IMG/VR virus record: IMGVR_UViG_3300030451_002801 | Coordinates: 1-29,280 of that record | Length of the DNA: 29,280 nt | Strand: one strand, 5' to 3' | Source: a virus | Shown: positions 1 through 29,280 of the stretch, piece by piece | How the letters are laid out: each line of letters begins with the position of its first letter | Numbering within the stretch: position 1 is the first letter of the stretch | Program-made: the position numbers and the translations under genes | Notes under the pieces: model-generated | Told to the model about the DNA's origin: nothing | The model's database searches: none | What the model saw: only the letters and a program-made list of their open reading frames with translations

Positions 1-230
1 CTATTGATTGAGTCTACATAACGACTGAGTGGTTGTCCTTTTTTCCAGTTGTCCCGACCATACTTAGTGGCTCCGTCTTCAAATCGTTTTGCAACAGCTC
101 TTAATGCAGATACAGGTATAAGCGAAGGTATTCCTTTACCTTCACAAGCATCTCGAACACTTCCTGTTTCAAACTCTGATCGTTTACCACTATCAGGTAA
201 TGGTTTTCTTTCTACGACTTCGGCTTCCAT
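1..230 (-). CDS. dATP/dGTP diphosphohydrolase-like protein (N-terminal part, runs off window)
   Basis: The ATG at 230-228 follows a good ribosome site (AAGGAG, about 8 bases upstream), and the frame stays open to base 1, giving 76 codons. The protein has the pattern of the phage family formerly called DUF5664, now named for the N-terminal domain of dATP/dGTP diphosphohydrolase: DSGKRSEFETGSVRD near residues 13-27, a GKG motif, then LIPVSALRAVAKRFEDGATK and YGRDNWKKGQPLSRYVDS. By family it would act on purine deoxynucleotides in the cytoplasm and alter the dNTP pool used by the phage polymerase. Its start overlaps the exonuclease stop by 19 bases, so the two are translationally coupled. The family also occurs in phages with ordinary DNA, so it does not by itself show base modification. 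The recognition is from memory of the family pattern. Confidence 0.7.
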   Translation of the reverse strand, partial: MEAEVVERKPLPDSGKRSEFETGSVRDACEGKGIPSLIPVSALRAVAKRFEDGATKYGRDNWKKGQPLSRYVDSIN

Positions 231-949
231 AATGTTATTTCTCCTTCTTTTTCGTTGTACTCTTTTGGACTTCTTAAAATGTAGGATAACCTTGCGTTTA
301 ACAAAGCGTCCTCTTCGGTTTGTCCTTTTGATTCATAAGCATCAACTACTGTACTCCAAGTAGCTCCATGCTTATCCAAAAGTTTCATTGCCGTCACTGC
401 TCCAATCCCCTTGGCTCCTGAGAAACCATCAACTGAATCACCTGATAGGGTTTGTACTAGGTGGTTGTAGTCAGCTTCTTCTTCAGTGGTGTGGCTAGTT
501 TCTGCTTTTAAAAAATTAAACCATTCGCAGTTAAGCGTGCCAAAGTCCTTGTCTCCACTGACAGCTACATAATTATCTTGCGAACAACAAAGCATTCCAA
601 TGACATCATCAGCTTCTAGGTTGTTCTTACGTACTCCATTGTGTGTCTCAAAAGCCCAATCAGTTATCGATTGAAGACCAAGAGGTTTTCTTTTGTTTTT
701 CCTGTTGGCTTTGTATTCTGGGTAGATGTTGTAGCGGAAGTTTCTTTTATCTGAAAAAACCATAACATACTCATCAGCTTGTGTTTGGTCTACCGCATAC
801 TCTATCATGTCATCTACAATAACCTTCATCTCAGGCTCAGAGCTTTGTAAAGTCCATATATCATCCTCCCATTTTATTTCTGTCTCACTGGCAAACCCTG
901 CTCGGTAAACCACCATGTCTCCATCGATTGCTGCTATTCTTTTTTTCAT
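212..949 (-). CDS. T7 gp6-like 5'-3' exonuclease (FEN family)
   Basis: A 245-residue protein of the 5'-nuclease/FEN superfamily. Metal-binding acidic residues are visible in order: IDGD (D9, D11), FSDKRNFRY (D67), LEADDV (E112, D114, D115), SGDKDF (D133, D135) and a helix-3-turn-helix segment GDSVDGFSGAKGIG (D171, D174). In T7 the gp6 exonuclease degrades host DNA from 5' ends and removes RNA primers; that role is inferred here. The protein is shorter than T7 gp6 (about 300 residues), but no catalytic block is missing. It starts 5 bases after the DNA polymerase stop, as in the T7 5-6 order, and its 3' end overlaps the next gene by 19 bases. It belongs to the replication operon. Confidence 0.9.
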   Translation of the reverse strand: MKKRIAAIDGDMVVYRAGFASETEIKWEDDIWTLQSSEPEMKVIVDDMIEYAVDQTQADEYVMVFSDKRNFRYNIYPEYKANRKNKRKPLGLQSITDWAFETHNGVRKNNLEADDVIGMLCCSQDNYVAVSGDKDFGTLNCEWFNFLKAETSHTTEEEADYNHLVQTLSGDSVDGFSGAKGIGAVTAMKLLDKHGATWSTVVDAYESKGQTEEDALLNARLSYILRSPKEYNEKEGEITLWKPKS

Positions 950-954
950 AAGTC

Positions 955-2802
955 TTAATGTGTCTCTGCCCAGTTATTTCCTATCTTGTAGTCCCCATCG
1001 AGAGGACATTTCATGTTAAGCGTTTTCCCTGCTTTCTCTATAGCAGCTACAAAAGTTCTTCCAAGATCTTGTGCGTGTTCTTCAAGACAAGAGAACTGAA
1101 CTTCGTCGTGGACATTGGCGTGCATTTCGTAAGGATGTTTAGCCATCAAAGCAAATTCAATAAGACTCTGCTTCATCACTATAGCACCACAACTTTGTAA
1201 GAGAAAGTTAAGTAACGAATGTTTTGATCTTACGTTTATCTTTCTTCCATCTATCCCAGTTAAGTGTCCGTTCTTTTCTGCTGATCTTTCAACGTCAGTT
1301 AAAAGTTTTTTAAAAGCGGGCATCTTGGTCATAAAAGATTTCCTAAGTCTTGCTCCTTCTTTCATGCCCTTACCAACTGACTCTCCTAACCTAGAATTAG
1401 AAGCTCCGTATATAAGTGAGTAGATAAAGGTTTTTGCTGAGTCCCTAGTTGGTAGACCTGCGGCATTCTGGTTGACTGTGTGAATGTCTCCTTCAAGAAT
1501 CTCCCGAACATATTTACCAGAGTCATAAGCAAAAAGGTAATGTGCAAGACATCTAAGCTCAAGCTGTGAAGCATCAGAACCTACAAGAACCTTTCCTTCT
1601 GGAGCAATAAACAACTCACGACATTCCTTTCCATACTCTGATCTTGTTGCAGGAATCTGTCCAAGGTTTGGAGAGTTGTGGCTACACCTTCCAGAGATAG
1701 TTCCTGCTGTGTTAACGCTGCCATGAATCCTTCCTTCGTCAGTCACAACACTAAGCCAAGCGTGCTTACCCTCTGCTAACATTCCAAGTCTCTTCTGCAC
1801 TAAAAGATACTCAAGAAGTTTAAGAGATTCCTTTGTACCAATGTTTCTTAAAACTGTTTCATTTATTTCTGGTCGCTTACCTTCATAAGCTGCAGGTTCC
1901 CACCCTGCCTCCATAAGTCTTTCAGCTATTTGATCTCTGCTTCCAGGATTAAAAGGGATGGTTTTAGTTTTGTTTCCCATCTTCTCTGCAAGATCACTAA
2001 TGTTTTGTTTTAGTCCTGCCTTCTTTAGCTGACCCTTCAACGCAATCTTAGTTTTACCTGTGTACTCGATGCCGTCTACCTCTACCTTCCAACCAGTAAC
2101 ACTCTTCATTTGTTCTACCTTCGGAGGAAAAACTTCTTGCATCTCTTGTTCTATCTGAACTCTACGCATCATAAGTTTCTTTGCTAAATCCTTTGCTTTA
2201 TCTACAGCGAAAGGGAAGCCATTCATTTCCTGCACTCGAATAAGCTTTGCGAACTCATGCTCCAGAACAAGAGACTTAGGAGAAACACTGTGAGCCAACA
2301 AATGTTTATATAAAGAAAAAGTAGTTCTTACATCTTGATTACAATATCTTTGCATCTCTGGACTAAAAGTTTCCCAGTCTTCGCTTTCGCCATGAGAGTC
2401 TTTATGTACTCCTATTCTAATCCCCCAAGCTTTTAGCGAATGAGAACCTATAAGTTTTTTAGGAAAGTTTTCTCTTTTGTGATCGCTAGTAGCTATGTCT
2501 GGAAAGAGAACCTTTGCCATCAACATTGTGTCTACAATCTTGTTAAACTTAATGCCATACAATTTGTAAAGAGCAGGAGCATCAAAGCCTATGCCGTTGT
2601 GAAAGCAAATATACTCAGACTCCTGTAACATTTTTAACCCCTCTTCTATGTTTTCCTTTGTTGTATTAAACTCGTAGAGGTTGCTGTTTGTTGGATCTAT
2701 AACTGTAAAGCAGTGAAGCCTGTCAAGTCCTTCAAGTGTCTGCCAGTTTTTGATAGCGTTCGTTTCTATGTCGCTAATAAGTATATTGTATTTGTATTTC
2801 AT
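955..2802 (-). CDS. T7 gp5-like family A DNA polymerase
   Basis: A 615-residue replicative polymerase with an intact 3'-5' proofreading domain: DIETN (D11, E13), HNGIGFD (D74) and YCNQDV (D157). The polymerase domain has motif A SDASQLELR (D410), motif B RDSAKTFIYSLIYGA (R453, K457, Y461) and motif C VHDEV (H565, D566, E567). The O-helix position equivalent to E. coli Phe762 and T7 Tyr526 is tyrosine (Y461), as in T7. The protein is about 90 residues shorter than T7 gp5 (704). I could not confirm a thioredoxin-binding loop by eye. The start overlaps the methyltransferase stop by 4 bases (ATGA), a classic coupling. It would work with the primase-helicase and SSB encoded upstream. Confidence 0.96.
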   Translation of the reverse strand: MKYKYNILISDIETNAIKNWQTLEGLDRLHCFTVIDPTNSNLYEFNTTKENIEEGLKMLQESEYICFHNGIGFDAPALYKLYGIKFNKIVDTMLMAKVLFPDIATSDHKRENFPKKLIGSHSLKAWGIRIGVHKDSHGESEDWETFSPEMQRYCNQDVRTTFSLYKHLLAHSVSPKSLVLEHEFAKLIRVQEMNGFPFAVDKAKDLAKKLMMRRVQIEQEMQEVFPPKVEQMKSVTGWKVEVDGIEYTGKTKIALKGQLKKAGLKQNISDLAEKMGNKTKTIPFNPGSRDQIAERLMEAGWEPAAYEGKRPEINETVLRNIGTKESLKLLEYLLVQKRLGMLAEGKHAWLSVVTDEGRIHGSVNTAGTISGRCSHNSPNLGQIPATRSEYGKECRELFIAPEGKVLVGSDASQLELRCLAHYLFAYDSGKYVREILEGDIHTVNQNAAGLPTRDSAKTFIYSLIYGASNSRLGESVGKGMKEGARLRKSFMTKMPAFKKLLTDVERSAEKNGHLTGIDGRKINVRSKHSLLNFLLQSCGAIVMKQSLIEFALMAKHPYEMHANVHDEVQFSCLEEHAQDLGRTFVAAIEKAGKTLNMKCPLDGDYKIGNNWAETH

Positions 2803-3668
2803 CTTTCTATTCTTTCTATTAATTTTTTTGAGAGGATTCTGAAGGCTCGTTCTGCTGTTTGAGGGACAACTCCTGCCCCAAGAGTCCGAAGTCTGTCCAC
2901 CCTGTTGGAAGTCCCATCATTTGCTCTACCCAATCTGCGTTCAAGAGTTCGTAGTCTTTCCCATTTCTTTTGAGGGCTTCGTGGTGAGGATGGAAAGGTT
3001 TCTCTTCCCCCTTTCTGTCCTTCTTGGATTTCTCCCTCTGAACAAAAGAGCCATGAACATAAGGATGATTTGCTAGTCCCAGTTGTCCGTAGTTTGGTCT
3101 GTTCGATACTTTCTGAGCTTGTGCTACGTCTGGAGTAGGAAAGAATAAATACTCTCCTTCTGTGGTGGGATGCTCCAACTTCAGACGCAGAGAATATTCC
3201 TGCCTCAACGATGTAACCCAACGACTCCAAGCTTCTGAGGACATATCTGAGAACAGGCTCGCCTTCACTTGTTTTTGTACTGATAATTCCTTCGACGTTT
3301 TCCAAGAAAACAATGGAAGGTCTACATTCTCTAATTCCATTTTCGATGAAGGGATACAGGTGTCGCTCATCTCTGTCTGACTTGCGCTTTGAATTAGAGC
3401 TAAAGGGTTGACAGGGGAAACCTCCAGAGAGGATGTCCACCAATCCACGAAACTTTCTAAAAGGGAATGTTCTAAGATCAGTCCAAAGAGGTGCTTGATC
3501 CAGTTTTCCCTCTTGCATCTTGTCAACCAAGTTGCCGATGTTGAAAGCTTCCCTCTCCACCATACATATCTCTCGAACATTTGGGAAGATTCTTCTAAGG
3601 CCGAGTCCGATACCTTCATATCCAGAGCAGAGCGAAAGATGATTAATAATTGTTTTGGAAGTATCCAC
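2799..3668 (-). CDS. C5-cytosine DNA methyltransferase, with an alternative +1 frame in the recognition region
   Basis: A 289-residue protein with the ordered motifs of DNA cytosine-5 methyltransferases: motif I LSLCSGYEGIGLGL (11-24, SAM binding), motif IV GFPCQPFS (catalytic C86), motif VI ENVEG (123-127), motif VIII RRRVFIL (170-176) and motif X LGAGVVPQTAERAF (263-276). It should methylate cytosine in phage DNA, most simply as protection from host restriction; no partner nuclease is seen. Residues 177-245, where the target-recognition domain should lie, are an odd Ser/Arg/Lys/Glu-rich stretch. The +1 frame over about 3145-2888 is also open and reads like a real methyltransferase recognition region (FFPTPD... 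then WVEQMMGLPTGWTD). Either two compensating indels or dual use of the DNA is possible. The gene sits between primase-helicase and polymerase, where T7 has no methyltransferase. Confidence 0.88.
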   Translation of the reverse strand: MDTSKTIINHLSLCSGYEGIGLGLRRIFPNVREICMVEREAFNIGNLVDKMQEGKLDQAPLWTDLRTFPFRKFRGLVDILSGGFPCQPFSSNSKRKSDRDERHLYPFIENGIRECRPSIVFLENVEGIISTKTSEGEPVLRYVLRSLESLGYIVEAGIFSASEVGASHHRRRVFILSYSRRSTSSESIEQTKLRTTGTSKSSLCSWLFCSEGEIQEGQKGGRETFPSSPRSPQKKWERLRTLERRLGRANDGTSNRVDRLRTLGAGVVPQTAERAFRILSKKLIERIER

Positions 3669-3670
3669 AT

Positions 3671-5299
3671 CTAAAATTCTTCTGGGAGTTCTGTTTCAGT
3701 TAGTCTGCCTGTTTGTATGCAGTATTCAAGTTGTGAAGCCACACCTGTGTCTCCGCTAAATCTATTTTTAAGAACACTAAGAGTAGTGGTGTGTTTGTCC
3801 TCTCCCTGTAAGTTCCTAGAAAGTGCGCAAACAATATCAGACAACTGACTAAGTGCTGCCGATCCTCTAAGTGCTGATAAGTTAGGTGCTAGTCCGTCTT
3901 CGTATCCTCGATTACCTTCTGGTCTTTTAAGGTGACTGACTAACAATAAAGCAAAATTACTTTCTTCAACCAAAGCTCTTAACTTTGTCATAAGAACATC
4001 GATGGCTCTTCTCTCATTGCCCATCTCTGATTCATTCATGCCACTGACAACAATACTAATGTGATCTAACACGACGTACTCAACACCCATTGCTTGTACC
4101 ATATATCTTACATGAGACAATAGTAGATCAGTGTTGAGGCTCCCCCAATGGTCGTAAAGAAAAAATCTACCAGAACCAACAGTCTTATAGTAAGCGTCAA
4201 GATACTTATCATCTATTTCAAAAGGCTCTAAATGTAAAAGCTTGCCTAACTCCAAACCAAGAACACCCTGCGCTGATCGTTCTATGTTTTCTTCAAGAGC
4301 TATGTAACCAATTTTTTTATCTGTTGTTGTAAGTAGGTGGTGAGCTATCTGCCTACATACCTGTGACTTACCAACTCCACTACCTGCACAAAACAAACTG
4401 ATCTCACCCTTGCGAAGTCCTTTAGTCTTCTCATTCAAACCTTCAAAGGGGTAGGGAATAGAATCGTTTACCTTTGCTGTAGAAACCCTATCAAATAAAT
4501 CAGCACCATCGATGATGTTAGCAGGACTCCATTGCTTTGCTTCCCACATAGCCTTAACAACTTCATCCCCCTTACCATCCATAAGTAAAGCGTTAGGATC
4601 TTTGCCAGATAATTTGGCAACGTAAGCTTTACCAGGAGGTAGAATGTTAACCACATCAGCAACCGCTTGTCTCCCTGCTTCATCTTCGTCAAACATCAGA
4701 ATGACTTCGTTAAAACTTTCAAGCCACTTTAGGTTTTTCTTGAAAAGATTCTTTGCTGACTTACTGCCTTGGCTTATGGACACAACGGGGTATTTGTTTG
4801 CTTGCAACTGTGAAGCTGTCAAACAATCTAGCTCGCCCTCTACTACAAGAAGTTTATTGCCTCCGTTTTTCCAAAGGTGCTGCCCATAAAAGGTATCATT
4901 TATCTTTCCTCTTATTGTAAAATCTTTGTTAGCTCCTCTAATCTTCTGTCCAACTACCTTTCCGTTGCTGTCTTTGTAATTGGCAATGTGTACTATTTCT
5001 CCCTTTTCGTTTTCTCCTATTTCATAGCTGTACTTTTTACAGGTGTCCTTATGTATCCCTCTCGGAGCGATAGGTAACACTTGTCCTTTTAAGAAATTAG
5101 TATTGTTGGTAGGTTTTTTTGTTGCGTTTGTTGGCATAGGTTGGTTCTGTTTTTTCGGTATAAATTCATCGCAGCTAAAACACTTGGTACTTCCATCAGC
5201 GTTTAAAGCAAGCGCATCACTACTACCGCAACTAGGGCAGGGTAAGTTTGTTTCTACAAATTCTGTGTCCATGATCTTGGTATTTTTTGGTGACACCAT
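3671..5299 (-). CDS. T7 gp4-like primase-helicase
   Basis: A 542-residue bifunctional replication protein. Its N-terminus carries the zinc-binding primase module CPSC (C21, C24) and CFSC (C40, C43). A TOPRIM domain follows, with VVEGE (E154, E156) and MFDEDEAG (D204, D206). The C-terminal hexameric helicase domain has Walker A AGSGVGKS (305-312, K311), Walker B VVLDH (D412) and LLVSH (H456). By family it unwinds DNA at the fork and synthesises primers. The tail is acidic and ends in phenylalanine (ELPEEF), like T7 gp4, which uses its tail to contact gp5. The ATG at 5299 overlaps the endonuclease gene by 46 bases. A second ATG at 5272 would also keep the zinc module, and neither start has a clear Shine-Dalgarno site. 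Confidence 0.96.
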   Translation of the reverse strand: MVSPKNTKIMDTEFVETNLPCPSCGSSDALALNADGSTKCFSCDEFIPKKQNQPMPTNATKKPTNNTNFLKGQVLPIAPRGIHKDTCKKYSYEIGENEKGEIVHIANYKDSNGKVVGQKIRGANKDFTIRGKINDTFYGQHLWKNGGNKLLVVEGELDCLTASQLQANKYPVVSISQGSKSAKNLFKKNLKWLESFNEVILMFDEDEAGRQAVADVVNILPPGKAYVAKLSGKDPNALLMDGKGDEVVKAMWEAKQWSPANIIDGADLFDRVSTAKVNDSIPYPFEGLNEKTKGLRKGEISLFCAGSGVGKSQVCRQIAHHLLTTTDKKIGYIALEENIERSAQGVLGLELGKLLHLEPFEIDDKYLDAYYKTVGSGRFFLYDHWGSLNTDLLLSHVRYMVQAMGVEYVVLDHISIVVSGMNESEMGNERRAIDVLMTKLRALVEESNFALLLVSHLKRPEGNRGYEDGLAPNLSALRGSAALSQLSDIVCALSRNLQGEDKHTTTLSVLKNRFSGDTGVASQLEYCIQTGRLTETELPEEF

Positions 5300-5646
5300 T
5301 TAAATCCATGACGATCACACCAAGCTGCATAAGTTGTATTACTCTTTTTTGTTAGCCTGTTGTGAGCGTTTTGAAATAAAAATCTAATGTCGTATTCTGG
5401 ATGTTGTTGTTGGATTAAAATATGTTTTGTTCTGTCGCTAGGTTTAAAAAATCCTTTTGCCTCAATGATTACACCATTGGGAAAAATAAAGTCTGGAGTG
5501 TAGACTGCGAGTTTTGTGTACTTAATTTTTAAAGTTTCATACTCGTAGTCAACCCCCTCCCTTTTTAGGGAGAGGGCTATGTTCTTTTCAAACTTAGAAC
5601 GGAACCGCTGATGTCGATGCTTCGTTATTTTCTGCGCTCTCTTCAT
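5254..5646 (-). CDS. T7 endonuclease I-like Holliday junction resolvase
   Basis: A 130-residue gp3-type nuclease. All four catalytic residues can be seen with T7 spacing: E20 in RFRSKFEKN, D52 in YTPDF, then E62 and K64 in IIEAKG. In T7 the enzyme resolves branched replication intermediates before packaging and helps degrade host DNA. It has a very basic N-terminus (MKRAQKITKHRHQRFRSK). There is no internal methionine before the active site, and E20 is essential, so the start at 5646 is well supported even though it overlaps the SSB gene by 53 bases. Its 3' end overlaps the primase-helicase by 46 bases. It is slightly shorter than T7 gp3 (149). Confidence 0.92.
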   Translation of the reverse strand: MKRAQKITKHRHQRFRSKFEKNIALSLKREGVDYEYETLKIKYTKLAVYTPDFIFPNGVIIEAKGFFKPSDRTKHILIQQQHPEYDIRFLFQNAHNRLTKKSNTTYAAWCDRHGFKWCHQKIPRSWTQNL

Positions 5647-6205
5647 CTTTGATTTCTATTTCTTCACTGATATAACCTCCGTCAACAGCACCAAAGCCAA
5701 GTGACGAAGCACTTTCAGATCCACTGTACTCTTTGAGTTCTATTATTTGTCCTGCTTTTAATCGCAGCGTATATCCAAACCCAAGAGAAGCTACAAACCA
5801 AGGTGCAAGTTCAACACTTAAACGAACCTTGGAACCAGAACCAACATTTGTATCTGCAGGTAATTTTTTTCCTTGGCTATCATAGATGCCTACAGAAAAC
5901 TCAAGCACACCTTTAGATGTGTTCTTCTTTGCAGGTTGTTTTGTTCTAATTTCAAACTCTCCCTCTTCAGTAATCAGAAGCGGAGTAGCTGTTGCTCTTC
6001 TTAGTTTTTGCTTACCTTGCTTTTGACATTCAGCTTGGTAAGCTCTTTCTACGTGTTCATTTACTTCAGCGGAAAACTTGTTAAAGTCCTCTTCGCTTAC
6101 GTGGAGCTTGCAACTATACACTCCGTTGTCATCAAACTTATAGTCTGGCTGAAACTTAGGATAGATTGCAGTCCCTATAGGGGTTGTTAGTTTTGTTGTA
6201 CTCAT
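5594..6205 (-). CDS. T7 gp2.5-like single-stranded DNA-binding protein
   Basis: A 203-residue protein in the position of T7 gene 2.5, between RNA polymerase and endonuclease I. It has a β-rich OB-type body, with segments such as GVLEFSVGIYDSQGKK and GYTLRLKAGQIIEL. It ends in an acidic, disordered tail (EEIEIKDEESAENN...) whose last residue is phenylalanine (SAVPF). This is the hallmark of gp2.5, whose tail binds the polymerase and helicase. Its role is coating single strands and organising the replisome. The leader upstream is AT-rich with an AAGGA about 25 bases away, too far for a standard ribosome site. The acidic tail is encoded by bases that also encode the basic N-terminus of the next protein in another frame. 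Confidence 0.88.
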   Translation of the reverse strand: MSTTKLTTPIGTAIYPKFQPDYKFDDNGVYSCKLHVSEEDFNKFSAEVNEHVERAYQAECQKQGKQKLRRATATPLLITEEGEFEIRTKQPAKKNTSKGVLEFSVGIYDSQGKKLPADTNVGSGSKVRLSVELAPWFVASLGFGYTLRLKAGQIIELKEYSGSESASSLGFGAVDGGYISEEIEIKDEESAENNEASTSAVPF

Positions 6206-6239
6206 TTTTACTTATATTTATTTTTGATTTTTCCTTTTG

Positions 6240-8648
6240 TTAGGAAAAGAAATACAGACTATCTTTTAATAAAGAAATGTCTGCCTGTCCATACTCTGGT
6301 GGATCAGGAAATTCTAAATCAGGATTCTGCTTTTTTATTTGCTCAAGCCAATCCTTTAATAAATCTTTTGAGAACATCTCTACCGCTTGCTCTCTAATAA
6401 CTTCAGCAAGTATATTTGAATTTTTACTGTGTGTTCCAAACGAGTCATGGATCATTGAGAAATCATAAATCCCTCTCTTGTTTGCTGCTACAACTACCTT
6501 ATGCAACAAAGATGAATCAAGACTGTGAACTGTGTTAGGACTCACGCCATTTGACATTGAACGTGGTGAGACCTTTTCAGTAGCTTCATTAAAATTTACA
6601 TGAATAGCTTCCCCTGTAATCCATGTTGAAACTTTTGTATCCTTTAACTTTCTATAATCTTGCTTCACAACAAACCCCGATGGAGTCACCCAAGTTAGAT
6701 GTCGTTCTTCGTTGCTGACAATCCTAGCAACCTGTTGGAACCAGTGCATACATCTTTTAGGTAAATCAAGAATCTCCTCAATAGCTTTCCAAACTGTTTC
6801 AGCTAAATAATGTACCGCTTTATAGTATTCCTTCAAATCAAAAGGTGAAGGACAACTATCTGCATGAATCTTTTCCTCGAACCAGTCTAAAATATATTGC
6901 CTGTTGCTGTAGCGTGTGAGTCCATAGCTGTAACACATAACTGGTCTCTTGCAGGTACTCCTGGTAAGCCCATAATCGATCCAAGCCTGTGCAAAAGGAT
7001 GATTCTTTTCCGCATCTTCCCTCATATAACTTTCAACTCTCAACCTAACAACGTCATAAATGTCTGCAGGTTTTGTAGTTGGTATGACGTTAGTAGCAAC
7101 ACAACCATAATCACATCTTGTAAGAATAGAAAGTATTTGTAAGCCATTGTTGGTTGCATCCATAGAGCAAGGCAACTTTGTTTTTATCTTACCTACTTTC
7201 AGATACTCACTTAATTCAAAACAAACCGCAAGGAACTGCCAAGGTTTATCAGCATCCATCCATTCGGTGTTTCTTGTAGGATCTAAAGCAACCCTATGAA
7301 TCATTTCAGCATTGTCATGCACCCATTGCACTCGTTCGTCTAATGTAACCTTGTCATATCCCCAAGTGTTTGCTCCATGTATTAACAACCACCTTGCTTC
7401 ACTCTCATTCCTAACCCTTTCTGATCTCTCAAACTGCAACAAACTCCTAGAAAGATCAGAACCTTGTACGTTTAAAAAACTTGGTATGCTATAAATTCTG
7501 CCTCTAAAATCTGCATTTACTGGTGTCCAAAACCTTTCATTTCTAAACTTCTCTGCTAAATGTATTATCTTTGCACATAACAAGCGTTTAGATCGGGTTG
7601 CTGTGTTTCGCTTGTGTACTCCTGCAGCTATCTGCGCCCAAGCATTTCTAATATCTTTGTTTTCATCCCCATCGATAGGGAAAGGTGGTACTGGTTCGTC
7701 TTCTTTACTAACTACAGTAGTCCCTACAGGCACGTTGTTGTCCCAAGCCCAAAGAACAACGTCAAGCACCCTGTTATTTATTTCCCAAGGTGTACGCTGT
7801 ATTAAGTTGGCTGCTTCCATCGCTACAGCAAGCTGCTTTGGTTTTAAAGAACGCAAGAACTCGGCATCAGGAGTCTTGACAAAAGGTAACTTAGGTAAGC
7901 TAGTCCCTTCTGTTCTATAACCACCCTCCCAAACATTTGTCCAGTCATCAGGAGGTTCTACCATAGGCAACCAAAAGGGATCCAATAGTGACCTATGATT
8001 GTTAAAGTTTTCTATCCAGTCCAAAGTTTCTTTTGTTGGTGTCACAAATCTTGTTGGATGTTTGCGTCCCTTCTCTCGAATATAAACGTACTCAATTAAT
8101 CCTGTAGAACAACGCAATAACTCAATTAAATTTGTACCGCAAGAAATTCTATCTCTCCTAGTCCAATCTTCGAAATCTTTTTTGCCTTCTTTCTCTTGCT
8201 CATGCCTCATTGAAAGTTTTATGTGCCTCTCTTGTGATGACGTTGCCCTTCGCTTGGCTCCTAGAATAATTCCTTCACCCTTTTCATTTGTCCTAACAAG
8301 GTAAGAACATCTTATCTCTAGCTCAATCGCTTTGCCTACGCTGTAAGCAGTAGATGTGAATGTTTTTTTGTAAGGAATGCAGTTAAGAATATTTTTAAAA
8401 GCAATGAATGCAGTCTTTTTTGCGCTATAGTTTTTAAGATCGTTAAGCCACCTGGTTGGTCTGCCTTCTGTTCTTGCAATCATTTCCTCTACACGCTCAT
8501 AAAACTTTGGAAGCAACTCACGCATCAACCGCTGCCCTGCCTTACTCCTAGAATTTTGCTCGTACTTTCTTGCACTCTCAACCTGCGCATTATACCTCCC
8601 TAAACCTAGCTCGGTCATCTCTGCATTTAGATCATCTTGCTCAATCAT
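6240..8648 (-). CDS. T7-like single-subunit DNA-directed RNA polymerase
   Basis: An 802-residue phage RNA polymerase (T7 gp1 has 883). The catalytic signature is complete: CSMDATNNGLQ (D497, equal to T7 D537), STCKRPVMCYSYG (K567 and Y575, spaced as T7 K631 and Y639) and MIHDSFGTH (H734, D735, equal to T7 H811, D812). VNADFRGRIYS (378-388) is the conserved central segment. It transcribes replication and late genes from phage promoters. The specificity loop should lie around residues 660-695, but its promoter cannot be deduced from it. The shorter length comes mainly from the N-terminal half. It begins 7 bases after the integrase stop, so the two genes are likely co-transcribed. Confidence 0.97.
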   Translation of the reverse strand: MIEQDDLNAEMTELGLGRYNAQVESARKYEQNSRSKAGQRLMRELLPKFYERVEEMIARTEGRPTRWLNDLKNYSAKKTAFIAFKNILNCIPYKKTFTSTAYSVGKAIELEIRCSYLVRTNEKGEGIILGAKRRATSSQERHIKLSMRHEQEKEGKKDFEDWTRRDRISCGTNLIELLRCSTGLIEYVYIREKGRKHPTRFVTPTKETLDWIENFNNHRSLLDPFWLPMVEPPDDWTNVWEGGYRTEGTSLPKLPFVKTPDAEFLRSLKPKQLAVAMEAANLIQRTPWEINNRVLDVVLWAWDNNVPVGTTVVSKEDEPVPPFPIDGDENKDIRNAWAQIAAGVHKRNTATRSKRLLCAKIIHLAEKFRNERFWTPVNADFRGRIYSIPSFLNVQGSDLSRSLLQFERSERVRNESEARWLLIHGANTWGYDKVTLDERVQWVHDNAEMIHRVALDPTRNTEWMDADKPWQFLAVCFELSEYLKVGKIKTKLPCSMDATNNGLQILSILTRCDYGCVATNVIPTTKPADIYDVVRLRVESYMREDAEKNHPFAQAWIDYGLTRSTCKRPVMCYSYGLTRYSNRQYILDWFEEKIHADSCPSPFDLKEYYKAVHYLAETVWKAIEEILDLPKRCMHWFQQVARIVSNEERHLTWVTPSGFVVKQDYRKLKDTKVSTWITGEAIHVNFNEATEKVSPRSMSNGVSPNTVHSLDSSLLHKVVVAANKRGIYDFSMIHDSFGTHSKNSNILAEVIREQAVEMFSKDLLKDWLEQIKKQNPDLEFPDPPEYGQADISLLKDSLYFFS

Positions 8649-8655
8649 TCTTTAA

Positions 8656-9669
8656 TTATTTGTTATGCTGCTGCTGTAAAGCCTCAAGCCCTCCTAAATA
8701 AGAACTGCCATCAAGATAAGCGTAACGCATTGTTTGTTCAATGTTCTTATGACCTAGCCAATCTTGAGCTAGTTTAATGTTACCTGTTCTTTGTACCAAC
8801 CGAGAACCGCAAGTGTGCCTACATAAGTAAAAAATAAAATCTTTATCTCCCTTACGCCCTAAATACGCTCTAACTTTATTCCAAACAACCCTAACCCTTT
8901 CCTTAGTCCAATAACCCCAGACTCTACCCTTGTCTTTATTCTTTAAAAAAGCTTCATAGGCTCTTTTGGTTAGCGGTACTGTTCTTTGGTTGCTGTTCTT
9001 AGTTTCCAGAAGATTAACAACGTAACCGAGAATAGGATCTGACTGCACTTGTCCGCAATAGATAGCTCTCGCCTCGCTTGGACGCATACCAGTGTCTATT
9101 TGCCATTTAAAAAAATCAGAAAAATAATCCTCACCAAGATGTTCTAGGCAATCCAATATATCACTTTCATCTTGCTCACTAAAAAATGCGTTTCTTTTAT
9201 TGTCCCCTAGCTTCACTTCTGGAATTGCAGGTTTTTCCTCAATCCACTTTCTACTAAGAGCAAAAGAATAAGCCCTTGAAAACGTAGCAAGCTTTAATTT
9301 GATAGTTGCAGGTGCGTTCCCCTTTTCCCTGCAATGTAAAACAAACTTGTCCAGGTAATTGATATCTATCTCACTCGCTAAAGTATTCTCACCAAAAAAT
9401 CTTTTGAATAAGTTACAGTGGTGCGTTGCTGTTGGTTCGTTAGGGGTGTCCTTCCAAACATTCAAGATAACTTTATCGAACAACTCTGAAACTGTTAACT
9501 GTTCTTTACAAATAACCGCTGCATCAACCCTTTCACCTCTATGTAATCTCGCTCTTATGCCAACCTCATACTCTTCTGCCTCAATTTTAGATTCAAACTG
9601 TTTTCGGTAGCGTTCCCCTTTCACCATAAAGTCCGCTAAATATTTTCTGCCTTTTGTTCGTATAGCCAT
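8656..9669 (-). CDS. int: Tyrosine recombinase (phage integrase)
   Basis: A 337-residue tyrosine recombinase with an N-terminal arm-binding/SAM-like region and a C-terminal catalytic domain. Visible catalytic residues are R196 (TGMRPSEAR), K224 (LETKNSNQRT), R284 in CRHT, H307 (WLGHKN) and nucleophile Y316 (MRYAYL). The first residue of box II, usually histidine in HxxR, is tyrosine here (Y281 in YLCRHT). I believe such variants occur in other integrases, but it is worth noting. The gene lies directly upstream of RNA polymerase, as in integrase-bearing marine podoviruses. It suggests temperate capacity, although no attachment site could be identified. The leader contains AAAAACTACC rather than a Shine-Dalgarno site. 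Confidence 0.93.
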   Translation of the reverse strand: MAIRTKGRKYLADFMVKGERYRKQFESKIEAEEYEVGIRARLHRGERVDAAVICKEQLTVSELFDKVILNVWKDTPNEPTATHHCNLFKRFFGENTLASEIDINYLDKFVLHCREKGNAPATIKLKLATFSRAYSFALSRKWIEEKPAIPEVKLGDNKRNAFFSEQDESDILDCLEHLGEDYFSDFFKWQIDTGMRPSEARAIYCGQVQSDPILGYVVNLLETKNSNQRTVPLTKRAYEAFLKNKDKGRVWGYWTKERVRVVWNKVRAYLGRKGDKDFIFYLCRHTCGSRLVQRTGNIKLAQDWLGHKNIEQTMRYAYLDGSSYLGGLEALQQQHNK

Positions 9670-9703
9670 GTCGGTAGTTTTTAATTTTATTTAATTAATG
9701 TTA

Positions 9704-9734
9704 ATAATAAATCTTACAATACAACCCCTGTCAA
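9704..9734 (-). promoter_or_regulatory. Candidate sigma-70-like promoter before integrase
   Basis: On the minus strand a perfect TTGACA (9734-9729) is followed by TATTAT (9709-9704). The 19-base spacing is longer than ideal. The site lies just after the terminator at 9730-9809 and before the integrase start, so it could restart transcription of integrase and RNA polymerase. The TTGACA abuts the terminator U-tract. This is a pattern match only. Confidence 0.35.
9711..9726 (-). repeat. 16-nt intergenic motif, copy 1 (GGTTGTATTGTAAGAT)
   Basis: The minus strand reads GGTTGTATTGTAAGAT. A copy with 15 of 16 identical bases lies at 13730-13745 in the same orientation (GGTTGTATTATAAGAT). Both are in intergenic DNA, upstream of the integrase-RNA polymerase pair and upstream of the early genes. 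Shared long motifs upstream of transcription units are what phage RNA polymerase promoters look like in T7 relatives, and TATTATAAGA loosely resembles the CACTATAGGGA core of the T7 promoter. Confidence 0.5.
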
Positions 9735-9809
9735 AAAAAATAAAAAAGAGGACATTAGGAAGCAGGAAAAACTACCAAGTAAAACCTGCAAGAAAGCCCT
9801 AATGCCCTC
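9730..9809 (-). terminator. Strong Rho-independent terminator after the early genes
   Basis: On the minus strand GAGGGCATTAGG (9809-9798) pairs with CCTAATGTCCTC (9759-9748), with one wobble. An inner stem GCAGG/CCTGC (9789-9785 with 9766-9762) closes a loop of about 18 bases. A T-rich run (TTTTTTATTTTTTTT) follows immediately. It lies between the DnaA-like gene and integrase, so it should separate the early operon from integrase/RNA polymerase. The long, two-part stem could also be the end of a small RNA. Confidence 0.8.
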
Positions 9810-9867
9810 AATATTTTTGGATAACTCCCATTACCCCCCTGTATAAGTCTGGTTAATGTTATAGGTA

Positions 9868-9963
9868 GTTTTATCTATCGTCAAGATCATTTATGGCAAA
9901 AAAGCGTAGTATTAAAACACACACAATCGTCCACAATAAAATCCAGGATAATACAATAAGCAT
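9868..9963 (-). CDS. Possible 31-residue single-span membrane peptide
   Basis: The ATG at 9963 is 4 bases after the stop of the DnaA-like gene and opens a 31-codon frame ending in TAA. Residues 2-23 are strongly hydrophobic (LIVLSWILLWTIVCVLILRF) and are followed by a short charged tail (INDLDDR), as expected of a small membrane peptide. There is no clear ribosome site, though translation could be coupled to the preceding gene. No family is recognised. A chance reading frame in AT-rich DNA is the alternative. Confidence 0.35.
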
Positions 9964-9967
9964 ACTT

Positions 9968-10306
9968 TTATAATTCAAGGTCTTTTAAAACCTTATCTAA
10001 AAAAGGTCTGATCAAGTGCTGTTGATCTTCACTATTTAGAACGCTTTCAACTTTTTTAAGTGAAGAGTAAACGCTTGCAGTGGATTGATTGAATACTTCA
10101 GCTACACTTCGCATCGTCCAATCAAAATGAATGGATAGGATATACATAGCTATCCGCCTCCATCCCACTGTATGATGATCCCCATCATTTTTTATTCGCT
10201 CGGCACTATAGCCAGAATGAACCGCTAAAGTTGCCAATATTTTTTCCACAAGGTCATCCCTATTTTCAAGGGAGATTACAGGTCGTTTTCTTTTTTTAGT
10301 TTTCAT
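9968..10306 (-). CDS. DnaA domain IV-like DNA-binding protein
   Basis: A 112-residue protein with a basic N-terminus (KTKKRKRP) and a central helix-turn-helix resembling the C-terminal DNA-binding domain of bacterial DnaA: RRIAMYILSIHFDWTMRSVA (50-69), then EVFNQSTASVYSSLKKVE (70-87). This matches the DnaA pattern RxIAMYL...IGxxFGxRDHSTVxxAxxKIE, with the DHST signature degraded to QST. The AAA+ ATPase domain is absent, so it can bind DNA but not act as an initiator motor. It may regulate phage or host transcription or replication by competing for DnaA boxes; that is inference. A near-DnaA box (TTATCCAAA, 9824-9816) lies about 145 bases past its stop. It is the last sizeable gene before the early terminator. 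Confidence 0.7.
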   Translation of the reverse strand: MKTKKRKRPVISLENRDDLVEKILATLAVHSGYSAERIKNDGDHHTVGWRRIAMYILSIHFDWTMRSVAEVFNQSTASVYSSLKKVESVLNSEDQQHLIRPFLDKVLKDLEL

Positions 10307-10317
10307 AAATAGTTTAA

Positions 10318-10524
10318 TTAATTAATAGGTTCGAGAAACAAAGTACCAAACGTGCAATCGTCTATAGCTAGTCCCCCTTGTTGATTATAAATGTTTACAA
10401 TTTTATAGCCGAGATTCTCCGCAATAATATGCAAGTCCCCCCTTTGCTCTGGATCTTCAACACTCCAATCAGCATCTACTAAGTTACCGCCAACGTCTTT
10501 AAGGTTTTCAATAACTAAGGACAT
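10318..10524 (-). CDS. Hypothetical early protein
   Basis: A 68-residue protein of unknown function. It overlaps the preceding gene by 17 bases, and its ATG sits after a GGGGGGTGG purine run (part of the upstream coding sequence) that can serve as ribosome site. The sequence is mildly acidic, with a mixed α/β look (DLHIIAENLGYKIVNIYNQQGGLAIDD) and no cysteine pair or membrane segment. It forms a coupled trio with the genes at 10508-10729 and 10726-10917. Confidence 0.65.
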   Translation of the reverse strand: MSLVIENLKDVGGNLVDADWSVEDPEQRGDLHIIAENLGYKIVNIYNQQGGLAIDDCTFGTLFLEPIN

Positions 10525-10729
10525 CTTTCCACCCCCCTTTCATTTCAAAAGTTAAACCATCTTTTTCATTCCATGTATACGACTTTATCTTGCCCCTATC
10601 GCATAAGTCTTTAATAAGACTAGCCATCACTGCATCAAAAATATCGTAATCAATAGAATGCTCAATGTCTCTTAACCAGTCAGAAAAATAATCTGATAAC
10701 TCTTGTAATTCGATAACCTCTTTTGTCAT
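10508..10729 (-). CDS. Hypothetical early protein
   Basis: A 73-residue protein of unknown function, predicted mostly helical and acidic in its first half (VIELQELSDYFSDWLRDIEH). The start overlaps the previous stop by 4 bases and follows GAGGGGAGGAAG, a strong ribosome site inside the upstream gene. It is part of the coupled early trio. Confidence 0.7.
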   Translation of the reverse strand: MTKEVIELQELSDYFSDWLRDIEHSIDYDIFDAVMASLIKDLCDRGKIKSYTWNEKDGLTFEMKGGWKDVLSY

Positions 10730-10917
10730 ACTTTTACTTCCTCCCCTCTCATTACTTGCTCCGCTACATGAGCATTTGGAACTAGAATAAATCGCTTTTC
10801 TTCGCTAAATATTTCCTCATTCACAAAACAACAAAGCTCTAAATTATTTACAGCTAAGACCTTTTCTTCTTTAAGGTCTAAAATATGAACTAAATTATCG
10901 TCTTTTAGATTTCTCAT
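10726..10917 (-). CDS. Hypothetical early protein
   Basis: A 63-residue protein of unknown function. The ATG lies 2 bases beyond the stop of the SymE/AbrB-like gene and about 7 bases after GGAGG, so initiation looks coupled. The composition is ordinary, with short β-like stretches (LVHILDL, RFILVPNAHVAEQVM). No motif is recognised. Confidence 0.68.
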   Translation of the reverse strand: MRNLKDDNLVHILDLKEEKVLAVNNLELCCFVNEEIFSEEKRFILVPNAHVAEQVMRGEEVKV

Positions 10918-10919
10918 TA

Positions 10920-11246
10920 TTAAGCCTCCTCCTTTCTTTTAATCTCAATAAAATCGCTTGAAATGCTCACATTGACTTTATCACCCTGTGAGAACATCTC
11001 AGCAAGTGGAAGGGCTTTTGTATTTTTAAGATCAATAACTGGCAACTCATTACCATGATTAATAACTTTTGAAACCTTGCGTTTTGCGTTTGGGTCTTTT
11101 GTTATTTTTATAACACCATTAACGGCTTTTATTTTTATCGGGGTTCCGCTTTGAAACCCTGCCTCATTTAGTTTTCTATTCCACAAGCAAATCCTAGAAT
11201 TGCTCCCTACTTTTTGAGTCTGGCTTAATATTAGTTTTTTGTTCAC
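10920..11246 (-). CDS. SymE/AbrB-like protein resembling the N-terminal domain of phage C5-methyltransferases
   Basis: A 108-residue protein read from a GTG start. Residues 18-36 (RICLWNRKLNEAGFQSGTP) and 57-72 (KVSKVINHGNELPVID), with a C-terminal β-rich end (GDKVNVSISSDFIEI), match a module I remember from the N-termini of many phage and bacterial cytosine methyltransferases (pattern RIWLEGxxLxxAGFxPG ... RKVSGKxxGxxxPVIDI). It also has the swapped-hairpin look of SymE/AbrB-type DNA-binding proteins. Here it stands alone, while a methyltransferase without such a domain is encoded at 2799-3668. It may bind DNA or assist that enzyme, but that is inference. It leads a coupled run of early genes (GGAGG at its 3' end serves the next one). 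Confidence 0.72.
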   Translation of the reverse strand: MNKKLILSQTQKVGSNSRICLWNRKLNEAGFQSGTPIKIKAVNGVIKITKDPNAKRKVSKVINHGNELPVIDLKNTKALPLAEMFSQGDKVNVSISSDFIEIKRKEEA

Positions 11247-11273
11247 TTTGTTTTCTTTGGTTAATAGTTTTTG

Positions 11274-11486
11274 TTAGTTTAAAAAAAGTTTATTAGCTTT
11301 ATCTATGACAATAGAAGAAGCGTGATTGTCATTTGATATCATATCCAGAAAATCAAACCATTCATCTAGTATAATATCACCATACTCAGCTTCTTTTTTC
11401 CGTTTCATATAATCAGACTTGAATTTCTCTAAACCCACCCAAAAGGCTTTAATAATTTCTTGTTCTGTTTTAAAGTGGTAGTTCAT
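11274..11486 (-). CDS. Hypothetical early protein
   Basis: A 70-residue protein of unknown function, predicted helical, with an aromatic-rich first half (FWVGLEKFKSDYMKRKK) and an acidic middle (DIILDEWFDFLDM). There is no Shine-Dalgarno site. The leader carries AAAACTAACC immediately followed by an A-rich run, the same motif found before several other free-standing early genes. Confidence 0.65.
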   Translation of the reverse strand: MNYHFKTEQEIIKAFWVGLEKFKSDYMKRKKEAEYGDIILDEWFDFLDMISNDNHASSIVIDKANKLFLN

Positions 11487-11508
11487 TTTTAGGTTAGTTT
11501 TAATTTAA

Positions 11509-11721
11509 TTAATATTTTGCTGTTTTGTCTTCTTTTGAAATTAGAGAACATAATTCTCTGACTAAATCCATTACAGCTTCATAGTCTTCCGCTGTTGCGT
11601 CGAATTTAGCTTCTATCATATCTTCTCGGACTTCTTGAAAGTACTGAAAGAAATATCTCAGCTTATCAATTCTACGTTCAAAAGTTTGAGCGTCTTTATA
11701 ATTAAAGAATGTGTTTTTCAT
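11509..11721 (-). CDS. Hypothetical early protein
   Basis: A 70-residue helical protein of unknown function, with an aromatic, charged N-terminal half (RRIDKLRYFFQYFQEVRED) and an acidic second half. The leader has AACTAACC, a run of nine A residues and AACTACT directly abutting the ATG, with no purine-rich ribosome site. Confidence 0.65.
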   Translation of the reverse strand: MKNTFFNYKDAQTFERRIDKLRYFFQYFQEVREDMIEAKFDATAEDYEAVMDLVRELCSLISKEDKTAKY

Positions 11722-11745
11722 AGTAGTTTTTTTTTGGTTAGTTTT

Positions 11746-11982
11746 TTATCTAAGATCAATTTTTACTAATCGATCAAAAATCATATTATCAAGAAATTTA
11801 AAAGCGTACACGCTTAAACAATAGTTATTATATAAATTTGTCAAAGATCGCTCCAAACGTTTAAGCTTCCTTTTTGCTTCTTCTTTTGTGAGCTTCTTTG
11901 CTTCCTTGTCATAACTTTTAATTAATAAGCGGAAAGCGTTTGCAGTCTCTAAAGATGTATTTTTGTTTTTAAGTTTAAGCAT
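11746..11982 (-). CDS. Hypothetical basic early protein
   Basis: A 78-residue lysine-rich protein, probably an α-helical hairpin or coiled coil (KEAKKLTKEEAKRKLKRLER), with a hydrophobic aromatic C-terminal part. It could bind nucleic acid or pair with its acidic neighbour, but no family is recognised. The start overlaps the stop of the acidic gene upstream by 8 bases, and a GGGAGG lies 13 bases before the ATG, so it is translationally coupled. Confidence 0.65.
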   Translation of the reverse strand: MLKLKNKNTSLETANAFRLLIKSYDKEAKKLTKEEAKRKLKRLERSLTNLYNNYCLSVYAFKFLDNMIFDRLVKIDLR

Positions 11983-12376
11983 GATCTTCTATTGCCTCCC
12001 TTAAACCTTTTAAATCTACAACAAAAGATGCCCCATCAAAACGAGTGTAAACAAGATCACCTTTTATTGTATGGTCTTTTGGGTCTTCTAGGTCGTTTAA
12101 TGGGTCTTCAAATTGAGATTCTATCTCTCCAACAAGAATTTTAATGTCCCCCTTGTCTCCAAATATATTTAACTCCCTTCCATGTAAGATATGGTCTTGA
12201 ATTAAATAGTTTCTGTCGGACTCATCAAGTGGCTTTAAAAGTTCTTGTAACTCATCACTGCAACTATTTTCAAGCATATCATCATGCAAAGGCAACTCGT
12301 AGCCTACAGCTTCTTTGAGAGATTCTATCTCCCATTCTATTATATTATCAACTGATATTTTTCTGGTAGTTTTCAT
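11975..12376 (-). CDS. Very acidic early protein of unknown function
   Basis: A 133-residue protein with about 33 Asp/Glu against about 14 Lys/Arg, a net charge near -19 by my count. Acidic residues are spread along the whole chain and cluster around residues 84-102. No motif is recognised. In T7 the first early protein, Ocr, is an acidic DNA mimic that blocks restriction enzymes. The charge and early position make a similar role conceivable here, but sequence similarity is not evident. The leader contains two AACTACT copies separated by an A-run, the second abutting the ATG. The next gene, which is basic, overlaps its end by 8 bases. Confidence 0.7.
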   Translation of the reverse strand: MKTTRKISVDNIIEWEIESLKEAVGYELPLHDDMLENSCSDELQELLKPLDESDRNYLIQDHILHGRELNIFGDKGDIKILVGEIESQFEDPLNDLEDPKDHTIKGDLVYTRFDGASFVVDLKGLREAIEDHA

Positions 12377-12425
12377 AGTAGTTTTTTTTTTAGTAGTTAT
12401 TTATTTAATATTATTTAGGTAATTA

Positions 12426-12725
12426 TTAGCAACACTCGAACAAATCACGGCAAGCCTCATCAATGCCAAGATTGTCTTTGTAAGTCCATGTTTCTTGATC
12501 AGCCCCCCAGTATCCCTCAACTTGGTCATATTGAGTATTTACCCAAATGTTCGGGCCTCCAAAGGTTACAAGAATCCTAGCTCCTAAATATTCTTTTTTT
12601 CCATTCACTATATATTGAATATCCAAAGCATCATTGAGCCAATCATAAGCTGTCGGCTGATCCTCATGATGATACTCGGTTTCTAGTTCTTTTACTTGAT
12701 AAAGTACTTGATCTTTTAAGGTCAT
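12426..12725 (-). CDS. Conserved-looking hypothetical protein with a GGPNIWV motif
   Basis: A 99-residue acidic protein. Residues around 48-60 (ARILVTFGGPNIWVNT), followed by a tryptophan-rich stretch (VEGYWGADQETWTY) and a C-terminal FECC, recall a family of short bacterial and phage hypothetical proteins with the core GGPNIYVDT. Their function is unknown to me. The leader is AACAAACTACC followed by A residues, with no Shine-Dalgarno site. Confidence 0.68.
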   Translation of the reverse strand: MTLKDQVLYQVKELETEYHHEDQPTAYDWLNDALDIQYIVNGKKEYLGARILVTFGGPNIWVNTQYDQVEGYWGADQETWTYKDNLGIDEACRDLFECC

Positions 12726-12755
12726 TTTTTTGGTAGTTTGTTTATTAGTTATTAT

Positions 12756-12836
12756 TTAATCAGTGAATTTTTCAATTAATCCAATGATACAAAGAAAAAT
12801 AGAAGTAATAGCAATTAATGCAAGAAAAAATATCAT
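12756..12836 (-). CDS. Possible 26-residue membrane peptide
   Basis: An ATG at 12836 opens a 26-codon frame to TAA. Residues 2-21 are almost entirely hydrophobic (IFFLALIAITSIFLCIIGLI), followed by EKFTD, as in a single-span membrane peptide. It fills the 131-base gap between two genes on the same strand. The leader is AT-rich, without a ribosome site or the AACTAC motif. A random frame is possible, although the gap length and the clean hydrophobic block favour a gene. Confidence 0.4.
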   Translation of the reverse strand: MIFFLALIAITSIFLCIIGLIEKFTD

Positions 12837-12856
12837 AATAATTTTATTTAATTTTT

Positions 12857-13162
12857 TTAAGCGTTAAACATAAAACTTTCGCCTTTTTTAAGATCTTTAA
12901 TTTCCTCTATCCACATTTTAGTAAAAGCAAATAAACCCCAAGCCATGCCGCCGAAGCCAATTAATCCAAAGCCGAAGCAAATTATATATCCATACCAAGT
13001 AATTCCCTCGAAATCTCCCAAGCCATAAGCTGCCAAAAAAATTAAAAAGCCACTAACGGAAATAAAAAGAATTTCAGCGAGTAGCATCATTGCAATTCGG
13101 GCGGTAATGCCTCCGTAATATTCGATCTTATCAACAATAGTATTAAGTAATTCGGTTTTCAT
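12857..13162 (-). CDS. Two-span membrane protein, first early gene
   Basis: A 101-residue protein with two hydrophobic segments, about residues 24-47 (MMLLAEILFISVSGFLIFLA) and 57-80 (YGYIICFGFGLIGFGGMAWG), and a charged C-terminus (KMWIEEIKDLKKGE). Its function is unknown; an early membrane protein could affect superinfection or host physiology. It is the first gene downstream of the repeat-rich intergenic region and of the candidate promoter at 13213-13240. The leader contains AACTAACC, an A-run and AACTACT just before the ATG. Confidence 0.72.
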   Translation of the reverse strand: MKTELLNTIVDKIEYYGGITARIAMMLLAEILFISVSGFLIFLAAYGLGDFEGITWYGYIICFGFGLIGFGGMAWGLFAFTKMWIEEIKDLKKGESFMFNA

Positions 13163-13212
13163 AATAGTAGTTATTTTTTTTTAATGGTTAGTTTTTAGTT
13201 AATGTAAATTTA

Positions 13213-13240
13213 TTTATAGCATAATTAAAGAGCATTGCAA
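13213..13240 (-). promoter_or_regulatory. Candidate host-type early promoter
   Basis: On the minus strand TTGCAA (13240-13235) and TATAAA (13218-13213) are spaced 16 bases apart. A TG dinucleotide in the extended -10 position (TGC before TATAAA) strengthens the match to a σ70 promoter. It would start transcripts about 40-50 bases before the first early gene, the position expected of T7 A-type early promoters. Confidence 0.5.
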
Positions 13241-13278
13241 AAAAAAGTGTAAAAAATTTTAAAGGTGTTTTTTTGGGG

Positions 13279-13299
13279 TTGCTTTGGGCTTGCTTTGGG
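13279..13299. repeat. Tandem TTGCTTTGGG repeats
   Basis: TTGCTTTGGG occurs at 13279-13288 and 13290-13299. Related copies are GGTTGCTTTG ending at 13505 and GTGGTTGCTT at 13631-13640. All are in the same orientation within the intergenic region, suggesting a binding-site family. Confidence 0.6.
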
Positions 13300-13385
13300 T
13301 GGGTTATAAGTAGCTTTAAGCTTGTATTTACAAAGTGAATACATAAGAGAACAAAAACACGGAATAATAAAAAAATACGGATGCT

Positions 13386-13433
13386 GTTCACTTGAACACC
13401 TGGTGTACGTTTGAACACCTATCGAACATCATA
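13386..13433 (-). promoter_or_regulatory. Promoter-like box with operator-like direct repeats
   Basis: TTGAACACCT is repeated exactly at 13392-13401 and 13411-13420 (19-base spacing). It is flanked by the inverted half GTTCACTTGAAC (13386-13397), the palindrome ACACCTGGTGT (13397-13407) and a partial copy, TCGAACATC. On the minus strand an extended -10 (TGG then TATGAT, 13433-13428) directly precedes the cluster, so a protein bound here would sit over the start site. No convincing -35 is visible. Confidence 0.45.
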
Positions 13434-13491
13434 CCACTAGACTAAATATCTGGCGTTTAATTAAATGTTTTCAGCTACTATTATTTAATAA

Positions 13492-13560
13492 GGGGGGTTG
13501 CTTTGTCTTTACTGGTGACAATTAGCAGCGGATTTTTAAAAAGGGGGGTAGCATGGGGGG
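13492..13560. repeat. Six-base G tracts
   Basis: The plus strand carries GGGGGG at 13492-13497, 13543-13548 and 13555-13560. The last two are separated by TAGCAT and face the C-tract pair at 13820-13836. They could give G-rich structures or pair with the C tracts. Confidence 0.6.
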
Positions 13561-13626
13561 TTTTTGATCGGCTCGTACTAACGTATACCCCTTCAAATTT
13601 TTGCAACTAAACCAAGGAGGGTGTGT

Positions 13627-13650
13627 TGTGGTGGTTGCTTGTGGTGGTTG
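13627..13650. repeat. Direct repeat TGTGGTGGTTG x2
   Basis: TGTGGTGGTTG is at 13627-13637 and 13640-13650, exact copies separated by two bases, immediately before the AACCTAAAG-like array. Confidence 0.65.
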
Positions 13651-13726
13651 AACCTTAACACAACCTAAAGTTCACATTTAACCTGTTGTTAAGTGTACCT
13701 ATAAGTAACTTAAAATTAACTTAAAG
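13651..13726. repeat. AACCTAAAG-like array, partly 11-nt phased (SRL/SRR-like)
   Basis: Imperfect copies are AACCTTAAC (13651), AACCTAAAG (13662), AACCTGTTG (13680), TACCTATAAG (13696), AACTTAAAA (13707) and AACTTAAAG (13718). Successive steps of 11, 11 and 11 bases occur at both ends of the array. T7 has arrays of a seven-base CCTAAAG-type sequence (SRL and SRR) next to its terminal repeats, and the resemblance in sequence and map position is striking. Confidence 0.5.
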
Positions 13727-13729
13727 CTT

Positions 13730-13745
13730 ATCTTATAATACAACC
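13730..13745 (-). repeat. 16-nt intergenic motif, copy 2 (GGTTGTATTATAAGAT)
   Basis: The minus strand reads GGTTGTATTATAAGAT, one base different from the copy at 9711-9726 and in the same orientation. A weaker relative, AGGTTGTGTTAAGG, is present on the same strand at about 13668-13655. It is a candidate promoter of the phage RNA polymerase or a shared regulator site. Confidence 0.5.
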
Positions 13746-13819
13746 TACAACTACTACTTAAAAACAAATTATAACTCTATTTCATAGGTTATCTAATTAA
13801 TACTAAGTAAGGATGTTCT

Positions 13820-13836
13820 CCCCCCTTTATCCCCCC
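13820..13836. repeat. Paired six-base C tracts
   Basis: CCCCCC at 13820-13825 and 13831-13836, separated by TTTAT. Together with the G-tract pair at 13543-13560 they form a long-range inverted repeat enclosing about 260 bases. Confidence 0.6.
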
Positions 13837-13875
13837 TCATAGGGTTATTATATACCCGAACAAACTCAAAACTCC

Positions 13876-14181
13876 CTATTTCATAGACTTTTTGAGTTCT
13901 TTCTTAATAACAGGAAGTAAAAGACCATCAAAGGCTCTAACAAAGGCTTCTTCTTTATTCTCATCATCGAGCAGGTAGCTGAGTCCAGAGATAGCTAAAC
14001 AAGCGTGAAAGGCTTCATGCAGGAGTGTATCGAGTCTTTCCTTTGTACTTAGGTTTTCTCTAAGTGTAATAATTTTTTTGTCTACATCGAGGCTTCCAAA
14101 GTCCTCTAAGTTTTTCTGGTAAACTACCTTATACTTTTGACCCCCTATGGTGATTTGTTTTGGTTTATAGGATGTGTTCAT
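13876..14181 (-). CDS. Small HExxH metallopeptidase-like protein
   Basis: A 101-residue protein from the ATG at 14181. It carries HEAFH (55-59) in the context TLLHEAFHACLAISGL, the zinc-binding helix of gluzincin-type peptidases, with an acidic segment (DDENKEEAFVRAF, about 72-84) that could supply the third ligand. Small proteins of this sort are common in phages (ImmA/IrrE- or SprT-like); the substrate is unknown. A TTG at 14202 would add 7 residues, but neither start has a clear ribosome site and ATG is preferred. It overlaps the amidase 3' end by 17 bases and is the last late gene before the intergenic region. Confidence 0.72.
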   Translation of the reverse strand: MNTSYKPKQITIGGQKYKVVYQKNLEDFGSLDVDKKIITLRENLSTKERLDTLLHEAFHACLAISGLSYLLDDENKEEAFVRAFDGLLLPVIKKELKKSMK

Positions 14182-14875
14182 CTGCCCATTGTTTAACGCC
14201 AAGAGCGATCGCTTGGCTCAGTGTTGCTTCCTGGTCTGCAAACATTATCCAGTCTTGCCAGTTGGAACCAAAGAAAGGCTCTGTAATAATTGCAGGGCAG
14301 TGGGTGGTTCTGAGAAAGGTAGCTCCTCTTGATCCCTTACCAATTCCTTTAACTCCTCTATTTTTCACTAGGGGAAAGTATTTCTTACAGCCCTGTAGAA
14401 CATACTCTGCAAGGCTTAGACCTATCCTTGAAGTGTGCCAGTGTAGCATTTCCATGCCGTTTGCTTTATCGCTTGCAGCAGCGTTGAAGTGAAGCTCGAT
14501 GGCTACGGAAGCTCTTTGTTCCTTTAGGTGTTTTGTGAGCCAGTTCATAGAAGACACATAAGATCCGTAGGTTCCTCCGTAGGTATCTACAACAAAGCTA
14601 CTAATCCCAAACTCCTGTAAATCGCTCTTGAGGTATTCAGCAACCTTTTTGTTGTATGTCCATTCATTTACCTGCCCACAACTAACAGCACCAGTATCTC
14701 CTTTTCGGCTGTGTCCAACACAAATACCTACATTGAGGTCTTCTCTGGGAATACTGTTAGTTGGAAAGGGGATAGCTTTTGGTTGTTCCTTTAGCTTCTC
14801 CAGTTCGTTGAGGTGTTCAATGGCGTTGCTGATGTGTTCTTGAGCTTTGAACAAGTCTTCTTTAATATCCTTCAT
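14165..14875 (-). CDS. N-acetylmuramoyl-L-alanine amidase (Amidase_3 endolysin)
   Basis: A 236-residue lysis enzyme. After a short charged helix (1-32) comes a zinc amidase of the Amidase_3/AmiC type: GHSRKGDTGA (zinc ligand H55), VNEWTYN (E71), IELHFNA (H129) and the catalytic glutamate in CPAIITEPFF (E199). It should cleave the peptide stem from peptidoglycan at the end of infection. This differs from T7, whose Amidase_2-type lysozyme lies in the early/middle region and also inhibits the RNA polymerase. Here the enzyme is late and sits after terminase. There is no signal peptide, so release would depend on a holin such as the one at 16916-17077. An AAGGA ribosome site precedes the ATG. Confidence 0.9.
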   Translation of the reverse strand: MKDIKEDLFKAQEHISNAIEHLNELEKLKEQPKAIPFPTNSIPREDLNVGICVGHSRKGDTGAVSCGQVNEWTYNKKVAEYLKSDLQEFGISSFVVDTYGGTYGSYVSSMNWLTKHLKEQRASVAIELHFNAAASDKANGMEMLHWHTSRIGLSLAEYVLQGCKKYFPLVKNRGVKGIGKGSRGATFLRTTHCPAIITEPFFGSNWQDWIMFADQEATLSQAIALGVKQWADEHIL

Positions 14876-14882
14876 ATTTCCT

Positions 14883-15011
14883 TTACAAATCGTCGTTAAT
14901 TAAAAATGGTATAATGTGAGTCAAAGGTATTTCTAATCCCACCTCGTCAATCCTAAAGCCAGTTAGGGCTATTCCTATGGTGTTGTTTGTTGCCGTAGTA
15001 GTTGTCAGCAA
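14883..15011 (-). CDS. Possible 42-residue protein overlapping the terminase end
   Basis: A TTG at 15011, preceded 9 bases upstream by AGGAGC, opens a frame of 42 codons ending 7 bases before the amidase start. The first 59 bases lie inside the terminase gene in another frame. The protein has a threonine-rich start, then ALTGFRIDEVGLEIPLTHII and an acidic end (LINDDL), which reads like natural protein rather than an AT-rich shadow. T7 places small overlapping genes (18.5, 18.7, 19.2, 19.3) near its large terminase. No function is recognised, and the TTG start weakens the call. Confidence 0.35.
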   Translation of the reverse strand: MLTTTTATNNTIGIALTGFRIDEVGLEIPLTHIIPFLINDDL

Positions 15012-16635
15012 GCTTTTGAAGCTCCTGATCCAGTAAATCTTCTTTTCTATCTTTTATCTTTTTCTCTGCGTCTTGGGACATTTGTTCTGCCCAGTAGCTT
15101 ACAGCCATTGCAAGAGCATCAAGTCTATCATCGTGTGTTATAGCTCCTCTGTCTCTTGTTATTCGTGATAGTTGGTAGATGAGTTGGTATTTTAGTTGTG
15201 ATTCAAGAGGGTAGTTTTGGGCTGAGTTAAAGTCGCTACGAATTACTTCTGGATCTACTACTAGCTTGTGTTGGCTCATCACTGGCTCAAGGGTGTCAAT
15301 GATCCTCTTCTCCTTCTGAATGCTGTGGCGTACTTCTTCTATTGTGCAGGGGTGTATCTTGTTTAGGAAAGGTTTAAACAACTCACTAAACATACCATCA
15401 CCAAAGTTACTTTCAACAATGATGTAGTTAACCTTGTGCTTCTTGGCTTTCATGGCGAGAACTTTTAGAACGTCTTCACCATAACCACCTTGCATACCTC
15501 CTGCATCGGGAACGTATAGATATCCGTTAAGCATCTTTACAATAGCCCAAGATGTTTCATCTCGTCCTCTTCCAGAAGGGTCAATGGACATCACTGATCC
15601 AGTATATTCTACCATGTCTCCTACCTGCTTCATAGGTCTGTAGAACCTGTCCCCAGTAAAGCCTACGTTTGGTACATCACCTCCCCATATTAAGTCAGGA
15701 GATTGCGCCCACACTACTTTCTCAGGAGCAACTTCATCGTCTATGTCCATGACTACAAGGTCGTTAACTTTGAGAGGATATCTATCAAGGTCAGACAACC
15801 TACTATCCAACATAAACTGCATAGCAAATCCTGCCTTGCCATAACTAACCTCACGTTCTGTTAAATCTAAGTCGCTAAATCTTAAAGGTTCTGTAGATTT
15901 GCCTACTTTTTTCTCAGACACGCAGAGAGGACTCACCCTCCCATAGTATGTTTTTTCATTCTTTTCGGGAGTAATATATTTGCAAGTCCATATACTTGAG
16001 GTGTAATCTCTCTCCATTAGCTTGTTGTAGAGAGAGTCTTCACACTGTGGTGTACCAAGAAAGACAATTTTGGATTCCTCGTCAGGTTTTAATATGGACT
16101 CGAACTCCTTAACCTGCTCCCCCAATTTGTCTCTCATACCCTGCGTGGCTGAGTTGTTGGGAACCTCCACATCGTCCGCAACTATGATGTCAGCCCTGCT
16201 ACCTGTAAGTTGGGAGGAGATGCCTAGCGACTTGACGCTCGGAGCATGACTTGCAGGAGCAAGGCCAACATCAAAACTTATCTTACTAAATCTTTGATTA
16301 GGAGAAGGGATTAAGTCTACCAACAACGGCATCTCGTGAATTAACCGAAGGGTAAACGTAGAGAAATCATCCGCTCTTGTTTTACTAGCAGAGCATACTA
16401 GAATGTTTTTTGTAGGATCTAAAAGTAACTGATGAACGACGTAAGCAGAACAGATCCACGACTTACCAACTCCTCTAAAGCCTTGGATGATAGTTCTTCG
16501 AGAACCATTCTGCATCCAGTCGGCTATTTCATATTGTATGTCTGTGGGGTCAGGAAGATTTAAATGCTTCCAGACGAGATATAGAAAGTTGCGAAAGTCT
16601 TTAAGCTCTTCGGGTAAAGAATCTTTAGAAGACAT
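14953..16635 (-). CDS. terL: Terminase large subunit (T7 gp19-like)
   Basis: A 560-residue DNA packaging motor. The N-terminal ATPase has Walker A GFRGVGKS (52-59, K58), Walker B IIVADDVE (D154, D155, E157) and a LGTP coupling motif (193-196). The C-terminal RNase H-like nuclease shows SIDPSGRGRDE (D352, D359), IIVESN and HDDRLDA (D502, D503, D506). It would translocate DNA into the prohead and cut the concatemer. The length is close to T7 gp19 (586). It follows the small subunit as in T7 (18 then 19). Confidence 0.96.
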   Translation of the reverse strand: MSSKDSLPEELKDFRNFLYLVWKHLNLPDPTDIQYEIADWMQNGSRRTIIQGFRGVGKSWICSAYVVHQLLLDPTKNILVCSASKTRADDFSTFTLRLIHEMPLLVDLIPSPNQRFSKISFDVGLAPASHAPSVKSLGISSQLTGSRADIIVADDVEVPNNSATQGMRDKLGEQVKEFESILKPDEESKIVFLGTPQCEDSLYNKLMERDYTSSIWTCKYITPEKNEKTYYGRVSPLCVSEKKVGKSTEPLRFSDLDLTEREVSYGKAGFAMQFMLDSRLSDLDRYPLKVNDLVVMDIDDEVAPEKVVWAQSPDLIWGGDVPNVGFTGDRFYRPMKQVGDMVEYTGSVMSIDPSGRGRDETSWAIVKMLNGYLYVPDAGGMQGGYGEDVLKVLAMKAKKHKVNYIIVESNFGDGMFSELFKPFLNKIHPCTIEEVRHSIQKEKRIIDTLEPVMSQHKLVVDPEVIRSDFNSAQNYPLESQLKYQLIYQLSRITRDRGAITHDDRLDALAMAVSYWAEQMSQDAEKKIKDRKEDLLDQELQKLADNYYGNKQHHRNSPNWL

Positions 16636-16653
16636 TTTACGTGTAATATATAT

Positions 16654-16911
16654 TTACTCTCCACCACTTGCAACAGCTACTACTCTATCTATTCCTTCTT
16701 CTTCTTTAAAAGGCAACACACTTACAAGGTCTTGTATTTTAGTGTCTTGCTGTAGAGAAGAATGCACTCCGTTGTCTTTTAAAAACTGTCGAGCAGCATT
16801 TAGAAGTGAAGGTTCTGCGTCTCCAAGTTTTATTCTTTCAATAAACTCTGATGTTAGAAGATCCTGGAGAATGTGCATCTTCTGTAAGTTACTATTTTCG
16901 TTATCGGCCAT
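16654..16911 (-). CDS. terS: Terminase small subunit (T7 gp18-like)
   Basis: An 85-residue acidic, helical protein located directly before the large terminase and after the holin-like gene, the same position and size as T7 gp18 (89 residues). It should recognise concatemer DNA and load the large subunit. The assignment rests mainly on position and size, with supporting helix content (QKMHILQDLLTSEFIERIK). AAGGAT lies about 10 bases before the ATG. Confidence 0.8.
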   Translation of the reverse strand: MADNENSNLQKMHILQDLLTSEFIERIKLGDAEPSLLNAARQFLKDNGVHSSLQQDTKIQDLVSVLPFKEEEGIDRVVAVASGGE

Positions 16912-16915
16912 AAAT

Positions 16916-17077
16916 CTATTTATCCTTTTTGTGTAGTTCTTTTATTATTTTTAAAGTCATATAAATAAGCGTTGCAGCACCTACAAGCACTGCAAGAAGC
17001 TCATTTACATCGTTAAGGGTTATATTTGCGAGAAGACCTAAAACACCAACTGTGGGTGTTGTGAATTGATTGTTCAT
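16916..17077 (-). CDS. Holin-like small membrane protein
   Basis: A 53-codon frame from the ATG at 17077 to TAG. After a polar N-terminus (MNNQFTTPTV) and a weakly hydrophobic stretch (GVLGLLANITLNDVNE), a clear membrane segment (LLAVLVGAATLIYMTLKII) is followed by a basic tail (KELHKKDK). Size, topology and its place between tail fiber and small terminase match T7 gp17.5, the holin that lets the endolysin reach the cell wall. It starts 5 bases after the fiber stop, without a strong ribosome site. Confidence 0.75.
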   Translation of the reverse strand: MNNQFTTPTVGVLGLLANITLNDVNELLAVLVGAATLIYMTLKIIKELHKKDK

Positions 17078-17082
17078 ATCTA

Positions 17083-17913
17083 CTAAGCTGCTGTGACGTA
17101 ATTAAGGCTGATATAAATTTGAGAGTTAGCTTGTAGCTTGTTTGCAGCCGTTGTGTCAGGTTGCGCTCCAGATTCAGAACCATAGATAGAAATCTTGTCA
17201 TTTGCTGTCTCTGTTACCCAAGCAGAAAACTCTGCGATGTTACCAGAAGAAGGTGCTTGAATGTTTACAACTGCTATAGAGTTTCCTGCTGTGTCTGTCA
17301 GGTCTGCTGCGTTGTAAGGAAGCGTTGTAAGATTTATTGCTCCAACTGGACTACTCACTGAACTAACTTTTAAACTACCAGAAACAAACACTCTATTACC
17401 AATCTTAGTATAGCTTAAAGAATTGTTAGCAGTATTAAGAGTTATAGTTCCAGATGTACTAGGAGTTGCTGTAACTTCAAAGGTTCCCTCTTTATAAAAA
17501 GATTGCGCCATGTTGCTTTCAGTCAGATTATTGACTGCTAGAGTTCCAATAGCTCCTGCATCCTCCGACACCTCTTGAGCTACAAAGAGTCCTTGCTTGT
17601 ACGCTGTATCTAAATCATTCTCTGTCAGCCTTGCGCCATCTACAAAGTCCACAAGTGCGTTAGAAGTTGTAGAACGATACACTCGAACTTTAGTGCAATA
17701 AACTGCTGCAGGAGAAGCTGATAAAGTTATGGTTTTAGCTGCAGCATCTCTTGAAGCTATTGTTAAAGCTACCTTAGTGTCATCTGCCAAGCGTCCAAAA
17801 ATATTTATATCGTTTGCATTGAGTACATCTAAAGTTTCATAACTAAATGTAGTCTGCCCCATGCCATTTGTGACTAGTCCAGATTCCGTATATTCTATAT
17901 ATGAATTTGCCAT
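17083..17913 (-). CDS. Short tail fiber protein (T7 gp17-like N-terminus)
   Basis: A 276-residue protein. The first 120 or so residues resemble the tail-attachment domain of T7-type fibers, with VRVYRSTTSNALVDFVDGAR and then LTENDLDTAYKQGLFVAQE. The rest is Ser/Thr/Ala/Asn-rich β-structure (TITLNTANNSLSYTKIGNRV...), likely the host-binding tip. At half the length of T7 gp17 (553), it gives a stubby fiber. Host range should be determined here. It lies between the gp16-like core protein and the holin as in T7. The leader is a run of ACT/ACA triplets (AACTACTACTACTAC) rather than a Shine-Dalgarno site. Confidence 0.85.
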   Translation of the reverse strand: MANSYIEYTESGLVTNGMGQTTFSYETLDVLNANDINIFGRLADDTKVALTIASRDAAAKTITLSASPAAVYCTKVRVYRSTTSNALVDFVDGARLTENDLDTAYKQGLFVAQEVSEDAGAIGTLAVNNLTESNMAQSFYKEGTFEVTATPSTSGTITLNTANNSLSYTKIGNRVFVSGSLKVSSVSSPVGAINLTTLPYNAADLTDTAGNSIAVVNIQAPSSGNIAEFSAWVTETANDKISIYGSESGAQPDTTAANKLQANSQIYISLNYVTAA

Positions 17914-17943
17914 AATTGTTGTTGTAGTAGTAGTAGTTGTTTG

Positions 17944-20900
17944 TTAATCTTTTAATTTTAAAGGATCTACTTTTCTTATTGTTTCGTCTCCTAAGTATAT
18001 AGACTCTTCTTTTAGTTGTATCTCATTATACAGACTATTTTCATCTTCGTTAATGAACGATTCTAAAAAGCTTTTATTTTCAAACAAAATGTCTTCAGTT
18101 ACTTGATCCCAATACATTCTTATTAAACCTTCAAGTTGCTGAAGAGCTTCGTTAGTTTGTTCGCCTTTTTCTCCTATTTCTGTACTTCCTTTATTAAATC
18201 TATTCTTCCAATCTGTAGATGATATTAAATCTTGTACGTCTTTTTTGATGTTTGTTTTTCGTAATCTTTTTGCGAACTCATAAAACAAAGTACGTCCTTC
18301 TTCATTTCTGTAGTCTCGCATTTTTATTCCATAAACAAGATTAGGTTTAATTTCTGTATTTAAAATTCCAAGCACATCTGCTGCTGCTACTGTGTCGTAA
18401 GAAGTTATTTCTTCTTTTGTATCAGGAGTAAATCTAAGGGTACTTTGTAAAGGGTTCTGAGAAGAAACTATATCGTCTCCAAAAATATCTACTTGATTGT
18501 TTTCGGGAAACACCCCAAAAGCACTATATAAAAATCTGTCGTAGAAATCTCCTCCTTTTAAGTCGGCAACTTTTCCTTCTCCTGTAAATAACTTTGTAAT
18601 CTTTTTAACTTGTGCAGGAACCATTGAGTAAGAAGCCATAAGATCCGCAAATTCTTTTTTAAGAACCCCTTCAGTGCTTTTGTCTAGTTTTTGAGGAATT
18701 AAATTAGAAAGCTGCTCAATACCTTGGTTAAAAGGTAATTCATTTACAAAAGTTCTTAAAGAAGAAATCATAACAGCAGGGAAATCTTGGTCGCTGTTTA
18801 AAAGGTTTTTTTGTTTTAGTTTTATCCAGTAGCTTATGTCAGAAGAAAATGCCATAGGAAGACTTAAAGGTATCATCGCCTGATAAGGTATTCCTCCTGC
18901 TCTATAAGAAGATATACCTCTTTCTTTAAACTTTTTTCTTTGAGAAGGAGTTAGATAACCTAATCCACCTGTTACCAAAGGATTGCCATCATCATCTTCC
19001 ATCAATCCTCCAGTAGCTCCCATTGCTAGTAAAGAAGCTCCCACGACTGAATCAGCTAACAGTTCTTCATTGTATTCAGTTCTTCTTGTTCTAAGGCGTT
19101 CTATTCTTTCAAGTATTTCTGCTTCTTCGTCTGCTAGTTCTTCGAGATATTGTTGCTTAGTTTTTCTTGGGTTGTCTTCTGGAATAAATTCTTTTTTCTT
19201 TTTTTGAAGAGTTTTTTGTTCCGCTTTAAGTTTGTTTATTTTTCTTGAATAAGGATTCAAAACTTTAGCTCTGGCTATTGAGGGTAAGCCTGTACCTAAA
19301 GCTGTTAACCTTGCTCCTCTATACACACCTCTTACAACTACGTCCATAAAAGGAATAAAAGTTCTTACAAGAAAGTTTCCTTCTGGAGTTTTTCCTAAAA
19401 ATTTTCTAAACGATTCTAAAGCTCTATTAACTAACGCAATGTGAATATCATCTACATTATCTTTTGATGCTGCATAAAACATTTCCTCTCTTGCAAAGTT
19501 TATCTCTGTAAGCATCTCCTCTGTTTCTTGTATTACGTTTATTCCGTCACCATTTTTTTTCCATACAGTATCAAGTATTTCTTTTTCTCTTTCTTTTACA
19601 GAAATTTTAGGATTGTTTTCGTGTTCTAAAATAGCTTGAGTTCTTGCTTTTGAAGCCACTCTTACTTTTGTTAGTTGTCTTCTAAAAACTTCATCTACTC
19701 CGATAATACCTCTTAAACCTAAACTCATTACATTCCATATACTTCCAAAAACAAAGTGCCTGTCAGCAAAGTTAAGTATGTTTTGTTTTGCTGCAGCTCG
19801 TCTTTCAGCAGATACTTTTGCTTGTTTTACACTTCTTGGGATACCTTTTCCCATTGAAAACTTTGATTCAGTATCAATAAACTTTGAGTCTTTACCTGGA
19901 TCTGTAACAGATTGTAATCGTTTAGCTGATAAGTAACCTGCTTTAAGAGCTTCTTTTAATCCTGCAAACATTTGAAAAGAAGCTGTTAAGTTTCCAAAAT
20001 ATAGTTTAGCTGTTAGTCCTATCCCTCTCTTTTGTAAAATATTAGATATTATATTTGTATGTGCTTTAACAAAAGTTTTTGTTAAACCATAAGCTCCTGA
20101 AGGAATACCTGCTACAACCGAACTTACTTGGTCTATCAAAGAAGCTTGGCGCATTGTTGTAACTGTGTTAAGTCCTCGCCTAAACTTAAAACCAAAACTA
20201 TTTTCTATAGACTGATAGAAATATTTTTCTAAGCTAGTATAGAACTCTGCATCTATATCTTTAGCTTTGCGAGTCTCCATCGCTTTTAATATTGTCCTAA
20301 GATTCTTTCTAGTTTTATCGATTTTTGTTTGTAGTTTTTTAACTTTTGATTCAACTTGTTTCTTCTTAAGTAGGTCTTTTCTTTTCTTTTCTTTTGCTGT
20401 TAGTTTAGCAAAATCCTTTGGAGACATTTTAAGTAAGTCATCTAATTCTTTTTCAAGAACATCAACTTGTCTTAATTCTTTTTGTGCTTGTTTGTAAAAG
20501 TTTATTTTTTGTTTAAGAACCGCTTCTTGTTGCGCTTTATCTTTCTTAACTTTTCTTGTTTCTTTTCCTAGATCAACATCACCTGCTCTTAGTTTTTCTA
20601 ATTCAGCTTCTAGCTTTTCTATAGTTTTTTGTGATTCTTTTTGTGCTATAGGTCTTACAGCAGGTGTTCTTGTTAATTTTCTTGTTTTACCTACTGCAGC
20701 GTTTACTTTTTTAATTTGATCTAAATCTTGATCTACTTTTTTTAGTACGCCTTTTAAAGAAGTTACATCTTCATCAACGCCTTTTATTTTACTTATTTTG
20801 TTGTCTATAGATTTACTTAAATCCTCAAAAGCTTGATCTCTTAATTCTTTAGACTGCGACTTACTTCTGAACCTACCAAGGAACAACCCTCTGCGTGATT

Positions 20901-22332
20901 GGTTTGCTAGTAGAGTTCTTCCTGCTACCATATTAGGGGTATCTATTACCTCTTGATGTAAAGTTTTTTGATTTTCAACAAGAACTTTTAGACGCTTGTA
21001 GTGGTTTGTTACGTCTGCGCCTTTCTTTTCTTTTTTTAATATTCTCGCTATTTCGTTGCTTATTTCATCTTTAAGCTCTTCGTTTAGACTAACAGCTTTT
21101 CCTAATAATTCTGGTTGTGTAATTTGTATGTCAGACTGTTGACCTGTTTCTCTATCTTGAACTTTTTTAATGTCAATTTCTTCTGACTCTTTTATTAAAT
21201 CCTTTACGTCATCGAGAATCATAGAAGTGTCATCTCCAACATCTTCTGGAATTTTATCTGATATAGGAGTTTTAACTTCGTCATTAAAACTTTCTTTTGT
21301 TTTTCCTGTTTCAATTTTTGTTGTTACTTCGTCAACGTCTTTAAATTGTTTTGATGCGCTGTCTAAAAGTTTAAAGGCATCTTCGGTTTCTTTAATTTCT
21401 TTATTAAGCTTTTTTATTTTTCTGTTGTGAAAGAAACCAGAATCACCACTGTTTTGTTGTTCTTTTAACTGAGCTTTTAAATTATCAAGTCTTCCTTTGA
21501 CGCTGTCTTTAGCTTTGTCTGTTATTCTTATTTGTTCATTTCTTCCCCACTTACCTGTTCTTCCCCAAATAGATAAAATGCTATTTAAACTTCCCCCTAT
21601 TCCTGCTGCAAAAAGATATTCATAAGTGTCTCTTTTATCTCTTTCGTTCATTGCTATTTGCAATTCTTGTCTAACAGCAGTCTCAGCAACAGCAAACGAA
21701 GCTCCTCCTATAAATGTTTTAGTGCCGTTTAGTAATACAGTTCCTCCTTTTTTATAGACACCAAGTTCAGTTAAACTTTGTCCTGTAGCTTTTAACACTT
21801 GTTTTTCTGATCCTTTTTTACCTAAAGTTGATAACAAATTTACAGTTGAACTCGAAGGGCCAGTTAAAGCTCCAAAAACTCCTGTTGTTAAAAGTTCTCC
21901 ATAAGATACTCCTTCCTGTAAACCAGAAGCTTCTCTCACCTTTTGACCTAAAAAGTTACTAAATCCCCAAAGAGCAGCAGAACTTCCGATAAAAGCTGCA
22001 CCTCCTGTTATTGTAGAAACAGGTTCCGCTGCTTGTGGCCCTGCAAACCCTCCAAGACTAAAATACTTAGCTTTAGATAAAAAGTTTAACAACTTACCGC
22101 TTTTATGTAGTTTGTTTAAATAAGCTGTAGAAGCTAACCCTCCTCCTAGCTCAACACCTAGTCCTCCTACAGTACCTAAAAAAGCACTACCTTCTTTTTC
22201 TTCTTGTTCTATTCCTTCAAGTATTTCAAGAACTTCTGGATCTACTGTTGGAAATTGTTCTTGTTTTGTTTGAAACGATAACTGTTTTGCTTCTTCTTCT
22301 TCAGTTTCAATTTCTTCGATACTTCTGGGCAT
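17944..22332 (-). CDS. Internal virion protein, T7 gp16-like
   Basis: The largest gene, 1462 residues, with the position and size class of T7 gp16 (1318), which is ejected and helps form the channel for DNA entry. After an acidic start, residues about 48-245 contain several Gly/Ala-rich hydrophobic stretches that could insert in membranes. Residues about 275-690 are very Lys/Glu-rich, mostly coiled coil. A hydrophobic patch (SVVGASLLAMGATGG) lies in the C-terminal third. FLVRTFIPFMDVVVRG resembles a conserved gp16 segment. I see no lytic transglycosylase domain at the N-terminus, unlike T7 gp16. It begins 3 bases after the gp15-like gene. Confidence 0.85.
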   Translation of the reverse strand: MPRSIEEIETEEEEAKQLSFQTKQEQFPTVDPEVLEILEGIEQEEKEGSAFLGTVGGLGVELGGGLASTAYLNKLHKSGKLLNFLSKAKYFSLGGFAGPQAAEPVSTITGGAAFIGSSAALWGFSNFLGQKVREASGLQEGVSYGELLTTGVFGALTGPSSSTVNLLSTLGKKGSEKQVLKATGQSLTELGVYKKGGTVLLNGTKTFIGGASFAVAETAVRQELQIAMNERDKRDTYEYLFAAGIGGSLNSILSIWGRTGKWGRNEQIRITDKAKDSVKGRLDNLKAQLKEQQNSGDSGFFHNRKIKKLNKEIKETEDAFKLLDSASKQFKDVDEVTTKIETGKTKESFNDEVKTPISDKIPEDVGDDTSMILDDVKDLIKESEEIDIKKVQDRETGQQSDIQITQPELLGKAVSLNEELKDEISNEIARILKKEKKGADVTNHYKRLKVLVENQKTLHQEVIDTPNMVAGRTLLANQSRRGLFLGRFRSKSQSKELRDQAFEDLSKSIDNKISKIKGVDEDVTSLKGVLKKVDQDLDQIKKVNAAVGKTRKLTRTPAVRPIAQKESQKTIEKLEAELEKLRAGDVDLGKETRKVKKDKAQQEAVLKQKINFYKQAQKELRQVDVLEKELDDLLKMSPKDFAKLTAKEKKRKDLLKKKQVESKVKKLQTKIDKTRKNLRTILKAMETRKAKDIDAEFYTSLEKYFYQSIENSFGFKFRRGLNTVTTMRQASLIDQVSSVVAGIPSGAYGLTKTFVKAHTNIISNILQKRGIGLTAKLYFGNLTASFQMFAGLKEALKAGYLSAKRLQSVTDPGKDSKFIDTESKFSMGKGIPRSVKQAKVSAERRAAAKQNILNFADRHFVFGSIWNVMSLGLRGIIGVDEVFRRQLTKVRVASKARTQAILEHENNPKISVKEREKEILDTVWKKNGDGINVIQETEEMLTEINFAREEMFYAASKDNVDDIHIALVNRALESFRKFLGKTPEGNFLVRTFIPFMDVVVRGVYRGARLTALGTGLPSIARAKVLNPYSRKINKLKAEQKTLQKKKKEFIPEDNPRKTKQQYLEELADEEAEILERIERLRTRRTEYNEELLADSVVGASLLAMGATGGLMEDDDGNPLVTGGLGYLTPSQRKKFKERGISSYRAGGIPYQAMIPLSLPMAFSSDISYWIKLKQKNLLNSDQDFPAVMISSLRTFVNELPFNQGIEQLSNLIPQKLDKSTEGVLKKEFADLMASYSMVPAQVKKITKLFTGEGKVADLKGGDFYDRFLYSAFGVFPENNQVDIFGDDIVSSQNPLQSTLRFTPDTKEEITSYDTVAAADVLGILNTEIKPNLVYGIKMRDYRNEEGRTLFYEFAKRLRKTNIKKDVQDLISSTDWKNRFNKGSTEIGEKGEQTNEALQQLEGLIRMYWDQVTEDILFENKSFLESFINEDENSLYNEIQLKEESIYLGDETIRKVDPLKLKD

Positions 22333-22335
22333 ACT

Positions 22336-24702
22336 TTATTCTTGGAAAAATTGTTGTTGTACTTTTAAAAATTGTTCAAGTGCGAACGCAGGTTCTCCTT
22401 CAAGTGACTCTTCGTACAGACCTAGTTTAACTACTACGTCTAACAACTCCTGCTCTTCTGTAGATAGTGTTTCATCTTTTGTGGCTTTAACTATTACAGA
22501 CGCAAACTCATCGTAGGTTTTTCTAAGTGAGCTGTAGTTAGGAAATATTTTAACTTCATTCCACCATGTGTTAGATACCTCAAAATCAGAAATAATTGTG
22601 TTTTTATCAAAGCCATCTAGTCCGTAGAATCTTAACAAAGTAGATAAAGCTTTTTGATCTTTTGCAAGCCTCGCAGCTTTAATGTCAGTTTCAATGTTAT
22701 CTCTGATTTTAGTAATAACTTTTTTATCATCTCTAACTTTTGTAGCTATATCTAAATTTAAAGTTTTGTAGGGAGCTAGTTCTTCGTTGTCTTCTAAATT
22801 AAAAAATCCCTCTCCTTCATCATAGAAACTTGTGTCTCCAGAAGTTCCAAAATCAAACTCTACATTTTCTTTTTCTATATCTCTTCCAAGAAAAAGTTCC
22901 CTTGTTTTCCTTTTTCTTATAGACATAGCTTTTAATAGTCTTTCAAAATCTTCTTTTTCATCTAGCAAAGCTTTTTCAAATTCTTTTCTTAACAAGTCTT
23001 TTGAACCTTCTGGGGGAATAACACCTTCTGGAGCAAGATTTCTTTTTCCGTATTTAATAAGAAGACTTTTTATGTTATTAACTTGTTCTTCTGCTTTAGC
23101 TCTGATTGTTGTTGATTTTATTATACTGTCGTTTTTTAAAGATGTTTGATATTTTAACGAAAGTTCTGTTAAAGCTATAGATAAAGAGTTTTTTATTTCG
23201 TCGTTTGTAGGTATGATATTATCAAACTTTCTTGCCTCTTTATGTGCAGCTTCTACTTCTTCAAACGCAGCTACATATCCTACACCATGTTCAGCCATAA
23301 ACTGAGCAGGAGTTGCGTTAGTTCTTTCTTCAAAATATCCAGGAAGACCTTTAAGTGCTTCTTGTTTTTTCTCAGCAGTTACACCTTCAAACTGAACGGA
23401 AGGACTTAAATTCATGTTTTTAATTTCTTCAGAAATGTCATCAAACGATCTGGTTATAACTTCTCTTGAAAATGCAGAAGTAAACTGACCTCCTGCAAGT
23501 TCAATCAAAATTTCCGACATTCTTGCTTGTGGGTTAGGACTATCTAATACTGTTTCTACTATATTAGTTATTGCTACGTCGCTGAGAGGTTCTTGATTTG
23601 CTCCAGTTAAATTTAACGGCTGTAAAGTTAGTATTAAAGCTTGTCTAGCTGCGTCACTTGCAAGTGGAGATTTATTGTTATCTTGCGCTCTTTTTATTTG
23701 TTTTAAAGTTTCTACTGCGCCTCCTACAAATTGACTTGCTGCTGCTGCTACAGTCTGAGCCTTTACTGTTGAACTTTCAGAATCTAGTTGATCTAATTTA
23801 TTTTTAAACCTTGTTAAGGTTAACCTAGAATCCATCCCACCAAAAACAGGCCTTCCATTTATTTTAAGTTTTTCAGCATCAGTTATAAGAACGGCTGCTC
23901 TGTCTGGGTTTGTTCCTAACGCTAAATTTAAACCATCTGTTAAAGTTTTATTATAGAAGTTAGTTATTTGTTTAGGACTGTACCCTTTTGTTTTAAATTC
24001 ATTTTCTATCCTTTTAAAAAACCCTGTTGTACTTTCATCTGCTTCTCCTAAAGCAACTGCAGCAAACTCGTTTCTTATTTTTTCTTCAAACACGCCATCA
24101 AGGTAAGCCTTCTGTTTCTTTTCATATCCCTTCAAGGCTCCTGCCATAACTCTTGAAGAAAGCTCTCCGCCTAACAAATTACTTACCTGACCTCCCCATT
24201 CCTTGTCGGCAAAATACTCTTGTATCTCCATCGACAACGCACCTACATCTTCCTGCACCAGAGCCTTTGCTTTGTTTATGTCATAGCCATTTTTAATGTA
24301 GTCATCTAGTTTTGCATCTATGGTGTTTTCTAAGTCAGCATATTTCTGCACACCTACTGTCTCATACCATCTCTTAGCTGAAGCTTGTTGGAAGGCTTTT
24401 TGAAAACCTAAAGCTCCTAACGGCCCTCCTTCGGGATCTGGTATTTTACCTGTGATGATATCATCTAGTTCTTCTGCGCTTAGACCTTGAGCAAAGTCCT
24501 TACCTCGCATTTGGTTTATGTTGCTTACCTGTCCTAGAAGATTACTAAATTGTGATAAGGATCTTGAAAGTCTTAGGTAAGTGTTATCTTTAGGAATACT
24601 TGGAACTACAGCTTGATTAGTTCCTCCTATAGCTTGTATAGCAGGTGTTGCTGAAACTAATCCAGGTTGATAGTTGTCTTGTGATCTTGGTTTTTGTGCC
24701 AT
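22336..24702 (-). CDS. Internal virion protein, T7 gp15-like
   Basis: A 788-residue, mainly helical and charged protein between the gp14- and gp16-like genes; T7 gp15 has 747 residues. In T7 it forms part of the internal core and, after ejection, the periplasmic tunnel. Identification is by position, length and helical composition, plus an N-terminal segment (SLSQFSNLLGQVSNINQMRG) typical of these proteins. It starts 6 bases after the gp14-like stop and nearly abuts the gp16-like start. Confidence 0.85.
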   Translation of the reverse strand: MAQKPRSQDNYQPGLVSATPAIQAIGGTNQAVVPSIPKDNTYLRLSRSLSQFSNLLGQVSNINQMRGKDFAQGLSAEELDDIITGKIPDPEGGPLGALGFQKAFQQASAKRWYETVGVQKYADLENTIDAKLDDYIKNGYDINKAKALVQEDVGALSMEIQEYFADKEWGGQVSNLLGGELSSRVMAGALKGYEKKQKAYLDGVFEEKIRNEFAAVALGEADESTTGFFKRIENEFKTKGYSPKQITNFYNKTLTDGLNLALGTNPDRAAVLITDAEKLKINGRPVFGGMDSRLTLTRFKNKLDQLDSESSTVKAQTVAAAASQFVGGAVETLKQIKRAQDNNKSPLASDAARQALILTLQPLNLTGANQEPLSDVAITNIVETVLDSPNPQARMSEILIELAGGQFTSAFSREVITRSFDDISEEIKNMNLSPSVQFEGVTAEKKQEALKGLPGYFEERTNATPAQFMAEHGVGYVAAFEEVEAAHKEARKFDNIIPTNDEIKNSLSIALTELSLKYQTSLKNDSIIKSTTIRAKAEEQVNNIKSLLIKYGKRNLAPEGVIPPEGSKDLLRKEFEKALLDEKEDFERLLKAMSIRKRKTRELFLGRDIEKENVEFDFGTSGDTSFYDEGEGFFNLEDNEELAPYKTLNLDIATKVRDDKKVITKIRDNIETDIKAARLAKDQKALSTLLRFYGLDGFDKNTIISDFEVSNTWWNEVKIFPNYSSLRKTYDEFASVIVKATKDETLSTEEQELLDVVVKLGLYEESLEGEPAFALEQFLKVQQQFFQE

Positions 24703-24708
24703 AAAATT

Positions 24709-25260
24709 TTAGCCTGTTGATGAAGTTTTAGGTTTTACTAGTCCTGCGTTATACATAACACCATAATTACTTAGTCCTGTTTGTACTCCTTGGACGGCTG
24801 CTCCTAAGTAATCTGGCTGAGAAATTGGTTGGTTGATACGAAGCATATTTCTACTAAAGCCTATTCCTGCTTCTTGCAGAGCAAGCTGTCTATTTACGTC
24901 AGTCATTTGCGCTTGTTGTAAAGAAGAGAACTCATACTCTGCTTGTCTTCTTGAGATGTCTCCAAGTAAAGCGTTTACACTTAGACCACTAACTCCTGCT
25001 TCTCCTGCTGCTACAGTTGCTCTTGATCTAGCTTCCATTGCACCTCTTGCAGACTCTTGCAGCTTCTGAGATCTTGCAACTGCCTCTTGTTGCTGCTGCA
25101 TACGCATCGCAGAAACTTCAGCAAGATATCGTTCTCGTTCTTGTCTGGAGGCCATTGCTTGAGCTTGTCGCTGTGCGCTCGCCTGTTGACTCTGTCCTAT
25201 GAGAGAAGTGGCTGTTTGTGCTGCGCCTATAATTGTTGACGCAAGTAGTGGACTACACAT
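24709..25260 (-). CDS. Internal virion protein, T7 gp14-like
   Basis: A 183-residue protein (T7 gp14 has 196) with a hydrophobic N-terminus (PLLASTIIGAAQTATSLIG) followed by a long Gln/Ala/Arg-rich helix (about 25-80). This is the typical composition of gp14, which enters the outer membrane during DNA ejection. It overlaps the previous gene by 8 bases and leads directly into the gp15-like gene. Confidence 0.87.
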   Translation of the reverse strand: MCSPLLASTIIGAAQTATSLIGQSQQASAQRQAQAMASRQERERYLAEVSAMRMQQQQEAVARSQKLQESARGAMEARSRATVAAGEAGVSGLSVNALLGDISRRQAEYEFSSLQQAQMTDVNRQLALQEAGIGFSRNMLRINQPISQPDYLGAAVQGVQTGLSNYGVMYNAGLVKPKTSSTG

Positions 25261-25756
25261 AATATTCGTCTATAACTTCGTTGTTTATTAAAATAAATTG
25301 GTAAAATGGTTCGCCTTTGATTGTTAGTTGGTGAGTAAAGTCTGCTCCTAACCACTCAAGCCAACGAACAGCAGGTCTATTATAACAATGCACAAGGTTT
25401 CCTGCTGCTCCCCCTGTGATTTTAAGAAGCTCTCTTATCCAAAGCTTTGAGTGTTTTACAAGATCTCTTCGAGCTACCTTTGGAAACTCCTTTGTTCCGA
25501 GCATCCATATATAGGGCATCTGCTCGTCCTCTCCTACACCAAACATAGCTAGAGGCTTGTTGCTTTTGTCTACAACTGTAAGTGTTGCCATATCATATTC
25601 GAAGGCAGACATTAGAGCCTCGTAAGGTCTTTTCCCAAAAGCCATGCACTCGATGTTGTCTATATCTCTAAGCTTATCAGCTAAGTAGTCGGCATGGTCA
25701 GGATGTGCGTCTATAACATCTATCTTATCATATCTAACTATTACTCTATCAAACAC
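25253..25756 (-). CDS. T7 gp13-position protein with GNAT-like fold
   Basis: A 167-residue protein from a GTG at 25756 that overlaps the gp12-like stop. A TTG at 25786 would add 10 residues; GTG is preferred because a weak AGAAG lies upstream of it. The sequence recalls the phage acetyltransferase-like family (formerly DUF2833) found at the gp13 position: LAMFGVGEDEQ, PYIWMLGTKEF, LVHCYNRPAVRWLEWLGADF. In T7 gp13 is needed for virion assembly. Whether this protein has acetyltransferase activity is unknown. Confidence 0.72.
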   Translation of the reverse strand: MFDRVIVRYDKIDVIDAHPDHADYLADKLRDIDNIECMAFGKRPYEALMSAFEYDMATLTVVDKSNKPLAMFGVGEDEQMPYIWMLGTKEFPKVARRDLVKHSKLWIRELLKITGGAAGNLVHCYNRPAVRWLEWLGADFTHQLTIKGEPFYQFILINNEVIDEYYV

Positions 25757-28247
25757 GCTTACTTCTGGAATGTATAAAAGATTCAAATTCTGCCGACTGA
25801 AAATTACTAGGTAAACCTGAGTCGTTTACAATTTTTATTTTTGTATCTTTAGCAGCCGACATGATTGGAAAAGAAAACGATCCAGATTCAATAGGAGTAG
25901 TACCGATAGTAGTAGAACCTACAACTGTACTTGTAAAAGGATTATTGTAGGTAGAACGAGCCTTCGGTGTTACCTCTACTCTAAAAGCTGCAGTGTCGCT
26001 AAAGAACAACGTACCGCCTTTAAGTAAATGTCTAGCAACTCCAGAAGGACTTCTTGATTGATTAGCTGTTTGTTTAAACACTTGATCGCTGAAGGTGTAG
26101 CTCATTGTATACTTTATGCCTACCCATACAGGAGTGTTGTTATAGGCACTGTCTACAGTAATAGTGTTTCCGTTGATTGTAGAATTAATCAAAGCTCCTG
26201 CCTTGGTGCTTCCTGATTCCCTTGTGTATACTTGTACTGTATCTGTAGCTTCTGGAGTAAACCCAAGAGTTATTGTGCTACTTCCAGAAACAGATTTGTT
26301 TTGTCGCATATCCAAGTAAGTATTAAAGGTAGCATCGGTATCAACTAACTTCTCTTCCATCGGCATTACAAGAAGCTCTGTCTTTCCGTTTTTCGTAGCA
26401 ACAATATATAAGTCACTCTCAACAAACTCAAAGCCTCTTATATCAAAAGGAAAAGTAAACTGCGACCAACTGGATAAAACCTTCTGCTCTCCACTCCAGT
26501 AGTATTTATATACATACATACTTTTAGTATCGGAAGAACTTACAAGACATATAAGATTCTCTGTAGTTGATCCTGCCATGTCCAGGATATTAGAAGGTAT
26601 GTACTGAGGTACGTGTGAAGTTATTTCTATAGAGTCGTAGGATTCTGTATTGATGTTTGTACTAAACTCACGAACTCCAGAAAAACTTCCTCTACTAAAA
26701 GGAAAGTATATGTAACTTCCAAGCTCTAGTGGTGTCGTAGATGTGTCAGTTTCGTAGTTAGTAATAGGTGTTATTGAAACAGTTTTAGGTGTCAACAACT
26801 CACCACCTTTTAAAACAAACTGACCACGCTCTCCAAACAGAATAAGGTTCTCTTGAAAGCCTACTGCTGACTTTAGCTTATTTACTTTTGTACTAGCTAC
26901 GTCCACATCTATTGGATCAGCATCTAAAAGCGAGCGAACTGTTGTCCTAAAGAAGTTAAAGTATTCTCCTGCTTCTGAAAGTATTACGCTGCCTTCTGAC
27001 AAAAAGCCTAGCCTGTTTTTGTAGAAGAATAGGTTTGAAATAATTTTATTGTAAAAAGAAGGAAAAGGATTTGTATCATCGTCTCCTGCTTGTTTAGTAG
27101 CCCAAGTACAAGCTCCTAATGTAAAAGTATAAGCTCCTGTGTTAACTAGCTTTTGAGGTAAAGTAGTAGAATCTAAAGAAATAAATTCATCAAAGCCTAC
27201 ATCTTCTACCCACCCACCATCACTAACTCCAGTCGTAGATCCATCGTTTGTTTGGAACTTAACGTAGTAATCATCTTCTCCTGCTTCTGCGTCTCCTCTA
27301 ACTTTAATTTTAAATCCGTCAGGAGCTACCTTTGGTAAATCTGTTATAGCTCCTACTTCTTTGTAAGCTACTCCAAGTGCTGTCCCAGACTTAGAATCTG
27401 ATACAGTTATTTCAAAAGGAGTTCCATCTGCTCTTGATATATCAAATAGAGGATAGAGATAGTTTGAAGAAGTGCTTGCTTCGCTAGAATCCTCATAATT
27501 TATAAATTCTCCTGTCGTGTTACTCGCATTTGTATTTATACTTTCAACAGTACCTAAAGTAAATCCATGCCCAGTAACTTCACCTAAAGCTGAATTTAAT
27601 GCGCTATTTAAACCATTTGCGATACGACCTGCTTGACTTTTTATGGTGTCTCCTGTTCCCGAAGATTGATAAGCAGCTTTTATCGTGTTGCTTCCATGTT
27701 TAATTTTTACACTATACCTAGCTTTAACGTGTCCCTGCTTAACGAATATAAGAGCTTTGTTAGTTGCTGCTGAAGATGTGTGAGAAGGACTTTTATCGTT
27801 TGTACTTGTTAATCTACCTACAGTTTTGTCTGTGTTTAAAAGAAAAGTGTTATCGCCAACTGTAAGAGCTTTTATGTAATCTGCAGGTTTTTTAGAACCT
27901 CCCAAATAAAGATAGTCACTACTACCAATAGCAACAGAACTACTACCTCCAATAGTCACTGGATATCCTCCTGCAACTAAGTCAAAAGCTTGTATTGTGT
28001 TGTTGTTTATTATTACAACGTACCTCTCATTCTTGTCCCTGTTTATAAAATGAACAAAAGCTCCTTCGTCTATTGCAGAGCTAACCAAATTCTTTACGTA
28101 TCTAGTGTTAGGTCTTTTCTTTAATCCATCAGATACAGAAGAAAGTGCGTTGATTTGTTCCTCGCATTGTCCTTCAAACCGCATGGTGCTTGGCTGCTGA
28201 CTAACTCCTTGGACAAGGTTTGGAAGAGAAGTATTTATAAGTGGCAT
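25749..28247 (-). CDS. Tail tubular protein B (T7 gp12-like nozzle)
   Basis: An 832-residue structural protein (T7 gp12 has 794). The N-terminus has the family signature PNLVQGVSQQPSTMRFEGQC and RPNTRYV. The central segment FFRTTVRSLLDADPIDVDVA with FQENLILFGERGQFVL is also typical. It forms the tail nozzle through which DNA passes. It starts 3 bases after the tail tubular A stop. Confidence 0.94.
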   Translation of the reverse strand: MPLINTSLPNLVQGVSQQPSTMRFEGQCEEQINALSSVSDGLKKRPNTRYVKNLVSSAIDEGAFVHFINRDKNERYVVIINNNTIQAFDLVAGGYPVTIGGSSSVAIGSSDYLYLGGSKKPADYIKALTVGDNTFLLNTDKTVGRLTSTNDKSPSHTSSAATNKALIFVKQGHVKARYSVKIKHGSNTIKAAYQSSGTGDTIKSQAGRIANGLNSALNSALGEVTGHGFTLGTVESINTNASNTTGEFINYEDSSEASTSSNYLYPLFDISRADGTPFEITVSDSKSGTALGVAYKEVGAITDLPKVAPDGFKIKVRGDAEAGEDDYYVKFQTNDGSTTGVSDGGWVEDVGFDEFISLDSTTLPQKLVNTGAYTFTLGACTWATKQAGDDDTNPFPSFYNKIISNLFFYKNRLGFLSEGSVILSEAGEYFNFFRTTVRSLLDADPIDVDVASTKVNKLKSAVGFQENLILFGERGQFVLKGGELLTPKTVSITPITNYETDTSTTPLELGSYIYFPFSRGSFSGVREFSTNINTESYDSIEITSHVPQYIPSNILDMAGSTTENLICLVSSSDTKSMYVYKYYWSGEQKVLSSWSQFTFPFDIRGFEFVESDLYIVATKNGKTELLVMPMEEKLVDTDATFNTYLDMRQNKSVSGSSTITLGFTPEATDTVQVYTRESGSTKAGALINSTINGNTITVDSAYNNTPVWVGIKYTMSYTFSDQVFKQTANQSRSPSGVARHLLKGGTLFFSDTAAFRVEVTPKARSTYNNPFTSTVVGSTTIGTTPIESGSFSFPIMSAAKDTKIKIVNDSGLPSNFQSAEFESFIHSRSKRV

Positions 28248-28250
28248 AAA

Positions 28251-28844
28251 TTAATAAAGAGAAATATTTCTGTTGATGCCTATTCTTGAAGCAGCATCGT
28301 AATTATCAAATATTGTTCTGTCTGAGTTGCCGTTGTCAGATGTTTCTAAGTTAGCTTTTGCAGCAAACTCATCACGAAGGATAAGTGCTTCAAGTTCCCT
28401 AGAACCAACAAGGCGAGACTGAAGGGATCTACAAGCTCTAAGTGTTATGTATCTTCTAGCTTGTTCTGGTAACTCATCCCACTCAAGGAGAAATACAATA
28501 GTTACCTTTATGTCTTTTTCAAAAGTTGTTGTTCTATTCTTTCTGTCATACAACGACAAACCTCTTTGAACAAGATCCACGTTTTCAGTTCCGTCGTGGT
28601 CTACTTGAAGAGTGTTCGTAGGTAATGTTATTGTGTTGTTAACAGGAGAAAGAGTGTAATCCTCGACTGTATTAAAATGCCAACCCTCACTCTGTACTTC
28701 TCTGGAAGTTTCGTCAAGGATCGTTACAGCGTTAGCTGCGGATACAGGAAGTTCTGCTGTGTTTGAAATACTGTTTACAGGAGCTTCGCCTAGATAGCCA
28801 AGCATTGTATTAACAGCTTCAAGTTGTGTTGTAAGTGTTGCCAT
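28251..28844 (-). CDS. Tail tubular protein A (T7 gp11-like gatekeeper)
   Basis: A 197-residue protein, almost exactly the size of T7 gp11 (196). Family features are visible: LEAVNTMLGYLGEAPVNSI at the N-terminus, VQSEGWHFNT, WDELPEQARRYITLRACRSL and a C-terminal NRNISLY. It forms the adaptor ring between portal and nozzle. It is the first gene after the capsid terminator and has an AT-rich leader without an obvious ribosome site. Confidence 0.94.
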   Translation of the reverse strand: MATLTTQLEAVNTMLGYLGEAPVNSISNTAELPVSAANAVTILDETSREVQSEGWHFNTVEDYTLSPVNNTITLPTNTLQVDHDGTENVDLVQRGLSLYDRKNRTTTFEKDIKVTIVFLLEWDELPEQARRYITLRACRSLQSRLVGSRELEALILRDEFAAKANLETSDNGNSDRTIFDNYDAASRIGINRNISLY

Positions 28845-28865
28845 AAATTTAAATTTAAAAAATGT

Positions 28866-28902
28866 AAAAAGAGAAAGGGCAGGAGCCTTTCGACTCCCAC
28901 CC
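28866..28902 (-). terminator. Terminator after the capsid gene
   Basis: On the minus strand GGGTGGGAG (28902-28894) pairs over nine positions, including two wobble pairs, with CTCCTGCCC (28885-28877). The loop is 8 bases, and TTTCTCTTTTT follows. It occupies the position of T7 Tφ, between genes 10 and 11, where a leaky terminator keeps capsid expression above that of the tail genes. Confidence 0.8.
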
Positions 28903-28928
28903 GATCTCCTTGTAGTTAATAACTAGTA

Positions 28929-29280
28929 TTACAGTCTGTATTCAACTGCGCACTCAGGTCTAAGAATACCATGTCCGAGAGCATATTTTGCTACGAACAG
29001 AGTTCCTTGGTGAGCTACGCTGTAATCAGATTCAGTTGCAAGGTCAAGAAGCTTGACTGTTCCAACCGCCTGTGGGTGACCACCAATAAGACCTACATCA
29101 GACATATCTCCGTTGTAGCCTGTGCCACTTCCACCGAACACATCGTTAGCTGCGTTGTCATCATCCTGATCTTGGTTAGCTTCCGCTCCAAGAGTTACAA
29201 GATCCTGCAAGTGCTGTGACTTGTACAACTTGATTCCTGCTACCATCGGCACTGTACCTTTGCTTACAGAACCAACACCA
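28929..29280 (-). CDS. Major capsid protein (C-terminal part, runs in from beyond the window)
   Basis: The frame is open to the right edge of the window and ends at 28929. The visible 116 residues include KLYKSQHLQDLVTLGAEAN and the characteristic ending ALGHGILRPECAVEYRL, matching T7-type major capsid proteins (gp10A), with their LRPE motif just before the C-terminus. The GTG at 29252 is inside the gene, not its start. A possible gp10B-type frameshift product cannot be supported: the stop is followed directly by the terminator region, with no long alternative frame. Confidence 0.9.
   Translation of the reverse strand, partial: GVGSVSKGTVPMVAGIKLYKSQHLQDLVTLGAEANQDQDDDNAANDVFGGSGTGYNGDMSDVGLIGGHPQAVGTVKLLDLATESDYSVAHQGTLFVAKYALGHGILRPECAVEYRL

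Follow-up and report, generated by a model that had tools for sequence, protein, structure and literature searches.

In phages T7 and T3, terminase, right-flank repeats, boundary motif, terminal repeat, right edge and left-flank repeats follow one another in that order. The T7 array carries CCTAAAG in gene sense, with steps of mostly 13 nt, and in sixteen T7-like phages of Yersinia 11 to 34 repeats lie between the left terminal repeat and the first promoter (PMC5923468). The cyanophages P-SSP7 and Syn5 have terminal repeats (DTRs) of 206 bp and 237 bp, respectively, and for P-SSP7 the ends are known from sequencing on the DNA of its particles (PMC3350473). The sequence that begins at the mapped right edge is ATCTGTT in T7, T3 and Syn5, ACCTGTT in P-SSP7 and TCTGTT in SP6. 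A further member of this group is the Pseudomonas phage LUZ100, which is T7-like and bears an integrase, with a DTR of 244 bp (PMC10134795). Short-read assemblies of T7-like phages are known to collapse DTRs into mid-contig (PMC10438801).

Here we compare these systems with an uncultured virus record of 29,280 bp, IMGVR_UViG_3300030451_002801, the whole of which is referred to as the window. The original prediction was that an array at 13651-13726 of this record adjoins the presumed genome ends and resembles the SRL/SRR repeats of T7.

Gene layout around the probable junction

The window is T7-type and carries nearly all of its genes on the minus strand. Its replication-side genes encode an exonuclease, a DNA polymerase, a methyltransferase, a primase-helicase, endonuclease I and a gp2.5-like SSB, and a phage RNA polymerase and an integrase are also found before an intergenic stretch of 713 nt (13163-13875). 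Beyond this stretch lie a metalloprotease-like gene, an amidase, the large and small terminases (TerL and TerS) and the virion genes. The genes on which the comparison turns are as follows.

8656-9669: tyrosine integrase gene
14953..16635, minus strand: large terminase, T7 gp19 type
16654..16911, minus strand: small terminase, T7 gp18 type (Pfam DNA_Packaging_2)

The window thus has the gp18/gp19-type terminase of a T7-type junction. Because its late genes abut its early genes, the layout is that of a concatemer or of a genome whose terminal repeats were collapsed in assembly; end repeats are absent from the 29,280 bp. Unlike T7 and T3, it has the amidase and the metalloprotease-like gene between terminase and junction, and it carries the integrase. 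A blastn search of the junction against phage records gave zero matches; neither a tRNA nor an Rfam RNA was found there, and no tRNA in the whole window.

Several other features of this gene set were seen. The small protein encoded by the gene preceding the integrase (9968-10306) matches Pfam Bac_DnaA_C, the DNA-binding domain at the C-terminus of DnaA, at E 1e-5, which does not reach the curated cut-off. Between this DnaA-like gene and the integrase, at 9690-9800, is a hairpin resembling a terminator, GAGGGCATTAGG ... CCTAATGTCCTC, with a T-run after it in gene sense. Two long overlapping frames (2799-3668 and 2819-3670) each match DNA methyltransferase profiles (PHROGs).

The predicted left boundary

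Two elements mark the predicted left end of the terminal repeat.

13586..13611, minus strand: 26-nt boundary motif TTTAGTTGCAAAAATTTGAAGGGGTA, a single copy downstream of terminase in relatives
13552..13565, minus strand: C-tract AAAAACCCCCCATG, whose C run begins 25 nt inside the predicted terminal repeat

The boundary block is single-copy across the relatives examined, down to those with TerL about 56% identical. It reads GAARGGGTA at its end, and isolates such as Roseobacter phage CRP-125 and the phages HTVC109P (of Pelagibacter) and HTVC142P carry it too. A weight matrix built on 28 marine sequences was applied to the right ends of phages whose DTRs have been mapped, and its top site ends exactly at the first DTR base in T7, T3, P-SSP7 and Syn5, the boundary sequence of T7/T3 being AAAAATCTGA. 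The top site in LUZ100 ends 12 nt before the annotated DTR, a site ending 1 nt past the DTR start ranks fourth in phiKMV, and in the right end of SP6 the matrix does not find the boundary motif. As the motif agrees with mapped ends, and the window has the sequence found at those of T7, T3, P-SSP7 and Syn5, its left boundary is predicted between 13586 and 13585.

When 2.9 million IMG/VR contigs were scanned with the motif alone, 41 new loci were fetched, and in 38 of these the motif has a TerL of T7 type 335-1422 nt upstream of it on its own strand; the other three contain too little DNA for a decision. An extended T3-like form of the motif had no match in the fetched loci, using an overly strict pattern.

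The C-tract, too, is regular in position: in 67 of 68 marine loci it begins 24-27 nt into the repeat. The corresponding offset is 25 nt in T7, T3 and phiKMV, 26 nt in P-SSP7, 24 nt in Syn5 and 28 nt in SP6, so that the window, at 25 nt, shares this feature with T7/T3. LUZ100 is like the window in having the boundary motif and a C-tract 25 nt after it, and just upstream of the motif it has a 12-nt phased CCTCAAG-like array in a place matching that of the window array. It is unlike the window in being GC-rich and in that its annotated DTR starts 12 nt downstream of the motif edge.

The right boundary and the predicted terminal repeat

The opposite edge was placed from a second motif, which sets the length of the repeat at about 221 bp.

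13352..13364, minus strand: right-boundary motif TTCCGTGTTTTTG; relatives have ATCTGTGTTTTTG at a similar distance
13365..13585, minus strand: predicted terminal repeat, ~221 bp, from the left motif and the right-boundary motif
13434..13455, minus strand: imperfect palindrome CGCCAGATATTTAGTCTAGTGG inside the predicted repeat; relatives have CAAGATGTTTGATCTTG and CCAGATGTTAGATCTGG

Compared with ATCTGTT at the mapped right edges, both the window motif and that of the relatives are similar in position and core and not identical in sequence. The predicted repeat would be single in the window because the contig crosses the concatemer junction.

Indirect support for ends with a doubled repeat in virion DNA comes from one relative, a near-complete contig of 37,867 bp (G013). 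Its first base lies 1 nt inside the left edge as predicted, its last 1 nt beyond the right one, and it carries an imperfect terminal repeat (95.7% over 186 nt); the two copies differ, so the contig may mix strains. More broadly, the ends of 22 of 62 contigs fall 147-471 nt downstream of the motif, against 3.6 expected, and one ends within 500 nt upstream; strain variation can also cause downstream breaks, and part of the excess is due to the tandem repeats that lie beyond the right edge. Such breaks were rejected as exact right ends, since G013 and L144 alone come within 1-2 nt of the predicted edge and several others stop inside tandem arrays. None of seven long relative contigs has exact end repeats. 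Isolate records were likewise set aside as evidence for ends, because five linear-labelled pelagiphage/roseophage records start at or near the first gene; a paper on roseophage isolates does not mention terminal repeats (PMC11092137).

Two contigs appear to join clades. G007 was considered as a second array copy in one genome and rejected, its start matching another clade (L034), so that it is probably a chimera. A 42-kb contig (L109 1-700 and L026, IMGVR_UViG_3300030101_002875) opens on one clade's junction, has a second clade's junction near its other end and is probably chimeric as well.

Within the predicted repeat, the arms of the palindrome change in step among relatives (CCAGAT...GTCTGG, CAAGAT...ATCTTG and CTAGAT...ATCTAG), which suggests a conserved hairpin or dyad. 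The plus strand at 13388-13421 reads TTGAACACCTGGTGTACGTTTGAACACCT, with repeated copies of TTGAACACC, and is similar in L004 and L007.

Phased arrays outside the predicted terminal repeat

Repeats occur outside both edges of the predicted terminal repeat, and we first describe those beyond the right edge, at the position of SRL in T7.

13275..13323, minus strand: array in T7 orientation, AAGCTTAAAGC, CCCAAAGCAAG, CCCAAAGCAAC, CCCC

The units of this left-flank array are CTTAAAG, CCCAAAG and CCCAAAG, and it reaches p ~0.002, the floor of the phased-repeat test. A longer CCCAAAG array is present at this position in L004, and other clades swap the units, for example for CTTAAAGCCGG in L036 and L109. 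Just beyond the predicted right edge, at 13324-13342, is an inverted repeat, GTATTCACTTTGTAAATAC, a possible operator that recurs as GTATTCACATTGTAAATAC in L006 and L012 and as GTATTTACTTTGTAATCAC in L108.

The array of the original prediction lies just outside the left edge, the position of SRR in T7, and can be resolved into the following parts.

13706..13726, minus strand: array part 1, the two units CTTTAAGTTA/ATTTTAAGTTA in gene sense, phased at 11 nt here and spaced by 10-12 nt in relatives
13695-13705, minus strand: CTTATAGGTAC, after array part 1
13672..13694, minus strand: conserved core ACTTAACAACAGGTTAAATGTGA inside the array, from the alignment of relatives
13650..13671, minus strand: array part 2, ACTTTAGGTTG/TGTTAAGGTTC, 11-nt step, the copies predicted at 13651 and 13662
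13626..13650, minus strand: CAACCACCACAAG x1.9, a 13-nt direct repeat adjoining the array, missing in L004

The array is real, and weaker than first described. Its coordinates and the 11-base steps at both of its ends are right (AACCTTAAC at 13651, AACCTAAAG at 13662, AACTTAAAA at 13707 and AACTTAAAG at 13718), and the placement next to the genome ends agrees with a motif that is base-exact at the mapped ends of T7, T3, P-SSP7 and Syn5. The count of six copies is generous: three lie within one mismatch of AACYTAAAG (13662, 13707 and 13718) and four within two mismatches in the span, the two middle copies being worse. A phased array stands directly outside the predicted terminal repeat as do SRL and SRR in T7, a position that rests on the predicted boundary.

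The comparison with T7 is supported by the position, by the presence of the array in close relatives and by the enrichment of phased repeats in both flanks of relatives, but word, orientation and period differ. The surrounding genes are all on the minus strand, so the unit in gene sense is CTTTAAG/CTTTAGG, opposite in orientation to that of T7, different in sequence and stepped by 11 rather than about 13 nt. CCTAAAG itself has 12 copies in the window, where 6 would be expected, but they are spread over genes and only one lies in the intergenic region.

Relatives with TerL at least 87% identical keep the array region and share a layout of two CTTTAAGT-like units, 10-12 nt apart, followed by the core ACTTAACAACAGGTTAAATGTG, by weaker phased units and then by the block TTTTGGTAAAAAAATSTGAARGGGTA, which is much better conserved than the array units. 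Unit and spacing drift among relatives, and the array is mostly missing from phages with 70-75% identical terminase, which still keep the boundary motif, while some phages have no detectable right-flank array. Conservation of a CCTAAAG word from T7 is therefore not borne out; the elements in common with T7 are the boundary motif of 26 nt and, 25 nt into the repeat, the C-tract, rather than the array.

Direct repeats of 11 nt with a conserved 23-nt core are typical of regulator operators, and the array may be read as one, its repeats lying on one helix face and controlling the early transcription of genes that begin some 500 nt downstream. This reading is unlikely, as the array is upstream of the predicted repeat, which would put it at the far right end of the linear virion genome, distant from early promoters; its spacing, moreover, drifts between 10 and 12 nt in relatives. 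The reading calls for a phage or host regulator that binds as PhoB/OmpR-like head-to-tail dimers, and no such partner was identified.

It is more doubtful still that the array is functionless, being an AT-rich chance similarity or a drifting tandem duplication. The intergenic region of 713 nt was shuffled 2000 times with its dinucleotides kept. A cluster of four copies within two mismatches in a span of 76 nt is ordinary, 354 of these shuffles reaching it, and the drift of unit and spacing would fit this reading as well. Three copies within one mismatch are unusual (3 of 2000 shuffles), for a word picked after seeing the sequence. A word-free test, which takes the best self-match at lag 10-13 in the 204 nt that flank the predicted terminal repeat here, gives p ~0.008 for the right flank, with 2.9% of other window segments scoring equally well; the score comes from TTTAAGTTAATTTTAAGTTACTTATAGGT at lag 11, and the neighbouring CAACCACCACAAG repeat ties at lag 13. 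Against a chance origin are the conservation of the array with the core in relatives and the frequency of phased repeats (p<=0.01) among 35 non-redundant loci with dissimilar right flanks, which is 10/35 in right flanks and 11/23 in left flanks, compared with 4/175 background segments. The enrichment has p=3e-6 at the SRR position and p=4e-9 at the SRL position, values from Fisher tests that overstate independence as the loci share ancestry; inside the repeat (3/30) it is not significant.

The array and core might instead be a phage RNA polymerase promoter, the counterpart of phiOR, which in T7 and T3 is just upstream of the corresponding position, and the core has a fitting length of about 23 nt and is well conserved. 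T7-type promoters are multi-copy, however, with eight in LUZ100 (PMC10134795), whereas a weight-matrix scan for the core in seven loci, the whole window included, found no second good copy, making this very improbable. Least probable of all is that the repeats are arm-type sites of the integrase encoded at 8656-9669 and the array part of attP: short direct repeats, about 10-11 nt long, are what arm sites consist of, but the array is some 4 kb from that gene, there is no tRNA in the window and the pattern tracks the lysis/terminase side and the boundary motif, not integrase. The operator, promoter and integrase-arm readings are all less likely than a role at the concatemer junction.

A model for the junction

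The window probably crosses a concatemer junction of T7 type whose repeat words are its own, and junctions of this kind are already known. In its full form, which we consider probable, the sequence would hold a left end marked by the boundary motif, a right cut at TTCCGTGTTTTTG and flanking arrays that take part in packaging, an assignment of junction and edges made because of their agreement with mapped phages. Late genes, right flank, one copy of the ~221-bp terminal repeat, left flank and early genes would then follow in that order, the array first predicted being the right-flank (SRR position) array and the second (SRL position) array lying outside the other edge. The motif at 13586-13611 would mark where the left end of the repeat forms, and a gp18/gp19-type terminase would recognise the boundary signals on replicated concatemers. 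The helically phased arrays on both sides may offer terminase subunits a platform for docking or spacing or, alternatively, may aid in duplicating the repeat; the outcome would be a full repeat at both ends of each virion genome.

Sequence comparison with mapped phages supports the boundary signals, their positions, the terminase type and the enrichment of phased arrays in relatives. A packaging role for the arrays, including binding of packaging proteins, is what we infer from their position, phasing and recurrence. Because the array is missing in phages with ~73% identical TerL that keep the motif, it would not be essential to the shared mechanism, and the fast change of unit, orientation and period, together with the phages in which no right-flank array is detectable, also argues against an essential role. 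Against the junction model itself stand the use of predicted ends only, the mismatch of SP6 and the annotated end of LUZ100, 12 nt away.

A probable shared code for genome ends

From the marine phages to T3, T7 and the cyanophages, the best conserved element in these comparisons is the 26-base signal beside the repeats, not the repeats. We think it quite probable that T7-type phages, among them enterobacterial T3/T7, cyanophages and uncultured marine phages, share a genome-end sequence code, and its parts would with like probability be the 26-nt left motif, the C-tract at +25, an ATCTGT-type right boundary and fast-changing phased outer arrays. This shared code is potentially the new part of the work; a description of the motif was not found in the open-access papers searched, which include little of the older work on T7/T3 packaging.

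If the code is true, ends would be predictable without end mapping, including those of pelagiphage/roseophage records opened at a gene start, and could be proposed for the many uncultured podoviruses from the sea in which assembly has collapsed the terminal repeat. A single motif that locates the mapped ends of several distantly related phages would also provide a testable code for how T7-type terminases choose genome ends.
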